DNA of 64,000 nucleotides, from assembly GCF_019704555.1 (NCBI RefSeq), contig NZ_AP024745.1, forward strand, positions 8,502,501 through 8,566,500, in the 5' to 3' direction. Both the position numbers and the translations under genes were made by a program. This document shows, in pieces, positions 1 through 64,000 of the stretch. The notes below the pieces were generated by a model. It saw only the letters and a program-made list of their open reading frames with translations, was not told where the DNA came from and searched no databases. This stretch comes from Actinoplanes sp. L3-i22. Its GTDB lineage: Bacteria; Actinomycetota; Actinomycetes; Mycobacteriales; Micromonosporaceae. Positions within the stretch are counted from its first letter, which is position 1, and each line of letters opens with the position of its first letter.

Positions 1-1
1 G

Positions 2-172
2 ACCCTGCCGTACGTCCTGCGCCTCGCCGACCTGGGCTGGAAGGACGCGCTGCGGGCCGACCCGGCGCTCGCGCTCGGCCTGAACGTGCACGCCGGAAAC
101 CTCACCAACGACCTGGTCGGTTCAGCGCTCGGCCTCCCGACCGAGTCCGTCAGCTCGGTCCTCGCGGCCTGA
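2..172 (+). CDS. ald: Alanine dehydrogenase, C-terminal fragment
   Basis: This is the last 56 codons of a gene that starts before the window. The tail reads TLPYVLRLADLGWKDA and continues with ALALGLNVHAGNLTN, the conserved end of NAD-dependent L-alanine dehydrogenase, which interconverts alanine and pyruvate plus ammonia in the cytoplasm. The catalytic and NAD-binding parts lie outside the window. The stop is followed within 15 bases by a strong hairpin, so this is the end of the transcript. The family assignment rests on the tail alone, but that motif is characteristic. Confidence 0.8.
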   Translation, partial: TLPYVLRLADLGWKDALRADPALALGLNVHAGNLTNDLVGSALGLPTESVSSVLAA

Positions 173-186
173 TCCCGGCCCTCCCC

Positions 187-231
187 GCGCGCCCTCCGTC
201 ATCGCGATCGCGACGGAGGGCGCGCCCCTTT
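187..231 (+). terminator. Hairpin terminator after ald, probably shared with the convergent lipoprotein gene
   Basis: Two perfect 14-base arms (187-200 and 212-225) enclose an 11-base loop and are followed by CCCCTTT. The hairpin lies between two convergent genes. Part of the right arm is copied again at about 307-317 by the 91-bp duplication. Confidence 0.8.
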
Positions 232-396
232 CCGATCACCGGATCACAAGGCAGTCGGCAACCGTCGTGGCCTGCCGCCCGATGCGGGTCAACGCGCCGG
301 AGCGGAGGGCGCGCGCCCCTTTCCGATCACCGGATCACAAGGCAGTCAGCAACCGTCGTGGCCTGCCGCCCGATGCGGGTGAACGCGCCGGAGCGG
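216..396. repeat. 91-bp tandem duplication covering the 3' end of the lipoprotein gene
   Basis: Bases 216-305 and about 307-396 are near-identical at an offset of 91 bp. The differences I see are a G/A and a C/G substitution and a GC insertion near the junction. The copy nearer ald is the orphan. It repeats the last 25 or so codons of the lipoprotein gene, including the stop, beyond the functional stop at 327. Confidence 0.85.
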
Positions 397-1010
397 TACT
401 CGTACCGGTAGGTGAGCTTCAGATCCGGGCACGACTGCTGGCCCTTCGCGCTCGTCCCGTAGGTCTTGACGGTGACGACCTTCCCGCTCACGCTCAGCGA
501 CTGGAACCACGGCAGGTCGTCGGAGCCGACGTCCTTGAGAATCGTGCCGATCCGCTTCGGCTTCTCACCGGTGGTCCCGTCGAAGACCTCGACGGTGCTC
601 GGCCAGTAGGACGTGCTCGCCTGGCAGGTCCGCGCGACCAGGGCATCCTTGACGCCGTCGCCGGTCAGGTCGGCGAACTCGAGCCGCTGCACCTCGGTGG
701 CCTGGCCGCCGTTCGGGCACTTCTGGAGCGCACCGAACCAGTTCCCGCCGTCCCCGGGGTCGCTGGTCCTCACCGGGGTCACCGCGGTCGGCTTCACCCC
801 GCCGGTCGCCGTGGGCCGCGCGGTGCCGGTCGCGGTCGCCGTGGGCTCCGCCGCACCGGTGGCCGTGGGCTCCCCGGTCACCGCACCGGATCCCGCCACC
901 GTGGCCGCCCCCGAGGGCCCCGCCACCGGCGCCGCCGCCTCGGAACAGCCCCCGGCCAGAAAACCAACCGCGGCTACGCCGCAAAAGACAATTGCAGTTT
1001 TCGTACGCAT
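327..1010 (-). CDS. Secreted lipoprotein with threonine/alanine-rich linker and FG-GAP-like repeat
   Basis: The 227-residue protein starts at the ATG giving MRTKTAIVFCG, which places a lipoprotein signal with lipobox LAGGC near residue 22. An upstream in-frame start would bury that signal, so I did not use it. A low-complexity linker rich in A, T, G and P (about residues 25-85) follows, then a compact domain of about 140 residues with the calcium-type motif DLTGDGVKDALV seen in VCBS/FG-GAP proteins and four cysteines. It is probably anchored outside the membrane. No specific function is recognised. Confidence 0.75.
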   Translation of the reverse strand: MRTKTAIVFCGVAAVGFLAGGCSEAAAPVAGPSGAATVAGSGAVTGEPTATGAAEPTATATGTARPTATGGVKPTAVTPVRTSDPGDGGNWFGALQKCPNGGQATEVQRLEFADLTGDGVKDALVARTCQASTSYWPSTVEVFDGTTGEKPKRIGTILKDVGSDDLPWFQSLSVSGKVVTVKTYGTSAKGQQSCPDLKLTYRYEYRSGAFTRIGRQATTVADCLVIR

Positions 1011-1182
1011 CAGAGCAGTCCCCGTGACCTCAGTGGCGCCCGTCCATCGCGGCCCGCCTGCCGAGAACACTAGAAACGATCAGCGCACCCCACGTCACAC
1101 GTTCGTGCCACGAGGCCACCACCCGCAGTCGTCCACATGACAGTCCCGCCCACCGGAGCGAGCCGAACCGGCCGGCCAGCTG

Positions 1183-1259
1183 CCGCCCGCCCGCCCACTC
1201 GCTCGCCCACTCGCCCGCCCACTCGCTCGCCCGCCCACTCGCCCGCCCGCCCACTCGCC
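1183..1259. repeat. Low-complexity CGCCCACTCG-type array
   Basis: The stretch is built of short degenerate units such as CGCCCACTCG and CGCCCGCC. The surrounding 1011-1273 interval holds no reading frame I can support. The promoter of the lipoprotein should lie in its left part. Confidence 0.7.
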
Positions 1260-1273
1260 AGAATCGGAGCGCG

Positions 1274-1459
1274 TCAGCCCGCCGCGTAGCGAAGCACCTG
1301 CTCGTCCTCGTTCAACGCGGAGCTCGGCCGCCCCTGCGCACTGCGCGTCTCGGCCAGCTCGACCATCTCGTCAGGCCGCACCCGAGGCGGCAGATGCCCG
1401 AACCGCTCCACCCGGGAAAGCTCCGCCTCTTCGTCGGTCATCCGCAGCTCATCACCCAT
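1274..1459 (-). CDS. Small acidic protein downstream of the response regulator
   Basis: A 61-residue protein beginning MGDELRMTDEEAELS and ending EDEQVLRYAAG. It starts 12 bases after the response-regulator stop and is the last gene of the kinase operon. It is charged, has no membrane segment and no recognised domain. Its position and normal codon pattern support it as real. Function unknown. Confidence 0.6.
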   Translation of the reverse strand: MGDELRMTDEEAELSRVERFGHLPPRVRPDEMVELAETRSAQGRPSSALNEDEQVLRYAAG

Positions 1460-1471
1460 CCACCAATCCTG

Positions 1472-2383
1472 TCACCAGCGCGACTCGTGCACCAGAATCG
1501 CGATCTGCACCCGGTTGGCGCAGCCCAGCTTCTCCAGCAGCCGGGACACGTGCGCCTTCACGGTGTCCACACTCATGTGCAGCTCAACGCTGATCTCCGC
1601 ATTGGACCTCCCGGTAGCCACCGCATCAGCAACCTCCCGTTCCCGCTCACCCAGCCGCGCCAGAGCCACCCGAGCCCGCCCCGCCGCACTGTCCGCCGCG
1701 CCGTCCCGACCCAGCCCACGGCTTCCCTCCGCCGCACCGCTCCGCCCCAGCCCCCGCGCTCCGTCCCCCGCACCGCCTCGGCCCAACCCCGGTGCCCCGG
1801 CCGTCGCACCGCCCCGACGCAACCCCGATGCCCCGGCCGTCGCACCGCCTCGGCCGAACCCCGGCGCCCCGTCCACAGAGCTGCCCCGGCCCAACCCCGA
1901 TGCCCCGTCCGCGGAGCCGGGCCCCGGCGGCGACAGGTCCCCCGCCTCCCGGCCGACCGCATACCCGATCAGCCGCGGCACCACCGACGGCGCGAGGATC
2001 GACTCGCCGGCCGCCGCCCGCCGGACCGCGTCCAGAATCGACTCCGGCGCGATGTCCTTGAGCAGAAACCCGTTCGCCCCGAGCCGGAGCGCCCCGAGCA
2101 GATGCTCATCGGTGTCGAACGTGGTCAGCACGATCACGGCCGGCTCCGCCCCCTCCCGCCGGATCTCCCGGGTGGCGGCCAGCCCGTCCATCCGCGGCAT
2201 CCGGATGTCCATCAGCACCACGTCGGGCCGCAGCCGCCGCGTCATCTCGACCGCTTCCGCCCCGTCCCCGGCCTCCCCGACGATCTGCAGGTCCTTCCCG
2301 GCCCCGAGTACCAGCGACAGCCCCACCCGAACCAGCGGATCATCGTCCACGACGAGCACCCGAATCACCCCGCCCACGGCCAT
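1472..2383 (-). CDS. NarL/FixJ-type response regulator with a 6x12-residue glycine-rich linker
   Basis: An N-terminal receiver domain carries the acidic pocket VVDDD, phospho-acceptor aspartate in VVLMDIRMPRMDG (residue 59 from this start) and K in FLLKD. The C-terminal LuxR-type helix-turn-helix is seen in LGEREREVADAVATG and VDTVKAHVSRLLEKLG. Between them lie six 12-residue repeats of the type GAPGLGRGGATA (residues about 160-231), which make the protein roughly 90 residues longer than usual. I chose the ATG at 2383 because GGGAGG precedes it; an in-frame GTG at 2404 is an alternative. It should be phosphorylated by the kinase encoded just upstream. Confidence 0.9.
   Translation of the reverse strand: MAVGGVIRVLVVDDDPLVRVGLSLVLGAGKDLQIVGEAGDGAEAVEMTRRLRPDVVLMDIRMPRMDGLAATREIRREGAEPAVIVLTTFDTDEHLLGALRLGANGFLLKDIAPESILDAVRRAAAGESILAPSVVPRLIGYAVGREAGDLSPPGPGSADGASGLGRGSSVDGAPGFGRGGATAGASGLRRGGATAGAPGLGRGGAGDGARGLGRSGAAEGSRGLGRDGAADSAAGRARVALARLGEREREVADAVATGRSNAEISVELHMSVDTVKAHVSRLLEKLGCANRVQIAILVHESRW
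1691..1906. repeat. Six in-frame 36-bp repeats inside the response-regulator gene
   Basis: Six degenerate 36-bp units encode G-A-x-G-L-G-R-G-G-A-x-x blocks between the receiver and DNA-binding domains. The period is a multiple of three, so the reading frame is kept. Confidence 0.85.
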
Positions 2384-2408
2384 CCCCCTCCCGAACCGCG
2401 ACACCGGA

Positions 2409-3815
2409 TCACGAAACCGGCCATGGCAGCCACGCCTCCAGCCGAAAACTCAAAACCCCCGCCGCGTCGCCGTGAATGCCGTGCCGAAAGCGCCCACCGG
2501 CCAGCTCCACCCGTTCCGCGAGACCGACCAGTCCAGCCCCGGCCCCGGGCAGCACGGGACCCGAGCAGCCGGCCTCCGGCCCAGCGCCGGCCCCGGGCAG
2601 CACGGTGGCCGAGCGGCCGGTGTCCAACCCAGCTCCACCCGATCCACCCGATCCACCCGCGCCACCCGATCCACCCGCGCCACCCGTTGCACCCGCGCCA
2701 CCCGATCCACCCGTTGCACCCGCGCCACCCGCGCCACCCGTTGCACCCGCGCCACCCGATCCACCCGTTGCACCCGCGCCACCCGCTCCACCTGCGGTGG
2801 CCGGCGAGCGCGTCAGCGGGTTCGCGACCAGGACGTGCATCATGTCGTCGCTGGTCCGGGCCAGGGTGACGCGAACCGTCGTACCCGAAGCGTGTTTTCC
2901 GGCATTTGTCAGACCCTCCTGGACCAGGCGATAGACCGTGCGCCCGAACGCCGCCCCCGGCGCCACCTCACCGATGTCCGCGGCGAACTCCACCGGCACG
3001 CCGGCCGCCCGCGCATCCGCGATCAGCTCGTCCAGGTGCTTGAGGTCGGGCTGTGGGCGCAGCGACTCCCCCTCGTCCGCCCGCAGCACGCCGAGGATCT
3101 CCCGCAGATCCTCCAGGGCCTGGTGAGCGCTGTCCCGGATGGTCGTCGCCGCCTTGGCCACGTCCGCCGGGGTCAGGTCCGGACGGATCACCAGGGCGCC
3201 GGCGTGCAGGCTGACCATGGAGATCCGGTGGGCGAGAGCGTCGTGCATCTCCCGCGCGATCCGCTCCCGCTCGAGGGCCCGCAGCCGCTCGGCGCGGATC
3301 TGCGCCTCCTCCTCGGCCCGGGCCGCCCGCTCGCGCAGCACGCCGACCAGGTCGCGGCGGGCCCGCATGGCGACGGCGATGGCGACGGTCGCGGTCAGGA
3401 ACGCCAGGGTGAAGACGAACTCCAGCGGCGGCGCCAGCTCCGGGTCGGGCCGGATCAGGCTGTAGACGACGCCCGCCAGCAGGTGCAGCACCAGCAGCAC
3501 CCCGATCACCCGGCCGCGCCGCCGGGTGATCAACGTGTAGAGCGCGATCAGCCCGGCGAGGCCGGCGAAGTCGGTCACCGCGGAGATCGGCACGAGCAGC
3601 GCGGCGATCGCGACCGGATGACGCCGCCGCCACCAGAGCGACAGCGACGCCACGAACGCGAGCACCAGGCTGAAGAACGTCGCGTCGCCGCTGATCCGCC
3701 CACTGGACTCGGCCGAGGACGCGATCACCATCGCGGTGAACCCGGACGCCCCGATCGCCGCCAGGTCGAACACCCGATCCGCGGACGCCGCCATGGCCCG
3801 TTCCAGCCGCTTCAT
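2409..3815 (-). CDS. Membrane histidine kinase (HPK7/NarX-like) with glycine-rich insertion in the ATPase domain
   Basis: The 468-residue protein starts at an ATG overlapping the stop of the upstream gene (ATGA). About five membrane segments fill residues 17-150, then a short coiled coil leads to the dimerisation box with phospho-acceptor H191 (EMHDALAHRIS). The N box is VQEGLTNAGKHA near residue 304 and the G box is GAGLVGLAER near 427. Residues 341-396 are almost pure GGAGGAGATGGS, inserted between N and G boxes where the ATP lid lies. It forms an operon with the response regulator, 25 bases downstream. The signal sensed is not evident. Confidence 0.9.
   Translation of the reverse strand: MKRLERAMAASADRVFDLAAIGASGFTAMVIASSAESSGRISGDATFFSLVLAFVASLSLWWRRRHPVAIAALLVPISAVTDFAGLAGLIALYTLITRRRGRVIGVLLVLHLLAGVVYSLIRPDPELAPPLEFVFTLAFLTATVAIAVAMRARRDLVGVLRERAARAEEEAQIRAERLRALERERIAREMHDALAHRISMVSLHAGALVIRPDLTPADVAKAATTIRDSAHQALEDLREILGVLRADEGESLRPQPDLKHLDELIADARAAGVPVEFAADIGEVAPGAAFGRTVYRLVQEGLTNAGKHASGTTVRVTLARTSDDMMHVLVANPLTRSPATAGGAGGAGATGGSGGAGATGGAGGAGATGGSGGAGATGGAGGSGGAGGSGGSGGAGLDTGRSATVLPGAGAGPEAGCSGPVLPGAGAGLVGLAERVELAGGRFRHGIHGDAAGVLSFRLEAWLPWPVS
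2628..2795. repeat. 9-bp-period repeat inside the histidine-kinase gene
   Basis: Units of the form CACCCG followed by ATC, CGC or TTG are repeated about 18 times and encode GG(A/S/T) on the minus strand. The frame is preserved. Confidence 0.85.
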
Positions 3816-4486
3816 GACCGGACCAGCGGGCGCCAGAACTGCTTCTCCCCCTCGTCGCGCACCGCATAGCCCAGCTTCTCCAGGGTGGCCCGCAGCTCGA
3901 TAGCCTCCGTCGCGGCCTTCTTCCGCAGCGCGACGGCGCGGGCGGACAGCACCGCGTCGGCGGCCGGCGGAAGGCTCTCGGCGCCGGACTCCCAGGGGTG
4001 ATAGAGATCCGCATAGGGGTCCGCGTCGCGCCACGGATAGCCGAAGGCCCGGAACGTCTCGGCCAGCCGCGCCCGCCGCGCCCGCGGGTGGCAGCGCACC
4101 ACCTGGCGGGACTCACGGTCCAGCGCGATCAGGGCGTCCCCGTCCGGATAGAGGCCGGTGATCTCGGACCGGGGCACGCCGGTGCCGCCGAACCGAGCCT
4201 CGCCGAGCCCGACCGTGACCGTGACCAGCCGCTCGTGGAGCGCCGCCGTCGCGAACAGCCCCACGATCACCAGGATGGCCGCCTGGATGCCCAGCTCCCA
4301 CGGCGAGTCGATGGCCCCGGCCACCCGGACGACCGGCCGGAACGGCAGCGGGACGGGCAGGCCGAGCGCCCAGCGCGCGGTCCTCGGCAGCACCACCGCG
4401 AGCAGCAAGCCGAGCGCCGCCGGCCCGAACGTGATCAACACGCGGTCCGGTGGCGAGAAGCCGAGCTCGGCGGTCTCCCTGGTCAT
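3812..4486 (-). CDS. YqeB-like membrane protein
   Basis: A 224-residue protein starting MTRETAELGFSPPDR. Two hydrophobic segments (about residues 18-40 and 68-90) are followed by a cytoplasmic domain with FGGTGVPRSEITGLYPDG, LIALDRES and RAFGYPWRDADPYADLYHPW, a pattern I associate with actinobacterial YqeB-family proteins. It is first in the operon with the kinase and regulator and overlaps the kinase start by four bases, so translation is probably coupled. A role in sensing or in the membrane side of the system is inference. The longer in-frame start at 4522 looks spurious. Confidence 0.75.
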   Translation of the reverse strand: MTRETAELGFSPPDRVLITFGPAALGLLLAVVLPRTARWALGLPVPLPFRPVVRVAGAIDSPWELGIQAAILVIVGLFATAALHERLVTVTVGLGEARFGGTGVPRSEITGLYPDGDALIALDRESRQVVRCHPRARRARLAETFRAFGYPWRDADPYADLYHPWESGAESLPPAADAVLSARAVALRKKAATEAIELRATLEKLGYAVRDEGEKQFWRPLVRS

Positions 4487-4824
4487 GCCCCCGACGCTAG
4501 CCCGCGCGCCGCCGCCTGCCACCGGCCGAAAGTAGGGGCTCGCGAACTTTGGTCTATCGAAGTCCCGCTATCACACCCGGCCCGGATCCGGGGGTTGTCC
4601 ACAGCGGCGCTCTGTCCACAGGCCATCCGCATGATCTTGGCCGTTGCCGGGAGAATGGGTGGCGAGGCGGTCAGCCCCCTGGTGGGCGGGGTCTGCGATC
4701 ACACCCGCGAGCCGGCGACCACGACCCGACACCCCTGACAGACCAGGCCCGCGATCAGGCGCGCGGCCCGACGCCCCAGCAAACCGCCCCCGCGATCACC
4801 CTCACCGCCCAGCACCCACCACCC
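4487..4824. other. Intergenic region with two DnaA-box-like 9-mers
   Basis: No supported gene. TTGTCCACA (4595-4603) and CTGTCCACA (4612-4620) are 17 bases apart in the same orientation and resemble actinobacterial DnaA boxes. Only two are present, so this is not an origin. The promoter of the YqeB-kinase operon should lie near 4490-4560. Confidence 0.4.
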
Positions 4825-6018
4825 CTACGCCTCCACCACCGGCACCGCCAACGCAATCGTCAAAGCCAAAACCCACTGCGGATCCTTCAACCTCTCCCCA
4901 TACAACTCCCGCAACCGAGCCATCCGATACCGCACCGTCTGCGGATGCACGAACAACTCCGCCGCCACATCCTCCCGCCGCCCGTGATGCAGCAACCAGC
5001 TCCGCAACGTCTCCACCAGCTTCGCGGCCGCCGCCCCCCGCTCCCCCGCGAGCGGCGCCAGCGCCCGGTCCCGAAGGTCGGCCAGCGCCCCGGGGTCAGC
5101 CGTGACGACCAGCTCGGCAAGGTGTTCCTCGGTGTCCACCACCACCCCCCGCCCGGGCGTGTGCAGCTGGTGCACCCGCACCGCCCGTTCCACCGAGCCT
5201 TGCGCCCGCAGCCACGGCCGGGCCGGCCCGATGACCGCGTTGTGCCCGGTCAGGAGCCGGATGAGGTGCGGCCGGGAGGTGCCCTGCGGGTCGGGCACCA
5301 GCAGTACCGCGGTGCCGGGCAGGTCGGGCAGCGCGCCGGCCAGCGGCAGGGTCCGCGGGTCGAGCAGGTCGATCAGTGATCGGGAGGAGCGTTCCGGCAG
5401 CAGGACCGCGGTGAGGGTCTGCGGTGGCGGCCATTCGGCGCGTTCGGCGGCGGCCTGCAGCACGTGTGCGGGTTCCCCGGCGACCAGGGCCTGGGCGAGT
5501 TGTTGCAGGTGCCGGAGCCGGATCCGGCCGGTGGTGGCGAGTTCGTCGGCGTGCCCGGCGACGCTGGCCGCGGAGAGTTCGTCGATGTACGCGAAGACCA
5601 GCTCGGCGAAGTCGGCGATGGTCCCGGCCGGCGTGCCGGAGCGGACGCTGATCGCGGCGAGTTCGCGCCAGGCGACGCGGGCGCCGACCCGGTACGCCGA
5701 GAGCAGCGCGTCCAGGCTCCGCCCGGAGCGGGCCTCACCGCGGCCCAGCGCGTACGCCCCTTCCAGCGCGGACGCGAGCGGTGTGCCGGGGTCCCCGCCG
5801 GGGCGGGCGACCAGGTTGAGGAAGGTGCCGAGGGCGGCCTGCACCGCCCGTTCGATCTTGTGCCCGAGCACCCCGGAGAAGGCGTCGGCGTACGCCGGCA
5901 CCTCCATCGTGATCGCCGCGAGGGTCTGCACGGCGACCTCGGGCAGCCCGTGTCGCAATGGGTTGACGACCTCAGCCGGCAACCGGTACGACCGAACGTC
6001 GCGCAGCGGCTCGATCAC
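4825..6018 (-). CDS. PucR/CdaR-type transcriptional regulator
   Basis: The 397-residue protein starts with GTG next to a GGGAG ribosome site. The C-terminal PucR helix-turn-helix is clear: LLHHGRREDVAAELFVHPQTVRYRMARLRELYG, with the typical VHPQTVRYR recognition helix. The N-terminal two thirds resemble the sensory region of actinobacterial PucR proteins (AYRVGARVAWRELA). It is divergently transcribed from the reductase and desaturase genes, 76 bases away, and probably controls them. The effector is unknown. Confidence 0.85.
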   Translation of the reverse strand: MIEPLRDVRSYRLPAEVVNPLRHGLPEVAVQTLAAITMEVPAYADAFSGVLGHKIERAVQAALGTFLNLVARPGGDPGTPLASALEGAYALGRGEARSGRSLDALLSAYRVGARVAWRELAAISVRSGTPAGTIADFAELVFAYIDELSAASVAGHADELATTGRIRLRHLQQLAQALVAGEPAHVLQAAAERAEWPPPQTLTAVLLPERSSRSLIDLLDPRTLPLAGALPDLPGTAVLLVPDPQGTSRPHLIRLLTGHNAVIGPARPWLRAQGSVERAVRVHQLHTPGRGVVVDTEEHLAELVVTADPGALADLRDRALAPLAGERGAAAAKLVETLRSWLLHHGRREDVAAELFVHPQTVRYRMARLRELYGERLKDPQWVLALTIALAVPVVEA

Positions 6019-6094
6019 ACATTCTCCCTCGCGTTAGGTCCGACTCTTGTCCCCAGCGAACAATTATGCTGCCCCGGATTCACTTCCCCTGGTC

Positions 6095-7201
6095 ATGCTT
6101 TCGTTCGCCCGACCCAGCAGGCTTGGTCAGGTGCCTGTTACACAGACGTTGCGCAACGGTGCTTGGCGAGTCGTCGAGTTGATCACCACTCCGGTGGTGC
6201 CGACCGACTACCTCGACGTGATCGCTCCCCTGCGCAATCCGAACGTACTGCGCGCCCGGGTCGAGGCGGTTCACCGGGAGACCGCGAATGCGGTCACCCT
6301 CGAGCTGCGGCCGGGCCGCGGCTGGCGTCCGCACGAGCCCGGGCAGTACGTCCGGCTCGGCGTCGACGTCGACGGCATCCGGCTGTGGCGCTCCTACTCG
6401 GTGAGCAGTGCCGCGGGCCACCCGTCCGGGCGGATCAACGTGACCGTCAACGCCGTACGGGATGGGCTTGTCAGCTCTTATCTCTTGAAGCATGCCCGCC
6501 GCGGCATGGTGGTGAACCTCGACCTGCCGGCCGGCGATTTCGTCGTGCCGCGTCAGCGGCCGGCGAAGAGCCTGTTCGTCACCGCCGGCAGCGGCATCAC
6601 GCCGGTGATGGGCATCCTGCGCAGCCTGGTCCACGAGCTGAGCGACGTCACCGTGGTGCACTCGGCCCGCGTCAGCGAGGACGTGGTGTTCGGCGCTGAC
6701 CTGCGCACTCTCGCCGAGCAGGGGAAGATTACCCTGATCGAGCGGCTGACCGGCGCCGACGGGCGGCTGAAGCCGGCCGACCTGGACGTGCTGGTCCCGG
6801 ACCTGTTCGAGCGGGAGACGTGGGCCTGCGGCCCGGGCGAGATGCTGGACGCGATGGCCGAGCACTGGGCCGAGGCCGAGGCCTCCGAGCGGCTGCACGT
6901 CGAGCGGTTCCGGTCGACCGTGCTGATCGCCGGCGAGGGCGGCACCGTGACGTTCGAGAAGTCCGGCACCGTGGTCGAGACGCCCGGCGGTGTCTCGATC
7001 CTGGATGCCGGTGAGGCCGCCGGGCAGCTCATGCCGTCCGGCTGCCGGATGGGCATCTGCTACTCGTGCGTGCTGCCGATGCGCGAGGGCATCGTCCGCG
7101 ACATGCGCGACGGCACCGTCACCACCGCCGTGGAAGGCGACAACGTGCTTGTCCAGACGTGCATCTCGGCCGCCGCCGGGCCGTGCCACCTGGACGCCTG
7201 A
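6095..7201 (+). CDS. Ferredoxin reductase with C-terminal plant-type 2Fe-2S domain (desaturase electron donor)
   Basis: The order is an FAD-binding barrel (WRSYSVSSAAG), an NAD(P)-binding fold (FVTAGSGITPVMGILR, ACGPGEMLD) and a plant-type 2Fe-2S domain with CRMGICYSC and a final QTC. It resembles the mycobacterial oxidoreductase Rv3230c, which feeds electrons to desaturase DesA3, and here too the desaturase is next, 49 bases downstream. The start is uncertain: ATG at 6095 is used; TTG at 6047 or a GTG near 6131 are alternatives. Confidence 0.9.
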   Translation: MLSFARPSRLGQVPVTQTLRNGAWRVVELITTPVVPTDYLDVIAPLRNPNVLRARVEAVHRETANAVTLELRPGRGWRPHEPGQYVRLGVDVDGIRLWRSYSVSSAAGHPSGRINVTVNAVRDGLVSSYLLKHARRGMVVNLDLPAGDFVVPRQRPAKSLFVTAGSGITPVMGILRSLVHELSDVTVVHSARVSEDVVFGADLRTLAEQGKITLIERLTGADGRLKPADLDVLVPDLFERETWACGPGEMLDAMAEHWAEAEASERLHVERFRSTVLIAGEGGTVTFEKSGTVVETPGGVSILDAGEAAGQLMPSGCRMGICYSCVLPMREGIVRDMRDGTVTTAVEGDNVLVQTCISAAAGPCHLDA

Positions 7202-7250
7202 GCTACCCCCTCCAAGATCACGACCCCCCCAGCAGAGAACAGAGGAACTC

Positions 7251-8405
7251 GTGACGACGCTGCAACGCCAGGAAGTCAACCCGATCGGCCACCTGACCGC
7301 CGAGGACATCGAGTCGATCGGCCGGGAACTGGACGCGATCCGGGACGAGGTGCTCGCGGTTCGGGGGGAACGCGACGCGGCCTACATCCGCAAGGTCATC
7401 AAGGTGCAGCGCCGCCTGGAGATCGGCAGCCGGGCCGTGCTGCTGTTCTCGCTCTTCCCGCCGGCCTGGATCGTCGGCACGGCCGGCCTCTCGGTGGCGA
7501 AGATCCTGGAGAACATGGAGATCGGCCACAACATCCTGCACGGCCAGTACGACTTCATGCGCGACCCGAAGATCCACTCCACGACCTGGGAGTGGGACCA
7601 CGTCACCCCGGCCGACCAGTGGAAGCACTCGCACAACGAGATCCACCACAAGTACACGAACGTCGTCGGCAAAGACAACGACCTCGGGTACGGCATCATG
7701 CGGGTCGACGAGAACCAGCGCTGGCAGCCGTTCTTCCTGGCCCAGCCGCTGTGGAACCTCATCAACGCGCTGTTCTTCGAGTACGGCATCGCCGCGTACG
7801 ACCTGAACCTGGGCCGGAACCTGAAGAGCAAGAAGCGCCGCAACGACCCGGAGTTCAAGGCCAACGTGAAGGCGGTCGGCCGCAAGATCCGCCGCCAGAT
7901 GCTGAAGGACTACATCATCCACCCGGCCCTGTCCGGCCCGTCGTTCCTGCACACCATGGCCGCGAACTTCACCGCGAACGTCGTGCGCAACCTGTGGAGC
8001 CACTCGGTGATCATGTGCGGTCACTTCCCGAACGGCGTCTCCACCTTCGAGCGGACCTCGATCAAGGGCGAGACCCGCGGCGAGTGGTACCTGCGGCAGA
8101 TGCTCGGCTCGGCCAACATCTCCGGCAGCAAGCTGTTGCACATCATGACCGGCAACCTGTCGCACCAGATCGAGCACCACCTCTTCCCGGACCTGCCGGC
8201 CAGCCGGTACGCCGAGGTCGCGGTCAAGGTGCGGGCGCTCTTCGAGAAGTACGACCTGCCCTACGTCACCGGCCCGCTGCCGGTCCAGGTCGCCTCGGCG
8301 TGGGCGAAGGTGATCCGCCTGTCCTTCCCGAACCGCAAGCCGACGAAGGCCGCGGACCACACGATCCCGCCGCGGATGCCGGTCGCGGAGCCCGTGCCCG
8401 CCTGA
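7251..8405 (+). CDS. Membrane acyl (delta-9-type) fatty-acid desaturase, DesA3-like
   Basis: The 384-residue di-iron enzyme starts with GTG after AGAGGA. All three histidine boxes are present: H93NILH97 (HNILHGQYD), H126SH128NEIHH133 and H305QIEHH310. Hydrophobic segments sit at about 62-90 and 165-190. It inserts a double bond into acyl chains at the membrane using electrons from the reductase encoded upstream. Regulation by the divergent PucR protein is likely, since desaturase, reductase and PucR form a compact unit. Confidence 0.92.
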   Translation: MTTLQRQEVNPIGHLTAEDIESIGRELDAIRDEVLAVRGERDAAYIRKVIKVQRRLEIGSRAVLLFSLFPPAWIVGTAGLSVAKILENMEIGHNILHGQYDFMRDPKIHSTTWEWDHVTPADQWKHSHNEIHHKYTNVVGKDNDLGYGIMRVDENQRWQPFFLAQPLWNLINALFFEYGIAAYDLNLGRNLKSKKRRNDPEFKANVKAVGRKIRRQMLKDYIIHPALSGPSFLHTMAANFTANVVRNLWSHSVIMCGHFPNGVSTFERTSIKGETRGEWYLRQMLGSANISGSKLLHIMTGNLSHQIEHHLFPDLPASRYAEVAVKVRALFEKYDLPYVTGPLPVQVASAWAKVIRLSFPNRKPTKAADHTIPPRMPVAEPVPA

Positions 8406-8423
8406 TCCGGATCGGCCGGCCGG

Positions 8424-8771
8424 CTACTTTCGGAGGTGCAGCCCACGCGGCTGCGCCTCCGGCTGGTGCCGCAGGATCAGCACCGCGAAGAGCCACATCG
8501 GCACGTAACCGAGCACCAGCGACCACAGCATCGGGAACTCCGAGCAGAAGAACGCCGCGACGCAGACCAGCGTGAACACGCAGCCGAGCAGGTAGGCACC
8601 GACCGCGACGAGCGCCGGCCGGGTGCCACCGCGCCGGACGTGCCGGGTGGCGACCGCGTAGGTGAACGGGATCGCGCCCGGCTGCACCACCAGCAAGATC
8701 ATGCCCAGCATCGTGAGAACGGTCCCCGCGGAGACCTCGACGTGCGGCACCGGCACACCCCCTGCACCCAT
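8424..8771 (-). CDS. Small integral membrane protein, unknown function
   Basis: About 115 residues with three or four hydrophobic segments (TVLTMLGMILLVVQPGAIPF, ALVAVGAYLLGCVFTLVCVAA, WSLVLGYVPMWLFAVLIL) and a basic tail. The ATG at 8771 is used; a GTG preceded by AGGGGG about 25 bases downstream is also possible. It is convergent with the desaturase, 18 bases apart. No family recognised. Confidence 0.6.
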   Translation of the reverse strand: MGAGGVPVPHVEVSAGTVLTMLGMILLVVQPGAIPFTYAVATRHVRRGGTRPALVAVGAYLLGCVFTLVCVAAFFCSEFPMLWSLVLGYVPMWLFAVLILRHQPEAQPRGLHLRK

Positions 8772-9212
8772 CGATGAGTGCCCGAAGGTTACTCGCCGGT
8801 ATCCCGCAGCGCCAGAGGGTGACCCCGGGAAGGCCCGGCTTCGCCAGGGCCGATCCAGCCCGCTCCAGCCCCGCCGCCCTCTCCCGGTTACCCCCATTGC
8901 GTGGGTACGGCACCAGCCCCGCGCCCGCCACCCGCGTCCCGGTCAACGCCCGCCCGCGGCCGGCGACCCGCCGTCCGGGCAGGGCACCCCGACCGGAACG
9001 TCGAGCGTGGCCGTCCGCCCACCCGCGCGGTCCGCGCCCCGGACCCGGTGTTGCCCCAGCCCACCTCGGCCCGGCCGGCCGGCACCACCAGCTCGGCCCC
9101 CTGTCCGGTCCGGGGCCGGCCGGTTCCACACCACCAGGCCGGGAAGAGGATTCGAAGGTGCTGTTCAACTGCTGGACATCTCACCGAAACTCCGGAGCAC
9201 CAAGATCATTCG
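8772..9212. other. GC-rich gene-free stretch
   Basis: About 440 bases with long open frames on both strands but only P/R/A-rich translations and no ribosome sites, the usual artefact of this base composition. Promoters for the flanking divergent genes must lie here. I see no RNA gene or strong inverted repeat. Confidence 0.5.
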
Positions 9213-9602
9213 ATGGTCTCCGACGTCGCCACCGCCACTGCTGTCTCCGGGTGGGTGACCCTGCGCCGGACCGCCGTCGGTGCGGGGCTGGCGCTGGCGT
9301 CGTGCGTCCTGATCGGCCTGCTCGGGCGTCCGGCCGGCGCCTTCGCCGACGCCAGCGTGCTGATCTGGTCGATCATCGCCCTGTACAGCGGCTACGACCG
9401 CCACGCCCGGGCCGCCGGCGCCGCCGCCGCGGTCACGGCGGTGCTGATCTGGCTCGGCACCGCCCCGCTCCTGGACGGCGGCACCCCCGGCCACGTGGCC
9501 CGCGCGCTGCTCGGCGTCCTGCTCGCCGGTCAGGTCTACGCCCTGATCAGCAACCTCGGCCAGGCGGTCCCGATCGCGGGATCGGAACCTCAGGAGAGGT
9601 AG
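9213..9602 (+). CDS. Small membrane protein, unknown function
   Basis: 129 residues from the ATG giving MVSDVATATAVSG. Four hydrophobic stretches can be seen (AGLALASCVLIGLLG, FADASVLIWSIIALYSG, AAAAVTAVLIWLGTAP, LLGVLLAGQVYALIS). The 3' end overlaps the convergent GH4 gene by 13 bases. No motif or family recognised; the start codon is uncertain because no clear ribosome site precedes it. Confidence 0.55.
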   Translation: MVSDVATATAVSGWVTLRRTAVGAGLALASCVLIGLLGRPAGAFADASVLIWSIIALYSGYDRHARAAGAAAAVTAVLIWLGTAPLLDGGTPGHVARALLGVLLAGQVYALISNLGQAVPIAGSEPQER

Positions 9603-10903
9603 GCGAGCTCGGGCAGCTCGGCCCGGTAGGCGTCGACCAGCCGGGCGGCCAGCGCCGCGTCCCCGACCAGCGGATGGTTCGCCATCGCCCGGACCGCCGT
9701 GTCCCGGGAGCCGGTCGCGACCGCGGCCAGGATCAGCCGGTCGGTGGCCTTCACCGCCCGGACCAGGTCGACCGCGTGGTCCGGCAACGGCGCCACCGGC
9801 AGCGGCGCCGCCCCCCGCGCGTCCACCGTGCAGGGCACCTCCACCACCGCGTCGTCGTCCAGGATCGGCAGCGTCCCGCGATTGCGGACGTTCAGGATCA
9901 GCTCGGCCGGCTCGTCCCGGGCCAGGGCCCGCATCACGGCGAGCGCGACCCCCTCGTACCCGGCCGGCCGGGACTCGTCGTGCTCCCGCTCCCCGGCCCC
10001 GGCCAGCTCCCGGTTCTCCGCCATGTACGTCGCCTCCCGCTCCCGCCACGCGTCCAGCCAGGCGTCCAGCGGGTCCCGCGACGCGATCTCCCGGTAGCAG
10101 CGCTCCTGCTGCTCCCGCAGGAACGCCCCGCGGGTCTGCCCGGCCGACCGCAGCGCGGCCAGCGTGCCCGCCGGGTCGTAGTAGTAGTGCAGGTACTCGT
10201 TCGGGACCGCGCCCAGCTCGCGCAGGTTCCCGAAGAGCCGGCCCTCCTCGATCGTCGCCAGCCGCTCCTCGTCGGCGAGCAGCCCCGGCAGCAGGTCCCG
10301 CCCGGCGGCGTCCCGCACCCCGTAGAGCCAGCCCAGGTGGTTGAGCCCGGCATAGTCCACCCGCACGTCCCCGGGCCGCACCCGGAGCGCCCGCAGCACC
10401 CGGTCCACCAGCCCGGTCGGCGAGTCGCAGATCCCGATCACCCGGTCGCCGAGCAGCCCGGCCATCGCCTCGGTGACCAGCCCGGCCGGGTTGGTGAAGT
10501 TGATCAGCCAGGCGTCCGGCGCGACGGCGGCGGTGCGGGCGGCGATCCGGAGCGACTCGGGCACGGAGCGCAGCCCGTACGCGATCCCGCCCGCGCCCAC
10601 GGTCTCCTGCCCGAGGACGCCGGCGGCCAGCGCGACCCGCTCGTCGACCACCCGGCCGCGCAGCCCGCCGACCCGGATCGCGCTGAAGACGAACGCCGCC
10701 CCGGTCAGCGCCTCGTCCAGGTCGGTGGTGATCCGCACCGGCAGGTCGCCCAGCGCGGCGAGCACCCGCCCGATCGCGGCCAGCCGCCCGGGGTCCACGT
10801 CGTAGAGGACGACCTCGGTGATGGTCCGCTCCGGGTCGGCGAGCAGCGCCTTGTACACGAGCGGAACGCGGAAACCGCCGCCGCCCAGAATCGTCAACCG
10901 CAT
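9590..10903 (-). CDS. GH4 family glycosidase (6-phospho-beta-glucosidase-like)
   Basis: The 437-residue protein shows the GH4 layout: N-terminal NAD-binding LTILGGGGFRVPLV, then FSAIRVGG, ETVGAGGIAYGLRSVP, INFTNPAG, GICDSP and AGLNHLGW. GH4 enzymes use NAD and a divalent metal and cleave by oxidation-elimination. The metal-ligand signature is C-D-S-P rather than the C-N-x-P of classical 6-phospho-beta-glucosidases, so substrate and phosphate dependence are open. It is last in an operon with an ABC importer and a sugar kinase, and no PTS gene is nearby. Confidence 0.85.
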   Translation of the reverse strand: MRLTILGGGGFRVPLVYKALLADPERTITEVVLYDVDPGRLAAIGRVLAALGDLPVRITTDLDEALTGAAFVFSAIRVGGLRGRVVDERVALAAGVLGQETVGAGGIAYGLRSVPESLRIAARTAAVAPDAWLINFTNPAGLVTEAMAGLLGDRVIGICDSPTGLVDRVLRALRVRPGDVRVDYAGLNHLGWLYGVRDAAGRDLLPGLLADEERLATIEEGRLFGNLRELGAVPNEYLHYYYDPAGTLAALRSAGQTRGAFLREQQERCYREIASRDPLDAWLDAWREREATYMAENRELAGAGEREHDESRPAGYEGVALAVMRALARDEPAELILNVRNRGTLPILDDDAVVEVPCTVDARGAAPLPVAPLPDHAVDLVRAVKATDRLILAAVATGSRDTAVRAMANHPLVGDAALAARLVDAYRAELPELAYLS

Positions 10904-10913
10904 CGGTAGCCCA

Positions 10914-12197
10914 TCAATCCCTCATCGCCGCGTTGCCGGCGTCCTGTGCCTGCCGCAATCCTCGCGCAACGTCGAGCTGCCCGAGGAAGACCTGTTGCAG
11001 GATCGGCGTGTACGCCGTCCCACCGGCCCCGACCCGCGGCCCGACCGGCGCCGGGAACGTCGTCCCGGCCGCCGCGTCGAGGAACGGCCGCACGTCCACA
11101 CCCCGCGTCCGCCAGTAGTCGACGAACGCCGGCTGCGCCGCGGTGACGCCGGGGAACGCGTACCCGCCCGCGGCGATCGGCCGCAGCCCGTCCGCCGAGC
11201 CGATCCACCGCAGCACCTCGGCGGTCGCGTCCCGGTGCCGGGTCCGCGCCGAGGCGACCGCGGCCACCCCGTGCACCACGCCGACCCGGCCGGCCGGGCC
11301 CCGGAGCAGCGGGGCGATCCCCCACCGGAAGCTCGCGCCCTCCTGGATGCTCTTCAGGTGGTACGGCCCGGACTGGAACAGCGCGATCCGGCCCTGGGTG
11401 AACAGCCGGAGCGCCTTCTCCCCGTCGGTGTTGGTGTCCGCGGCCGGCGGCGCCACGTGCTCCTTGTCGATCAGGTCGACGACGTACCGCACGGCCTGCA
11501 CGGTCCTCGGCTGGTCGGCGAAGGTGAACCGGTCGCCGGACTGCCACGTGCCGCCGTTCGAGCCGGCGAAGTCCCAGAGGATCGCCTGCTGGTCGAGGGC
11601 GGCGTTCACGCCGTACGTCGCAATGCTCCTGGGGTTGAAGCCGGCCTCGCCGGGGTGCTTGCCCGCGCTGTCGACGGTGAGTTTCCGCAGCGCCGCGCGG
11701 AAGGTGTCGCTCGGGACCGTCGGGTCCCAGGTCAGCGCGGCCGGGTCGAGGCCGGCCCGGCTGACCAGGTCCCGGTTGTAGTAGAGCGCGATCGAGTCCC
11801 AGAGCTGCGGGACGCCCCAGAGCCGGCCGCCGCGGGTGTAGAGGTCGACGACCGATTTCGTCCAGTCGCCGGTGAAGTCGACCGGCAGCAGTTTGCCGTT
11901 GTCGGCATAGAGGCCGAAGTTCGACGTGTTCGTCCAGAAGATGTCCGCGGCCGTGCCCGCCGCGATGTCGGTCGGCAGCGTGGTCCAGTAGTCGGCCCAG
12001 GGCACCACCTGCACCTCGACCCGCACCTTCGGGTGCGCTTTCTCAAAGACCGAAAAAGATTGCTGGTACGCCGTTGCCACCCGCTCGTCCCAGAGCCGGA
12101 ACGTGACAGTGGTCCGCCCGTTCGCGTCGTCGCCGCCGGCGATCGAGCAGCCCGCCGTCAGCAGCAGCGCCGCGATGATCGGGAACAGTCGTCGCAT
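10914..12197 (-). CDS. Sugar ABC transporter substrate-binding lipoprotein
   Basis: A 427-residue family 1 solute-binding protein. The signal peptide ends in lipobox LLTAGC near residue 17. Typical features include FRLWDERVATAYQQSFSVF, AAGTAADIFWTNTSN and GRLWGVPQLWDSIALYYN. GAGGTG precedes the ATG. It would capture an oligosaccharide outside the membrane and deliver it to the two permeases encoded 9 and 830 bases upstream. The GH4 enzyme downstream suggests a di- or oligo-glucoside; this is inference. Confidence 0.88.
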   Translation of the reverse strand: MRRLFPIIAALLLTAGCSIAGGDDANGRTTVTFRLWDERVATAYQQSFSVFEKAHPKVRVEVQVVPWADYWTTLPTDIAAGTAADIFWTNTSNFGLYADNGKLLPVDFTGDWTKSVVDLYTRGGRLWGVPQLWDSIALYYNRDLVSRAGLDPAALTWDPTVPSDTFRAALRKLTVDSAGKHPGEAGFNPRSIATYGVNAALDQQAILWDFAGSNGGTWQSGDRFTFADQPRTVQAVRYVVDLIDKEHVAPPAADTNTDGEKALRLFTQGRIALFQSGPYHLKSIQEGASFRWGIAPLLRGPAGRVGVVHGVAAVASARTRHRDATAEVLRWIGSADGLRPIAAGGYAFPGVTAAQPAFVDYWRTRGVDVRPFLDAAAGTTFPAPVGPRVGAGGTAYTPILQQVFLGQLDVARGLRQAQDAGNAAMRD

Positions 12198-12206
12198 GTG
12201 CTCACC

Positions 12207-13022
12207 TCACTTCAGGCCGGTAATCGTGATCGACCGGACCAGGTGCCGCTGAAAGATCGTGAAGAGCACCAGCAACGGCATCGTGGCGAGCGTGGTGGCG
12301 GCCGTGACAAGCGTCCAGTTGCCCTGGTACTGACTCTGCAGCCCGGCGACCGCGACGGTCAGGACCTGCCAGCGCACCCCGCTGGTGATCACCAGCGGCC
12401 AGAGGAAGTCGTTCCAGTGGGTGACCACCGTGATGATCAGCAGGGTGGCCAGAATCGGACGGCTCAGCGGCAGGAGCACGTGGCGCAGCACCCCGAGGTG
12501 GCCCGCGCCGTCGATCCGCGCGGCGTCCAGGAGCTCCTGCGGGACGGCCCGGAAGAACTGGCGGAGCAGAAAGATCGCGTACGGCGACCCGAACATCGAC
12601 GGCAGCACGATCCCCCAGAACGTGTTGGCCAGGCCGACCCGGCTGAGCAGCACGAACCGGGGCACGAGCACGGCAACGGCGGGGACCATCAGGGTCGCCA
12701 GGTACACCCCGAAGAGCGCGTCCCGCCCCGGGAAGTCGAGCCGCGCGAACGCGTAGGCGGCCAGCACCGAACACGTGAGCTGCCCGAGAACGACCACCAG
12801 CACGACCTGCCCGGTGATCACCAGCGGCGGGATCAGGCTGTGCCCGCCGACGAGCAGCTCCGCATAGTTTCCACCGGTCAGCGGGTGCGGCGGGGTCAGC
12901 GGTGACTGCTGCGCGAACTGCCGCGGCGTCTTCACCGACGTCTGGACGCTCAGCAGGTAGGGCGCGAGGATCAGGACCGCGAGCGATCCCAGCCCGAGAT
13001 AGATCAGCACGGCGCGGCGCAT
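12207..13022 (-). CDS. Sugar ABC transporter permease (MalG type)
   Basis: 271 residues, six hydrophobic segments, with the EAA loop LLDAARIDGAGHLGVLRHVLLP that contacts the ATPase. It starts three bases after the partner permease stop. As is usual in actinomycetes, no ATPase gene is in the operon, so a shared MsiK-type ATPase elsewhere is expected. Confidence 0.9.
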   Translation of the reverse strand: MRRAVLIYLGLGSLAVLILAPYLLSVQTSVKTPRQFAQQSPLTPPHPLTGGNYAELLVGGHSLIPPLVITGQVVLVVVLGQLTCSVLAAYAFARLDFPGRDALFGVYLATLMVPAVAVLVPRFVLLSRVGLANTFWGIVLPSMFGSPYAIFLLRQFFRAVPQELLDAARIDGAGHLGVLRHVLLPLSRPILATLLIITVVTHWNDFLWPLVITSGVRWQVLTVAVAGLQSQYQGNWTLVTAATTLATMPLLVLFTIFQRHLVRSITITGLK

Positions 13023-13025
13023 CCG

Positions 13026-13907
13026 TCACCCCAGCTCGTACGTCGTCCGCCGGCGGAAATACCCCTGCTGAGCGATCGTCACCGCGATGAGCAGCAGGAA
13101 CAGCACCACCGACATGGCCGCCGCCCGGCCGATCCGGAAGTTCACGAACGCCTCGCGGTAGATCGCGTAGGCCACCACCGTGGTCCGCCCGGCCGGCCCG
13201 CCCTGGGTCATCGCGTAGATCGTGTCGAACACCTGGAAACTGCTGATCACACCGGTGGTCAGGACGAAGAGCGTGGTCGGGCGCAGCAGCGGCAGGGTGA
13301 TCCGTCGCAGGCCCTGCCACGGGCCGGCGCCGTCGATCCGGGCCGCCTCCGCGTACTGCGGCGGGATGCCGGCCAGCCCGGCCAGGAAGAACAGCGCCAC
13401 GTAGCCCACGTTCGTCCAGACCGTGACCGCGGCGACCGACGGCAGCGCCAGGGTCGGGCTGGTCAGCCACTCGATCCGGTGCCCGAGCAGCCCGTTGATC
13501 GCGCCGTCGGACGGGTCGAACAGCCAGCGCCAGACCACGCCGAGCGCGAGCGGCGCGCTGATCCACGGCAGCACCAGGATCGCGCGGAACCAGGTGGAGC
13601 CGGGCAGTCGCTGGTCGAGCAGGAGCGCGGCGGCCAGGCCGAGCGCGGTCTGCACCGGGATCACCAGCAGCACGAAGACCGCGGTGACGGCCAGGGACTG
13701 CCCGAAGGCGGGGTCGGTCAGGAGCGAGCGGTAGTTGCCGGCGCCGGCCCAGTGGGCCGGACCGACCAGATCCCACCGGGCGAGGCTGATGCCGAGCACG
13801 ACCCCGACCGGGAGCAGCAGGAACCCGCCGACGCCGACCAGGCTCGGCGCGAGAAAGGCCAGTCCGGCCACGGTATCCCGCCGGCTCCGGCCCCGCTCAC
13901 GAGGCAT
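13026..13907 (-). CDS. Sugar ABC transporter permease (MalF type)
   Basis: 293 residues with six membrane segments starting at LAFLAPSLVGVGGFLLLP and the EAA loop EAARIDGAGPWQGLRRITLP. It overlaps the kinase gene by 11 bases and precedes the MalG-type permease, so the operon is tightly coupled. Confidence 0.9.
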   Translation of the reverse strand: MPRERGRSRRDTVAGLAFLAPSLVGVGGFLLLPVGVVLGISLARWDLVGPAHWAGAGNYRSLLTDPAFGQSLAVTAVFVLLVIPVQTALGLAAALLLDQRLPGSTWFRAILVLPWISAPLALGVVWRWLFDPSDGAINGLLGHRIEWLTSPTLALPSVAAVTVWTNVGYVALFFLAGLAGIPPQYAEAARIDGAGPWQGLRRITLPLLRPTTLFVLTTGVISSFQVFDTIYAMTQGGPAGRTTVVAYAIYREAFVNFRIGRAAAMSVVLFLLLIAVTIAQQGYFRRRTTYELG

Positions 13908-14958
13908 GCGCGTCGGAGAGGCGGGCGATCGTGGCGGTGGCCCGGTGCACGGCGTTGCGCTTGCCGGGCGGGATCACCTCGGGGAGGAACGCGAACCGCC
14001 GGGCCAGCTCCCCCTCGGTGGACTCGGGGTGCCGCTGCTCGGCGGCCCGCAGCGTCGCCTGCCACCAGTCCGCGATGTCACCCCAGCCGGGCGCCGACAG
14101 CGACCCGCCGAAGTGCTGCACGGAGAGCGCCGCCACCAGGTTCGCGAAGGCCACCCGGTCGGCGAGCGGCCACCCGCCGAGCGTCCCGGCGATGAACCCG
14201 GCGGTGAAGACGTCCCCGGCGCCGGTCGGGTCGAGCGCCTCCACCGGCACGCCCGGCACGGTCGCCACCTCGCCGGTCGCCGAGTCGACGGCCAGCGCGC
14301 CGTCCCCGCCGTCGGTCACCACCACGATCGGGACCAGGCCGGTCAGCTTGTCGAGCGCCGCGGCCGGCGTGCTCGTGCGGGTGTAGCGCATCGCCTCGAC
14401 CGCGTTGGGCAGGAAGGCGTGGCAGTCGGGCAGCACCGACAGGGCGTCGACATCCCACTGCTCGGTCTCGTCCCACCCGACGTCGGCGAAGATCAGCGTG
14501 CCGTTGCGGCTCGCCCGGGGCACCCAGCCGGTGCCGGACCCGCCCAGGCTCACCGCCGCGGCGCGGGCCGCGGGCAGCCCGTTGACCAGGCCCTCGTCGT
14601 CGGTGGGCAGCGGGTGCCCGTGGGTGATCATGCTGCGGTCGCGGTCGTAGGCCAGCGAGACGGTGACCGGCGAGTGCCAGCCGTCGAGCCGGCGGGACGC
14701 GGAGAGATCGATTCCCTCCTGACCGGCCAGCACCTGGTGGCAGAATTCGCCGTAGGCGTCCGTGCTCAGCGCCGTGCCGAGCCCGGTGTGCAGCCCGAGC
14801 CGGCTGGCCGCGACCGCGAGGTTGGCGACCCCGCCGGGACACGACCCCATCCCGGACGCCCGCACCTCGGTGCCGGGGCCGGGCAGCTCGCGCAGCCCGG
14901 TGAAGATGACGTCGAGAAACACCACCCCGGGGACGAAAAGGTCGAGCTGGCGCGCCAT
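13897..14958 (-). CDS. PfkB/ribokinase-family carbohydrate kinase
   Basis: 353 residues. The N-terminal signature is CPGGVANLAVAASRLG and the C-terminal ATP and catalytic motif is DPTGAGDVFTAGF with the catalytic aspartate. It is the first gene of the minus-strand ABC/GH4 operon. GGAGGT lies 11 bases before the ATG. Phosphorylation of the imported sugar, or of a sugar released from it, is the likely role. It might supply the phosphorylated substrate that GH4 6-phospho-glycosidases normally get from a PTS. Confidence 0.85.
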   Translation of the reverse strand: MARQLDLFVPGVVFLDVIFTGLRELPGPGTEVRASGMGSCPGGVANLAVAASRLGLHTGLGTALSTDAYGEFCHQVLAGQEGIDLSASRRLDGWHSPVTVSLAYDRDRSMITHGHPLPTDDEGLVNGLPAARAAAVSLGGSGTGWVPRASRNGTLIFADVGWDETEQWDVDALSVLPDCHAFLPNAVEAMRYTRTSTPAAALDKLTGLVPIVVVTDGGDGALAVDSATGEVATVPGVPVEALDPTGAGDVFTAGFIAGTLGGWPLADRVAFANLVAALSVQHFGGSLSAPGWGDIADWWQATLRAAEQRHPESTEGELARRFAFLPEVIPPGKRNAVHRATATIARLSDAHAS

Positions 14959-15001
14959 TGGACGATCTTACCTCCGTCCCGATAGGGTAGGTGGAGATTG
15001 A

Positions 15002-15394
15002 TCACCGACTGCGGCGCAGGTCTCCATGGGCCGCACGCATGGTGTCGATGTGCCGGTCGGTGCCGGGCGGATGGCGCTGGTCCAGCATCTGCCACGCTTC
15101 GTCCAGAGCGTGGGACAGCTCGGTGACCCGGCCGGCGTGCTGGCGGCGCACGTCCTCGCGCACCTTCTCGATCCGGCGGAGCCAGCCGGCGCTGCTCTCC
15201 GGGGCCGGTTTCACCTTCGGCTCGACCACCGGTGGTGGCTCCAGCACGTCGGCCGCGGGGACGATCGCGGCGATCGGCCGGCCGCCGTCGACCACGACGA
15301 TGACCTGGCCGGTCAGCCCGGTGAGACGGACCAGCTGCTGGAAACGCAGGCGGGTCTCGGCGATGGACAACTCGATCCGGCGACGGATCGGCAT
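15002..15394 (-). CDS. Phd/YefM antitoxin-like protein
   Basis: 130 residues from the ATG preceded by GGGAGAA, giving MPIRRRIELSIAETRLRF. The first 50 residues (RFQQLVRLTGLTGQVIVVVDGGRPIAAIVPA) match the Phd/YefM antitoxin fold of a helix followed by a beta hairpin. The rest is a charged helical tail. No toxin gene adjoins it, so it may be an orphan or a regulator that kept the fold. An ATG at 15409 is in frame but less well placed. Confidence 0.65.
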   Translation of the reverse strand: MPIRRRIELSIAETRLRFQQLVRLTGLTGQVIVVVDGGRPIAAIVPAADVLEPPPVVEPKVKPAPESSAGWLRRIEKVREDVRRQHAGRVTELSHALDEAWQMLDQRHPPGTDRHIDTMRAAHGDLRRSR

Positions 15395-15459
15395 GGCTGC
15401 TTCTCCCATGCCGCGATAATGCGCGCGGGGTATGACAATTTTGCGGTAGCTTCCGCCGC

Positions 15460-16080
15460 ATGGGTGACTCACTTGTGGATTCCGGGGATGTCCGCGACGT
15501 GGTCGCGTCCGCCGTCGCGGCCTTGCGGACGGTCGCTGACCAGGACTGGCAGGTGCCCGCCGGCGACCTGGAGTGGTCCTGCTGGGAGACCGTCGAGCAC
15601 GTCGCCGACGACCTGTTCGCCTACGCCGGGCAGCTCGCCGCGGAAGAGCCCCCCACCGATCGGTACGTGCCGTGGGGCTACCGGCGCAGCCGTCCGGTCG
15701 CACCCGCGCTGACCGTCTACGCCGATCCGGAGCAGGGCACGGCCGGGCTGCTCCGGGTGCTCGACGCGTCCGGCGGCCTGCTGGCCGCGATCGTCCAGGT
15801 CAGCCCGCCGGAGCGGCGCGGCTACCACCCGTCCGGGGTCGCCGACGGCGCCGGCTTCGCCGCGATGGGCATCGTCGAGGTCCTGGTCCATCTGCACGAC
15901 GTGGCACAGACCCTGAAATTCGCCTGGTCGCCCGACCCGGACGTGGTCGCCCGGGTGCTGCGCCGCCTCTTCCCGGACATGCCGGCCGGCCACGACCCGT
16001 GGCCGACCCTGCTCTGGGCCACCGGCCGCGCCGAACTGCCCGGGCACCCGCGCCGGACCGAATGGCGCTGGTACGCCTGA
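15460..16080 (+). CDS. DinB / maleylpyruvate-isomerase-like metal-binding protein
   Basis: 206 residues. WSCWETVEHVADDLFAYAGQ and VEVLVHLHDVAQTL supply the spaced histidines of the DinB/mycothiol-dependent maleylpyruvate isomerase four-helix fold. Members use a divalent metal and often mycothiol, which fits an actinomycete. The substrate is unknown. It is divergent from the antitoxin-like gene and convergent with the GAF gene. Confidence 0.65.
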   Translation: MGDSLVDSGDVRDVVASAVAALRTVADQDWQVPAGDLEWSCWETVEHVADDLFAYAGQLAAEEPPTDRYVPWGYRRSRPVAPALTVYADPEQGTAGLLRVLDASGGLLAAIVQVSPPERRGYHPSGVADGAGFAAMGIVEVLVHLHDVAQTLKFAWSPDPDVVARVLRRLFPDMPAGHDPWPTLLWATGRAELPGHPRRTEWRWYA

Positions 16081-16081
16081 C

Positions 16082-16588
16082 TCAGCGGCGGTGCCGCAGC
16101 AGCGCGTCCATCGCCTCCTCGGCGCTGTCGGTGAGGACCGCCAGGTCGACGTCGGTGTAGATGCGCCGCTTCGAGTCGACCACGCAGTGCGCCCCGAGCA
16201 TCACCCCGCCCGGCGTCGCCAGCGGCACGCCCAGGTAGCTGCGCAGCCCGACGGTGGTCAGGAACGGGTTGGCCGCGTGCACCGGGTCGTCGCTGAAGTC
16301 GGCCACGCAGTAGGGCTCCCCGTTCAGCACGGTCCGGCTGCACACCGCCCACTCGGCGGGCGCGCCCTGCGCGGTGGCGATCCACTCGCCGAGGCCGTAG
16401 GAACCGATGATCTGCTGCGCGTCCGCGCTCAGCACGGACACCAGCGAGACCGGCGTCTCCAGGAGTTTCGCGCTGCGCTCGGCCACCTTGTCCAGCACCG
16501 ATCGCAGCTCGTCCGCGGCCAGGTCGTAGCGCGCGAGCTCCTGCAGGCGCGCCGGGGCGGCCAGTCGGTCGTACAGGTCGATCTTCAA
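16082..16588 (-). CDS. GAF-domain protein
   Basis: 168 residues forming a single GAF domain. VSLVSVLSADAQQIIGSYGL, WAVCSRTVLNGEPYCVADFSDD and SYLGVPLATPGGVMLGAHCVVD match the GAF pattern of the short-sensor type. There is no output domain, so it probably acts with another protein. It lies 14 bases downstream of the chemoreceptor gene on the same strand, so co-transcription is likely. Confidence 0.85.
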   Translation of the reverse strand: MKIDLYDRLAAPARLQELARYDLAADELRSVLDKVAERSAKLLETPVSLVSVLSADAQQIIGSYGLGEWIATAQGAPAEWAVCSRTVLNGEPYCVADFSDDPVHAANPFLTTVGLRSYLGVPLATPGGVMLGAHCVVDSKRRIYTDVDLAVLTDSAEEAMDALLRHRR

Positions 16589-16602
16589 AGAGCCCCCAAG
16601 AG

Positions 16603-18192
16603 CTAGTGGCGGAAGCCGCCGACGAGGTTGGTGAGGTCACCGGCCAGTCTGGTCAAGTCTGCCGCGGCCTGCTGCGTGGTGCGCGCTCCCTCGGCGGTCG
16701 CCGCGGCGACTTCGGCCACACCGGTGACCGTCCGGGCCACCTCGCCGCTGCTCGACGCGGCCTCGGCGACCGAGCGGCTCATCTCCCCGGTCGTGGCGGT
16801 CTGCTCCTCCACCGCCGACGCGATCGTCGTGGTGTAGTCCCCGATCCGCTGGATCACGTCGGTGATCTCCCCGATCGCGGAGGTCGCCGAGGTGCTCGAC
16901 GCCTGGATCGCGGTGATCCGCGCGGTGATCTCCTCGGTGGCCCGCGCGGTCTGCTGGGACAGCTCCTTGACCTCGCCGGCCACCACCGCGAAGCCCTTGC
17001 CCAGCTCACCGGCCCGGGCCGCCTCGATGGTGGCGTTCAGCGCGAGCAGGTTCGTCTGCTCGGCGATCGTGGTGATCAGCTTGACCACGTCGCTGATCTC
17101 GGCACTGGCCGCGCCGAGCTCGGCGACCTGGCGGGTGGTCCGCTCGGCGACGCCCATGCCCTCGTTGGCGACCCGGGCGGCCTCGGCGGCGTTCGCGGCG
17201 ATCTCGGTGATCGAGGCGCTCATCTCCTCCGCGCCGGCCGCGATCGCCTGCACGCCGGCGTTGACCTCCTCGCTGGCCGAGCTGGCCGAGCCGGCCCGCT
17301 CGGCCACGTCGCCGGCGCCGCTCTCCAGCTGCGAGCTGACCGCGCTGAGCTCCTCGGACGCGCCGGCCAGGGTGACCGCGGAGTCGCCGATGGTGGTGAC
17401 CGTCTCGCGCAGCCGCAGCACCGCGGTGTCCAGCGCGCGGCTCATCCGGCCCGGCTCGTCAGCCGAGGTGATCCCGGTGCTCTGGGTGAGGTCGCCGGCG
17501 GCCAGGCCCTCGCAGATCGTGGTGACCCGGCGCAGCGACCGGACGATGCCCCGGGCGACCACGACACCCAGGCCGAGCGCGGCGAGAATGCCGGCGACCA
17601 GCAGCAGGATCGACTCGATGCGGTTCTGGTGGTAGCCGTCGCGGGCGGCGCCGGCGGCCGAGGCGGCGTCGGCGCTTTCCGCCTCGTTGAGCGCCGTGAG
17701 GTCGTCCTTCAGCGTCGTGACCAGCGGGGAGACCTGGGCCGTGCGGACCTGTTGCCACTTCGCCAGATCGTTCGCCCGGGAGATCGGGATCAGCTGGTTC
17801 TGCGCCACGTCGACGTACCGCTGCCAGGTCGTCATCAGGTTCTCGATGGTCGCCGCCGTGCCGGCCGGGTCGGTGGCCTGGTAGTTCGTCATCTCCTCGT
17901 CGACCGCGGCGAGGTCGGCGGTGAACTCCTTCTCGTACTTCGCCTTGTTGACGGCGTCCGAGTGGACCGCGTGGTTGGTCAGGTCGAGGCGGGACTGGGT
18001 GATCGAGTTCTGCAGCTGACCGAGCACCGCGGCACTGGTCACGTTGTCCTCGTAGATCTCGTTCGCCGAGCCGCTGGCCTCGCCGAGCGCGCGCAGCCCG
18101 CTCGTCCCGATCACGAGGGCCACCAGGGCGGCGACACAGATCGCGAACATGATTTTGACGTTGACACTGAGATCCGCCCAGTACCGCCTCAT
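16603..18192 (-). CDS. Methyl-accepting chemotaxis protein
   Basis: 529 residues. Membrane segment at about 14-33, a four-helix-bundle sensor outside the cell to about 188, a second membrane segment ([19 protein letters not shown]), HAMP domain, then the signalling domain with the hairpin tip [45 protein letters not shown]. It senses an unknown ligand and would control CheA. Presence of an MCP agrees with motile spores as in Actinoplanes. No che genes are in the window. Confidence 0.92.
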
Positions 18193-18225
18193 ATCCGAAC
18201 ATTCGGCACCCCGAGCGCCCGGCTG

Positions 18226-18333
18226 AGTGGCGGGGCCGAGCTCCGCCACCGAGCGGGGGGTCAGCGCGTGCCGCCGCGCAGTGGCGGAGCCGAGCGCCGC
18301 CACCGGGCGGGGCGTCAGTGCGTCGCGCCGCGC
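18226..18333. repeat. 54-bp tandem repeat, each unit carrying a hairpin
   Basis: Two units at an offset of 54 bp. Each holds GTGGCGG-N9-CCGCCAC: 18227-18249 and 18281-18303. The second unit reaches into the last codons of the MFS gene (stop at 18315). The hairpins sit downstream of the MFS transporter and upstream of the chemoreceptor, so they may terminate or attenuate transcription between them. Confidence 0.8.
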
Positions 18334-19892
18334 CGGATGCCGACCACCGCGACAAGCGCTCCGACCAGGCACAACACGCCAGAGACCAGGGCCGCGGCGT
18401 GCACGCCGTGCAGGAATGCGGTCGCCGCGCCGTCGATCACCGCGGCCCGAACATTTTCGGTCATGTCCGCGCTCACCGGCGCAATGCCCATGGCCACCGC
18501 GTCCTTCGCGGCGGTCAGCCCCGCCGCCACCGGCGCGGGCACCCCGGCCCCGGTCAGCGAGTCCACCAGGGTGCTGCCCGCCCGGCTGCCGATGATCGAG
18601 ATCAGCACCGAGGTGCCGAGCGCGCCGCCGATCTGCAGCATGGTCGCCTGCAGGCCACCGGCCACACCGCCGTCCTGGACCGGGGCGTTGCCGACGATCG
18701 CCTCGGACGACGCCGACATCACCATGCCGACCCCCAGCCCCAGGCCGATGAACGACGGCCACATCGCCCAGTACCCGGAGTCCGTGCCGAGCAGGATCAG
18801 CCCGAACGACGCGGCACCCTGCAGCAGCATCCCCAGCGGCATCGAGAAGCGTGGGCCGAATCGGTCGGTGAGCGCGGCGCCGAGCGGCGAGGCGACCACC
18901 GAGGCGAGGCTCAGCGGCAGGGTCAGCACCCCGGACCAGACCGGGCTGTACCCGCGGACGTTCTGCAGGTACAGCATGATGTAGAAGATCGAGCCGAGCA
19001 GCGTGAAGAAGTTGACCGCGGTGAGGATCGCGCCGATCGTCAGCGCCGGGCTCCGGAACAACCGCATGGGCAGCAGCGGATGCTCCAGCCGACTCTCGTA
19101 CAGTCCGAAAACGATCAGGCCCAGCAGACCGGCCGCCATCGTGCCGAGCGTCCGCGCCGAGCCCCAGCCCCACGCCTCGCCCTTGACCACGGCGAACACC
19201 AGGACGAGCAGCCCGATCGCGAGCAGCGGCACCCCGGCCACGTCGAACTTGTGGCTGCCGGTGGAATTCCTGCTCTCCGGCAGCACCAGGGCGCTGACGA
19301 GCAGCGCGAGCACCCCCACCGGCGCGTTGATGTAGAAAACGTATTCCCAGCCCACGTGCTGGACGAGCAGGCCGCCGACGATCGGGCCGAGCGCCGTCGA
19401 GACGGACGAGACCATCGCCCAGATGCCGACCGCCATGCCGAACTTCCGCGGCGGGAAGACCGCGCGCAGGATGCCGAGCGTGTTCGGCATCAGCAGCGCC
19501 CCGAACAGCCCCTGCGCGGCCCGGAACGCGATCACCCCCTCGATCGACCCGGCCAGCCCGATCGCCACCGAGGCGAGCGTGAAGCCGGCCACCCCGACCA
19601 GGTAATACTTCCGCCGCCCGAACCGGTCACCGAGCTTGCCGCCGAGGATCAGCGCGGCCGCGAGCGCCAGCAGATAGGAGTTGGTGACCCACTGCAGTTC
19701 CGCGGTGCTGGCCTGCAGGTCGCGGCCGATCTCCGGATTCGCGATCGACACCACACTGCCGTCCAGACCGACCATGAACAGTCCGAACGCGACCGCGATC
19801 AGCGACAGCCAGGGATTGCCGCGCCGGCCTACGGCCGCCGGCGGCGGCGAGTGCGCCGGGGTGGGGACGTCCGCGGAAACGGTCGAGGTCAT
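18315..19892 (-). CDS. MFS multidrug exporter, DHA2 (14-TM) family
   Basis: 525 residues with about 14 hydrophobic segments. Family motifs: [33 protein letters not shown] and [25 protein letters not shown] lies six bases before the ATG. It would export hydrophobic compounds using proton motive force. The MarR gene lies upstream on the same strand, separated by a repeat region, and probably controls it. Confidence 0.9.
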
Positions 19893-19907
19893 GAATGCTC
19901 CATCCTT

Positions 19908-19927
19908 GCTTCGATTGCTTTGGTACG
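19908..19927 (-). repeat. Dispersed 20-bp element, copy 3
   Basis: On the minus strand the sequence CGTACCAAAGCAATCGAAGC matches 19 of 20 bases of two other copies (31407-31426 and 58014-58033). It lies 15 bases upstream of the MFS start. Confidence 0.6.
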
Positions 19928-19989
19928 CCGTGAAGCGCGCAAGCCCGCGAGTTCCACCCGGTCCCGCGCAAGTCCGTAATCGATCCAGC

Positions 19990-20225
19990 CCACCCGGCGC
20001 GGCCCGCATCCACCGCGATCCATCCGCCCAGCGCACCCGGCCCACCCAGCGCACTCAGCGCACCCAGCCCGCCACCGCACCCGGCCCACCCAGCGCACTC
20101 AGCGCACCCAGCCCGCCACCGCACCCGGCCCGCTCAGCCCGCCACCGCACCCGGCCCGCTCAGCCCGCCCGGCCCGCCCGGCCCGCCCAGCGCGCCCAGC
20201 GCATCCGGCCCGCCTGGCCCGCCCG
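19990..20225. repeat. Degenerate proline-codon-like tandem array between MarR and MFS genes
   Basis: Units built on CCCACCCAGCGCACTCAG and CCCGCCACCGCACCCGGCC are repeated, ending in a short CCCGCCCGG ladder. The 19893-20279 interval holds no supported gene; the MFS ribosome site and possibly its own promoter lie at its left edge. Confidence 0.75.
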
Positions 20226-20279
20226 CGTTCGCAGTGACCTGCGGGTCCTTGGATCAGGCGGGCCGTGTGGGTCCGTGAC

Positions 20280-20735
20280 TCAGCGGTCCTGTGGCGGCCG
20301 ACCTGCGCGGACGTGCCGGGCGATCCTGGTCAGCGCCGGGATCGCGGCCCGGACGGCCGACTGTTCGTCCTCGTCGAGATCGCCGAGCGCCGCATCCAGA
20401 TATCCACTGAACAGGTCCTGCACCTCGTCGATGCGCCCGCGCGCCTCCTCGGTGACGTGCAGGCGCACCACCCGGCGATCCTGCTGATCCGGCTCCCGGG
20501 TCAGCAGACCGTTCTTGACCATGGCAGTAACCAGGGCGCTCGCGTTGTTCGGCTGCATCTGCAGCTCGGCGGCGAGCTCCCGCACGGTCATCCCGGGCGA
20601 CGCACGGACCTGCCAGAGCGCAACGATCTGCGCCTCCGGCGGCTTGGGATGGACGAAGTCGCCCTGCAGCCGCCGGTCCAGGCTGCGGTGCAGCTGGTGG
20701 GCCAGGTGCATGAGGGCAACGGCGTCATCGGTCAC
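20280..20735 (-). CDS. MarR-family repressor
   Basis: 151 residues from a GTG. The winged helix is seen in VRELAAELQMQPNNASALVTAMVKNGLL followed by the wing DQQDRRVVRLHVTEEARG. MarR proteins bind palindromes as dimers and release DNA on binding small aromatic ligands. A perfect 10+10 palindrome lies 10 bases upstream of the start, so autoregulation is very likely. The likely target is its own transcript reaching the downstream efflux gene. Confidence 0.9.
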   Translation of the reverse strand: MTDDAVALMHLAHQLHRSLDRRLQGDFVHPKPPEAQIVALWQVRASPGMTVRELAAELQMQPNNASALVTAMVKNGLLTREPDQQDRRVVRLHVTEEARGRIDEVQDLFSGYLDAALGDLDEDEQSAVRAAIPALTRIARHVRAGRPPQDR

Positions 20736-20744
20736 ATGACGATT

Positions 20745-20768
20745 ATTAGGTATGAGGACATACCTAAT
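20745..20768. promoter_or_regulatory. MarR operator palindrome
   Basis: ATTAGGTATG and CATACCTAAT are perfect inverted arms with the 4-base spacer AGGA. On the minus strand the AT-rich right end (CCTAATAAT) can act as a -10 box, so the repressor would cover the marR promoter. The mRNA leader would then be only a few bases long. Confidence 0.8.
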
Positions 20769-20805
20769 GCAAGGTCATGGGTTTCTGATCACTTCCGCTT
20801 ACGCG

Positions 20806-20839
20806 AAGAGCCCCTCCCCGCGTACGGGAAAGGGCCCTT
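20806..20839. terminator. Imperfect hairpin between phosphatase and MarR genes
   Basis: Arms 20806-20820 and 20825-20839 pair with about three mismatches around the loop CGTA. The arms end in AAG and CTT. It would terminate transcription leaving the phosphatase gene on the minus strand. Confidence 0.5.
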
Positions 20840-20856
20840 GACTTTGCGGTCGTGAT

Positions 20857-20952
20857 GTGCGGCCGCACTCGTGCGGTCTCGCTCGTGCGTCCGCGCTCGT
20901 GCGTCCGCGCTCGTGCGGTCTCGCTCTTGCGTCCGCGCTCGTGCGGTCTCGC
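20857..20952. repeat. CGCTCGTGCGTC-type short tandem array
   Basis: About six degenerate 12 to 16-base units such as CGCTCGTGCGTCCG and CTCGTGCGGTCTCG lie just downstream of the phosphatase stop. No gene is supported in 20769-20979. Confidence 0.75.
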
Positions 20953-20979
20953 CTTGCAGGTCCGGCCTCTTGTCGGGCC

Positions 20980-22101
20980 TCAGCCGACCAGCAGCTGGGC
21001 GCGCAGCTCGCGCAGGTCCTTGGCGTTCAGCCCGAGCCCCGTGCGGAGGTAGCCGTCGAAGCTGCCGTACTCGGCGGTGACCTCGTCGAAGCCGGACTGC
21101 AGGTACTCCTCGCGAACGTCCAGGACCGCCTTGTATCCGGGCCGGATCACGGCCGGAATCTGGGCCAGCGTGGCCTCGTTCGAGGCCGCGTTGTAGGTGT
21201 TGCTGAGCAGGTAGTCCCGCAGCACCGTCGCACGCGGCACCCCCAGCGCGGTCAGGATCGCGGCACTGGCCCAGCCGGTCCGGTCCTTGCCCGCCGTGCA
21301 GTGGTAGAGCACGTTCGCGGCCCGACGGTCGGCCACGGTCGTGAACAGCGTGCGGTAGGACGCGCGCCCGGAGTCCGACGAGACGAACGCCTTCTCCCCG
21401 GCCACCATCATCGCGACACCACCGGCGTCGGTGGTGAGATCGATGGTGCCCAGGCCGCCGCTGGCGTCACTGGTACCGATCACGTTCGCGTTGATGTAGG
21501 TCACCCCCGCCGGCACCTTGTCCTGACCAGCAGCGATCTCCGACGGCGTACGGAAATCGATGTCGGTCCGGATGCCGAGACGCTTGAGCTTGGCCACGTC
21601 CGCGTCGGTCAGCGCGGCCAGCGAGTTGGACCGGTAGATGACGCCCATCTTGACCCACTGCCCGTCCGCGGTCCGGTACCCACCGGCGTCCCGGAAGTTC
21701 GGCGCCGACGCCAGATGCAGCGAACGGTCAGCCAGCGTCAGCGACTCCCCGCGGTCCGGCACCAGCTCGAACCACCAGCGGTCGGCCTCCCCCAGGCTCT
21801 TGACCGTGACGGTGGCCTTCGCCCCACCCCGAGCAACCGGCTTACGGCGCTCGATACGGTCCCGGCTCACACCGGCGTAGACCGTCACGTTCCGAGCCCC
21901 CTGCGCCGCCCACGCAATGGTGAAGGTGCCGTCGGCGTTCTGAGTCACCGTCGCCGCGGTGAACGGAATCTGATGCTGACCCTGGTTCTCGTGGGCAGCG
22001 TGGTGGCCACTCTTGTCATAGGCGAGCGCGGGAGATGCGGTGAGGCCGGCACCGAGAGCAACAGCGCAGGCCAGGCAGGTGGCAGCTTTGATCAACTTCA
22101 C
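20980..22101 (-). CDS. Secreted tyrosine phosphatase (PtpB/lipid-phosphatase-like)
   Basis: 373 residues. A Sec signal peptide ends at PALAYDKS near residue 28. A beta-rich region (about 45-130) leads to a dual-specificity phosphatase fold: APNFRDAGGYRTADG, then the active site HC268TAGKDR274TG with the nucleophilic cysteine and the phosphate-binding arginine. This is the family of Mycobacterium PtpB and of secreted protein-tyrosine/serine phosphatases. Export suggests a role in phosphate scavenging or on surface proteins. It stands alone between repeat arrays. Confidence 0.88.
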   Translation of the reverse strand: MKLIKAATCLACAVALGAGLTASPALAYDKSGHHAAHENQGQHQIPFTAATVTQNADGTFTIAWAAQGARNVTVYAGVSRDRIERRKPVARGGAKATVTVKSLGEADRWWFELVPDRGESLTLADRSLHLASAPNFRDAGGYRTADGQWVKMGVIYRSNSLAALTDADVAKLKRLGIRTDIDFRTPSEIAAGQDKVPAGVTYINANVIGTSDASGGLGTIDLTTDAGGVAMMVAGEKAFVSSDSGRASYRTLFTTVADRRAANVLYHCTAGKDRTGWASAAILTALGVPRATVLRDYLLSNTYNAASNEATLAQIPAVIRPGYKAVLDVREEYLQSGFDEVTAEYGSFDGYLRTGLGLNAKDLRELRAQLLVG

Positions 22102-22167
22102 CCCTGCATTGCATGCGCCCGAACCGTCGCTGGAACAACGCCCACACCATGACTAAGTAAACAGATA

Positions 22168-22666
22168 TTTACTAGCTGGGTGCCCCCCTGCCCGCCGCAC
22201 GCCTGCCCACCGCCGCACACCCACCGCGCCTGCCCACCAGCGGGCGTCAGCGCACCAGCCCACCAGCCCACCAGCCCACCAGCCCACCAGCCCACCAGCC
22301 CACCAGCCGAGCGTGAGCACACCCACCACTCGCCATCGCACCTGCTCGCCGACCAGCCACCAGCACACCTCCCCGCTCCCGGCCACTGCTCCCCTCTCCC
22401 GCTCGTCGGGTGCGGCTCGGCGCCCGCCGCCCCCGCTCGCCGCACGCCGGGCGTCGGGCACCGCAGGCCGCAGGCCGCAGGCCGCACGCCGCTCGCCGCA
22501 CGCCGGGCGTCGGGCACCGCAGGCCGCACGCCGCTCGCCGCACGCCGGGCGTCGGGCACCGCAGGCCGCACGCCGCTCGCCGCACGTCAGGCGTCGGGCG
22601 TCGGGCGTCGGGCGTCGGGCGTCGGGCGTCGGGCGTCGGGCGTCGGGGCACCGTTTACTAGCTGGG
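22168..22666. repeat. Minisatellite block bounded by 13-bp direct repeats
   Basis: TTTACTAGCTGGG occurs at 22168-22180 and again at 22654-22666. Between the copies lie CCACCAGCC repeats (about 22250-22310), then a 42-bp unit containing GGGCACCGCAGGCCGCACG repeated about three and a half times (22440-22600), then GGCGTCG units of 7 bp (about 22585-22650). The right copy encodes the last codons of the PARG gene. No gene is supported in 22102-22657. Confidence 0.8.
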
Positions 22667-23455
22667 CATGAGCGCCTCCTCGAAGGCCTTGCGGGTGGTG
22701 CCGGCACGGTCCAGCACGGCGAAGACCACCAGGTCGAACCACGGGCTGGCGGCCAGAGTCTCCGCGAAGACCTGGGCGACCTCGGCCGGGTCGTTGCCGA
22801 AGACGCCGCAGCCCCAGGCTCCGAGGACCAGCTCACGATGGCCGTGGGCGGCGGCGACCCGGAGCACCCGGGCGGCCCGGCCGGCCAGGGTCGCCCGGAT
22901 CGCGGGGAGCGAATCCGGCTGGTTGCGGGCGATCGCGGAACGATTCGGCGCCGCCGAAACCAGGAACGAGGCGGGATATGGCGCGGACAGCATCCGGCCC
23001 TTGTCATCGCGGAACACCGGCACGGACGGTGCGTAGATGACCCGGTCGGTATAGAGCAGCGACGGATTGCCGCGGTGATGGTCGTAGAAGTCGCCGGCCG
23101 CCAGCAGACAGGGATAGAGGGCCGAGCCACGGGCAAGGCTCTCTTCCTGCGCCTGCGCGCCGGTGCGGAATCCCCCGCCCGGATTGCGGGCCGAGGCGAA
23201 GTTGAGGACCGCCGGGTCGCCGCCGAGCCGACGGGCGGCCCAGAGCGTCGACTCCGGCGTGACCTCGACCTTCGGGTGATGATTCGGCGTGGTGACGGGC
23301 TCGGGCAGGTCATCGTCCGGAAGGTAGAGCCGGGTGGCGGCGACCGACTTCGCGACCTGGCCCGCGATCTCGACGCGACCATCCGGCCCCTCGTAGTGAC
23401 CCTGCTCAGCGATCTTGACCGTTTCCTGGGCGATCGCCCGTAACCTGGCACTCAT
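22658..23455 (-). CDS. Bacterial-type poly(ADP-ribose) glycohydrolase / TIGR02452 macrodomain protein
   Basis: 265 residues from the ATG preceded by AAGGA. The catalytic signature GGG-x7-QEE is intact: G93-G95 in NPGGGFRTGAQAQEESLARG, with Q103, E104 and E105. Further family blocks are LNFASARNPGGG, IYAPSVPVFRD and LVLGAWGCGVFGNDP. Such enzymes hydrolyse ribose-ribose bonds of poly(ADP-ribose) or remove ADP-ribose. No ADP-ribosyltransferase gene is in the window. The longer frame to 23509 has no ribosome site. Confidence 0.88.
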   Translation of the reverse strand: MSARLRAIAQETVKIAEQGHYEGPDGRVEIAGQVAKSVAATRLYLPDDDLPEPVTTPNHHPKVEVTPESTLWAARRLGGDPAVLNFASARNPGGGFRTGAQAQEESLARGSALYPCLLAAGDFYDHHRGNPSLLYTDRVIYAPSVPVFRDDKGRMLSAPYPASFLVSAAPNRSAIARNQPDSLPAIRATLAGRAARVLRVAAAHGHRELVLGAWGCGVFGNDPAEVAQVFAETLAASPWFDLVVFAVLDRAGTTRKAFEEALMPS

Positions 23456-23644
23456 GGCGGTGATCCTTCCGGCCGTCGTCGATGGGCGCGAATCGTTTTC
23501 GTGCGCCAATGTTCCTGCGCCCGGATCGCCTCGACCAGGCTCTTAAGTACTGTCTTTCGCCAGGCTCCTACGCCCAGGGGATGACGAACGAGATACGTCT
23601 CCGGTCCGACGACAGAGCGGCCGAGGCCGGGCAGGATCGTCGGC

Positions 23645-24409
23645 ATGGTCCAGGTTCTCGACGTCGCCCGTCTCCGGCGGCTGCGCCCGGTGGAGCAGAT
23701 CGCCCACCTGGTCGGCGTGCTGCTGATGGTCTCCGGCGTCGTGCATTTCGGGGTCTTCCTGATCGACGGCGGGCCGTGGGAGGGGCCGGTCTCCTGGCGC
23801 AAGCCGACGACGTTCGGGCTCTCCTTCGGGCTCACGCTGATCACCGTCGCCTGGGTGACGGGCTATCTGGTGATGAGCCCCCGGGCCCGAGCCTGGCTGT
23901 TGGGCGTCTTCACGGCGGACTGCGTGCTCGAGGTCGCCGGGATCACCGTCCAGGCGTGGCGGCGGGTGCCGTCCCACTTCAACACCGAGACACCGGTGTC
24001 CCGGGCGATCGCCATGGCTCTGGCGTTCGGTGGCGGGGTGCTGGTGGTGGTTCTGGTCTGCTTCGCCGTGGTGGCGCTGCGCGGCCGGATCCGCGGGCCG
24101 GCCGACCTACGGCTGGCGTTGCGGGCCGGCTGGGGCCTGCTGCTGCTGACCCTGGCCACCGGCGTGGCGATGGTCGCGAAGGGCTCGATCCTGTACCGGA
24201 CGGAGAGCCCCCAGGTGGCCTATACGACGGCGGGCTCCCTGAAGCCGGTCCACGGCGTGGCCCTGCACGCGATCCTGGTCCTGCCCCTGATCGCCGTCGG
24301 CTTGCGGGCACTGGGCCGGCCGGAGCCCTGGCGCCTGCGAGCGGTCAAGCTGGCCGTCTGGCTGTACCTACTGGCCACCGCCATAGCCGCCGTCATCTCG
24401 CTGATCTGA
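23645..24409 (+). CDS. Seven-TM membrane protein, unknown function
   Basis: 254 residues with about seven hydrophobic segments (VGVLLMVSGVVHFGVFLID, FGLSFGLTLITVAWVTGYL, AMALAFGGGVLVVVLVCFAVV, LLLLTLATGVAMVAKG and others). WRKPTTFGLSFG and GSLKPVHGVALHAIL are notable conserved-looking stretches. AGGA precedes the ATG. I do not recognise the family. Confidence 0.7.
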   Translation: MVQVLDVARLRRLRPVEQIAHLVGVLLMVSGVVHFGVFLIDGGPWEGPVSWRKPTTFGLSFGLTLITVAWVTGYLVMSPRARAWLLGVFTADCVLEVAGITVQAWRRVPSHFNTETPVSRAIAMALAFGGGVLVVVLVCFAVVALRGRIRGPADLRLALRAGWGLLLLTLATGVAMVAKGSILYRTESPQVAYTTAGSLKPVHGVALHAILVLPLIAVGLRALGRPEPWRLRAVKLAVWLYLLATAIAAVISLI

Positions 24410-24639
24410 TCACGGCCGCCGCAGCCAGCACGTCGACGAAGGCCGCAGCGAATGGACCGCGCGGAAGCAACCAGAGCACGGATGGAGGCGACCAGAGCTC
24501 GGGGGCAGGCGATCAGAGCGCGCTCGACCGGCGGGTCGGGGCGGAGCATCACGGCGTCAAGACCAGGCGGACTGGCAGCGGCTGGGCGGAATCGCAGTAG
24601 CCGGACGGAACGCAGCGGCTGGGCGGAACGGCAGTAGCG

Positions 24640-24855
24640 GGGCGGAACGCACGGGCGGACGGAGGCGCGGTGGCCGGGCGGAACGCACGGGCGGACGGAA
24701 GCGCGGTGGCCGGGCGGAACGCACGGGCGGACGGAAGCGCGGTGGCCGAGCGGAACGCACGGGCGGACGGAAGCGCGGTGGCCGGGCGGAACGCACGGGC
24801 GGACGGAAGCGCGGTGGCCGGGCGGAACGCACGGGCGGACGGAAGCGCGGTGGCG
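24640..24855. repeat. Six perfect or near-perfect 36-bp tandem repeats
   Basis: Units start at 24640, 24676, 24712, 24748, 24784 and 24820; each begins GGGCGGAACGCACGGGCGG. Degenerate relatives extend left to about 24560. The frame is open on both strands because 36 is a multiple of three, but no ribosome site precedes any start and the continuation to the right is antisense to the reductase gene. The interval 24410-25014 otherwise holds only the hairpin at 24923. Confidence 0.9.
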
Positions 24856-24922
24856 GGCGGAATGCCGGCGGCCGGGCGGAACGGCAGCGGCCCCGGCGAA
24901 GCGGGTCGCGGGGCTACCGAGA

Positions 24923-24967
24923 GGTCCCGGGCGCTGCCTCCCCCATACGGAGGCAGCGCCCGGGACC
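24923..24967 (-). terminator. 18-bp perfect hairpin after the ferric-reductase-like gene
   Basis: Arms 24923-24940 and 24950-24967 are perfect complements around a 9-base loop CCCCATACG. It lies 48 bases after the stop of the minus-strand reductase and lacks a T run, as many actinomycete terminators do. Confidence 0.75.
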
Positions 24968-25014
24968 CTCTATCAAGGAGCCGCTCGGGGGCATCGTCCG
25001 AGCGACCCCAGCTC

Positions 25015-26358
25015 TCATCCGGCGAGCCGGAAGCGTTCGGCGTGCACCTGGCGCGCCGGCACCCGCAGCCGGCGCAGGCTGTCGATCACGGCGGTGGTCA
25101 TCGCCTCCGGGCCGCACACGTACACGTCCCGGGCGGTGATGTCGGGGACCAGCCCGAGCAGACGGTCCGGCGCGAACGGCTGGTGGTCCGGTCCGGAGCG
25201 TCCCGTGATCAGGTGCAGGCGGGCCCGGCGTACGTCCGCCAGGTTTTTCAATTCCCCCAGCAGGACCGCGTCATGCGCGTCGCGCACCCGGTAGAGGACG
25301 ACCACGTGCCCGGTCAGCGCCGAGTCCTCGAGCAGCGCCCGGATCGGGGTGACGCCGATCCCGCCGGCGATCAGGACGGTCGCCCCGCGGACCCGGTGGG
25401 CCAGGGTGAACGCGCCGTACGGCCCCTCGGCGTAGACCCGCGCCCCGATCGCCAGGTCCCGCAGGCCGGCGCTGGTCGCCCCGATGCCCTTCGCGGTGAG
25501 CCGCAACGAGCGGCTGTTCGGCGCGGCGGACAGCGAGAACGGGTTGACCTGCCACCACCCGTTGTGACCGGGGAACCGCCAGAGGAAGAACTGCCCGGCG
25601 GCGGCCGGCAGCCGGTCCAGCGAGCGGCCGGTGACGTGGACCGAGACGGTGTCCCCGGATTCTTCGACGACCGCGGCGACCCGCAGCCGGTGCCGCGAGT
25701 TGCGGATCATCGGGACGATCAGCCGGCCGGTGATCAGGGCGCCGAGCGCGAACGCCCACAGCCCCCACCAGTAGACCTGCGTGAACAGGTTGACCTTGAA
25801 CGCGGTGCCCTCGTAGACCTGGTGCAGCACCCCGAGCAGGACGACCACGTAGAGCAGCAGGTGGATGGTGTGCCAGGCCTCGTAGGACAGCCGGCGCCGG
25901 GCCGCCCGGATCGACAGCACGACGATCACCACGACCAGGGCGGCGGCGCTCATGCCGAGCAGGACCGGGGGCTGTTTGCCCAGGTTGACCACCTCGGCGA
26001 GGAACGAGATGCCGTCCAGCCGGGCGAAGCCGAGCAGCACGAACGCCGGGTGGGCCAGGACCAGCCAGAAGATCGCCATGCCGGTCCAGCGGTGCCAGTG
26101 GGTGAGGCGGTCCATGCCGTACGCCCGGTCGACCACCGGGAGGCGGGCCACCAGCAGCAGTTGCAGGGCCATCACGAGCGCCAGGTAGAGGCCGAGCAGC
26201 CGGCCGATCGTACCCAGGATGTTCTTGCCCGGGCCGGCGGCGACGAACATCAGCTGCACGGCGACCAGGTTGATCACGACGAAGGCGACGATCGCGACGC
26301 GTGCGAGGCGGATCGAGCGCCGGAAGGTGAGGACTCGAGGCTGGGTCACGGCAGTCAT
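25015..26358 (-). CDS. Ferric-reductase-like transmembrane flavoprotein (FNR fused to haem-binding membrane domain)
   Basis: 447 residues from the ATG preceded by GGAGGA. About six membrane segments in residues 15-230 hold paired histidines (HWHRWTGMAIFWLVLAH, AWHTIHLLLYVVVLLGVLHQ) suited to two haems. An FAD domain (VNPFSLSAAP) and an NAD(P) domain (LIAGGIGVTPIRALLED, VYVCGPEAMTTAV) follow. It would pass electrons from NAD(P)H across the membrane to ferric iron or oxygen. It starts only 70 bases after the tRNA trio on the same strand. Confidence 0.88.
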   Translation of the reverse strand: MTAVTQPRVLTFRRSIRLARVAIVAFVVINLVAVQLMFVAAGPGKNILGTIGRLLGLYLALVMALQLLLVARLPVVDRAYGMDRLTHWHRWTGMAIFWLVLAHPAFVLLGFARLDGISFLAEVVNLGKQPPVLLGMSAAALVVVIVVLSIRAARRRLSYEAWHTIHLLLYVVVLLGVLHQVYEGTAFKVNLFTQVYWWGLWAFALGALITGRLIVPMIRNSRHRLRVAAVVEESGDTVSVHVTGRSLDRLPAAAGQFFLWRFPGHNGWWQVNPFSLSAAPNSRSLRLTAKGIGATSAGLRDLAIGARVYAEGPYGAFTLAHRVRGATVLIAGGIGVTPIRALLEDSALTGHVVVLYRVRDAHDAVLLGELKNLADVRRARLHLITGRSGPDHQPFAPDRLLGLVPDITARDVYVCGPEAMTTAVIDSLRRLRVPARQVHAERFRLAG

Positions 26359-26428
26359 CCCGGATCTCCTCCCCTGGTGGGGCTGCTGTTGCCGGGGTGT
26401 ACCTCCGGTCCGGACATCCGGTTCAACG

Positions 26429-26499
26429 AGATCGCAGCCGGATTCGAACCGGCGTGTACCGCTTTGCAGGCGGTCCCCTGGCCACTCGGGCATGCGATC
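26429..26499 (-). tRNA. tRNA-Cys(GCA), divergent copy
   Basis: 71 nt. Acceptor arms GATCGCA and TGCGATC pair perfectly, the anticodon arm is ACCGC-CTGCAAA-GCGGT with anticodon GCA, and the T arm is GCCGG-TTCGAAT-CCGGC. CCA is not encoded. The acceptor stem differs from the usual actinobacterial tRNA-Cys (GGTGG-type), so this is probably an extra isoacceptor. It is third in the array. Confidence 0.85.
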
Positions 26500-26525
26500 G
26501 TGTGAAAGATCGGGTGACAAATACG

Positions 26526-26606
26526 TGCGGGCGACAGGATTCGAACCTGCTCAGCGAAGCACCCGGTTTACAGCCGGGCCCGACTCTCCAGCGTCGGCGC
26601 GCCCAC
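26526..26606 (-). tRNA. tRNA-Tyr(GTA), long variable arm
   Basis: 81 nt. Acceptor GTGGGCG pairs with CGCCCGC (one T-G pair). The anticodon arm is CCCGG-CTGTAAA-CCGGG with anticodon GTA. The extended variable region TGCTTCGCTGA is the type II arm expected of bacterial tRNA-Tyr, and the T loop is TTCGAAT. It lies only five bases after the preceding tRNA. Confidence 0.8.
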
Positions 26607-26611
26607 TCCAG

Positions 26612-26685
26612 TGCCCTCGGCGCGACTCGAACGCGCACCACCGGCGTCCTCAACGCCGGGCCTCTGCCAGTTGGGCTACGAGGGC
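26612..26685 (-). tRNA. tRNA with GAG anticodon but short variable loop (atypical Leu or undetermined)
   Basis: 74 nt. Acceptor GCCCTCG pairs with CGAGGGC, discriminator A. The anticodon arm CGGCG-TTGAGGA-CGCCG gives anticodon GAG, which reads CUC and CUU (Leu). The variable loop is GTGGT, five bases, whereas bacterial tRNA-Leu has a long type II arm. The T arm is GCGCG-TTCGAGT-CGCGC and the D stem is weak (GCC/GGC). The structure is sound, but its charging identity is open. Confidence 0.75.
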
Positions 26686-26720
26686 TTTGCACATCGCGAA
26701 CAAAAAGAGGGGCTTGCAAA

Positions 26721-26770
26721 TCAAGAACAAAAACAAAAAAGCCGCCTTTCCCGTACGGAGGGAAGGCGGC
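26721..26770 (-). terminator. Intrinsic terminator between leader ORF and tRNA array (putative attenuator)
   Basis: On the minus strand GCCGCCTTCCC (26770-26760) pairs with GGGAAAGGCGGC (26752-26741) with one bulge, loop of seven, followed by TTTTTTGTTTTTGTTC. It stands between the leader peptide and the first tRNA. Its 5' arm can alternatively pair with leader codons 12-14 (26795-26802 with 26765-26772), which would disrupt the terminator. Confidence 0.85.
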
Positions 26771-26788
26771 GCGTACGCACGAGCGGTC

Positions 26789-26836
26789 TCAGCCGCGCCA
26801 CCGGTCCGGGGCGAGATAAAGGCGCGTACACAGCAT
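26789..26836 (-). CDS. Putative 15-residue leader peptide MLCTRLYLAPDRWRG
   Basis: A short frame with ATG nine bases after AGGAG and a TGA stop. It contains Leu x3, Cys and Tyr. The codons are CTG, TGT, CTT, TAT and CTC. TGT, CTT, TAT and CTC are read by the GCA, GAG and GUA anticodons of the three tRNAs downstream, and TGT, CTT and TAT are rare in DNA of this composition. The CTT-TAT-CTC run at codons 6-8 is about 20 bases before the region that can pair with the terminator arm. Translation is not proven; the reading as an attenuation leader is inference. Confidence 0.55.
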   Translation of the reverse strand: MLCTRLYLAPDRWRG

Positions 26837-26879
26837 GATCGTGATCTCCTGATCGTTTGATCGTTGGAAGCTGTGCTCG

Positions 26880-26908
26880 AACCTAATCGGCCCGCCCCGG
26901 ACCGGCAA
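26880..26908 (-). promoter_or_regulatory. Predicted sigma-70-type promoter of the leader/tRNA unit
   Basis: On the minus strand TTGCCG (26908-26903), a 17-base spacer and TAGGTT (26885-26880). The start of transcription would fall near 26873, giving a leader of about 37 bases before the small ORF. Between lie four GATC-containing units (CGATCA repeats), a possible site for a regulator. Confidence 0.5.
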
Positions 26909-26913
26909 CGCAT

Positions 26914-27771
26914 TTACGCGACGATGTGGAACGCCTTGTTCTGGGTCAGCGCGGCCAGCTGCGCCGTGGTGTACGGCAACTCGGCGAGCGCCGGCTTGTC
27001 GAAGATAGACTTCCTGGCCTGCGCCACGAAGACCACGGTCCCGTCGGCGTAGCGGTACGCCGCGTACTGGTCGACCCCGGTGTCACCGGCCGGCGGCCGG
27101 GCCACGCCCACCTTCGCGCCGCCGACCTGGACCACCTCGCACGTCCCGGCCTTCTGCCCCCAGAACGACTGGGCCAGCGCGCACGGATCGGTGGGCAGGG
27201 TGTTCTCCGGCTCGTGGACCTCCACGTCGAGCTGGCCGGCCGCCCGGTCCTTGGTGACCACGACGCTCGCCAGGTAGGACCACTCCGGGTTCTCGATCGC
27301 CGCCTGGTGCGTCTGGTACTCGGTGCCCTGGTCGTCCTTGCCGGCCGGCGTCCCGTAGCCCTTGGGCACCACCTTCAGCAGGTCGGTGAGCAGCTGCTTG
27401 CCCTTCTGGTAGCGCGGGCCGGTGTCGGCGGTGGCGTCCCCGCTCGCCTCGGCCGGCCAGGACGGCTTGGTGTCCTCGGGCGCCGGTACGCCGTCGCTGG
27501 GCCCGGGCGTCGGCATCCCGCTGGGCAGCGCGCTCGCCGCCGGGCCGGCCACCTGGATGTCGCCGGAGCCGGACGGCCCCTGCGACAGGTAGCGGGCCGG
27601 GACGATGGTCACCGCGGCCAGCGCCGCGACCGCGCCGGCGCAGGCCAGGACGGTGCGCCGGCGGGCGGCCCGTTTTCCGGCGGTGACCGCCGCGGACGAC
27701 TCCATCGGCGGTGGTTCCGGGCTCTGCGTCAGCACGCTGCGCAGGGCGTCGCGGAATTCGTTCTCCTCCAT
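26914..27771 (-). CDS. Membrane-anchored partner protein of the SigE-type sigma factor (CU044_5270-like)
   Basis: 285 residues from the ATG preceded by GAGGGGG. A charged N-terminal segment (EENEFRDALRSVLTQ), one membrane segment (TVLACAGAVAALAAVTIVP, about residues 39-57), a proline/alanine linker, then a domain outside the cell of about 170 residues ending QLAALTQNKAFHIVA. It follows the sigma gene by 11 bases. Such pairs are common in actinomycetes, and a role as anti-sigma or sensor is inferred from position only. Confidence 0.75.
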   Translation of the reverse strand: MEENEFRDALRSVLTQSPEPPPMESSAAVTAGKRAARRRTVLACAGAVAALAAVTIVPARYLSQGPSGSGDIQVAGPAASALPSGMPTPGPSDGVPAPEDTKPSWPAEASGDATADTGPRYQKGKQLLTDLLKVVPKGYGTPAGKDDQGTEYQTHQAAIENPEWSYLASVVVTKDRAAGQLDVEVHEPENTLPTDPCALAQSFWGQKAGTCEVVQVGGAKVGVARPPAGDTGVDQYAAYRYADGTVVFVAQARKSIFDKPALAELPYTTAQLAALTQNKAFHIVA

Positions 27772-27782
27772 GGTGTTCCCCC

Positions 27783-28280
27783 TCATTCGGCTGTTACCGG
27801 CGCACCGATGACCGTGCGCAGGGTGGCCAGCCCGCGGGCGGCCTGGCTCTTGACCGTTCCGGCGGTGCAGCCGAGTGCGGCCGCGGTCTCCTCGACGCTG
27901 AGGTCCTGCCAGTAGCGCAGCACCAGCACGGCCCGCTGCCGGGGCGGCACCTCGGCGAGCGCGCGCAGCAGCATCAGGCGGTCCTCGACCGACCCGCCCG
28001 GCGCGGCCGGCCCCTCGATCGGGGTGTCGTGCGGGCGTTCCCGCCGCCACCAGCCCCACCGACCCTCGTCGATGAAGGTGCGGATCATCACCTGGCGGAC
28101 GTACGGATCCAGGGACTCCTGCCGGTTCACCTTGCCCCAGCGCAGGTAGAGCTTGGTGAAGGTGGTCTGCACCAGGTCCTGCGCCCGGTGCCAGTCCCCG
28201 CAGAGCAGGTAGGCCGTGGCGCGCATGCTCCCTGACCGGGCCGCGAAATACTCCGCGAACGCCTCGTCACGGTCGCTCAT
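27783..28280 (-). CDS. SigE-family RNA polymerase sigma factor (ECF-like)
   Basis: 165 residues from the ATG with GGAGG seven bases upstream. Region 2 is ARSGSMRATAYLLCGDWHRAQDLVQTTFTKLYLRW; region 4 is VPPRQRAVLVLRYWQDLSVEETAAALGCTAGTVKSQAARGLATLR. This is the SigE/SCO-type ECF41-like subgroup restricted to actinobacteria. It would direct polymerase to a small regulon with the membrane protein encoded next as its likely partner. Confidence 0.9.
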   Translation of the reverse strand: MSDRDEAFAEYFAARSGSMRATAYLLCGDWHRAQDLVQTTFTKLYLRWGKVNRQESLDPYVRQVMIRTFIDEGRWGWWRRERPHDTPIEGPAAPGGSVEDRLMLLRALAEVPPRQRAVLVLRYWQDLSVEETAAALGCTAGTVKSQAARGLATLRTVIGAPVTAE

Positions 28281-28827
28281 GCCGCCGCCTCCGCTGCGCT
28301 CCGGCGTCGCCATGAGTTACGACTGAGCCTGGTGATTCGCTCGCAAGCTCGCTCATGCTCTCCCCCATCGTTCATCGGTCGGGGCAAACACGGGTTCACA
28401 CGCCGCCAGGGTTGCACGGGCTCCGAGATCGGACCGTTTTGTGGCGAGTGACGCTACTTCAGGGCGTTCAGGTCGCCCAGCGCCTTCTCGGCGCCGCGGC
28501 GCCGCGGTGCAGCGGTGCAGCGGTGCAGCGGGACCGGGGCGGTCTGGCGCGCGGTGGCCAGGCTGATCTCCCTGGCCCCGGCGACTGACTGCCCTGGGCC
28601 AGCGGCCGAAAAACCTGCCACAGCGCGAGAACGCCGGCCCCGGCGGCCACCCCGAGCCCGACGCGTCCCGCAGCTCACGGGCCGGACGCTCCTCTTCGTC
28701 CTAGTGGACGGCCGGCAGATCCACCACCCCGAGAGATCGATCCCCGCCCATGAATGGGCACTACTGCGAGGGCCTCCCCGGACGGCTCCGGTTTTGCTGA
28801 TGTCGACAGTGGAGGTGACGGCCTAGC
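28281..28827. other. Gene-poor interval with GCAGCGGT repeat
   Basis: No convincing gene. A minus-strand frame ending in KALGDLNALK (stop at 28454) looks like a real C-terminus but has no start or ribosome site, so a decayed gene is possible. GCAGCGGT is repeated three to four times at about 28500-28527. The sigma-factor promoter should lie in 28290-28450. Confidence 0.4.
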
Positions 28828-29148
28828 ATGGCGCGCATGACCGTTCCGTACCGCGAGGAGACACCACCCGGCTGGACCGATGCCGTGGCACAGAACTGGT
28901 CGATCGACACCACGGACCGGGGTTTCCGCCTGGCCGGCGACTGCCCGACGTGCACCCACCCGACCGAGACCTGGGTCGTGACGGTCGCCATGGTGCCCGG
29001 TGCGTTGCCGCCCCGGGTCACGCTGACCGAATCGGAGACGGTGCTGGTGGTGTGTGACTGCGCGGAGGAGCACGAGGGACGCCCGTCCGATCGCACCGGG
29101 TGCGGCCGCGCCGGTTACCTCGAGATGCTCTCGGAGCAGCAGCCGTGA
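28828..29148 (+). CDS. Small cysteine-rich (zinc-ribbon-like) protein
   Basis: 106 residues. Cysteine pairs DCPTC and VVCDCAEEHEGR plus GCGRAGY suggest a zinc ribbon. GGAGG lies upstream of the ATG. The stop overlaps the start of the following gene (GTGA), so the two are translationally coupled. Function unknown; an alternative ATG lies nine bases in. Confidence 0.7.
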   Translation: MARMTVPYREETPPGWTDAVAQNWSIDTTDRGFRLAGDCPTCTHPTETWVVTVAMVPGALPPRVTLTESETVLVVCDCAEEHEGRPSDRTGCGRAGYLEMLSEQQP

Positions 29149-29726
29149 TCAGGCTGCGCCCGCTGCCCGGCCAGGTGACCGCCGTCGACCGGGAGTGGCA
29201 GGCCCGGGCCCGCCGGCTGACGCTGGACTCGCTGTACGACATCCGCGCGGTGGCCGGCCGCTGGGCCGCCACGATCGGGTCGCTGACCGGGCTGCTCAGC
29301 CTGGTCGCCCTGGTCGCCGGCCCGCGCACGGCCGACCAGCTCCCCCTGGGATGGCGGATCCTCGCCGGGATCTGCGTGCTCATCGCGATCTTCTGCGCCG
29401 GCTACGCCACGTGGTGCGCGGCCGAGGCGGCCCAGGGCAGCATCCGGTCGACGCTGAGCACGGCGGCGCGCGTCCGGGAAGGCTTCCAGGAGCAGGAACA
29501 CGACGCGGCGAAGCTGCTGCGGCGGGCCAGGTTCCTGGTCGTCGCGGCGATGGGGGCGCTGGTGGTGGCGGTCGCGCTGAGCTGGTTCGTGCCGAAGGAG
29601 GGCACCGACTACCTGGTGATCAAGCACGGCACCGAGGTCTCTTGCGTCCCGCTCAAGGACGGCCTGGCGCTGTCCCTGGCCCTCGACGAGAAGTCGACGG
29701 TCACCGTGGCGAAGAAGTGCCCGTAG
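29145..29726 (+). CDS. Membrane protein coupled to the zinc-ribbon-like protein
   Basis: 193 residues from the GTG that overlaps the preceding stop. Three hydrophobic segments (IGSLTGLLSLVALVAG, ILAGICVLIAIFCAGYATW, LVVAAMGALVVAVALSWFV) and a C-terminal domain outside the cell of about 45 residues with two cysteines. The coupling suggests that the two proteins work as a pair. No family recognised. Confidence 0.7.
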   Translation: MIRLRPLPGQVTAVDREWQARARRLTLDSLYDIRAVAGRWAATIGSLTGLLSLVALVAGPRTADQLPLGWRILAGICVLIAIFCAGYATWCAAEAAQGSIRSTLSTAARVREGFQEQEHDAAKLLRRARFLVVAAMGALVVAVALSWFVPKEGTDYLVIKHGTEVSCVPLKDGLALSLALDEKSTVTVAKKCP

Positions 29727-29764
29727 GCCGCCCGCGCTGAGGCGGACGGCCCACGGGCGGACGG

Positions 29765-32700
29765 TCAGGCGACCTCCCGGAGGCGGGCGGCGATCTTCTC
29801 CGGGGTGGTGTCGCTGATCCAGGAGGCCATCGCCGACTCGACGCCGGCCAGGTACTTCAGCTTGCCCGGGGCGCGCAGCACGCTGAAGACCTGCAGGTGC
29901 AGGCGGAACTCGTCGCGGCCCTCGTGGACCGGGGCCTGGTGCACGCCGGCGATGTAGGGCAGCGGCGACGAGTCCGGGAAGTAGCGGTCCAGGCGGCCGA
30001 GCACGTCCAGGTAGATCCGGGCCAGGTCGTCGCGTTCGATATCGGTCAGGGCGGGCAGGTCGGGGACGTCGCGGTGCGGGGCGAGATGCACCTCGACGGG
30101 CCAGCGGGCCGCGGCCGGGACGTAGGCGGTCCAGTGCCGGGTCGACGCGACGATCCGGGTGCCGGCCCGGCGTTCCGCGTCGAGGATGTCGCGGAACAGG
30201 TTGCGGCCGGTCCGCTCGCGGTGGGCCCGGGCCATCGACAGCATCCGGGCCGCTTTCGGGGGCACGAACGGGAACGCGTAGATCTGGCCGTGCGGGTGGG
30301 ACAGCGTCACGCCGATCTCCCGGCCGCGGTTCTCGAACACGAAGACGTGCTCGACGCCGGGCTGTCGGCCCAGCTCGGCGGTGCGGTCGGCCCAGGCTTC
30401 GAGCACGGTCCGCGCGCGGTGCGCGGTCAAACTGCCGAACGACCCCTGCGGGGCCGAGGAGAAACAGACGACTTCGGTACGGCCGTTGGCGGGCCGAACC
30501 GGCCACAGCGGGTCCCCGTCGACGAACGCGTCCGAGCCCCCGTTGCGCGGGGAGAACGCCGGGAACCGGTTCTCGAAGACGACCACGTCGTAGTCGGCCT
30601 CGGCGATCTCGGTCGGAAAGCCGCCCGGCATGGTCGGCGCCAGCGGGTCCTGGTCGGCCGGCGGCAGGAACGTGCGGTCGTTGCGGTGCGACGCCATCGC
30701 GATCCACTCGCCGGTCAGCGGGTCGTAGCGGACCTGCGCCCCGCCCTTGAGCACCTCTTCGGCGCTGGGCAGCGGCCGGGTGTCCGCGGCCTGGCGGGTG
30801 GCGGCGCCGGAGACGTACGGCTCGGTGTCGTCGAAGTAGATGATCTCGCGGCCGTCGGCCATCCGCCGGGACGTCTTGCGCACCCGGTGTCTCGGGGCCG
30901 GCTCGGCCGTCATGCTGCGGCCGACCACCCGGATCGCGTCGATCGCGAGCAGCTGGGAGCCGGCGTCGACCAGCCGGTCCCGGGCGTCCTCGGGGACCGA
31001 GACCCGGGAGACCGTGGCGAGCGGCAGCAGGTGCAGGGTGACCGCGGCGCCGGTGCGGTACCCGGCGTCGATCAGGTTGACCTGCCAGCGGGAGCCGTCC
31101 CAGAACCGGTCGGTCACCGTGACGCCGTCGATCCGCAGCTCACCGGCGTCGCCGGCCCAGTCGATCCGGAGCAGGGCGTCGTGCTCCGGATCGGCGGCCC
31201 AGTCCGGCAGCCGCAGCCGCCACACCGCGGCGTGCTCGTCGAACGCGTCGCGGGACGGGGCGGAGGCGCGGCCGTCGTGCTTGCCGTACTCGGCGGGGAC
31301 GGCGGTGGCGGCGCGCAGTTCGGTGACCGGGACGTCGACGGTGACCGGGGCGTGGACGGGGGCGACCACGACGTCGGCGAAGGCCCGGGCGGCCGGGTCA
31401 TACGCCCGTACCGAAGCAATCGAAGCGGTCTTGACCAGCAGCTTGCCGGACGTGTCCCACTGCAGTTCGTCGTCGCTGAGCAGAACCCGGCGGACCGGTT
31501 CCTCGCGGACCCAGACCGAGTCGGCGGTCGCGGCGGGGAGCACGAGCACGTCGAGGACGCCGGTGCCGGTCTCGATCCGGATCGGTTCCAGGCCGGGTGC
31601 GAGGTCCTGCGGGTCCTGATCAGAAACGGCCAGCGAGACCGGGATGCCGGCCTCGGCCAGCAGCACCAGCGTCGGCACCGCGCCGGGCAGCAGGGTGAGC
31701 GCGGAGGCGGTGGCCCAGGCGATCCGCACGCCGCCGGCGGTCAGGTTGACCGGCCAGCGGGCCAGCGTGCCGGCCGGGATGTCCACCGGCCGGGACGGGA
31801 ATTCCAGGGTCTGGTCATCGAGGTTCACCCGGAACCGGGCGCCGCGGTAGGTGTCCAGCGGGAAGTGCGGCTGGTGCCAGGCGACGAAGAGGAAACCGCT
31901 GGTCCCGTCGCTGCGCAGCGCCCAGCGCAACGTCTCGCTGTCCTCGACGCCGTTCGGGCGCACGTCGGGCAGGCTGGACGGCATCTCGGCGAGCCGGCCC
32001 CCGAAGGCGGCCAGGAACGCGTGCTGGCGGCGCAGCTCGGCGTGGCTGGCGGCGAGCGCGCCGGCCTCGCCGATCGGCGCGTGGAAGTCGTAGCCAAGGC
32101 GCGGCAGGTCGTTCGGGTAGCCGGTGGCGTGCGACTCCTGCAGCTCACCGGGCGGGTTGGTCCCGCCGGTGTACATGTAGTAGCCCTGCCAGGCCGACCC
32201 GTTGCCGATCTTGCAGTGCGCGATGGTGGCCACGTCGAGCGCGGAGGGCCGGGGGCGGCGGTGGTACGCGGTGGCCATCCCGCCGGCGAGCTCGCAGGTC
32301 GCGGCCGGGAAGTCCGCGGACGGGGTGCGCGGGCCGCCCTTGGCCGCCTCGATGTTCTGCGCGCGCCGCACGTCGGCGCCGATGCCCGGGTCGTCCCAGA
32401 CGTGCGAGAAGAAGTAGTGGTCGCGGAAGTTCGGGGCCCAGGGCGCGTCCGAGTCGACCCAGAAGCCGTCGCCGTAGCCGCCGTAGAGCGGGAGCACCTC
32501 CTGGTCGGGAAGTTCCGCGCTGTCCCACGCGGTCGCCGTCCAGATCGGCGCGGACATGCCGGCCTCGCGGGCCATCCGCTTGAGCGTGCGCAGGTGCTCG
32601 GGCTGGGTGTACAGCTCGTTCTCGATCTGGATGCCGAGCACGTCGCCGAACCGCTCGCCGACGTTCCCGCCGACCGCGGCGAAGAACTCCTCGACCAGCC

Positions 32701-33163
32701 GCAGGTAGCCCGGGTCGTCGGTGCGGTGCCGGACCGGGGCCTGCTGGACCCAGTCGGGGAAGCCGCCGTTGCGGCTCTCGGCGTGCACCCAGGGCCCGAT
32801 CCGGAGCACCACGTCCAGGCCGATCTCGACGGCCAGGTCGACGAACGCGGCGACGTCCAGGTTGTCGTCGAACCGGTACTCCCCCGGGGCGGGCGAGTGG
32901 TGCAGCCAGAAGACGTAGCTGGCCACGACGGTGACGCCGCCGGCCTTCATCTGCCGCAGGCGCTCGGCCCAGCGCTGCCGGGGGACGCGGCTGTAGTGCA
33001 TCTCGCCGGAGACCGGGATGACCGGCGTGCCGTCCTTGATCAGGTAGCGGTTGGTCAGGGACAGGCCCGGGCGGGCGTCCTCGGTGTTGCTCATCCGTGG
33101 CCTGCGCAGCGGCGTCGTCCACGGCTGGTGGCGAACGGAGAGTGGCTCCGTTTGATTGGGCAC
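29765..33163 (-). CDS. GH35 beta-galactosidase fused to galactose-1-phosphate uridylyltransferase
   Basis: 1132 residues from a GTG preceded by AGAGGGG. Residues 35-750 are a complete GH35 enzyme: VIPVSGEMHYSRVPRQRW, acid/base E183 in IQIENELY, nucleophile E291 in TCELAGG, then beta domains. Residues 751-1132 are a complete GalT beginning MTAEPAPRHRVRKTSRRMADG, with YDPLTGEWIAMASHR and the HPH958GQ nucleophile motif. The protein would split galactosides and convert galactose 1-phosphate to UDP-galactose. The junction Met codon is written ATGA. No galK or galE lies nearby. Divergent from the ABC genes and flanked by LacI operators. Confidence 0.9.
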   Translation of the reverse strand: MPNQTEPLSVRHQPWTTPLRRPRMSNTEDARPGLSLTNRYLIKDGTPVIPVSGEMHYSRVPRQRWAERLRQMKAGGVTVVASYVFWLHHSPAPGEYRFDDNLDVAAFVDLAVEIGLDVVLRIGPWVHAESRNGGFPDWVQQAPVRHRTDDPGYLRLVEEFFAAVGGNVGERFGDVLGIQIENELYTQPEHLRTLKRMAREAGMSAPIWTATAWDSAELPDQEVLPLYGGYGDGFWVDSDAPWAPNFRDHYFFSHVWDDPGIGADVRRAQNIEAAKGGPRTPSADFPAATCELAGGMATAYHRRPRPSALDVATIAHCKIGNGSAWQGYYMYTGGTNPPGELQESHATGYPNDLPRLGYDFHAPIGEAGALAASHAELRRQHAFLAAFGGRLAEMPSSLPDVRPNGVEDSETLRWALRSDGTSGFLFVAWHQPHFPLDTYRGARFRVNLDDQTLEFPSRPVDIPAGTLARWPVNLTAGGVRIAWATASALTLLPGAVPTLVLLAEAGIPVSLAVSDQDPQDLAPGLEPIRIETGTGVLDVLVLPAATADSVWVREEPVRRVLLSDDELQWDTSGKLLVKTASIASVRAYDPAARAFADVVVAPVHAPVTVDVPVTELRAATAVPAEYGKHDGRASAPSRDAFDEHAAVWRLRLPDWAADPEHDALLRIDWAGDAGELRIDGVTVTDRFWDGSRWQVNLIDAGYRTGAAVTLHLLPLATVSRVSVPEDARDRLVDAGSQLLAIDAIRVVGRSMTAEPAPRHRVRKTSRRMADGREIIYFDDTEPYVSGAATRQAADTRPLPSAEEVLKGGAQVRYDPLTGEWIAMASHRNDRTFLPPADQDPLAPTMPGGFPTEIAEADYDVVVFENRFPAFSPRNGGSDAFVDGDPLWPVRPANGRTEVVCFSSAPQGSFGSLTAHRARTVLEAWADRTAELGRQPGVEHVFVFENRGREIGVTLSHPHGQIYAFPFVPPKAARMLSMARAHRERTGRNLFRDILDAERRAGTRIVASTRHWTAYVPAAARWPVEVHLAPHRDVPDLPALTDIERDDLARIYLDVLGRLDRYFPDSSPLPYIAGVHQAPVHEGRDEFRLHLQVFSVLRAPGKLKYLAGVESAMASWISDTTPEKIAARLREVA
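31406..31428 (+). repeat. Dispersed 20-bp element, copy 2, inside the GH35 coding region
   Basis: These 23 bases are identical to 58013-58035. On the coding strand they give TASIASVR-type codons including ATT and GCT, which are unusual here. Confidence 0.7.
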
Positions 33164-33186
33164 GAGAACCCCTCTTTCCGTTAGGA

Positions 33187-33202
33187 CTGTAACCGGTCAC
33201 AG
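33187..33202. promoter_or_regulatory. LacI-type operator O1
   Basis: CTGTAACCGGTCACAG is a near-perfect palindrome with the CG core typical of LacI-family sites. It lies 23 bases upstream of the GH35-GalT start codon. Confidence 0.8.
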
Positions 33203-33251
33203 GCCGGCAGGCCCGAACGATACACAGGCGTAACGGGTCAGACGCAAGGGC

Positions 33252-33292
33252 TTGACACACGGCCGTAACAGCAGCACTGTAACCGGTCACAG
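33252..33292 (+). promoter_or_regulatory. Promoter of the galactan ABC operon with LacI operator O2
   Basis: TTGACA at 33252-33257 is a perfect -35 box. The second copy of CTGTAACCGGTCACAG (33277-33292) covers the -10 and start region. It is exactly 90 bp from O1, about 8.6 helical turns, so looping by a tetramer is possible but phase is not ideal. Confidence 0.7.
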
Positions 33293-33363
33293 GCACCGAC
33301 TTGAGTCTGCGCCCGTTCCCCCGCTTCTTCTCCCCGGATCAAATGCGATCAAGGAGGATCGAT

Positions 33364-34680
33364 ATGACTAAAAAATTCGCCCCTGTGCTGGCGACCCTCA
33401 CCGCCGCCACCTTGTTTCTCACCACCGCCTGCAGCAGCTCCGGCGACAAGCCCGACGCCGGCAGCACGACCAGCAACGAGAAGGTCGCGCTGACCTACTG
33501 GAGCTGGGCGCCGAACATGGACAAGGTCGTCGAGGGCTGGAACTCCACGCACCCGAACATCCAGGTCACGGTCAACAAGCAGGACGGCGGCGACCCGGCC
33601 GTCACCAAGCTGCTGACCGCGATCAAGGCCGGCAGCGGCGCGCCCGACGTGATGCAGGCCGAGTACCAGAAGATCCCCACCCTGGTCTCCGCCGACGCGC
33701 TCGCCGACATCGCCAAGGACGCCGGCTCGCTCAAGGACAAGTTCCCGTCCGCGGTCTGGAACAGCGTCACCCTGGGCGGCGACGCGGTCTACGGCGTCCC
33801 GCAGGACTCCGGCCCGCTGATGTTCTTCTACCGCTCGGACGTCTTCGAGAAGAACGGCCTGCAGGCGCCGAAGACCTGGGACGACTACGCCGCGGCCGCC
33901 GAGAAGATCCACAAGGCGAACGCCAAGCAGTACCTGGGCACCTTCTCGGCGTCCGACGCGGGCCTGTTCGTGGGCCTCGCGCAGCAGGCCGGCGCGTCCT
34001 GGTGGGGCGTGAACGGCGACTCCTGGACCGTCAACATCAACGACGCGGCGAGCCAGAAGGTGGCCTCGTACTGGGGTGGCCTGGTGGAGAAGGGGACCAT
34101 CGACAACAAGCCGATGTACACCCCGGAGTGGAACGCCGCGCTCAACGACGGCTCGCAGGTCGGCTGGGTCTCCGCGGTCTGGGCGCCGGGCGTGCTCGAG
34201 GGCAGCGCCAAGAACACCAAGGGCAAGTGGAAGGCCGCGCCCATGCCGCAGTGGGACACCGCGGCGCCGGCCACCGGTAACTGGGGCGGCTCGGCGACCA
34301 GCGTGACCACCCAGAGCAAGCACCCGAAGGAGGCCACCGAGTTCATCGCGTGGCTGAACAGCGACCCGGCCGCGCTCAAGCTGCTGGCCGGCACGGCCAA
34401 CGTCTACCCGGCCGCGAACGACGCGAGCAGCGTGCTGACCACGCCGCCGGCGTTCTTCTCGGACCAGGCCGACTTCTACAGCATCGCCGCCGAGGCCGGC
34501 AAGACGGCCAAGCCGTTCACCTACGGCCCGAACGTCAACGTCGCGTACAGCGCGTTCAACGACGCCTTCGGCAAGGCCGCCGAGTCGAAGAAGGCGGCCG
34601 CCTTCACCGAGTCGCTCGCGACCGTCCAGAAGGCCACCGTGGACGACATGAAGAACAACGGGTTCACCGTCGCCGGATGA
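33364..34680 (+). CDS. Galacto-oligosaccharide ABC transporter substrate-binding lipoprotein
   Basis: 438 residues. AAGGAGG lies six bases before the ATG. The lipobox is LTTAC at residue 23. Family 1 solute-binding features: LTYWSWAPNMDKVVEGWN, AGSGAPDVMQAEYQKIP and YGVPQDSGPLMFFYR. The two permeases follow. Substrate is inferred to be galactan-derived oligosaccharides because GH35, GalT and two GH53 genes share the locus. Confidence 0.88.
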   Translation: MTKKFAPVLATLTAATLFLTTACSSSGDKPDAGSTTSNEKVALTYWSWAPNMDKVVEGWNSTHPNIQVTVNKQDGGDPAVTKLLTAIKAGSGAPDVMQAEYQKIPTLVSADALADIAKDAGSLKDKFPSAVWNSVTLGGDAVYGVPQDSGPLMFFYRSDVFEKNGLQAPKTWDDYAAAAEKIHKANAKQYLGTFSASDAGLFVGLAQQAGASWWGVNGDSWTVNINDAASQKVASYWGGLVEKGTIDNKPMYTPEWNAALNDGSQVGWVSAVWAPGVLEGSAKNTKGKWKAAPMPQWDTAAPATGNWGGSATSVTTQSKHPKEATEFIAWLNSDPAALKLLAGTANVYPAANDASSVLTTPPAFFSDQADFYSIAAEAGKTAKPFTYGPNVNVAYSAFNDAFGKAAESKKAAAFTESLATVQKATVDDMKNNGFTVAG

Positions 34681-34743
34681 CCTGCGCCGGGCGGGGCGTT
34701 CTCGCGAACGTCCCGCCCGGGCCCTCACAGGAAGGTTTCGGCG

Positions 34744-35712
34744 ATGTCGCTGACCACCACTCTCCCCCGTTCCACCACCGCGGCGGCCGTCACGAAGAAG
34801 CCGGTGCGGGCCCGGCGCGCGCACGTCCCGTACGCCTTCCTCGCCCCCGGCCTGCTGCTGTTCACGCTGTTCCTGGCCGCCCCGATCGTCTACGCCGGCT
34901 ACCTGAGCCTGCGCAAGGTGAAGGTCAGCGGCCTCGGCCTGGGCGCGAAGTCCCGCACCGAGGTGTGGGCCGGGCTCGGCAACTACACCCGCTCGATGAC
35001 CGACCCGGAGTGGCTGCCCAGCGTCTACCGGATCCTCGGGTACGGCCTGGTCGTGGTCCCGGCCATGCTCGGCCTGGCGCTGCTGATGGCGCTGCTGCTG
35101 GACGCGAACCGGACCCGCGCCGGGATCGGCGGCTTCGCCCGGATCTCGATCTTCCTGCCGTACGCGGTGCCGGCCGTGGTCGCCTCGCTGCTCTGGGGCT
35201 TCCTCTACCTGCCCCGGGTCAGCCCGTTCGTCTACGTCCTGGACAAGTTCGGGATCGGCTCGCCCGAGCTGCTCTCCTCGTCCTGGGTGCTCTACGCGGT
35301 CGCCAACGTGGCGGTCTGGGGCGGCACCGGCTTCAACATGATCGTCCTCTACACCGCGCTGAAGGCCGTGCCGACCAGCCTGTACGAGTCGGCCCGGATC
35401 GACGGCGCGTCCGAGCTGGCGATCGCCTGGCGCATCAAGATCCCGATCGTGATGCCGTCGCTGATCATGACGTTCGTCTTCTCGATGATCGCCACCCTGC
35501 AGGTGTTCGCCGAGCCGATGACGCTCAAGCCGCTGAGCAACACGATCTCGTTCACCTGGACCCCGCTGATGAAGGTCTACCGGGACGCGTTCGTCCGCAA
35601 CGACATCTACTCCGCGGCCGCCACCTCGGTGGTCATCGCGGTCGCCACGTTCATCCTGTCCTTCGGCTTCCTGAAGCTCGTCGGGCGCCGGGCCTTCAAC
35701 CAGGAGGACTGA
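34744..35712 (+). CDS. ABC transporter permease (MalF type), galactan locus
   Basis: 322 residues; six membrane segments from FLAPGLLLFTLFLAAPIVYAG, EAA loop YESARIDGASELAIAWRIKIP. Ends three bases before the next permease. No ATPase gene is present, so a shared MsiK/UgpC-type ATPase is expected. Confidence 0.9.
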   Translation: MSLTTTLPRSTTAAAVTKKPVRARRAHVPYAFLAPGLLLFTLFLAAPIVYAGYLSLRKVKVSGLGLGAKSRTEVWAGLGNYTRSMTDPEWLPSVYRILGYGLVVVPAMLGLALLMALLLDANRTRAGIGGFARISIFLPYAVPAVVASLLWGFLYLPRVSPFVYVLDKFGIGSPELLSSSWVLYAVANVAVWGGTGFNMIVLYTALKAVPTSLYESARIDGASELAIAWRIKIPIVMPSLIMTFVFSMIATLQVFAEPMTLKPLSNTISFTWTPLMKVYRDAFVRNDIYSAAATSVVIAVATFILSFGFLKLVGRRAFNQED

Positions 35713-35715
35713 CAC

Positions 35716-36576
35716 ATGACCACGGTGTCCCCGCCACGGCCGATCAGGCGTAGGAACAGCAAGATTGCCACCACCCTGCTCCTGCTCGGGGCGGCGTACT
35801 GCCTGTTCCCGGTCATCTGGGTGCTGATCGCGTCGAGCAAGAGCTCCGGCGAGCTGTTCTCCACGTTCACCCTCGCCCCGAGCACCCACCTGTTCGACAA
35901 CCTGGCCGACCTGAGCAACTACCGGGACGGCCTGTACTGGCGGTGGATGTTCAACACCGCCCTGTACGCCGGTGTCGGCGCGGCCGTCTCCACGTTCATC
36001 TCGGCGATGAGCGGCTACGCCCTGGCCAAGTTCGACTTCCCGGGCAAGGGTTTCGTGTTCAACGTGATCCTGGCCGGCGTGCTGGTGCCGGGCGTCATCC
36101 TGGCCATCCCGCAGTACCTGCTGCTGGCCAAGATCGGCCTGACCAACACCTACTGGGCGGTGCTGCTGCCCAGCTTCATCAGCCCGTACGGCATCTACCT
36201 GGCCCGGATCTTCGCGGCCGCGGCGGTGCCGTCGGAGATCCTGGAGGCGTCCCGGATCGACGGGGCCGGCGACTGGCGCACCTTCGCCCGGGTGGTCATC
36301 CCGATGATGCGCACCGGCCTGGTGACCGTGTTCCTGTTCCAGTTCGTGGCGATCTGGAACAACTTCATGCTGCCGTACATCATGCTCGGCAACGACAAGC
36401 TCTATCCGCTGACCGTGGGGCTGAACGGGCTGCTCAACCAGGGCGCCAGCCAGCCGTCGATGTACATCGCGGTGGTGACCGGCGCGCTGGTGTCGATCGT
36501 CCCGCTGATCGCCCTGTTCCTCACGCTCCAGCGGTACTGGCAGGTCGACCTGGCCGCCGGTGGAGTGAAGGCGTAA
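35716..36576 (+). CDS. ABC transporter permease (MalG type), galactan locus
   Basis: 286 residues; six membrane segments and EAA loop EASRIDGAGDWRTFARVVIP. The regulator gene begins five bases after its stop, so all four genes form one transcript. Confidence 0.9.
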   Translation: MTTVSPPRPIRRRNSKIATTLLLLGAAYCLFPVIWVLIASSKSSGELFSTFTLAPSTHLFDNLADLSNYRDGLYWRWMFNTALYAGVGAAVSTFISAMSGYALAKFDFPGKGFVFNVILAGVLVPGVILAIPQYLLLAKIGLTNTYWAVLLPSFISPYGIYLARIFAAAAVPSEILEASRIDGAGDWRTFARVVIPMMRTGLVTVFLFQFVAIWNNFMLPYIMLGNDKLYPLTVGLNGLLNQGASQPSMYIAVVTGALVSIVPLIALFLTLQRYWQVDLAAGGVKA

Positions 36577-36581
36577 AGACT

Positions 36582-37613
36582 ATGATCCCGAACGTGTCGT
36601 CGCGCAAACGCCCAACGATCCGCGACGTCGCTCGCGAGGCCGGGGTGTCGTATGCGACCGTCTCGCGGGTCCTGAACGGGCGCGACTGGGTCAGCCCGGA
36701 AGCCGTGCGCTCGGTCCGGGACGCGATCTCCCGGACCGGGTACACCACCAACCAGCACGCCCGGTCCCTGGCCACCGGGCGCTCCGGGTCGATCGCGTTC
36801 CTGCTGACCGAGCCGCAGCACCTGCTCTTCGAGGACCCGAACTTCTCGGTGCTGCTGCGCGGGGTGGCCCAGGCGCTCTCCGACCGGGAGCAGACCCTGA
36901 TCCTGATGATCGCGTCCACCCCCGAGGAGCGCAGCCGGACGATCGCGTTCCTCAACGGTGGCCACGTCGACGGCGTGCTGCTGGTCTCCCCGCACTCCGG
37001 TGACCCGCTGCTCAAGCAGCTGGTCGCCGCGCAGGTCCCGATCGTGGCCTGCGGCCGGGTGCTGGGCCTGGAGGACCTGATGAGCTCGGTCTCGGCCGAC
37101 GACCGGGCCGGGGCGCGATCCGCCACCGAGCACCTGATCGCGGCCGGCCGCCGGCGGATCGCCACCATCACCGGGCCGCTGGACACCTCCGGCGGCGTCG
37201 ACCGGCTGTCCGGTTACACCGACGCGCTGATGGCCCACGGCCTGCCGATCGACCAGGACCTGATCGTGCACGGCAACTGGCGGCGGGAGAGCGGCGCGAC
37301 CGGCATGCGGACGCTGCTCGACCGGGCGCCGGACGTGGACGCGGTGTTCGCCGCGTCGGACGCGATCGCCGCGGCCGCCCTGCCGGTGCTGCGCGACGCC
37401 GGGCGGTCGGTGCCCGGTGACGTCCGGGTCGTCGGCTTCGACGACTCCGGGCTGGCGGCGACGACCGAGCCGCCGCTGACCACGGTCCGTCAGCCGCTCG
37501 AACGCATCAGCGAGGAGATGGTCCGGCTCCTCGTGGACGTGATCAACGGCCGTACGCCGCTCTCCATCACCGTGCCGACCAGCCTGGTCCTGCGAAGCTC
37601 CTCCCCCGCCTGA
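36582..37613 (+). CDS. LacI-family repressor of the galactan locus
   Basis: 343 residues. The helix-turn-helix and hinge are RPTIRDVAREAGVSYATVSRVLNGR followed by HARSLATGRSGSIAF; the rest is the periplasmic-binding-like ligand domain ending in VVGFDDSGLAATTEPPLTTVRQP. Because it is the last gene of the operon under O2, it should repress its own synthesis. The inducer is probably galactose or a galacto-oligosaccharide. ATG at 36582 or GTG at 36594 may be the start. Confidence 0.9.
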   Translation: MIPNVSSRKRPTIRDVAREAGVSYATVSRVLNGRDWVSPEAVRSVRDAISRTGYTTNQHARSLATGRSGSIAFLLTEPQHLLFEDPNFSVLLRGVAQALSDREQTLILMIASTPEERSRTIAFLNGGHVDGVLLVSPHSGDPLLKQLVAAQVPIVACGRVLGLEDLMSSVSADDRAGARSATEHLIAAGRRRIATITGPLDTSGGVDRLSGYTDALMAHGLPIDQDLIVHGNWRRESGATGMRTLLDRAPDVDAVFAASDAIAAAALPVLRDAGRSVPGDVRVVGFDDSGLAATTEPPLTTVRQPLERISEEMVRLLVDVINGRTPLSITVPTSLVLRSSSPA

Positions 37614-37712
37614 TCTTTCTCGGGCCCCCTGGGGGCCGATCTTGGTTGCCCCCTCATCCCGAGATCGGCCTCCGCATCCCCCGTGCGTCCTTTTTGTCCA
37701 CAAAGGAGCATC

Positions 37713-38789
37713 ATGAAGTTAGCTGCATTGATCGCCGCCGGCCTCCTCCTGGTGCCGGCCGCCCCCGCCGCCGCCCACCCCAAGGGCCTCGACATGCGCG
37801 GCGCCGACGTGTCCACGCTGCCCCGCGCACTCGACCTGGGCGCCCGGTTCTACGACGTCCGCGGCCACCGCGCCGACCCCTACGAGATCCTGAAGAAGGC
37901 CGGCGTCAACTACGTCCGGCTGCGCATCTGGAACAACCCGACCAGCGGCTACAATAACAAGGCCGAGGTCGTCGCCCAGGCCCGCGAGGCGCGTAGGCAC
38001 GGCCTCAAGGTGCTGATCGACTTCCACTACTCCGACACCTGGGCCGACCCCGGCAAGCAGTTCATCCCCGCCTCGTGGGCCGGCCACGACCTGGCCCAGC
38101 TGCAGAAGGACGTCTACGACTACACCTACGACGTCTGCAAGGCCACCAGTCCGGACAGCGTGCAGATCGGCAACGAGATCAACACCGGCATGCTCTGGCC
38201 GGAGGGGCAGGTCGTGAACAGCGACTTCGGGCCGCTGGCCAGTCTGCTCAAATCCGGATACAACGCGGCGAAGGCGTGCAACCGGAAGACCCAGGTGCTG
38301 ATCCACACCGCGGACGCCGGGAGCATCGGCGCGGCGCACTGGTTCTACGACGGGATCGCCGCGCAGGGCGTGAAGTGGGACGTCACCGCGCTCTCCTACT
38401 ACTGCATGTGGCACGGCGACCTGACCAACCTGGGCAGCGTGCTGACCGACGTGCAGGCGCGGTACGGCAAGCCCGCGGTGATCGCCGAGACCGCGTACCC
38501 GTACACCACCGAGAACTACGACCACCTCGAGAACATCATCACGTCGGCCGCGCCGTGCGACGGGATCCCCGCCACCCAGCAGGGCCAGGCGACCGAGTTC
38601 ACCCAGGTCCAGGACACCGTGCGCGCGGCCGGCGGGCTCGGGGTCTTCTACTGGGAGCCCACCTGGACCGCGGTCGACGGCAACGGCTGGGACACCGAGG
38701 ACATCGAGAACTCGGGCAACGCCTGGGAGAACATGGCGACCTTCGACGACCACGGGCGGATCAACCCGTACGTCCGCTGGGGTCGTTGA
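37713..38789 (+). CDS. Secreted GH53 endo-beta-1,4-galactanase (copy 1)
   Basis: 358 residues. Signal peptide to about residue 21 (APAAAHP). GH53 blocks: GADVSTLPRALDLG, NYVRLRIWNNP, LKVLIDFHYSDTWADPGKQ, acid/base E155 in QIGNEINTGMLWPEGQ and nucleophile E259 in VIAETAYPYT. It hydrolyses beta-1,4-galactan of pectin and arabinogalactan outside the cell. AAAGGAG precedes the ATG. There is no carbohydrate-binding module. The second copy follows 57 bases later. Confidence 0.92.
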   Translation: MKLAALIAAGLLLVPAAPAAAHPKGLDMRGADVSTLPRALDLGARFYDVRGHRADPYEILKKAGVNYVRLRIWNNPTSGYNNKAEVVAQAREARRHGLKVLIDFHYSDTWADPGKQFIPASWAGHDLAQLQKDVYDYTYDVCKATSPDSVQIGNEINTGMLWPEGQVVNSDFGPLASLLKSGYNAAKACNRKTQVLIHTADAGSIGAAHWFYDGIAAQGVKWDVTALSYYCMWHGDLTNLGSVLTDVQARYGKPAVIAETAYPYTTENYDHLENIITSAAPCDGIPATQQGQATEFTQVQDTVRAAGGLGVFYWEPTWTAVDGNGWDTEDIENSGNAWENMATFDDHGRINPYVRWGR

Positions 38790-38846
38790 TCTTGATCTCC
38801 GGTGCAACCCGGCACCGGTAACCGTTCCTATCCCCGAAGGAGCGAA

Positions 38847-39944
38847 ATGCGGAAATCCCTCATGGCCGTCATCGGAGCCGTCCTCCTGATGCTGGCCTTC
38901 ACCCCCAACCCGGCACACGCCGCGTCCCTGACCATGCTCGGCGCCGACGTCTCGACGCTGCAGCGGACGCTGGACCTCGGCGGCAAGTACTACACCGCCG
39001 CCGGAGCGCAGGCCGACCCCTACGACATCCTCAAGGGCGCCGGCGCGAACTACATGCGGCTGCGGGTCTGGAACAACCCGGCCAGCGGCTACAACAACAA
39101 GGCCAAGGTGCTCCAGCAGGCGAAATCGGTCAAGGCCAAGGGCCTGAAGCTCCTGATCGACTTCCACTACTCGGACACCTGGGCGGACCCCGGCAAGCAG
39201 TACCCGCCGGCGGCCTGGAGCTCGCACTCGCTCGCGACGCTGCAGACCGACGTCTACAACTACACCTACGACGTGTGCACGGCGCTCAAGGCGCAGGGCA
39301 CCACGCCGGACAGCGTGCAGATCGGCAACGAGATCAACGTCGGCATGCTGTGGCCCAAGGGCCAGGTGGTCAACTCCGATTTCAGCGCGCTGGCCAGCCT
39401 GCTCAAGCAGGGTTACAACGCGACCAAGGCCTGCAACAGCAGCACCCAGGTCATGATCCACACGGCCGACGCGGACAGTGACGCGAACGCGCGCTGGTTC
39501 TACGACGGCATCAAGGCGCAGGGTGTCAGCTGGGACATCACCGCGCTCTCCTACTACTGCATGTGGCACGGCACGCTCGCGAACCTGTACAACGTGATCG
39601 CGGACGTGAAGTCCCGCTATGCGAAACCGGTCGTCATCGTCGAGACGGCGTACATGTACACCACCGCCAACGCGGACAGCCAGTCGAACTCGATCCCGGG
39701 CACGACCACGTGCGACGGCCAGGCCGCCACGAAGGCCGGCCAGGGCACCGAGTTCACCTGGATCCAGAACACCGCCCGGAACGCCGGCGCGATCGGCGTC
39801 TTCTACTGGGAGCCGACCTGGTATGCCATCACCGGCAACGGCTGGGACCCGGCGAACATCAACGGGACCGGCGACGGCTGGGACAACATGGCGACCTTCG
39901 ACGCCACCGGCAAGTTCAACTCGTATGTGACCTGGACCGCCTGA
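38847..39944 (+). CDS. Secreted GH53 endo-beta-1,4-galactanase (copy 2)
   Basis: 365 residues, a diverged tandem paralogue of the preceding gene. Signal peptide ends near AHAASL (residue 26). Acid/base E162 in QIGNEINVGMLWPKGQ and nucleophile E266 in VIVETAYMYT are kept. AAGGAG lies six bases before the ATG. Differences cluster in surface loops (extra ALKAQGTTPD near residue 147), so the two copies may prefer different chain lengths or branching. Confidence 0.92.
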   Translation: MRKSLMAVIGAVLLMLAFTPNPAHAASLTMLGADVSTLQRTLDLGGKYYTAAGAQADPYDILKGAGANYMRLRVWNNPASGYNNKAKVLQQAKSVKAKGLKLLIDFHYSDTWADPGKQYPPAAWSSHSLATLQTDVYNYTYDVCTALKAQGTTPDSVQIGNEINVGMLWPKGQVVNSDFSALASLLKQGYNATKACNSSTQVMIHTADADSDANARWFYDGIKAQGVSWDITALSYYCMWHGTLANLYNVIADVKSRYAKPVVIVETAYMYTTANADSQSNSIPGTTTCDGQAATKAGQGTEFTWIQNTARNAGAIGVFYWEPTWYAITGNGWDPANINGTGDGWDNMATFDATGKFNSYVTWTA

Positions 39945-39961
39945 CCCATCCCCGGTAACAC

Positions 39962-39995
39962 CCGGCCCGGCGTTTCCCCGACGCCGGGCCGGTTT
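39962..39995 (+). terminator. Terminator of the galactanase genes
   Basis: Perfect 12-base arms 39962-39973 and 39981-39992 around TTCCCCG, followed by TTTCC. Confidence 0.85.
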
Positions 39996-40171
39996 CCGTC
40001 CCCGCCTCCGCCGAAAGATCAACTTCAAGATCTTTTTTGCCTACGCTGCGGCCAATAACTGATCGTCGCTCCCGCGGGGACCCTTCCGGGCCTCGCAAGG
40101 GCGCGGGGCGCCCAGAACGCGAGACCCTCCAGGGCGACGTCCGCGGGTGGTTGCGGTTCAAAAAAGACCCC

Positions 40172-40639
40172 CTATGCGAGCGGGCGCAGCTCGAAGGCCG
40201 GGTGGCGGTCCGCCTCGGCGACGAAGTCCTCGACCGGGGCGTCCTTGTCCGCGGCGAAGTAGGGCCGGGTCGCGGTGGCGAGGACCAGGTAACGCTTGAG
40301 GACCGGGCCGGCCTCGGCGGGCGACAGCTCCCGGATCGTGTAGTCGGTGCGGGAGCCGCGGCGGGACAGGGTGACCCGGCCGGCGGCGCGGGCGTTGTGC
40401 ACCCAGGAGACCGTGCCGTAGGGCGAGACCAGCCATCGGGGCCGCCCGTCCTCGGCGACCACCGTCGCCGGGTGGGTCAGCGGCCGCCCGGACTTCCGGC
40501 CGACCGTGGTCAACAGGTAGGTGCCGGGCACCAGGCCGGCGCGGACGAACACGCCGAGGATCGAGTCGCCGATGCTGCGCCCGCGGCTGCGGTGGAACTC
40601 CCGGGCCGGACGTGCGCCCTCCGGTGTCGTACCCGTCAT
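40172..40639 (-). CDS. Deazaflavin (F420)-dependent nitroreductase-family protein
   Basis: 155 residues. TTVGRKSGRPLTHPATVVAEDGRPRWLVSPYG and WVHNARAAGRVTLSRRG are the split-barrel motifs of the Ddn/F420-dependent oxidoreductase family. It would use reduced F420 for an unknown substrate. A single gene; the 170 bases between it and the galactanase terminator hold no gene I can support. Confidence 0.85.
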   Translation of the reverse strand: MTGTTPEGARPAREFHRSRGRSIGDSILGVFVRAGLVPGTYLLTTVGRKSGRPLTHPATVVAEDGRPRWLVSPYGTVSWVHNARAAGRVTLSRRGSRTDYTIRELSPAEAGPVLKRYLVLATATRPYFAADKDAPVEDFVAEADRHPAFELRPLA

Positions 40640-40784
40640 GACTGCCCCTCCTCGCGTCGCCGGTGGTCGGTCCAGCGTGGAACGCGAGGCGGGGCCGGGT
40701 CAACGGGCGCGCTGACCCGCCGTACCGTCGCAGGCAGTGAAGCGTGCGGGCGGCGCTGCCGCAGCGGCGCCGCCCGCGGTGCGG

Positions 40785-42983
40785 TCAGACGGACGTCGCC
40801 TGGGGTTGCTCCTCCGCCACCGGCGAGGAGTCCGCCGAACCGGCGGTCCCGCGCTCGAGCGCCGCGCCCTCGACGTCCAGCGCCGGGAGCCAGCGCAGCC
40901 AGCTGGGCAGCCACCACGCGGACCGGCCGAGCAGGGCGAGCGCCGCCGGGACGGCGATCATCCGGATCACGAACGCGTCGAACGCGATGCCGACGGCCAG
41001 GGCGAACGCGATCGGCTTGACCGTGTCGTTGCCCTGCGGGACGAACGCGGCGAACACCGCGAACATGATCGCCGCGGCGGCCAGCACGACCGGGGCGGCC
41101 TGCCGGAAACCGGTGACGATCGCGTCGCGCGGGGACGCGCCGTGGGAGTGCGCCTCGTGCATCCGCGACACCAGGAACACCTGGTAGTCCATCGCCAGGC
41201 CGAACAGGATGCCGACGATGATGACCGGCGCCAGGCTGATGATCGGGCCGGTCGAGCCGGCGTTGACCAGGCCGGAGAGCCAGCCCCACTGGAAGACCGC
41301 GACCGTGGCGCCGAACGACGCGCCGATCGTGAGCAGGAAGCCGAGCACCCCGACGACCGGCACCAGCAGCGAGCGGAACACCAGCACCAGCAGCACGAAC
41401 GCCAGGCCGACGACGAGCGCCAGGTAGACCGGGAGCGCCGCGTTGAGCTTCTGCGACACGTCGATGCTGATCGCGGTCTGGCCGGTCACGTAGACCTTGG
41501 CGCCGTCCCCGTCGTTGATCGAGTCCCGGATGCTGTGCACCAGGTCGACGGTCTTCTGGTCCTCGGCGCCGGAGCCCGGGATCACGGTGATCAGCGCGGC
41601 CGAGTTCGCCCGGTCGGGCCGCGGCGGGGTGGCCAGGGCGACGTCCGGGAGCGCGGTGACCTGCTTCTGCACGGTCGCCGCGTAGGCCACCGCGTTCGGC
41701 CCGTCGACCAGGATCAGCAGCGGGCCGCTGACGCCGGGGCCGAACCGCTCGTCGATGATCGCGTCGGCCTTGGCCTGGGTGCTGCCCTCGGGCGAGCGCT
41801 GGGCCAGGGTGGTCTCCATCTTGAAGAACGGCAGCGCGATCACGGCGAGCGCGAGCACCGCGAGGATCAGGCTGGTCACCCGCTTCTGGGTGACGGTGGT
41901 GGCCCAGCCGCGGATGAAGCCGCGCCCCTCGGTGACGTGGTCGGCGGTCGGCGGGGCGTTGCGCAGCTTGCGGGGCAACGCCCGCTTGCCGATGAACCCG
42001 AGGATCGCCGGGACCAGGGTGATCGCGACGAGCACGGCGACCACGATGGTGGCCGACGCGGCCAGGCCCATCTCGGTGAGGAACGGGATGCCGACCACGG
42101 ACAGGCCGGCCAGCGCGATGAAGACGGTCAGGCCGGCGGTCACCACCGCGGAGCCGGCGGTGCCGACCGCGTAGCCCGCGGCGGACTCGACGTCCCGGCC
42201 GGCGCGCAGCTCGTGCCGGAAGCGGGTGACGATGAACAGCGCGTAGTCGATGCCGACCGCCAGGCCGAGCATCACCGCCAGGATCGGGGTGGTCGACTGC
42301 AGTTGGACGAAGCCGGACAGCGTGGTGATGCCGGCGACGCCGATGCCGACGCCGATGATCGCGGTCAGCAGGTTCATCCCGGCGGCGACCAGGGAGCCGT
42401 AGCTGAGCGCGAGCACGATCAGGGCGACCGCGACACCGATCAGCTCGGAGGCGCCGCCGATGTCGGCCGCGTTGCTGAGCGCCTCACCGCGCGCCTCGAC
42501 GGTCAGCCCGCCGCTGTGCGCCTGGGCCAGGGCGTCGCTGATCGCGGTGCGTTCCTCGTCGGTGACCTCGGAGGGCTGCACGCCGTAGGTGACCGTGGTC
42601 AGCGCCGTGCTCAGGTCCCGCGACACCGACGGGTTCGCCTGGTCGAAGGGGTTGCTCACGGCGACGACGCCGGGCAGCTTGCCGAACGCCGCCACGGACT
42701 GCCCGACCTGACCGGCGAGCGCCTGGTCGGTGATCTTCTGCCCGGCCGGCGCCTCGAACACCACCTGCACGGTCGCACCGGCGGACGCGTCCCCGAACCG
42801 GTCCTTCATCAGGTCGAGGGCGATCGTCGACTCCTGGCCCGGGATCCGGAACGTGTTGACGGTCTCGCCGGAGAGCTTGACCGCGCCGAAGGCCACGGCC
42901 AGCAGGGCGAGCAACCAGACGACGGTGACGATGATGCGATGCCGGACGGCCCCGAGGCCGAGGCGGTGCAACAACGTTGCCAT
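40785..42983 (-). CDS. MMPL-family (RND) transporter
   Basis: 732 residues from the ATG preceded by AAGGGA. Twelve membrane segments in two repeats, each with an exterior loop domain; GLAVGIDYALFIVTRFRHEL and GLAMDYQVFLVSRMHEA hold the conserved aspartate-tyrosine proton-relay pairs. MMPL proteins export lipids or drugs using the proton gradient. The TetR gene lies 16 bases upstream on the same strand, forming a TetR-exporter operon. Confidence 0.9.
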   Translation of the reverse strand: MATLLHRLGLGAVRHRIIVTVVWLLALLAVAFGAVKLSGETVNTFRIPGQESTIALDLMKDRFGDASAGATVQVVFEAPAGQKITDQALAGQVGQSVAAFGKLPGVVAVSNPFDQANPSVSRDLSTALTTVTYGVQPSEVTDEERTAISDALAQAHSGGLTVEARGEALSNAADIGGASELIGVAVALIVLALSYGSLVAAGMNLLTAIIGVGIGVAGITTLSGFVQLQSTTPILAVMLGLAVGIDYALFIVTRFRHELRAGRDVESAAGYAVGTAGSAVVTAGLTVFIALAGLSVVGIPFLTEMGLAASATIVVAVLVAITLVPAILGFIGKRALPRKLRNAPPTADHVTEGRGFIRGWATTVTQKRVTSLILAVLALAVIALPFFKMETTLAQRSPEGSTQAKADAIIDERFGPGVSGPLLILVDGPNAVAYAATVQKQVTALPDVALATPPRPDRANSAALITVIPGSGAEDQKTVDLVHSIRDSINDGDGAKVYVTGQTAISIDVSQKLNAALPVYLALVVGLAFVLLVLVFRSLLVPVVGVLGFLLTIGASFGATVAVFQWGWLSGLVNAGSTGPIISLAPVIIVGILFGLAMDYQVFLVSRMHEAHSHGASPRDAIVTGFRQAAPVVLAAAAIMFAVFAAFVPQGNDTVKPIAFALAVGIAFDAFVIRMIAVPAALALLGRSAWWLPSWLRWLPALDVEGAALERGTAGSADSSPVAEEQPQATSV

Positions 42984-42999
42984 GGGACATTTCCCTTGT

Positions 43000-43593
43000 T
43001 CAGTGGGTGGGGTGATGCCCGAGCGCGTCGTAGGCGACGTCGACGAGCGTGGCGAGCGCGTCGGGGGTGAAGCAGTCCCGCAGGGCCACCGCGGCCACCG
43101 CGAGCGCTCCCAGCGCGCCGACGACCCGGCAGGACCGGACCGGATCGGCGAGCGACCCCGCGGTGCCGAAGGCGGCGCCGGTGAACGGGTGGTCGCCGAA
43201 CGCGGCGGCCACCTCCTCACCGATCGTCTCCAGCGCCGCGCCGAACTCGCTCTCCCGCTCGGCGAGCAGGCAGGACAGCAGCAGGGCGACGGCGCCGGGC
43301 TGCTCCATCGCCAGCTGGGCCACCCCGACGATCACCTGCCGGTCGCGCTCCGGGCCGGGCGGCAGTGGCGCGGCGTGCGCCGCCACCTCCCGGATCTGCC
43401 CCACGCAGCGCTCGATGACCGCCTCCTGCAGCGCTTCCTTGGTGGGGAAGCGGTGCAGCAGGCCCGTCTTCGAATAGCCCACCGCGTCGGCGATGCGCTG
43501 GACCGACGTCTCACGGAAGCCGTGCCGGGCGAACAGGCTGGCGGCGGCGTCCAGGATCTCGTCGTCGATCTGCTGCTTGGTGGGACGGGGCAT
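43000..43593 (-). CDS. TetR-family repressor of the MMPL exporter
   Basis: 197 residues. DNA-binding part: DEILDAAASLFARHGFRETSVQRIADAVGYSKTGLLHRFPTKEAL. The ligand domain is C-terminal. The operator palindrome at 43615-43629 lies 22 bases upstream of the start, so it controls itself and the downstream exporter. Confidence 0.9.
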   Translation of the reverse strand: MPRPTKQQIDDEILDAAASLFARHGFRETSVQRIADAVGYSKTGLLHRFPTKEALQEAVIERCVGQIREVAAHAAPLPPGPERDRQVIVGVAQLAMEQPGAVALLLSCLLAERESEFGAALETIGEEVAAAFGDHPFTGAAFGTAGSLADPVRSCRVVGALGALAVAAVALRDCFTPDALATLVDVAYDALGHHPTH

Positions 43594-43614
43594 GGGACCA
43601 CCGTAGACCTTTCT

Positions 43615-43651
43615 GGACCAGTCTGGTCCGTCGGGGACCGTGGTGGTCCCC
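43615..43651. promoter_or_regulatory. TetR operator and adjacent palindrome
   Basis: GGACCAG-T-CTGGTCC (43615-43629) is a perfect palindrome. A second inverted repeat GGGGACC-GTGGT-GGTCCCC (43633-43651) follows at once. Both sit in front of the TetR start; the first is the more likely binding site. Confidence 0.75.
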
Positions 43652-43667
43652 ACACTGACAACGGGTT

Positions 43668-44384
43668 TCAGAGCTGAATTTTCGCAAGAACCTCGCCGAG
43701 GTACGGGTCGGGCCCGTCCACGGCCCGCCCGAACGCCAGCCGCTGCTCGTCGCATTCGACCAGGTAGACCGGCAGCCACACGCCCCGCATCGCATCGACC
43801 TCGGCGGTCACCGGGAGCAGCGGCCCGGCGAAGTCGGCCACGTCGGCCCGGCCGAGCAGCTCCCCGACCGCCGCCGACGACAGCGCGCCGGCCCCCGGCA
43901 GCGGCGCGAACCGGGTCCCGTCCCCCAGGGTCAGCTCCGGCGCGGCGAGCCAGATCGACCCGGTCCCGTGCCCCCACGGCACCGGCGCCCCGCCGAGCCC
44001 GTCGAACCACAGGGTCATCCGGCGCCCGGGCAGGTCCCGGTAGCGCCGCCCGTCCGCGACCGACCGCCGGCCCAGCGCGGTCAGCGTCCCGTCCGGGCCG
44101 ACGTGCCCGATCGCGGCGAGCCCGGCCAGCACCCGCCGGGCCAGGGCGACCGGGAGGCCGAAGAACGCGGCCAGCTCGGCCGGGCCGCGCCGCCGGGTCT
44201 CGGCGAGCGCGCGGGACAGGTAGCGGTCGAGCACGTCGTACGGCTGCGCGTCGCGCACCGTGGCGACCACCTCGACCTGCCACACCGGCAGCAGCAGCGG
44301 GCGGATCCGCCGCACCCGCACATCGGGCAGCGCGGCGACCCGCGTGGCGATCATCCGCAGCGGGACATGTGGCGCGGGGCTCAC
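43668..44384 (-). CDS. Winged-helix-like protein coupled to the helicase-like gene
   Basis: 238 residues from a GTG overlapping the upstream stop (GTGA). RRRGPAELAAFFGLPVALARRVLAGLAAIGHVGPDG resembles a winged helix; the C-terminal half is beta-rich (LPVYLVECDEQRLAFGRAVDG). Probably acts with the protein encoded upstream. No family name can be given. Confidence 0.65.
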   Translation of the reverse strand: MSPAPHVPLRMIATRVAALPDVRVRRIRPLLLPVWQVEVVATVRDAQPYDVLDRYLSRALAETRRRGPAELAAFFGLPVALARRVLAGLAAIGHVGPDGTLTALGRRSVADGRRYRDLPGRRMTLWFDGLGGAPVPWGHGTGSIWLAAPELTLGDGTRFAPLPGAGALSSAAVGELLGRADVADFAGPLLPVTAEVDAMRGVWLPVYLVECDEQRLAFGRAVDGPDPYLGEVLAKIQL

Positions 44385-45118
44385 AACCAGTCCAGCACGC
44401 TTCGGCTCGGCAACGCCTCGAGCCCGTGCGCCGGGCCGGATCCGATCAGCACCGCGCGCCGCGCCCGGACCAGCGGCACGATCGCCACCGGCGGCGGCAA
44501 CCGGTCCGCGCCGTCGATCAGGACCAGGTCGTACTCCAGATCGGCGAACTCCGGCCGCCCGCACCCGAGCCAGGTCGCCGCGCTCACGTCGGCGTGCCGG
44601 AGCAGCTCCCGGCGCAGCCGCCCGGACGGCCGGGACAGTCGCTCGCGCCAGTCCCGGAGCAGCGGATCGGCCGTCGCCGGGACGCGTTCCCGCAGCTCAC
44701 CGGCGAGCCCGTCGAGGGTGCGCCAGCCCGGACCCGGCTCCTCCAGCCGGATCACGGTCAGCTCCCCGGACAGCCGCGCGACCACCTCGTCGGCCGCCGC
44801 CCGGGACGGCCCGGCGATCAGCACCCGCGCGCCGCGGGCCACGGCCGCCGACGCGAGCCCGGCGACGGCCCGGCTCCGCCCGGCGCCTTCCGGTTTCCGC
44901 AGCGAGACAATTGACGGTACGGCGGTGGCGCCGCCCAGCAGCGCGACGAGTCCCGGGTTCGCACACATCCCGGACCGCAACCGCAGCAGTGCCTCCCGCT
45001 GCTCCCGCTCGCCGGCGCCGATCCGGATCGCCCGCTCCAGCGCGGCGCACAGCCGCCCGGCATCCGCGGTCGCCGCCTCCCGGGCACGACGATCGAGATC
45101 GACAGGCATCGACGCCAT
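44381..45118 (-). CDS. Degenerate superfamily-1 helicase-like P-loop protein
   Basis: 245 residues. LRKPEGAGRSRAVAGLASAAVARGARVLIAGPSRAAADEVVARL aligns with helicase motifs I and Ia, and YDLVLIDGADRLPPP with motif II. The Walker A lysine is arginine (GAGRS instead of GTGKT) and motif II is D-G-A-D rather than D-E-A-Q, so ATP hydrolysis is doubtful. It has about one helicase core domain. Coupled to the winged-helix-like gene. Confidence 0.6.
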   Translation of the reverse strand: MASMPVDLDRRAREAATADAGRLCAALERAIRIGAGEREQREALLRLRSGMCANPGLVALLGGATAVPSIVSLRKPEGAGRSRAVAGLASAAVARGARVLIAGPSRAAADEVVARLSGELTVIRLEEPGPGWRTLDGLAGELRERVPATADPLLRDWRERLSRPSGRLRRELLRHADVSAATWLGCGRPEFADLEYDLVLIDGADRLPPPVAIVPLVRARRAVLIGSGPAHGLEALPSRSVLDWL

Positions 45119-45323
45119 CCGCTCACCCTAGGGCAGCCGGATCGGCGGAGCCAGTGCGACTCACCGAACGGGGCGCCGCGTGACCGGAAAGTCCCGGTGC
45201 CGCCGGGAACCGCCCCGGGGGAAACCGGCCCGGGACGGACGCCGCGTGCACCCCGGCGCCGCGCGTCGTGTGATCAGATGTGCCGCGTGGCGGGCCACCC
45301 CCGCACGCCCCGGAGGGAGCCCG

Positions 45324-45914
45324 ATGGACACCGCGCGCTGCTGGGAGCTCGTCGAGGCGGCCCGGGCCGCGGCCGGTCCCGGCTGGTCGGACCTGGACGA
45401 GCGGCTCGAGCAGGCGCTGGTCGCGGGGCTGGCGCCGCTGCCGCTGGCGCAGCTGATCGCGTTCGAGGTCCGCTTCGCCGAGCTGCAGCGCCGGCTCGAC
45501 CGGCCGGACGTCTACCTCGCCGCGTACCTGATCGGACTCGGCTGCGGCGACGACACGTTCACCGATTTCCGGGCCGGTCTGGTCGGGCTCGGCCGCGACT
45601 GGTACGACCGTGTCCTGACCGATCCTGATCAGCTCGCCGAGCACCCGGCGGTGCACGCGATCGCGGCCGGTGAAGTGCCCCGGGACACCCTGATGACCGA
45701 GGGCTTCCAGTTCGCGCCGATGGTCGCGTACGAGCGGCTGACCGGCGACGACGAGGGCTTCTGGACCGCGCTGGACGCCGCCTCGCCGCCACCCGCCTCG
45801 CCCGAACCGGAGCGGGCCGCGCCGACCCGCTGCAACCTGGACCGGCTGGCCGCGCTCTTCCCCGACTCGCTGGCGTCGCTGGCCCGGCACTACCCGCACC
45901 TGACGGGCACCTGA
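45324..45914 (+). CDS. DUF4240-like protein
   Basis: 196 residues from the ATG preceded by GGAGGGAG. The start MDTARCWELVEAARAAAG and the blocks LAQLIAFEVRFAELQRRL, YLIGLGCGDDTFTDFRAGLVGLGRDWYD are typical of DUF4240 proteins, common in actinomycetes. Function unknown. Confidence 0.75.
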   Translation: MDTARCWELVEAARAAAGPGWSDLDERLEQALVAGLAPLPLAQLIAFEVRFAELQRRLDRPDVYLAAYLIGLGCGDDTFTDFRAGLVGLGRDWYDRVLTDPDQLAEHPAVHAIAAGEVPRDTLMTEGFQFAPMVAYERLTGDDEGFWTALDAASPPPASPEPERAAPTRCNLDRLAALFPDSLASLARHYPHLTGT

Positions 45915-45956
45915 CCCGCACCCGGATCCACCGGGGACGCTGCCGATCTGACCCGC

Positions 45957-47084
45957 GTGGAACAGAAACTTCCGGGCTGGGTGGACCTGGTGCTGCGCGG
46001 CCGGTGGGTCGCCGCGGCGCTGGCCGCCACCCTGCTCGCCCTGTTCACCACGGATCAGCCGTTCGACCTGGCCGACTTCGCCGCCTACGGGCAGCGGATC
46101 CTGGACGGGCACCTGAGCGGCGTCTACGAGGACGGGTGGAACCAGGCCGGCCCGGTCCAGCTGCTGGTCAGCTGGCTGCTGATGATCGGCGGGTCGACCG
46201 GGACGCCGGCCGCGGCGGTGCGGGTCGCGGTGAACGTCGGGCTGGCGCTCGGCGCGATGGCGCTGTGCCGGCGCCTCAACACCGGGACCGGGCGGCCCGC
46301 CGGGCTGCGGGAGACCGCGACCGGACTGCTCGTGCTGCTCTGGCTGGCGGTGCCGGTGCCGTGGTACGGGCACCCGGCTGAGCTTCTGGTTCCGGTGCTG
46401 TGGTCGTACGCAAGCGTTCTTCATCGCCGGGAGCGGACCGGGACCGCCGCCGCCCTCCTCGGGGTGTCGGTGGCCATCGCCCCCTGGGCGATCCTGGGTT
46501 TTCCCTGCCTGCTCGCGGTGACCGGGCTGCGCCGGGCGATCCGCGCCTGGATCCTGGCCGGGGCGGTCGGCGTCGCGTTCTACCTGCCGTTCGTGCTGGC
46601 CGGGAACTTCCACATGTTCAGTCACGTGTGGCGGGTCGACGACGACACGCTGATCCGGCTGCTCTTCCCGGACCTGGCCACCGTCACCTGGCCGTTGCGG
46701 CTGGTCCAGGCGGTGCTGGTGGCCGGGACGTGCGCGGCGGTCGCCTACCGGTTCCGCGGGCAGCGGGTCGTCTACGCGGCGGCGCCGGCGGCGGCCAGCC
46801 TGATCCGGATCTTCAGTGATCCGGTCAGCCTGCGCTACTACTGGATCACCGTCGCGGTCGCCACCGTGCTGGCGTTCGTGCTGGTCAGCGACGCGGAGCG
46901 GCCCCGGCGGCAGCTGCTCGCGCTGCTGCTGGGCTACCTCGCGGCGTTCGGCGGGCTGGCGACCCGGCAGGTGCCCGGGACGATCGCCTGCCTGGTGGTG
47001 CTGGCCGCGCTGCTGATCGCCGGGGAGACGCGGAAAGCTGTGAACGTGGCCCCGGGTGACACCGTGCTGACACCGCGGGCGTGA
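45957..47084 (+). CDS. Polytopic membrane protein, glycosyltransferase-87-like
   Basis: 375 residues from a GTG. About ten membrane segments; DFAAYGQRILDGHLSGVYEDG after the first segment is the acidic exterior loop seen in lipid-linked-sugar glycosyltransferases (DUF2029/GT87 type). A mannosyltransferase-like role is possible but not shown. It is followed 12 bases later by an amidohydrolase gene. Confidence 0.6.
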   Translation: MEQKLPGWVDLVLRGRWVAAALAATLLALFTTDQPFDLADFAAYGQRILDGHLSGVYEDGWNQAGPVQLLVSWLLMIGGSTGTPAAAVRVAVNVGLALGAMALCRRLNTGTGRPAGLRETATGLLVLLWLAVPVPWYGHPAELLVPVLWSYASVLHRRERTGTAAALLGVSVAIAPWAILGFPCLLAVTGLRRAIRAWILAGAVGVAFYLPFVLAGNFHMFSHVWRVDDDTLIRLLFPDLATVTWPLRLVQAVLVAGTCAAVAYRFRGQRVVYAAAPAAASLIRIFSDPVSLRYYWITVAVATVLAFVLVSDAERPRRQLLALLLGYLAAFGGLATRQVPGTIACLVVLAALLIAGETRKAVNVAPGDTVLTPRA

Positions 47085-47096
47085 TTAGGTGATCGC

Positions 47097-48725
47097 ATGT
47101 TCGCCGATCTGGTTCTCACCAACGGTTCCGTCTTCACCACCGACCCGCTGCGCGGCCCGGCCACCACGGTGGCGGTCGCGGGCGGGCGGATCCTCGCGGT
47201 CGGCGCAGACGACGTCCGCGAGCTGACCGGCCCGGGCACCGAGACGATCGACCTGGCCGGGCGGCTGCTGCTGCCCGGGTTTCAGGACGCGCACGTCCAC
47301 GCGGTGATGGGCGGCACCGAGCTCAACCAGTGCGACCTGACCGGCACCACCGACCTCGACGAATACCTGCGGCGCGTGCACGACTACGCCGCCGCCCACC
47401 CCGATCTGGAGTGGATCAGCGGCGGCGGCTGGGCGATGGAGGCGTTCCCCGGCGGCGTCCCCGGGCGGGAGCTGCTCGACCGGGTCGTCCCCGGCCGCCC
47501 GGTCTACCTGATCAACCGCGACCATCACGGCGCCTGGGTGAACACCCGCGCCCTGGAGCTCGCCGGCCTCGACGCGGCCACCCCCGACCCGGCCGACGGG
47601 CGGATCGACCGCCGGCCGGACGGCACACCCGCCGGCGGGCTGCAGGAGGGCGCCATGCAGCTGGTGGCGCGGCTGCTGCCCGAGGTCACCCGGGCCGAAC
47701 GCGTCGCCGGGCTGCTGCGCGCCCAGCGGCTGCTGCACTCGCTCGGCATCACCGCCTGGCAGGACGCGATGCTCTGCGCGACGAACGGCTACCCGGACGT
47801 CTCCGACGCCTACCTGGAGGCCGCCACCACCGGCCGGTTGACCGCCTCGGTGGTCGGCGCGCTCTGGTGGGACCGGGACCGGGGCGCCGAGCAGATCCCG
47901 GAGCTGCTCGCCAAGCGGGAGAAGTACACCGTCGGGCGGCTGCGCAGCGACAGCGTGAAACTGATGCTCGACGGCGTCGCGGAGAACTTCACGGCCGCGA
48001 TGACCCGCCCTTATCGGGACTCGTGCGGCTGCGCGACGGCGAACGCCGGGCTGTCGTTCATCGACCCGGCCGCGCTGTGCGCCTACGTCACCGAGCTGGA
48101 CTCGCACGGCTTCCAGGCGCACTTCCACGCGCTCGGCGACCGGGCGGTGCGGGAGGCGCTCGACGCGGTCGCGGCGGCGCGGGCCGCCAACGGGTTCCGG
48201 GACACCCGCCCGCACCTGGCCCACCTGCAGGTCGTGCACCCGGCGGACGTGCCGCGGTTCCGGGCGCTCGGGGCGAGTGCGAACCTGCAGGCGTTCTGGG
48301 CCTCGCACGAGCCGCAGATGGACGAGCTGACGATTCCGTTCCTGGAGCCGGAGCTCGCCGCCCAGCAGTACCCGTTCGGCGACCTCTGGCGGGCCGGGGT
48401 GCACCTGGCGGCCGGCAGCGACTGGCCGGTGACGACACCGGATCCGTTGCAGGGCATCCACGTGGCGGTGAACCGGGCGCATCACGGGAGTGGCTATCCG
48501 CCGTTCCTGCCGGCGCAGCGGCTGGATCTGGCGACGGCGCTGACGGCGTACACGGCGGGGTCGGCGTTCGTGAACCGGCTGGACGACACCGGGAGCATCC
48601 GGGCCGGGTTCCGGGCGGACCTGGTGGTGCTGGATCGGGACCTGTTCGCCGCGCCGGTCGGGGAGATCGGGGACGCCGCGGTCGCGATGACCTTCGTCGA
48701 CGGGAGGCGTGTCTACGAAGCGTGA
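47097..48725 (+). CDS. YtcJ-type amidohydrolase
   Basis: 542 residues. Metal ligands: HVH in FQDAHVHAVMGG, QAHFHALGDRAV, LAHLQVVHP and D in AAGSDWPVTTPDPLQGI. The long YtcJ family (imidazolonepropionase-like, N-substituted formamide deformylase type) hydrolyses amide-like bonds with zinc. The 3' end overlaps the convergent alpha/beta hydrolase gene by 13 bases. Substrate unknown. Confidence 0.85.
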   Translation: MFADLVLTNGSVFTTDPLRGPATTVAVAGGRILAVGADDVRELTGPGTETIDLAGRLLLPGFQDAHVHAVMGGTELNQCDLTGTTDLDEYLRRVHDYAAAHPDLEWISGGGWAMEAFPGGVPGRELLDRVVPGRPVYLINRDHHGAWVNTRALELAGLDAATPDPADGRIDRRPDGTPAGGLQEGAMQLVARLLPEVTRAERVAGLLRAQRLLHSLGITAWQDAMLCATNGYPDVSDAYLEAATTGRLTASVVGALWWDRDRGAEQIPELLAKREKYTVGRLRSDSVKLMLDGVAENFTAAMTRPYRDSCGCATANAGLSFIDPAALCAYVTELDSHGFQAHFHALGDRAVREALDAVAAARAANGFRDTRPHLAHLQVVHPADVPRFRALGASANLQAFWASHEPQMDELTIPFLEPELAAQQYPFGDLWRAGVHLAAGSDWPVTTPDPLQGIHVAVNRAHHGSGYPPFLPAQRLDLATALTAYTAGSAFVNRLDDTGSIRAGFRADLVVLDRDLFAAPVGEIGDAAVAMTFVDGRRVYEA

Positions 48726-49630
48726 TCCAGCAGGAAGCGGATCGAGCGGTCGGTGACGGCTCGGGTGGCCGGCTCGTCCAACTCCGGGAACATGTGGCCG
48801 GCGCCGGGGACCAGCTCGACCGTGGCCTTCGCGCCGGCGGCTCGCAGGGCGGTGGCCAGGCGTTCGCTCTGGTGGGGCGGGACTGCCTTGTCGGCGTCGC
48901 CGTGCAGGAACAGGAACGGGGGTGCGCCGGGGTGGACGTGGTGCACCGGGCTTGCGGCGGCGGCCAGGTCGGGCACGTCGTCGAGGGCGGCGCCGAGGAA
49001 GGCGCCCTCTCTGGACTCGGCGCTGCGGTCGGGGTGGCCGCCGGCTTCCGCGATGTCCTTGGACAGGGCGTCCAGGTCGGTGACCGGATACCAGCAGACC
49101 GCGGCGGAGATCCGGGCGGCCGGCTCTTCGGGCGCGGGCTGGCCAGGGGCAAGCTGACCAGGCGCGGGCTGAACGGGCGCGGGCTGACCAGAGGCGGGCC
49201 GAACGGGCGCGGGCTCGCCGGGGGCGACTCGGCTGGGCGGGGTCAGGGCGGCCAGCGCTGCCAGGTGGCCGCCGGCGGAGACGCCCCAGATCACGGTTCG
49301 AGGGGTGGTCACGCCGAAGTCGGCTCGATGGGCGGCGAGGAAGTCGATCGCGGCGGTGACGTCGTCGGGCTGGGCCGGGAACTGGGCCTCGGCGGAGAGG
49401 CGATAGTCGACGGAGGCGATTGCCAGGCCGGTGCTTGCGACGTACCGGAAGAAGTCGGGTTTCCAGGTTTTGACGTTGCCGGGACCCTCGGTGCGGGAGC
49501 CGACGCGCCAGCCGCCGCCGTGCAGATAGACGCAGAGGGCCTGCGGGTTCGCCGGGACGTAGAGGTCGAGGGCGAGCGGCCGGAAGCCCGGCCGCCGGGC
49601 GAAGACGACCTCCCGATGCTCGGTGATCAC
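48713..49630 (-). CDS. Alpha/beta hydrolase (BD-FAE / esterase-lipase type) with proline-rich insertion
   Basis: 305 residues. Oxyanion motif YLHGGGW, nucleophile in WGVSAGGH, aspartate in FLHGDADKAVP and histidine in GAGHMFPE. Residues about 133-168 are a PAPGQ-type repeat inserted after the nucleophile elbow, in the lid position. It overlaps the amidohydrolase start by four bases (ATGA), so both form one unit behind operator site A. Confidence 0.85.
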   Translation of the reverse strand: MITEHREVVFARRPGFRPLALDLYVPANPQALCVYLHGGGWRVGSRTEGPGNVKTWKPDFFRYVASTGLAIASVDYRLSAEAQFPAQPDDVTAAIDFLAAHRADFGVTTPRTVIWGVSAGGHLAALAALTPPSRVAPGEPAPVRPASGQPAPVQPAPGQLAPGQPAPEEPAARISAAVCWYPVTDLDALSKDIAEAGGHPDRSAESREGAFLGAALDDVPDLAAAASPVHHVHPGAPPFLFLHGDADKAVPPHQSERLATALRAAGAKATVELVPGAGHMFPELDEPATRAVTDRSIRFLLDHAS

Positions 49631-50889
49631 GCCGCGACCGGGGCCTTGTGGAACGCGCCGTTCTGCATGATCGCGACCAGGTTGGCCTGGTCCTGGAGGA
49701 GGCGCAGGTCCTCGGCCGGGTTGCCGCGCACCACCAGGACGTCGGCGGTCCAGCCCGGCTTGAGCATGCCGAGGTTGCCGAAGTCGACCAGCTCGCCGCC
49801 GAGCTTCGTGGCGGCGACCAGCATCTCGAGCGGGGTGTAGCCCAGCACGTCGACGAAGAGCTGCAGGTCCCGGGCGTTGCGGCCGATCGGGTTGTTCGGG
49901 AAGCCGTAGTCGCCGCCGGGCAGCGCGCGGATGCCGCGCTTGCGGATCTCCGGGTAGATCCGGGCCATGCCCTCCAGGGCGGCGACCGAGCCCATCTTCT
50001 CGGCCACCTCGCGGGTGATGCCGAACTCCTCGCCCTCGTGCACGTTGGCGTAGATGATGCCCGGCGCGGGCGAGACGAAGACCGTGTCCTTCACCGATTC
50101 GAGCAGGTCCAGGGCCTCCTCGTCGGCGTACGTGCAGTGGTAGATCGACCGGAAGCCGGACCGGACCGCGATCTTCACCGACTCGGCCGACTGGGCGTGA
50201 CAGTTCAGCCAGACGCCGGACTCGCGGGCCTGCTCGCCCGCGGCGGCCGCCTCCTCCGCCGTGTACTGGGTGATCTGGGAGCCGCCCGGCACGAACACGT
50301 CGTCGTTGCTGAGCAGGAACTTCACGCTGTCGTAGCCCTGCTTGGCCATGTCCCGCACCCAGCGGCGGCAGGCGTCCGGCCCCTGCCAGTCGGGCTCGAC
50401 GTGACCGTCCGGCCGGACCGGGTGGTTGTCCCGCTCCATGCTCGCCGCGCGCATCCGCGGGCCCGGCACGACGCCCGCCTTGATCTTGTCGCGGAGGATC
50501 ACCTCGACCGGCATCGGCAGGAGCGAGCCGGCCGAGTACGCCGAGGTGAAGCCGTGGTCGAGCAGGATCCGGGCGTTGCGCTCGGCGCGCGCCAGCTCGG
50601 ACTCCAGGCCCTCGATGTGGTGGAAGAAGCTGACGTCGAGCGGCGGGTTGAAGGACGGGTCGATGTGCCCGACCGCGGACGGGAACGTCAGGTGACAGTG
50701 CGACTCGATCATGCCGGGCATGACCGTGCAGCCGGTCGCGTCGACGAGCACGTCGCCCGTCTCGTGCTCGTCGCGCCAGCCGGAGCGGACCTCGGTGACC
50801 CGGTCGCCCTCGACGACGACCTCACCGGGGGCCGGGGCCGACCCCGAACCGTCGAAGACCAGACCGTTGGTGAACACCGTGCGCGCCAT
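49627..50889 (-). CDS. Imidazolonepropionase-like amidohydrolase
   Basis: 420 residues. Metal ligands: MIESHCHLTFP, NCHAQSAES, YHCTYADEEA and GGDYGFPNNP. The prolidase/imidazolonepropionase-like subgroup cleaves cyclic or linear amides. First gene of a two-gene unit with the alpha/beta hydrolase and directly behind the IclR-type palindrome at 50900. Confidence 0.85.
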   Translation of the reverse strand: MARTVFTNGLVFDGSGSAPAPGEVVVEGDRVTEVRSGWRDEHETGDVLVDATGCTVMPGMIESHCHLTFPSAVGHIDPSFNPPLDVSFFHHIEGLESELARAERNARILLDHGFTSAYSAGSLLPMPVEVILRDKIKAGVVPGPRMRAASMERDNHPVRPDGHVEPDWQGPDACRRWVRDMAKQGYDSVKFLLSNDDVFVPGGSQITQYTAEEAAAAGEQARESGVWLNCHAQSAESVKIAVRSGFRSIYHCTYADEEALDLLESVKDTVFVSPAPGIIYANVHEGEEFGITREVAEKMGSVAALEGMARIYPEIRKRGIRALPGGDYGFPNNPIGRNARDLQLFVDVLGYTPLEMLVAATKLGGELVDFGNLGMLKPGWTADVLVVRGNPAEDLRLLQDQANLVAIMQNGAFHKAPVAA

Positions 50890-50899
50890 GTCCCGCCAC

Positions 50900-50914
50900 T
50901 TTCACTAGGTGAGA
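50900..50914. promoter_or_regulatory. IclR-type operator, site A
   Basis: TTTCACTAGGTGAGA, one mismatch from the palindrome TTTCAC-N3-GTGAAA, ten bases upstream of the amidohydrolase start. Confidence 0.7.
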
Positions 50915-51059
50915 ATCACTTTCCAGTGTGTGTTACCCGAGTGTTTCTCGGTCCGCCCGGATGTGTCAACCGCCACAAGATCTTTCAGCCGGTGGGCCCC
51001 GATCTGTGGACATGCACAGCCGGCGGGCTTAATGTCGCGGCAATCACATTGAAACTCAC

Positions 51060-51074
51060 TTTCGCCTAGTGAGA
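51060..51074. promoter_or_regulatory. IclR-type operator, site B
   Basis: TTTCGCCTAGTGAGA, two mismatches from the same palindrome, 21 bases upstream of the transporter start. Confidence 0.65.
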
Positions 51075-51095
51075 ACGCTGCCCGGGAGGCCCCGT

Positions 51096-52391
51096 ATGTC
51101 GTCCACCTCGGTCATCCCGCCTGATGACTCGGTCCTCCCGCCTGATCAAGATGTTCGGCCGCCCGCGCCCCACCTTGAGAGCAAGCTGCTGGTCCCGGCG
51201 CTGGTGCTGGCCGCGTTCGGCCTCTACTTCGCCAGCCTGACCCCGCAGATCGTCACGCTCGCGGTCCGGATCACCGAGATCGACCCGGACGGCAAGACCG
51301 TCGCGCTCTCCACCGTGATCCTGATCGGCGCGCTGATGTCGATCCTGTCGCTGCCGCTGTTCGGCGCGCTCAGCGACCGGACCCGGTCCCGCTTCGGCCG
51401 CCGCCGCCCGTGGCTGGTCGGCGGCGCGGTCACCGCCCTGCTCGGCCTGATCGTCGCCGGCAGCGTGCCCACGATCGCCGGCGTCGCCGCGGGCTGGGCG
51501 CTCGGCTCGCTCGGCGCCAGCGCCGCGTTCGCCGGATTCCTGCCGCTCATCCCGGAGTTCGTCCCGGACCGGCTGCGCGCCCGGCTCTCCGGCCTGATCG
51601 GGTTCGTCGTCGCGCTCTCCGTCCTGAGCGGCGTCCTGCTCGGCGCGAAACTCGTCCACCAGCAGCTGCTGATGCTGGCCGTGCCCGGCGTGGTCGCGGT
51701 CGCCGCCGCGGCCTTCCTGGCCCGCGTGATCCGGCACGTCGACGGTCCCGCCGTGGGCGATTTTCCGAGCTTCGGGGTACGGGAGTTCGCCGCCAGCTAC
51801 TGGCTGCGGACGAACGGCGACCGGGACTTCGCGTGGAACTGGGTGAGCCGCTTCCTGATCGGTCTCGCCTACGTCGGGGTGCAGACCTACGCGACGTACT
51901 ACCTGACCGACACGGTCGGCATGTCGATCGACGACGCCACGGCGAAGTACGCGACGTTCACCGCGATCTCGACGCCGGTCTCGGTGGTCTGCTTCCTGCT
52001 CTCCGGCTACCTCTCCGACCGGCTGGGCCGCCGCAAGGCGTTCGTCACGGTCGGCGCGATCATCCTGGCCGCGGGGCTCGTCGTCGCCTCGGTGACCCAG
52101 TCGCTGACCGGCTTCCTCGCCGCGTGGCTGATCCTCAGCGTCGGCCAGGCGATCTACCTGACCGTCGACATCGCGATCGCCGCCGAGGTGGTGCCGGACC
52201 AGGCGCACGCCGGCAAGGCGATGAGCGTCTACCAGGTGGCGACGCTGCTCCCGAACGTCGGCGCCCCGATCGTCGCGGTCGCCGTGCTGGCCGCGAGCGG
52301 GTCGAGCAACTACCCGGTGTTCTTCGCGGTCCTGGCCGTGCTGGGCCTGCTCTCCGCCGCCACCATCCTGTTCGTCCGCCGCATCCGCTGA
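51096..52391 (+). CDS. GPH/MFS-type transporter of the catabolic cluster
   Basis: 431 residues from the ATG preceded by GGGAGG. Twelve membrane segments; SDRTRSRFGRRRPWLVGG is the loop 2-3 motif of the GPH (glycoside-pentoside-hexuronide) group, and SDRLGRRKAF is the second-half copy. It probably imports the substrate degraded by the neighbouring enzymes by proton or cation symport. Divergent from the amidohydrolase, each with its own IclR-type site. Confidence 0.85.
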   Translation: MSSTSVIPPDDSVLPPDQDVRPPAPHLESKLLVPALVLAAFGLYFASLTPQIVTLAVRITEIDPDGKTVALSTVILIGALMSILSLPLFGALSDRTRSRFGRRRPWLVGGAVTALLGLIVAGSVPTIAGVAAGWALGSLGASAAFAGFLPLIPEFVPDRLRARLSGLIGFVVALSVLSGVLLGAKLVHQQLLMLAVPGVVAVAAAAFLARVIRHVDGPAVGDFPSFGVREFAASYWLRTNGDRDFAWNWVSRFLIGLAYVGVQTYATYYLTDTVGMSIDDATAKYATFTAISTPVSVVCFLLSGYLSDRLGRRKAFVTVGAIILAAGLVVASVTQSLTGFLAAWLILSVGQAIYLTVDIAIAAEVVPDQAHAGKAMSVYQVATLLPNVGAPIVAVAVLAASGSSNYPVFFAVLAVLGLLSAATILFVRRIR

Positions 52392-53102
52392 CCCACCCCG
52401 CACGCAGGCCCGCACCCAGCCTCACACGCAAGCCGGCGCCCAGCCTCACACACAGGCCGGCGCCCAGCCTCACACGCAGGCCGGCGCCCAGCCTCACACC
52501 CAGGCCGGCGCCCAGCCTCACACCCAGGCCGGCGCCCAGCCTCACACCCAGGCCGCCCACACGCAGACCACCCGCAGGCCTCCCGCACGCAGGGCCACCT
52601 GCACGCAGGCCCCCGCACGCAGGCCGGCGCCCACCCCGGGCGCCGGCCTCGATGCGCTTTCCGGCTGGCACTCAGGGCTGCTCCCGGGCGGAAATACAGC
52701 CGCGAGCGCCAGCCGCGCCCGCGCCCCGCGACGAGCCCGGACCCCGGCCGTGCTCGCGCCAGCGGCCGCCGCCCCGGCCACCGCCCCGGGCTCGTCGCGG
52801 GGCGGGCTACGAGGACGGGCGGGCTGAGCGGGCGGGCGGCCAGCACGAGCGTGAGGGCGCAGCGCGAGCCGCAACGACCACCGGGCGAACGCCAGCGTGA
52901 GGGCGCAGTGCGGGCCGCGACGGCCACTGGGTGAACACGAGCGTGCGGGCGGGCCGCGACGGGCGGTGGGTGAACACGAGCGTGCGGGCGGGCCGCGACG
53001 GGCGGTGGGTGAACACGAGCGTGCGGGCGGGCCGCGATGGGCGGTGGGGGGACGTGGAACGGGCCGGCCCGGGTGGGCCGGCCCGTGTGGTGGGGTTCGG
53101 GG
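52392..53102. repeat. Two minisatellite arrays (24 bp and 39 bp) in a gene-free stretch
   Basis: At about 52400-52565 a 24-bp unit GGCGCCCAGCCTCACACCCA plus GGCC is repeated about six times. At about 52929-53046 a 39-bp unit starting GGTGAACACGAGCGTGCGGG is repeated three times. Both keep reading frames open on both strands, but no ribosome site is present. No gene is supported here. Confidence 0.85.
53059..53086 (-). terminator. Terminator of the SDR genes
   Basis: Perfect 12-base arms 53059-53070 and 53075-53086 with loop GGGT, 17 bases after the SDR stop on the minus strand. Confidence 0.75.
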
Positions 53103-53888
53103 TCAGGCGCCGACCATGTTGTAGCCGCCGTCGGCGATCATGAAGCCGCCGGTCATGTGGGCGGCGTCGTCGGTGGCCAGGAACAGGGCGGCGCCGGCCA
53201 GCTCGGCCGGGCCCGGGATGCGGCCCATCGGGGTCATCGAGCGCAGCTTGTCGCCGCGGCCGGACTTCCAGTCGTCGCGCTTGAGGGTGGCCTCGGTCTC
53301 GATGAAGCCGGGGGCAAACACGTTGACCCGGACGGACGGGGCGAAGGCGGCCGCATAGGACTTGGTCAGGCCGATGATCCCGTACTTGGCGGCGGCGTAC
53401 TGCGGGGCGCGGGCGCTGCCGCGGACCACCACCGTGGAGCCGATGTTGACGATGTTGCCGTGCCCCTGCGCCAGCATCCGGGCGCCGAACTCGTGGACGC
53501 AGAGCAGCGTGCCCTTGATGTCCACCTCGAGGACGTGGTCGATCGAGTCCTCGGTGATGTCCCGCCAGGACATCTGGTCGCGGGCCACGTCCCCGACGTT
53601 GTTGATCAGGACGTCGAGGCCGCCGAACACCTCGAACGCCTCGTCGGCCATCCGCTTGATGTCGTCCCAGCTGGTGATGTCGGCCTGGAACAGGAACGCC
53701 TCGCCGCCGATCGCCTGGATCCGCTCCACCGTCCGGGAGGCGCCGTCCTTGGAGCTGCGGTAGTGCACGCCGACCCGGGCGCCCTCCTGGGCCGCACGGA
53801 ACGCGATCTCCGCGCCGAAGCCGGTGCCGGCCCCGGTGACCAGCACGGACCGGCCGGGGAAACGCTGGGTGATGACAGGACTGGTCAC
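53103..53888 (-). CDS. SDR-family oxidoreductase (1)
   Basis: 261 residues. Cofactor loop VLVTGAGTGFG, NNVGD, catalytic serine in NIGSTVVV and Y-A-A-A-K in QYAAAKYG. HYRSSKDG after the second strand suggests NADP preference. Starts 33 bases after the second SDR gene on the same strand, so both are in one transcript behind site C. Confidence 0.9.
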   Translation of the reverse strand: MTSPVITQRFPGRSVLVTGAGTGFGAEIAFRAAQEGARVGVHYRSSKDGASRTVERIQAIGGEAFLFQADITSWDDIKRMADEAFEVFGGLDVLINNVGDVARDQMSWRDITEDSIDHVLEVDIKGTLLCVHEFGARMLAQGHGNIVNIGSTVVVRGSARAPQYAAAKYGIIGLTKSYAAAFAPSVRVNVFAPGFIETEATLKRDDWKSGRGDKLRSMTPMGRIPGPAELAGAALFLATDDAAHMTGGFMIADGGYNMVGA

Positions 53889-53921
53889 GATCCGACTCCT
53901 AAATCGAACGAAAAGGAAGAA

Positions 53922-54680
53922 CTAGACGAGCGTGCGGCCGCCGTCGATGTACACGACCTGGCCGGTGACGAACGCGGCCCGGTCGGACGCGAGGAACGTG
54001 ATCGCGTCGGCCACCTCGGCGGGGCGGCCGAGCCGGCCGGCCGGGACCAGGGATTCCAGCTTCTCCCGGTTCCCGTCCTTGTCGAGGTAGGCCTTGGTCA
54101 GATTGGTCTCGATGTAGCCGGGCGCGACGCCGTTCACGGTCACCCCGTGCGGCGCCCACTCCCGGGCCATCACGCGCAGCAACTGGTTGAGGCCGCCCTT
54201 GGTCGCCGCGTACGGCGCGTGGTTGGCGTGCGCGAGCAGTCCGGAGACCGACGAGCAGTAGACCATCCGCCCGTAACCCTGCGAGACCATCAGCTTGCCG
54301 ACGGCCTGACCGGTCCAGTACGCCGTCGACAGGTTCAGGTTCACCACCGTCTCCCAGTCGTCGTCGTCCAGCTCGACGACGGGTTTGCGCACGTTACGGC
54401 CGACGGCGTGCAGGAACACGTCGATGCCGCCGAGGACGGAGACCGCCTCCCCGACGAGCGCGCGGCAGGCTGACGCCGTACGCAAATCGGCTTGAATGGT
54501 GTGGATCTCCGCCCCTGCCTCTTTGGCCCTGAGCCGCACCGCCTCGAGGTGGTCCGCATCGACGTCGGCGACCAGCACCCGCGCCCCGGCCAGCGCCAGC
54601 GCCTGCACCCCGGCCCCACCAAGACCGCCCGCGCCGACCACCAGGGTGGGACGCTCACGTAGTTGCAACCAGTCGGACAT
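53922..54680 (-). CDS. SDR-family oxidoreductase (2)
   Basis: 252 residues. Cofactor loop VVGAGGLGGAG, VADVDADH (acidic residue favours NAD), catalytic YCSSVSG and YAATKG. Two SDRs in succession could carry out successive oxidations of a hydroxyl intermediate. First gene of the minus-strand unit behind site C. Confidence 0.9.
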   Translation of the reverse strand: MSDWLQLRERPTLVVGAGGLGGAGVQALALAGARVLVADVDADHLEAVRLRAKEAGAEIHTIQADLRTASACRALVGEAVSVLGGIDVFLHAVGRNVRKPVVELDDDDWETVVNLNLSTAYWTGQAVGKLMVSQGYGRMVYCSSVSGLLAHANHAPYAATKGGLNQLLRVMAREWAPHGVTVNGVAPGYIETNLTKAYLDKDGNREKLESLVPAGRLGRPAEVADAITFLASDRAAFVTGQVVYIDGGRTLV

Positions 54681-54738
54681 CGGCCCTCACCGTCTCGAAG
54701 GAGCCGGCGCGAGAAGCTGCCGTCTCAAGACACTTGCC

Positions 54739-54757
54739 ACTTTCACCAGGTGAAAGT
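54739..54757. promoter_or_regulatory. IclR-type operator, site C (perfect 19-bp palindrome)
   Basis: ACTTTCACC-A-GGTGAAAGT lies in the shared region between the SDR unit and the IclR gene, so one site can serve both. It is the strongest match of the four. Confidence 0.85.
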
Positions 54758-54832
54758 AGGTTTCTTGCAACAACGCTAGACCGCGGCACGGACCTCTGTC
54801 CAGCCGCGCGGGACAGAGAGCCGAGGACATCC

Positions 54833-55624
54833 ATGCCCCCGAAGAAGGACGCCGAGAAGCCCGAGTACCGGGTCGAGGCCCTGGCCAAGGGCCTGCGGAT
54901 CCTCTCGCTCTTCAGCGAGCAGCGACCGACCTGGCGGGTCAGCGACATCGCGCCCGCGGTCGGGATGCCGCTGCCGACGGTCTACCGGGTGGTGATGACG
55001 CTGACCTCCGAGGGTTATCTCGACCATCTGCCGAACGGGGACTACCGCCCCGGCGTGCGGGTGCTCACCCTGGGCACCGCCGCGCTGCGCAGCCTGGACC
55101 TGGTCGAGCTGGCCACGCCGCGGCTGCAGCAGCTCGGCCAGGCCACCGGGGAGACGGTCAACCTGGCCGTGCTCACCGTCGACCAGGTGCTCTACCTGGT
55201 CCGGCTGCGGAACTCGGACCTGGTCACGGCGAACATCCAGGTCGGCTCGACGCTGCCGGCCGTGCACACCTCGATCGGCAAGCTGCTGCTGGCGTACCTG
55301 GACGAGGACGACCTGAAGTCCCGGGTCACCCCGACCTCGTTCGCCCGGCTGCACGGCCCGAACGCGAAGGTCAGCCTGGACGAGCTGCACGACGAGCTCG
55401 CCAAGATCCGGGCGGACGGCTGGGCGATGCAGGACGAGGAGCTGGCGTACGGGCTCCGCTCGGTCGCCGCCCCGGTCCGCAACGCCAAGGGCACCGTGGT
55501 CGCCGGGGCGAACCTGGCGGTGCAGTCCCGGGACTGGTCCACCCAGCGCATCGTCCGCGAGCTGAAGCCGCTGATCAGCGAGGCCTGCCACGACATCTCC
55601 GCGCTGCTGGGACACCAGGAGTGA
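54833..55624 (+). CDS. IclR-family regulator of the catabolic cluster
   Basis: 263 residues from the ATG preceded by GAGGA. N-terminal winged helix: LAKGLRILSLFSEQRPTWRVSDIAPAVGMPLPTVYRVVMTL. C-terminal ligand domain: LPAVHTSIGKLLLAYL and SVAAPVRNAKGTVVAGANLAV. Its stop overlaps the start of the next gene. The shared palindrome before all units of the cluster makes it the most likely common regulator. Confidence 0.92.
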   Translation: MPPKKDAEKPEYRVEALAKGLRILSLFSEQRPTWRVSDIAPAVGMPLPTVYRVVMTLTSEGYLDHLPNGDYRPGVRVLTLGTAALRSLDLVELATPRLQQLGQATGETVNLAVLTVDQVLYLVRLRNSDLVTANIQVGSTLPAVHTSIGKLLLAYLDEDDLKSRVTPTSFARLHGPNAKVSLDELHDELAKIRADGWAMQDEELAYGLRSVAAPVRNAKGTVVAGANLAVQSRDWSTQRIVRELKPLISEACHDISALLGHQE

Positions 55625-56220
55625 GGCTCGGCAAGTTCCGCCCGGAGGAGCTCGACGACGACCAGCGCGCGGTCTACGACGCGATCGCGGGCGGCCCGCG
55701 GGCGAGCGGCTCGGCGTTCCGGCTCGTCGACGCGGACGGTGGCCTGGAGGGCCCGTTCAACGCGATGCTGCTGCAACCCGGGCTGGGCGGCGCGCTGCAG
55801 GAACTGGGCAGCGCGGTGCGCTACCGCACCGCGATGACCACCCGGGCCCGGGAGATCGCGATTCTCACGGTCGCCCGGGTTTGGCGTTCCGACTTCGAGA
55901 GGTACGCCCATGAGGCCGTGGCCGCCGCGGCCGGGTTCACCACCGCGGAGTTGCGGGCGCTGCGCATCGGGGACGGCACCGCCTTCGCCGACCCGGCGGA
56001 CCGCCTGATCCTGGACCTGTCGACCGCCCTGGCCGAGCGGGGCGACCTGGCCGACGACGAGTTCGCGGCCGCCCGGGACGCGCTCGGGATGCCGGTGTTG
56101 TTCGAGCTCACGACGCTGATCGGCTACTACTCGACGCTCGCCCTCCAACTGCGGGTCTTCCGCGTCGCGGCACCTACGGCCCTTGACACTCCGGCCTCGG
56201 CGACGGAGGATTTTTCTTGA
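55621..56220 (+). CDS. Carboxymuconolactone-decarboxylase-like protein
   Basis: 199 residues from a GTG overlapping the IclR stop (GTGA). TTRAREIAILTVARVWRSDFERYAHEAVAAAAG is the CMD/AhpD-like core; the CxxC redox pair of AhpD is absent, so a decarboxylase or hydrolase-like role is more likely than a peroxidase one. Co-transcribed with IclR. Confidence 0.8.
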   Translation: MRLGKFRPEELDDDQRAVYDAIAGGPRASGSAFRLVDADGGLEGPFNAMLLQPGLGGALQELGSAVRYRTAMTTRAREIAILTVARVWRSDFERYAHEAVAAAAGFTTAELRALRIGDGTAFADPADRLILDLSTALAERGDLADDEFAAARDALGMPVLFELTTLIGYYSTLALQLRVFRVAAPTALDTPASATEDFS

Positions 56221-56231
56221 ATGAAACAAGC

Positions 56232-56246
56232 TTTCACACAGTGAAA
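56232..56246. promoter_or_regulatory. IclR-type operator, site D
   Basis: TTTCAC-ACA-GTGAAA is a perfect palindrome 42 bases upstream of the first FAH gene. A second inverted repeat GCTCAGT-GAA-ACTGAGC lies at 56251-56267. Confidence 0.8.
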
Positions 56247-56287
56247 ACAAGCTCAGTGAAACTGAGCGCGGTGAAAACGAGGCGAGC

Positions 56288-57172
56288 ATGCGACTGGTGA
56301 CATTCGACGAGGGACGGGTCGGCCGGATCGAGGGCGACGAGGTCGTCGAGCTGGCGGTCGGCTCGACCCGGGAGTTCTTCGAGCGCGGCGGCGTGTCCGC
56401 GTCGATCGGCGAGACCGGCGAGGTGCTGCCGCTGGCCGGCGTGCGGCTGCGGGCGCCGATCCAGCCGAAGAAGTTCTTCCACACCGCCGGCAACTTCGCG
56501 GTGCACCACCGGGAGCTGGCGAAGGTGAACTGGTCACACCCCGTCCACAAGGGGATCGTGTTCTTCCAGAACGTCGACGCGATCATCGGCCCGGAGGACG
56601 ACATCGTCTACCCGGAGGGGCTGACCAAGGAGCTGGACTACGAGCTGGAGCTGGCCGTGGTGATCGGGAAGTCCGGTCGCTGGTTCGGGCCGGAGGAGGC
56701 CGGCGACTACATCGCCGGTTACACCGTGTTCAACGACATCACCGCGCGGGACATCCAGCGGCGGGAGATGCAGTCCGGGGTCTTCTCCTTCTCTAAGGGC
56801 ATCGACACGTTCTGCCCGATCGGGCCGTGGATCGTCACCGCCGACGAGATCGCCGACCCGCACGACCTGAACATGGAGCTGCGGGTCAACGGGCAGGTCC
56901 GGCAGTCCGGCAACACCTCGGACATGGTGCTCAAGCTGCGGGATCTGGTCGCGTTCCACTCGCCGCAGGGTTACTCGGCCGGCGACCTGATCACCACCGG
57001 GACGATCTCCGGGGTGGCCGCCGTGCAGCCGAACCCGTTCGACTTCTACCTCAAGCCCGGTGACGTGGTCGAGGCCGAGATCCAGGGCGTCGGCCTGCTG
57101 CGGAACACGGTGGTGCCGTGGAAGTCGGCGCACGACACCGAGCCGTACGCCAGCTCGATCTACGCCGACTGA
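56288..57172 (+). CDS. FAH-family hydrolase (1)
   Basis: 294 residues. Metal ligands are in DYELELAVVIGKSG and the fold core continues YTVFNDITARDIQRREMQSGVFSFSKGIDTFCPIGPW and TGTISGVAA. Members cleave carbon-carbon bonds of beta-diketo acids (fumarylpyruvate, 2-keto-3-deoxy acids). GAGG precedes the ATG. Stop overlaps the second FAH gene (TGATG). Confidence 0.88.
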   Translation: MRLVTFDEGRVGRIEGDEVVELAVGSTREFFERGGVSASIGETGEVLPLAGVRLRAPIQPKKFFHTAGNFAVHHRELAKVNWSHPVHKGIVFFQNVDAIIGPEDDIVYPEGLTKELDYELELAVVIGKSGRWFGPEEAGDYIAGYTVFNDITARDIQRREMQSGVFSFSKGIDTFCPIGPWIVTADEIADPHDLNMELRVNGQVRQSGNTSDMVLKLRDLVAFHSPQGYSAGDLITTGTISGVAAVQPNPFDFYLKPGDVVEAEIQGVGLLRNTVVPWKSAHDTEPYASSIYAD

Positions 57173-58005
57173 TGCGGTTCGGGACGCTTTCCGGGCGGCT
57201 GGTCCTGGTCGACGGCGACCGCGCGCTCGATGTCGAGAAGCACAGCGGCGGCCGGTTCGCCGCGGACGTGAACACCACCCTCGCCCACTTCGGGGAGTTC
57301 TCCGCGTGGGCGGCGGGCGCGGACTTCGCCGCGGCCGAGCCGTTCACCGAGGCCGAGCTGGGCGCGCCGTCGCCGCATCCCCGGCAGGTGTTCGCGGTGG
57401 CGCTCAACTACCGCCCGCACGCCGCCGAGGCCGGCTTCTCGGCGCCGGACGAGCCGCTGCTGTTCACCAAGTTCCCGTCCTGCGTGACCGGGCCGATCAC
57501 CGAGGTGACGCTGCCGCCCGGCAAGCCGGACTGGGAGATCGAGGTGGTCGCGGTGATCGGGACCGGGGGCCACCGGATCCCGCGCGAGCGGGCCTGGGAC
57601 GCGGTCGCCGGGCTGACCGTGGGCCAGGACCTGTCCGAGCGGGCCGTGCAGCTGCAGGGCAAGCCGGCGCAGTTCTCGCTGGGCAAGTCGTTCCCCGGGT
57701 TCGGGCCGACCGGGCCGGTCGCGGTCACCTCGGACGAGTTCCCGGACCGGGACGACCTCGGGTTCGAGTGCTACCTCGGGGACGAACGGGTCCAGTACGG
57801 GCGGACCAGCGAGATGATCTTCGCGGTGGACGACCTGGTCGCGCGGATCTCGGCGGTGTGCCCGCTGCTGCCCGGGGACCTGATCTTCACCGGGACGCCG
57901 GCCGGGGTGGGGAACCGGAGGGAGCCGCCGCGTTACCTGCAGGCCGGGGAACTGCTCGTGAGCCGGGTGGACGGGATCGGGGAGATCCGCCAGCGGTTCG
58001 TGTGA
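57172..58005 (+). CDS. FAH-family hydrolase (2)
   Basis: 277 residues. VFAVALNYRPHAAEAG, WEIEVVAVIGTGG, LTVGQDLSERAVQLQGKPAQFSLGKSFPGFGPTGP and FTGTPAGVG match the family; the first ligand set is E-I-E-V rather than E-L-E-L. Sequence differs strongly from the partner, so the two may form a hetero-oligomer or act on successive intermediates. Confidence 0.85.
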   Translation: MRFGTLSGRLVLVDGDRALDVEKHSGGRFAADVNTTLAHFGEFSAWAAGADFAAAEPFTEAELGAPSPHPRQVFAVALNYRPHAAEAGFSAPDEPLLFTKFPSCVTGPITEVTLPPGKPDWEIEVVAVIGTGGHRIPRERAWDAVAGLTVGQDLSERAVQLQGKPAQFSLGKSFPGFGPTGPVAVTSDEFPDRDDLGFECYLGDERVQYGRTSEMIFAVDDLVARISAVCPLLPGDLIFTGTPAGVGNRREPPRYLQAGELLVSRVDGIGEIRQRFV

Positions 58006-58012
58006 GCTGACG

Positions 58013-58035
58013 CCGTACCGAAGCAATCGAAGCGG
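58013..58035 (+). repeat. Dispersed 20-bp element, copy 1
   Basis: Identical over 23 bases to 31406-31428. It lies directly between the FAH stop and the terminator hairpin, overlapping the hairpin by three bases. Confidence 0.7.
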
Positions 58036-58063
58036 CCCGGACCGACAGCGGTCCGGGCCGTTT
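58033..58063 (+). terminator. Terminator of the FAH genes
   Basis: CGGCCCGGACC (58033-58043), loop GACAGC, GGTCCGGGCCG (58050-58060), then TTT. Confidence 0.85.
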
Positions 58064-58078
58064 CCGGTCTGCTGGAGC

Positions 58079-58876
58079 TCAGCGCTCCTCGTCGTGCTCC
58101 ACGATCTCGGCGTCGGCGGCCGACTGGTGGTGGTGACCGTGCCGCGGGCCGGCCTCGATCTCCTCGGCGATCGGCTCCTCGTCGATCACCTCGGCGGTGA
58201 GCTGCGGCGCGTCGGCCCAGAGGGCGCGCAGCTGGCCCTGCATGAACTGGGTGAGGCGGCCCCGGTACTCCCGGTCGAAGTTCTCCAGTGCCTCGATCTG
58301 CTGCTGGAGCGCCTCACGCTTGGCGCCCAGGCTGCCGACCACGTCGTCATACCGCTGCTGGGCCTGCAGCTTCAGCTGCTCGGCGCCGTGCATCGCGTCG
58401 GCGCCGATGGACTCGGCACGCTGGCGGGCGTCGGTGACGATCTTGTCGGCGGCCCGGCGGGCCTCCTCGGCGCGGGTCTGCGCCTCGCGGGCCATCTGCT
58501 CGGCCGCGGCGCGCGCCTCGGCCATCACCCGATCGGCCTCCTGGCGCACGTTGTTCGCGTGGACCTGGGCATCCCGGGCGATCTGCTCGGCGGCGGCCAG
58601 CGCGTCGGTGCGGATCTTGTCCGCGTGGTGCTGGGCGCTCGCGACATGTTCCTCCGCGGTGCGCTGCGCCAGAGCCAGGACCTGCAGAGCCTGGTTGGGC
58701 AGGCCGGGGTTGGGCGCGATCAACTTGTGCTCCGAGGTCTCACCGTCAGTCCCATTCAGCAGCACTTCGACACGATCCTTATCTGAAATGTCAGTGTTTA
58801 CTACGCACCGGTCCTGCTGGTGCCGCTCCCGCGAACCAGTGGGAACGCCATGGCCGCCGAGGGGTTTGTCAGCCAT
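58079..58876 (-). CDS. DivIVA-like coiled-coil protein lacking the N-terminal DivIVA domain
   Basis: 265 residues from the ATG giving MADKPLGGHGV. A short disordered start, then a continuous coiled coil (about residues 60-210; LALAQRTAEEHVASAQHHADKI, ARAAAEQMAREAQTRAEEARRAADKI) and the DivIVA-type end EALENFDREYRGRLTQFMQGQLRAL, followed by an acidic His-rich tail. The membrane-targeting N-terminal module of Wag31/DivIVA is not visible. A role in polar growth or division scaffolding is inference. Confidence 0.7.
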   Translation of the reverse strand: MADKPLGGHGVPTGSRERHQQDRCVVNTDISDKDRVEVLLNGTDGETSEHKLIAPNPGLPNQALQVLALAQRTAEEHVASAQHHADKIRTDALAAAEQIARDAQVHANNVRQEADRVMAEARAAAEQMAREAQTRAEEARRAADKIVTDARQRAESIGADAMHGAEQLKLQAQQRYDDVVGSLGAKREALQQQIEALENFDREYRGRLTQFMQGQLRALWADAPQLTAEVIDEEPIAEEIEAGPRHGHHHQSAADAEIVEHDEER

Positions 58877-59024
58877 GATCGGCGGGATGCTACCAAGGTG
58901 AACCGGCACCCGGCCAGGGTCGGCGTGCACCCTGTGGACGGGGATTTGCCAGGTTGCGACCGTTTGCGTTTTTGATCCCGTTTAGGCTCGTGGGGCTCCT
59001 GTTCCGACATCCCCGAGGACCCCG

Positions 59025-59723
59025 ATGCGACGCTGGTTCCCCCTGCTGGCCACGACGATCCTGCTGACCGGTACGCCGATGCCCGCGCACGCCGCGCCGG
59101 GCACCTCGATCGCCTACTGGGCCATGGACGAGCCGTCCGGGGCCACCAGGATGTCCGACAGCAGCGGGAACCGACTAGACGGACAGATCGGCGGCGAGGT
59201 CGGCGCCGGGACCATGGTCAACGGCGCCACCGGCTACCGGTTCGACCGGCTCGAACCGGACACCCCGCCGACCCACCCCGGCCACCTGGTCGTGGTTCCG
59301 GACGATCGGTCCCTGGATCCCGGCGACCGCGACTTCGCGGTGACGATGCGGCTGCGGACCACCGGCCACTTCGGCAACATCATCCAGAAAGGCCAGGCCA
59401 CGACGGAGGGCGGGAACTTCAAACTGCAGATCCCGAACGGCCGGGTGCAGTGCTCGTTCCGCGGCGACCACGGCGTGCTGGAGGCCGACGCACCGGATCC
59501 GATCAACGACGGGGCCTGGCACGTGATCACCTGCGTCCGGGTCAGCACCGGGGTCGCGCTCGCCGTCGACGGCCGCCGGGTCGCCGGGCGGCCCGGCTGG
59601 ACCGGCACCATCAGCAACAACTGGCCCCTGACGATCGGCGGCAAGCTGGACTGCGACCAGCGGACGGTCGGCTGCGACTACTACGCCGGTGACCTGGACT
59701 TCGTCAGCATCGACACGGCCTGA
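59025..59723 (+). CDS. Secreted LamG / concanavalin-like domain protein
   Basis: 232 residues. Signal peptide ends at AHAAP near residue 25. One LamG-type jelly roll: IAYWAMDEPSGATRMSDSSGN, FAVTMRLRTTGHFGNIIQKG, GAWHVITCVRVSTGVALAVDGR, plus four cysteines. It would bind glycans or proteins outside the cell. No catalytic domain. Confidence 0.8.
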   Translation: MRRWFPLLATTILLTGTPMPAHAAPGTSIAYWAMDEPSGATRMSDSSGNRLDGQIGGEVGAGTMVNGATGYRFDRLEPDTPPTHPGHLVVVPDDRSLDPGDRDFAVTMRLRTTGHFGNIIQKGQATTEGGNFKLQIPNGRVQCSFRGDHGVLEADAPDPINDGAWHVITCVRVSTGVALAVDGRRVAGRPGWTGTISNNWPLTIGGKLDCDQRTVGCDYYAGDLDFVSIDTA

Positions 59724-59846
59724 GGCGCCCGCGGCCCCGGACGGTAACCGAACGGCCATGAAAATTCCACCTTCGTCGATGCAATTTTTTGCCCACTGGC
59801 ACCCGTCTTTCAGGATGGAACCCACCATCCCGAACGAGGAGCTTCA

Positions 59847-60998
59847 TTGGGCAAGACGACCAAGCGCCGACGCACGCCCGTGTGGGCCCTCTGCACCCTG
59901 ATCCTCGGGTCGCTGCTCGTGGTGGGTGGCCTCGGCGGCGCGATCGGACTACGCGCGACCCTGGCCGCGGCCACCAACAAGGTCGACCTGGAGCCACTGC
60001 TCCCGTCCGCCCCGGTCGAGGAGAAGAAGAACACCAGCCTCGACGGGGCGAAGAACATCCTGCTCGTCGGCATCGACCAGCGGCCCAAGGAGACGAACGG
60101 CGAGCCGCTGCGCTCCGACTCGATCATCCTGCTGCACATCAACGAGGACCACAGCAGCGCCTACATGATCTCGCTCCCCCGGGACAGCTACGTCTACATC
60201 CCGGCCTACGACAACAAACAGCACAAATGGAACGGCGGAAAAGCGAAGATCAACGCCGCCTTCGCGTACGGGACGTGGGGCCTGAAGGGGAACGCCGCGC
60301 TGCAGCACGGCTTCGAGCTGCTCACCCTGACGATCAAGGACCTGACCGGCATCACCCCGGACGCCGGCGCGATCATCGACTTCCAGGGCTTCCGCGACGT
60401 GGTCAACGTGCTCGGCAAGGTCTGCATGTACGTGGACACCAAGACCACGTCCATCCACCTGGGCAAGGACTCGAAGGGCAACACCGCCAAGCCGTTCGTG
60501 ATCAACCCGACCGGCACGGTCAACCACGCGATCAGCGGGGTGAAGCCGAACGTCTACACCAAGGGCAACCACTGCTTCAACCCGAGCCAGGCGCTGGACT
60601 TCGTGCGCCAGCGGGACCTGCTCGAGGACCACTCGCTCGACTACGGGCGGCAGCGGCACCAGCAGCAGTTCTTCAAGGCGATCATCAACCAGGCGATCAA
60701 GGACGGGATGGACTCGCCGACCAAGCTGCCGGCGCTGCTGGGCGCGTTCGGCAAGGCGATGACGGTCGACAACGGGGGGATCGACCTGGCGGACTGGGCG
60801 CTGGCGATGCGCGGCCTGAAGCCCGACAAGATCGTCACCATCAAGACGAACGAGGGTCAGCTGAACTCGAAGGACGTCGACGGGGTCGGGAGCGTGGAGA
60901 AGCTCACCGCGGACAGCATGGACCTGCTGAAGGCGATCAAGAGCGATCGGATCGACAAGTTCCTGCTGGGGCATCCGAAGTTCGTGGCGACCGCCTGA
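59847..60998 (+). CDS. LytR-CpsA-Psr (LCP) family cell-wall glycopolymer ligase
   Basis: 383 residues from a TTG with GAGGA six bases upstream. One N-terminal membrane segment (WALCTLILGSLLVVGGLGG), then the LCP domain: NILLVGIDQRP, RSDSIILLHIN, MISLPRDSYV, VNVLGKVCMYVD and LDFVRQRDLLEDHSLDYGRQRHQQ with the pyrophosphate-binding arginines. It transfers glycopolymers such as teichoic acids or arabinogalactan-like chains to peptidoglycan. Confidence 0.92.
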   Translation: MGKTTKRRRTPVWALCTLILGSLLVVGGLGGAIGLRATLAAATNKVDLEPLLPSAPVEEKKNTSLDGAKNILLVGIDQRPKETNGEPLRSDSIILLHINEDHSSAYMISLPRDSYVYIPAYDNKQHKWNGGKAKINAAFAYGTWGLKGNAALQHGFELLTLTIKDLTGITPDAGAIIDFQGFRDVVNVLGKVCMYVDTKTTSIHLGKDSKGNTAKPFVINPTGTVNHAISGVKPNVYTKGNHCFNPSQALDFVRQRDLLEDHSLDYGRQRHQQQFFKAIINQAIKDGMDSPTKLPALLGAFGKAMTVDNGGIDLADWALAMRGLKPDKIVTIKTNEGQLNSKDVDGVGSVEKLTADSMDLLKAIKSDRIDKFLLGHPKFVATA

Positions 60999-61029
60999 CG
61001 GCGTACGTCGGCAATGGTCTGATCGGGAG

Positions 61030-61064
61030 AAGGCCGGACCGCAACTCGCGGGCCGGCCTTTCCT
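61030..61064 (+). terminator. Terminator after the LCP gene
   Basis: AAGGCCGG (61030-61037) and CCGGCCTT (61053-61060) pair around a GC-rich loop, followed by TTCC. It lies between the LCP gene and the convergent araA. Confidence 0.65.
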
Positions 61065-61102
61065 GCATCTACCTCGCGCTCGCGGTCAGTTTCGCGATCC
61101 GG

Positions 61103-62590
61103 TCAGCGGAAGCCGCGGGCCAGGCGGTGGTAGGCCTGGTTCCAGCGGACCTCCTTGGTGAACTGCCGCGTCGTCGTGTCCGCGTCGATGAGCAGCAGCT
61201 CGGTGCCGACCATGTCGGCCAGGTCGGCCAGTTCCTCCGCGCCGACCGCCGAGGAGAGCACGGTGTGGTGCGGGCCCCCCGCGGTCAGCCAGCACTCGGC
61301 CGAGGTGGACAGCGACGGCGCCGGCTTCCAGACCGCGCGCGCGACCGGCAGCTTCGGCAGCGGCTCGGTCGGCGCGACCACCTCGATCTCGTTGGCGACC
61401 AGGCGGAACCGCTCCCCCAGGTCGGCCAGGCCGAGCACGATCGCCTTACCCGGGGTGGCGTCGAAGACCAGGCGGACCGGGTCCTCCCGGCCGCCGATGC
61501 CGAGCGGGTGGATCTCCAGCTTCGGCGTGGACGCGGCGATCGACGGGCAGACCTCGAGCATGTGCGCACCGAGGATGACCTCGTTGCCCGGCGTGAGGTC
61601 GTAGGTGTAGTCCTCCATGAAGGAGGTGCCGCCGCCCGGGACCATCGCCTTCAGCGTGTGCACCAGGACCGACGTCTTCCAGTCGCCCTCGCCGCCGAAG
61701 CCGTAGCCGTCGGCCATCAGCCGCTGCACGGCCAGGCCGGGCAGTTGCCGGAGTCCGCCCAGGTCCTCGAAGTTGCTGGTGAACGCCTTGAAGCCGCCCT
61801 CCGTCAGGAACTGCCGGAGTCCGATCTCGATCCGTGCGCCGTAGCGCAGGGAATCGCGGCGCTCGTTGAGCAACGGCTCCGAAATTTCGTATATGTCGGA
61901 ATATTCCCCGACCAGTTTGTCTATCTCTTCTTCTGCTACTTGATCAACTACCGCGACCAGGTCGTTGACGCCGTAGGTGTTGACCGAGACGCCGAAACGC
62001 AACTGCGCCTCGACCTTGTCCCCCTCGGTCACCGCCACGTCCCGCATGTTGTCGCCGAACCGGGCCAGCTTCAGGTTCCGCATCGCGGAGTACCCGCGGG
62101 CGGCCCGCACCCAGGTCGCGATCCGGGCGACCACGGCCGGGTTGCTGACGTGCCCGGCCACGGTCTTGCGCGGCACCCCGAGCCGGGTCTCGATGAACCC
62201 GAACTCCCGGTCGCCGTGCGCGGCCTGGTTCAGGTTCATGAAGTCCATGTCGATCTCGGACCAGGGCAGCGCCACGTTGTGCTGCGTGTGCAGGTGCAGC
62301 AGCGGGGCGCGCAGCGCGTCCAGGCCGGCGATCCACATCTTGGCCGGCGAGAACGTGTGCATCCAGGTGATCACGCCGAGCACGCCCGGCGTGGACGAGG
62401 CCCGGCGGCACACGTCCAGGATCTGCTCCGGGCTGGTCAGCACCGGCTGCCAGACCACGTCCGCGTCGAGCTGGTCGTTCAGCAGCGCGGCGATCTCCCG
62501 GGACTGCGAGGCGACCTGGTCCAGCGTCTCCGGGCCGTACAGCCCCTGGCTGCCGGTCAGGAACCAGATTTCCCCGTTGCTGTCGCTCAT
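61103..62590 (-). CDS. araA: L-arabinose isomerase
   Basis: 495 residues from the ATG preceded by GGAGGA. Start [20 protein letters not shown] and [65 protein letters not shown] are diagnostic of AraA, which converts L-arabinose to L-ribulose with a divalent metal. Its start overlaps the permease stop (ATGA). araB and araD are not in the window and probably lie beyond the right edge or elsewhere. Confidence 0.95.
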
Positions 62591-63603
62591 CTCGTCCTCC
62601 GTGTGACCAGTCGCTGCAGAACAATGAAGCCGAACAGCAGGACGCCGACGACGATCCGGGTCCATGCCGAGTTCAGGTCACCCTGGAAGTTGATGATCGT
62701 GCCGATCATGCCGTAGACCAGCACGCCGAGCAGGCTGCCGACGACGTACCCGGCGCCGCCGGTGAGCAGCACGCCACCGATGACGCAGGAGGCGATCGCG
62801 TCCAGCTCGGTGCCGGTGCCCTGCAGCGCGTGTCCCGAGGTGGAGTTGATCGTGAAGAGCACCCCGCCGAGCGCGGCGCAGAACCCGCTGACGGTGTAGA
62901 CGGCGATCCGGGTCCGGGCCACCGGCAGACCCATCAGCAGCGCGGAGTCGGCGCTGCCGCCGATCGCGTAGACGTTGCGCCCGAACCGGGTCCAGGCCAG
63001 CACCGCGGCCGCGATCAGCACGACGGTCAGCGCCGTGATCGCGGTCGGGGTGGTCCTGGTGTGCTCGCCGAGCGGGATGCGCATGTCGGAGAGCGTGGTC
63101 CAGATCTTGTCCCGGATCGGGATCGACTCCTGGTTGATGAACAGCGCCAGACCCCGGGCCAGGAACAGCCCGGCCAGGGTGGCGATGAACGGCTCCACCT
63201 TGAAGTAGTGGATCACCGCGCCCATGCCGGCGCCGAGCAGCGCGCCGATCAGCAGCACCAGTGGCAGGACCAGCAACGGCGGCCACCCGCCCTGGAGCAG
63301 GGTCGCGGTCAGCGTGGTGGTCAGCGAGATGACCGCGCCGACCGACAGGTCGATGCCGCCCGTGATGATCACGAAGGTCATGCCGACCGCGACCACCAGC
63401 AGCACCGCGTTGTCCCGGAACAGGTTGACCACGACGCTGGGCTGGTCGAAGTTCCGGTAGTTGCCGACGCCGCCGAGGTACATGGCGACCAGCAGCGCCA
63501 GGGTGGCGAGAATCGGGATGTACTTGCTGTTCGGCCGGTAGACGCGGCGACGCGGGTTGATCGCCGGGTGCTTGGTGACCGGCTCGGGGCTCATGACGGT
63601 CAT
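62587..63603 (-). CDS. Pentose/galactofuranose-type ABC transporter permease, YjfF-like
   Basis: 338 residues with eight or more membrane segments. [18 protein letters not shown] and [38 protein letters not shown] are the conserved blocks of RbsC/YjfF-type permeases. Overlaps both neighbours by four bases, so the operon is YtfT-type, YjfF-type, araA. Substrate is most likely L-arabinose because of araA. Confidence 0.9.
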
Positions 63604-64000
63604 GCCGGGACCTCCGTCCGGGCCGAGGCACGGACCTTGAAGCGACCGAAGACCTTCTCCCGGAAGGTCGCGGACTGGGACAGGCAGAGCACGACGACCA
63701 CGACCGCCTTGAAGAGCAGGGTGGCCTTGGACGGCACGCCGATGCTGACCACGGTGACCTGCAGGGTCTGGATCAGGATCGCGCCGAGCACGGTGCCGAG
63801 GATCGAGAACCGGCCGCCGATCAGCGCGGTGCCGCCGATCACCACGGCCAGGATCGCGTCCAGCTCGATCAGGTTGCCGGCGTAGATGCTGTCCGCGCTC
63901 TTGATGTTGGCGCTGTAGATCAGGCCGGCGAGCCCGGCGAAGGCGCCGCAGACGACGTACACCATGACGGTGATCCGCTTGGCCCGGATCCCGGCCAGCC
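63600..64000 (-). CDS. ABC transporter permease, YtfT-like (5' end outside the window)
   Basis: The last 133 codons of an RbsC-family permease: VYVVCGAFAGLAGLIYSANIKS, ELDAILAVVIGGTALIGGR and a basic tail. The frame stays open to the window edge. Paired with the YjfF-like gene as in YtfQRTF systems, where two different permeases form the channel. The ATPase and binding protein should lie further to the right. Confidence 0.88.
   Translation of the reverse strand, partial: LAGIRAKRITVMVYVVCGAFAGLAGLIYSANIKSADSIYAGNLIELDAILAVVIGGTALIGGRFSILGTVLGAILIQTLQVTVVSIGVPSKATLLFKAVVVVVLCLSQSATFREKVFGRFKVRASARTEVPA

Follow-up and report, generated by a model that had tools for sequence, protein, structure and literature searches.

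A putative leader-peptide attenuator of an Actinoplanes tRNA operon and its relatives before accessory tRNA arrays of actinomycetes and viral contigs

A leader, a terminator and three tRNA genes

The window, a 64,000-nt stretch (71% G+C) of the 12.0-Mb, single-contig genome of Actinoplanes sp. L3-i22, carries on its minus strand an array of tRNA-Leu(GAG) (26611..26685; ARAGORN, Rfam), tRNA-Tyr(GTA) (26525..26606; ARAGORN), and tRNA-Cys(GCA) (26428..26499; ARAGORN, Rfam). At its gathering score, Rfam reports only Leu and Cys of this trio. An ECF sigma factor gene and then a second ORF, ending at 26914, lie on the 5' side of the region, and a ferric-reductase-like gene lies 3' of the tRNAs.

Upstream of the tRNAs on the same strand lies a promoter-like element (26880..26908), in which a 17-nt spacer separates a −35 box, TTGCCG (26908-26903), from a −10 box, TAGGTT (26885-26880); we would predict a leader transcript starting near 26873. 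A Shine-Dalgarno sequence, AGGAG (26846..26850), precedes a 15-codon leader ORF, MLCTRLYLAPDRWRG (26789..26836), recognized from its sequence and by comparison, in which UGU (codon 3), CUU (codon 6), UAU (codon 7), and CUC (codon 8) are the proposed sensing codons. An intrinsic terminator hairpin is predicted at 26741..26770 (−19.4 kcal/mol), followed by a T-rich tail (26728..26740, running to about 26728). The hairpin is kept in the lowest-energy fold, and an equally good folding arose in 3 of 200 shuffles. Sequence, ARAGORN, and fold thus bear out the original prediction, which had placed promoter-like boxes, a ribosome site, the ORF, a terminator, and three tRNAs here on the minus strand. 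A simple consensus scan of 26000-27500 listed neither promoter nor terminator, probably because the stem is bulged and the −35 box atypical.

The end of the leader contains a candidate antiterminator strand, GGUGGCGCG (26794..26802, inside codons 12-15), predicted to pair with CGCGCCGCC (26765..26773), which overlaps the terminator 5' arm. The sequence and duplex prediction give a helix of 9 bp (26802-26794 with 26773-26765) with one G-U pair, one base pair longer than the 8-bp helix first described. Antitermination governed by tRNA status would liken this locus to T-box riboswitches, which differ in binding uncharged tRNA directly. A T-box was ruled out in the window, where Rfam at the gathering threshold gives tRNA matches only.

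Three of the sensing codons are rare at this G+C content, as had been claimed: TGT, CTT, and TAT occur at 0.8, 1.6, and 2.2 per 1000 among the 17,055 codons of 49 GC3-rich window ORFs. CTC, at 29 per 1000 in the same ORFs, is not rare. By itself, the codon match of the window leader is only mildly improbable (P about 0.02 that 14 random codons include each of C, Y, and L; P = 0.003 if at least three L are required). Comparison raises it far above chance, because all six Leu-Tyr-Cys loci, the window included, have both the ORF and the terminator, and because 110 arrays, described below, follow the same rule. The contrary outcome, a trio locus without one of the two elements, was not seen.

Of 200 family genomes, 7 matched a pattern built on the ORF end, each with a single match before this array; all 7 belong to the same genus, which contributes 36 genomes. 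The array is Leu-Tyr-Cys in six of the seven. Two orthologous loci act as natural experiments. In L007, ARAGORN gives Leu and Tyr alone in a 3.4-kb locus, without tRNA-Cys, and codon 3 of the leader, MLYARLYLAPDRWRG, is TAT (Tyr); the six others have TGT or TGC there. In L008, the array consists of Tyr and Cys without tRNA-Leu, and the leader, MYRTYCRPDRWCG, is without Leu.

The source genome has 77 tRNA matches, and further copies of Tyr (L069), Leu(GAG) (L076), and Cys (L041, L042, L077) lie elsewhere. The clustered tRNA genes are therefore redundant with other genomic copies, as is characteristic of an accessory array, and the window attenuator would control a reserve set. Two of the 49 distinct upstream sites of tRNAs in this genome pass the leader rules given below: that of the window array and that of a 23-tRNA array at 8.96 Mb (L087) serving 16 amino acids. 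The leader of the latter, MRWQTSSKPQRETLRAEGVAARSGQPRMSLIMDLPVHREPKSGPEWWRG, contains exactly the 16 amino acids of its array and none of C, F, N, and Y (P about 0.001 for exactly that set with random codons of window composition).

Other tRNA surroundings in this genome are worth recording. The 23-tRNA array has a translation GTPase gene with EF-G domains (Pfam; L242:3514-5544, about 8.95 Mb) at a distance of about 4 kb. An apparent duplication consists of two Gly-Cys-Val tRNA clusters (10417752-10418051 and 10430335-10430614), separated by about 12.6 kb, that share their anticodons and have identical scores. L077 (6.306 Mb) comprises a Cys-Ala pair with a tRNA called Asp(atc) and has no leader; it is perhaps a relic of another array.

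Leaders surveyed and their amino-acid content

For the family sample, about 97 clusters were chosen among the matches listed, and 80 further regions around tRNA matches were taken. We scanned 183 tRNA upstream sites from 93 family loci (among the matches listed); at 77 of these, a hairpin at least as stable as −12 kcal/mol, with a T-rich tail, lay no more than 130 nt away. A leader was accepted under fixed rules: a ribosome site, a stop codon followed by the hairpin at 5-32 nt, and no more than 150 nt between hairpin and tRNA. Candidate starts were ranked on ribosome-site score, with codon type and then length as successive tie-breakers, and composition was not used. Of the 93 family loci (among the matches listed), 69 gave a row, with 67 distinct leaders, and removal of two duplicate leaders and of L157, whose array holds undetermined tRNAs, left 66 rows. 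The other 24 of these 93 listed loci had no passing site under the fixed rules; in one of them, the L012/L089 array, a leader-like ORF and hairpin are visible by eye further upstream.

A terminator plus tRNA-Trp pattern found 57 loci in genome_contigs, 43 of them with a leader, from which dropping 8 duplicates left 35 rows. These leaders come from Actinoplanes, Dactylosporangium, Micromonospora, Plantactinospora, Asanoa, Catenuloplanes, Salinispora, and other Micromonosporaceae and, outside that family, from Thermocatellispora and Nostocoides. Among the 14 loci without a row, L182 and L194 have a leader by eye (that of L182 exceeds 60 codons), two Gordonia loci have none by eye, L179 and L220 are truncated or unclear, and the eight from other phyla were assessed through the scan alone. 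The same pattern matched 11 IMG/VR contigs, and a looser one matched 21, including those 11; a Nonomuraea plasmid array also has a leader. A third set, made up of viral contigs from the 11-contig search together with L238, L182, and L194 and allowing leaders of up to 70 codons, added 9 rows, for a total of 110 nonredundant leader/array rows (66 + 35 + 9). Six further viral leaders were read but stand outside the statistics.

The leader attenuator is not universal among tRNA arrays, since 24 of the 93 family loci (among the matches listed) gave no passing site and no such leader was seen in the stretches examined of the Mycobacterium/Tsukamurella plasmid arrays L236, L237, and L239. Pattern scans of 396 phylum and 296 class genomes gave no matches; the patterns also miss the source genome itself and so are silent on absence.

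To compare leader content with arrays, each array-served amino acid was treated as a cell, and leaders were counted without the start codon and the last five codons. The null consisted of swaps preserving row and column sums, that is, leader richness and amino-acid frequency. Over 110 rows, 878 of 921 cells were present in the leader against 761.4 in the null (sd 6.55). The match persists among 46 leaders less than 40% identical (389/405; null 325.9, sd 4.7) and among 22 less than 30% identical (182/187; null 153.3, sd 3.5). It is complete for the 51 arrays of at most 6 amino acids (197/197; null 143.5, sd 4.2) and reaches 258/281 in the 16 arrays of at least 16 amino acids (null 250.8, sd 1.7). 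The first 66 rows gave 522/534 against 452.1 (sd 4.8) with swaps, and plain permutations agreed. Coverage stays at 878 cells if three final codons are omitted instead of five and falls by 41 if eight are.

The match has a z of 17.6 in the ORF frame, −1.3 to 0.9 in the five other frames, and −0.2 in the segment directly 5' of the ORF. Its confinement to the ORF frame argues that the ORF is read in that frame. An artefact of composition or length was ruled out by the margin-preserving swaps and the other-frame translations. The claim that leader codons match the downstream tRNAs thus extends from one locus to 110 leader/array pairs, in the ORF frame only. Going beyond that claim, the leader rule is widespread among accessory tRNA arrays, including the 23-tRNA array of the source genome and those of viral contigs.

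The 43 missing cells are spread over 23 of the 110 rows. Seven fall in L203, whose leader is cut by the locus end, five array amino acids are missing in L238 and four in L226, and tandem leaders account for three misses. L224 (Paractinoplanes ferrugineus) and L219 (Actinoplanes sp. M2I2) each have two leader-terminator units in series, the gaps of the second leader being filled by the first: W in L224, and G and W in L219. By eye, L202 resembles a remnant of the tandem form that has lost its first leader. Where the array has tRNA-Trp, 73 of 77 leaders contain a Trp codon ahead of their last five codons, compared with 9 of 33 where it does not; the four misses are L203 (cut leader), L219 and L224 (tandem), and L221. 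Amino acids absent from the array are nevertheless found in the leader in 664 of 1279 cells. Part of this surplus stems from the truncation of arrays at locus ends: an array was taken to stop at a gap of more than 700 nt or where its locus stopped, so that some tRNAs are hidden. It would otherwise be expected if codons disappear from leaders later than tRNAs from arrays, or if surplus codons are harmless.

Codon choice, paired structures and promoter-like elements

At the codon level, 29 classes were tested, without correction for relatedness or for the number of tests. Several are enriched where the array carries the matching anticodon: Lys AAA (7/12 with tRNA-Lys(UUU) vs 0/24 without), Leu CTC/CTT (81/205 vs 17/109), Leu TTG (19/109 vs 10/205), Arg AGG/AGA (7/50 vs 3/201), Gln CAA (14/49 vs 8/84), and Gly GGA/GGG (33/85 vs 17/90). 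No significant link was seen among these 29 classes for most classes of Glu, Thr, Val, Ala, Pro, and Ser, for Ile, or for Leu CTG, Leu CTA, and Arg CGG. The link between leader and array therefore appears to reach the codon level in part. Leaders favor U-ending wobble codons: TGT makes up 45 of 94 leader Cys codons versus 14 of 128 in window ORFs, and TAT makes up 47 of 95 leader Tyr codons versus 37 of 386. The Nostocoides jenkinsii array (L200) comprises Trp, Leu(CAA), Lys(UUU), Gln(UUG), Pro, Asn, Glu(UUC), and Gly(UCC), and on reading, the AAA, CAA, GAA, GGA, and TTG codons of its leader match the anticodons of the array.

Over most of the ORF, 14-nt leader windows pair with the terminator 5' arm at a predicted mean of about −6 to −9.5 kcal/mol. 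Complementarity peaks directly before the stop, at −18.0 kcal/mol, against −13.1 for shuffled windows there (110 leaders). The mean is −23.25 for cognate pairs against −20.99 for re-dealt pairs (20 deals, whose means vary with an sd of 0.18); the terminators themselves average −22.4. The median gap is 20 nt from stop to hairpin and 24 nt from hairpin to tRNA (110 rows for each), the smallest cited for the latter being 8 nt, in L006. A loose promoter pattern (TTG[AC]C, 16-20 nt, [TC][AT]nnnT), searched within 135 nt upstream of leaders, occurs upstream of 70 of 110 leaders; mononucleotide shuffles gave a mean of 2.2 and a maximum of 7. By eye, an AT-rich AAAT stretch lies 5' of the −35 box.

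These loci have the hallmarks of an attenuator, namely a short translatable ORF that has a ribosome site and precedes the regulated genes, regulatory codons that relate to the product, and, in the predicted structures, a mutually exclusive antiterminator and intrinsic terminator. Actinomycete attenuators have been described or predicted for trp, trpS, and leuS (PMC1262725). The present loci resemble such trp-type attenuators in having a leader ORF, regulatory codons, and a choice between antiterminator and terminator set by ribosome position (PMC1262725). They differ in that the regulated genes are tRNAs, in that the leader lists the whole tRNA set of the operon where theirs repeats one codon, and in that no separate 1:2 hairpin is established. 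The idea of trp-type attenuation acting on tRNA genes gains support from the comparison, through the match at the amino-acid level and in several codon classes, the antiterminator/terminator pair, and the promoter-like element upstream.

A roll-call model and its alternatives

On these grounds, the window very probably contains a ribosome-mediated transcription attenuator of an accessory tRNA operon, which appears to be one of a family lying before accessory tRNA arrays of actinomycetes and viral contigs. RNA polymerase would start upstream of the leader, and a ribosome would translate the leader as a roll-call of the array's tRNAs. If all codons were decoded, the ribosome at the stop would cover the antiterminator strand, the terminator would form, and the tRNAs would go unmade. 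If a listed tRNA were short, an upstream stall would leave the antiterminator strand free to pair with the terminator 5' arm, and readthrough would transcribe the array; we infer that low charged tRNA would in this way raise array expression. The U-ending wobble codons (UGU, UAU, CUU) plausibly heighten sensitivity. A ribosome usually covers about 12-15 nt downstream, and from this footprint, a window ribosome whose A site holds codon 8 would extend to about 26803 and keep clear of 26802-26794, and one at the stop would cover 26802-26794 and not the hairpin. A ribosome stalled within the final codons may itself mask the antiterminator, and the listed codons need therefore not all be effective.

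The strongest rival is a general sensor of translation stress, in which any stalled or absent ribosome, through antibiotic or starvation, permits the antiterminator, the codons matter little, and the match to the tRNAs is incidental. The same geometry would indeed answer ribosome-blocking drugs, and such drugs induce the Anabaena trn array (PMC10272220). A sensor of this kind, however, would need neither in-frame codon tracking, nor an anticodon-level match in several classes, nor the tracking of single tRNA losses, and we consider it improbable. A much weaker case can be made for shared ancestry, by which large arrays would descend from one long-leader ancestor and small arrays would be partial deletions that inherited the match. 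Many long leaders do share MLWQ..PQRL..GRWRT-like features, but the match persists below 30% leader identity (182/187 cells), and inheritance would require codons and tRNAs to be lost together; we give this account very little weight.

Still less credit is due to two readings that would sever leader from tRNAs. If the terminator merely ended the upstream transcript and the tRNAs had their own promoter after the hairpin, the window would offer some latitude, with its hairpin about 145-173 nt past the stop codon of the upstream gene and 55 nt from the first tRNA. In the orthologues L002-L007, however, the hairpin-to-tRNA distance is 8-31 nt (median 24 nt over the 110 rows), the 8 nt of L006 leave no room there for a promoter, and promoter-like elements sit upstream of leaders. 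An independent promoter after the terminator was thus rejected for want of room in the orthologues, and the unrelated-neighbor reading is scarcely credible. Equally far-fetched is a functional small protein that the tRNAs follow by chance, for which a recurring, GRWRG-like C terminus and a ribosome site could be cited. That C terminus coincides with the antiterminator strand, and across 42 pairs of leaders equal in length (65-97% identical), the three codon positions differ about equally often (311, 297, and 318). The leader peptide is therefore not conserved as a protein, and a functional peptide was rejected on this ground; the peptide sequence appears to be free and its amino-acid inventory constrained.

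Returning to the attenuator reading, the arrays likely serve as an emergency reserve set for destroyed or exhausted tRNAs; for a reserve directed against tRNA destruction in particular, the chances are about even. On a broader proposition, we are evenly divided: that these are mobile tRNA banks of actinomycetes and viruses, whose leaders check the inventory with peptides that can be pangrams of up to 20 amino acids, such that loss of any single tRNA species to tRNA-cleaving toxins or anti-phage defenses would release the whole replacement set. If true, this would be a new kind of autogenous control of tRNA supply and a direct handle on the purpose of large tRNA arrays. The leader would tell which shortages an array answers, a testable prediction bearing on why bacteria and phages keep large redundant arrays. 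The leader rule would also allow such arrays to be located from sequence and might provide a reporter of tRNA depletion.

A targeted search of the open-licence literature, covering titles and abstract openings, found no description of leader peptides before tRNA arrays. Within that literature, these would be the first known tRNA operons under leader peptides that enumerate the operon's own products, and also the first sensor in which one peptide checks up to 20 tRNAs. PMC10272220 describes the trn operon of Anabaena PCC 7120 as a silent array switched on by translational stress under the repressor TrcR. As in our loci, an accessory array there stands beside a housekeeping set; in contrast, control there lies with TrcR, and the text has no match for attenuat, leader, or terminat (PMC10272220). 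PMC5966550, on mycobacterial tRNA arrays, likewise has no match for promoter, terminator, or leader. Phage tRNA sets have been proposed to counter tRNA-cleaving host defenses, per the abstract of PMC10264068. They share with our viral arrays the carriage of tRNA genes on phages, some in large sets, and differ in that this abstract mentions no control by a tRNA-listing leader (PMC10264068).

Among the viral forms, the 35-tRNA array of L227 adjoins a terminase-like gene (PHROG match, E 4e-8), and its leader, MSRSPSKQQLRGWYFHAPAAATLPEDNCIPTNKAVVV, contains all 20 amino acids, the start counted. All 20 also occur in L098, L231, and L234, making four of the 110 leaders, and in L249, which stands outside the statistics. 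When one viral-contig leader was compared with known phages, tblastn gave one weak match (E 0.3) and megablast none. The leader of the IMG/VR contig L230 is the same as that of a Catenuloplanes locus. Several neighboring genes, placed from rough ORF calls, also caught our attention. On another IMG/VR contig, a polynucleotide-kinase-like gene (PHROG; L232:9543-10019) lies near the tRNA array, and a role in tRNA repair is possible. HNH endonuclease genes lie within tRNA arrays at L243:10516-11076 and L233:5351-5803; such genes in mycobacterial tRNA arrays are reported in PMC5966550. A TROVE/Ro60-like gene directly follows the 30-tRNA array of L098 (L098:4777-6363), and the record of Streptomyces phage Phredrick annotates a Ro-like protein among its tRNAs.
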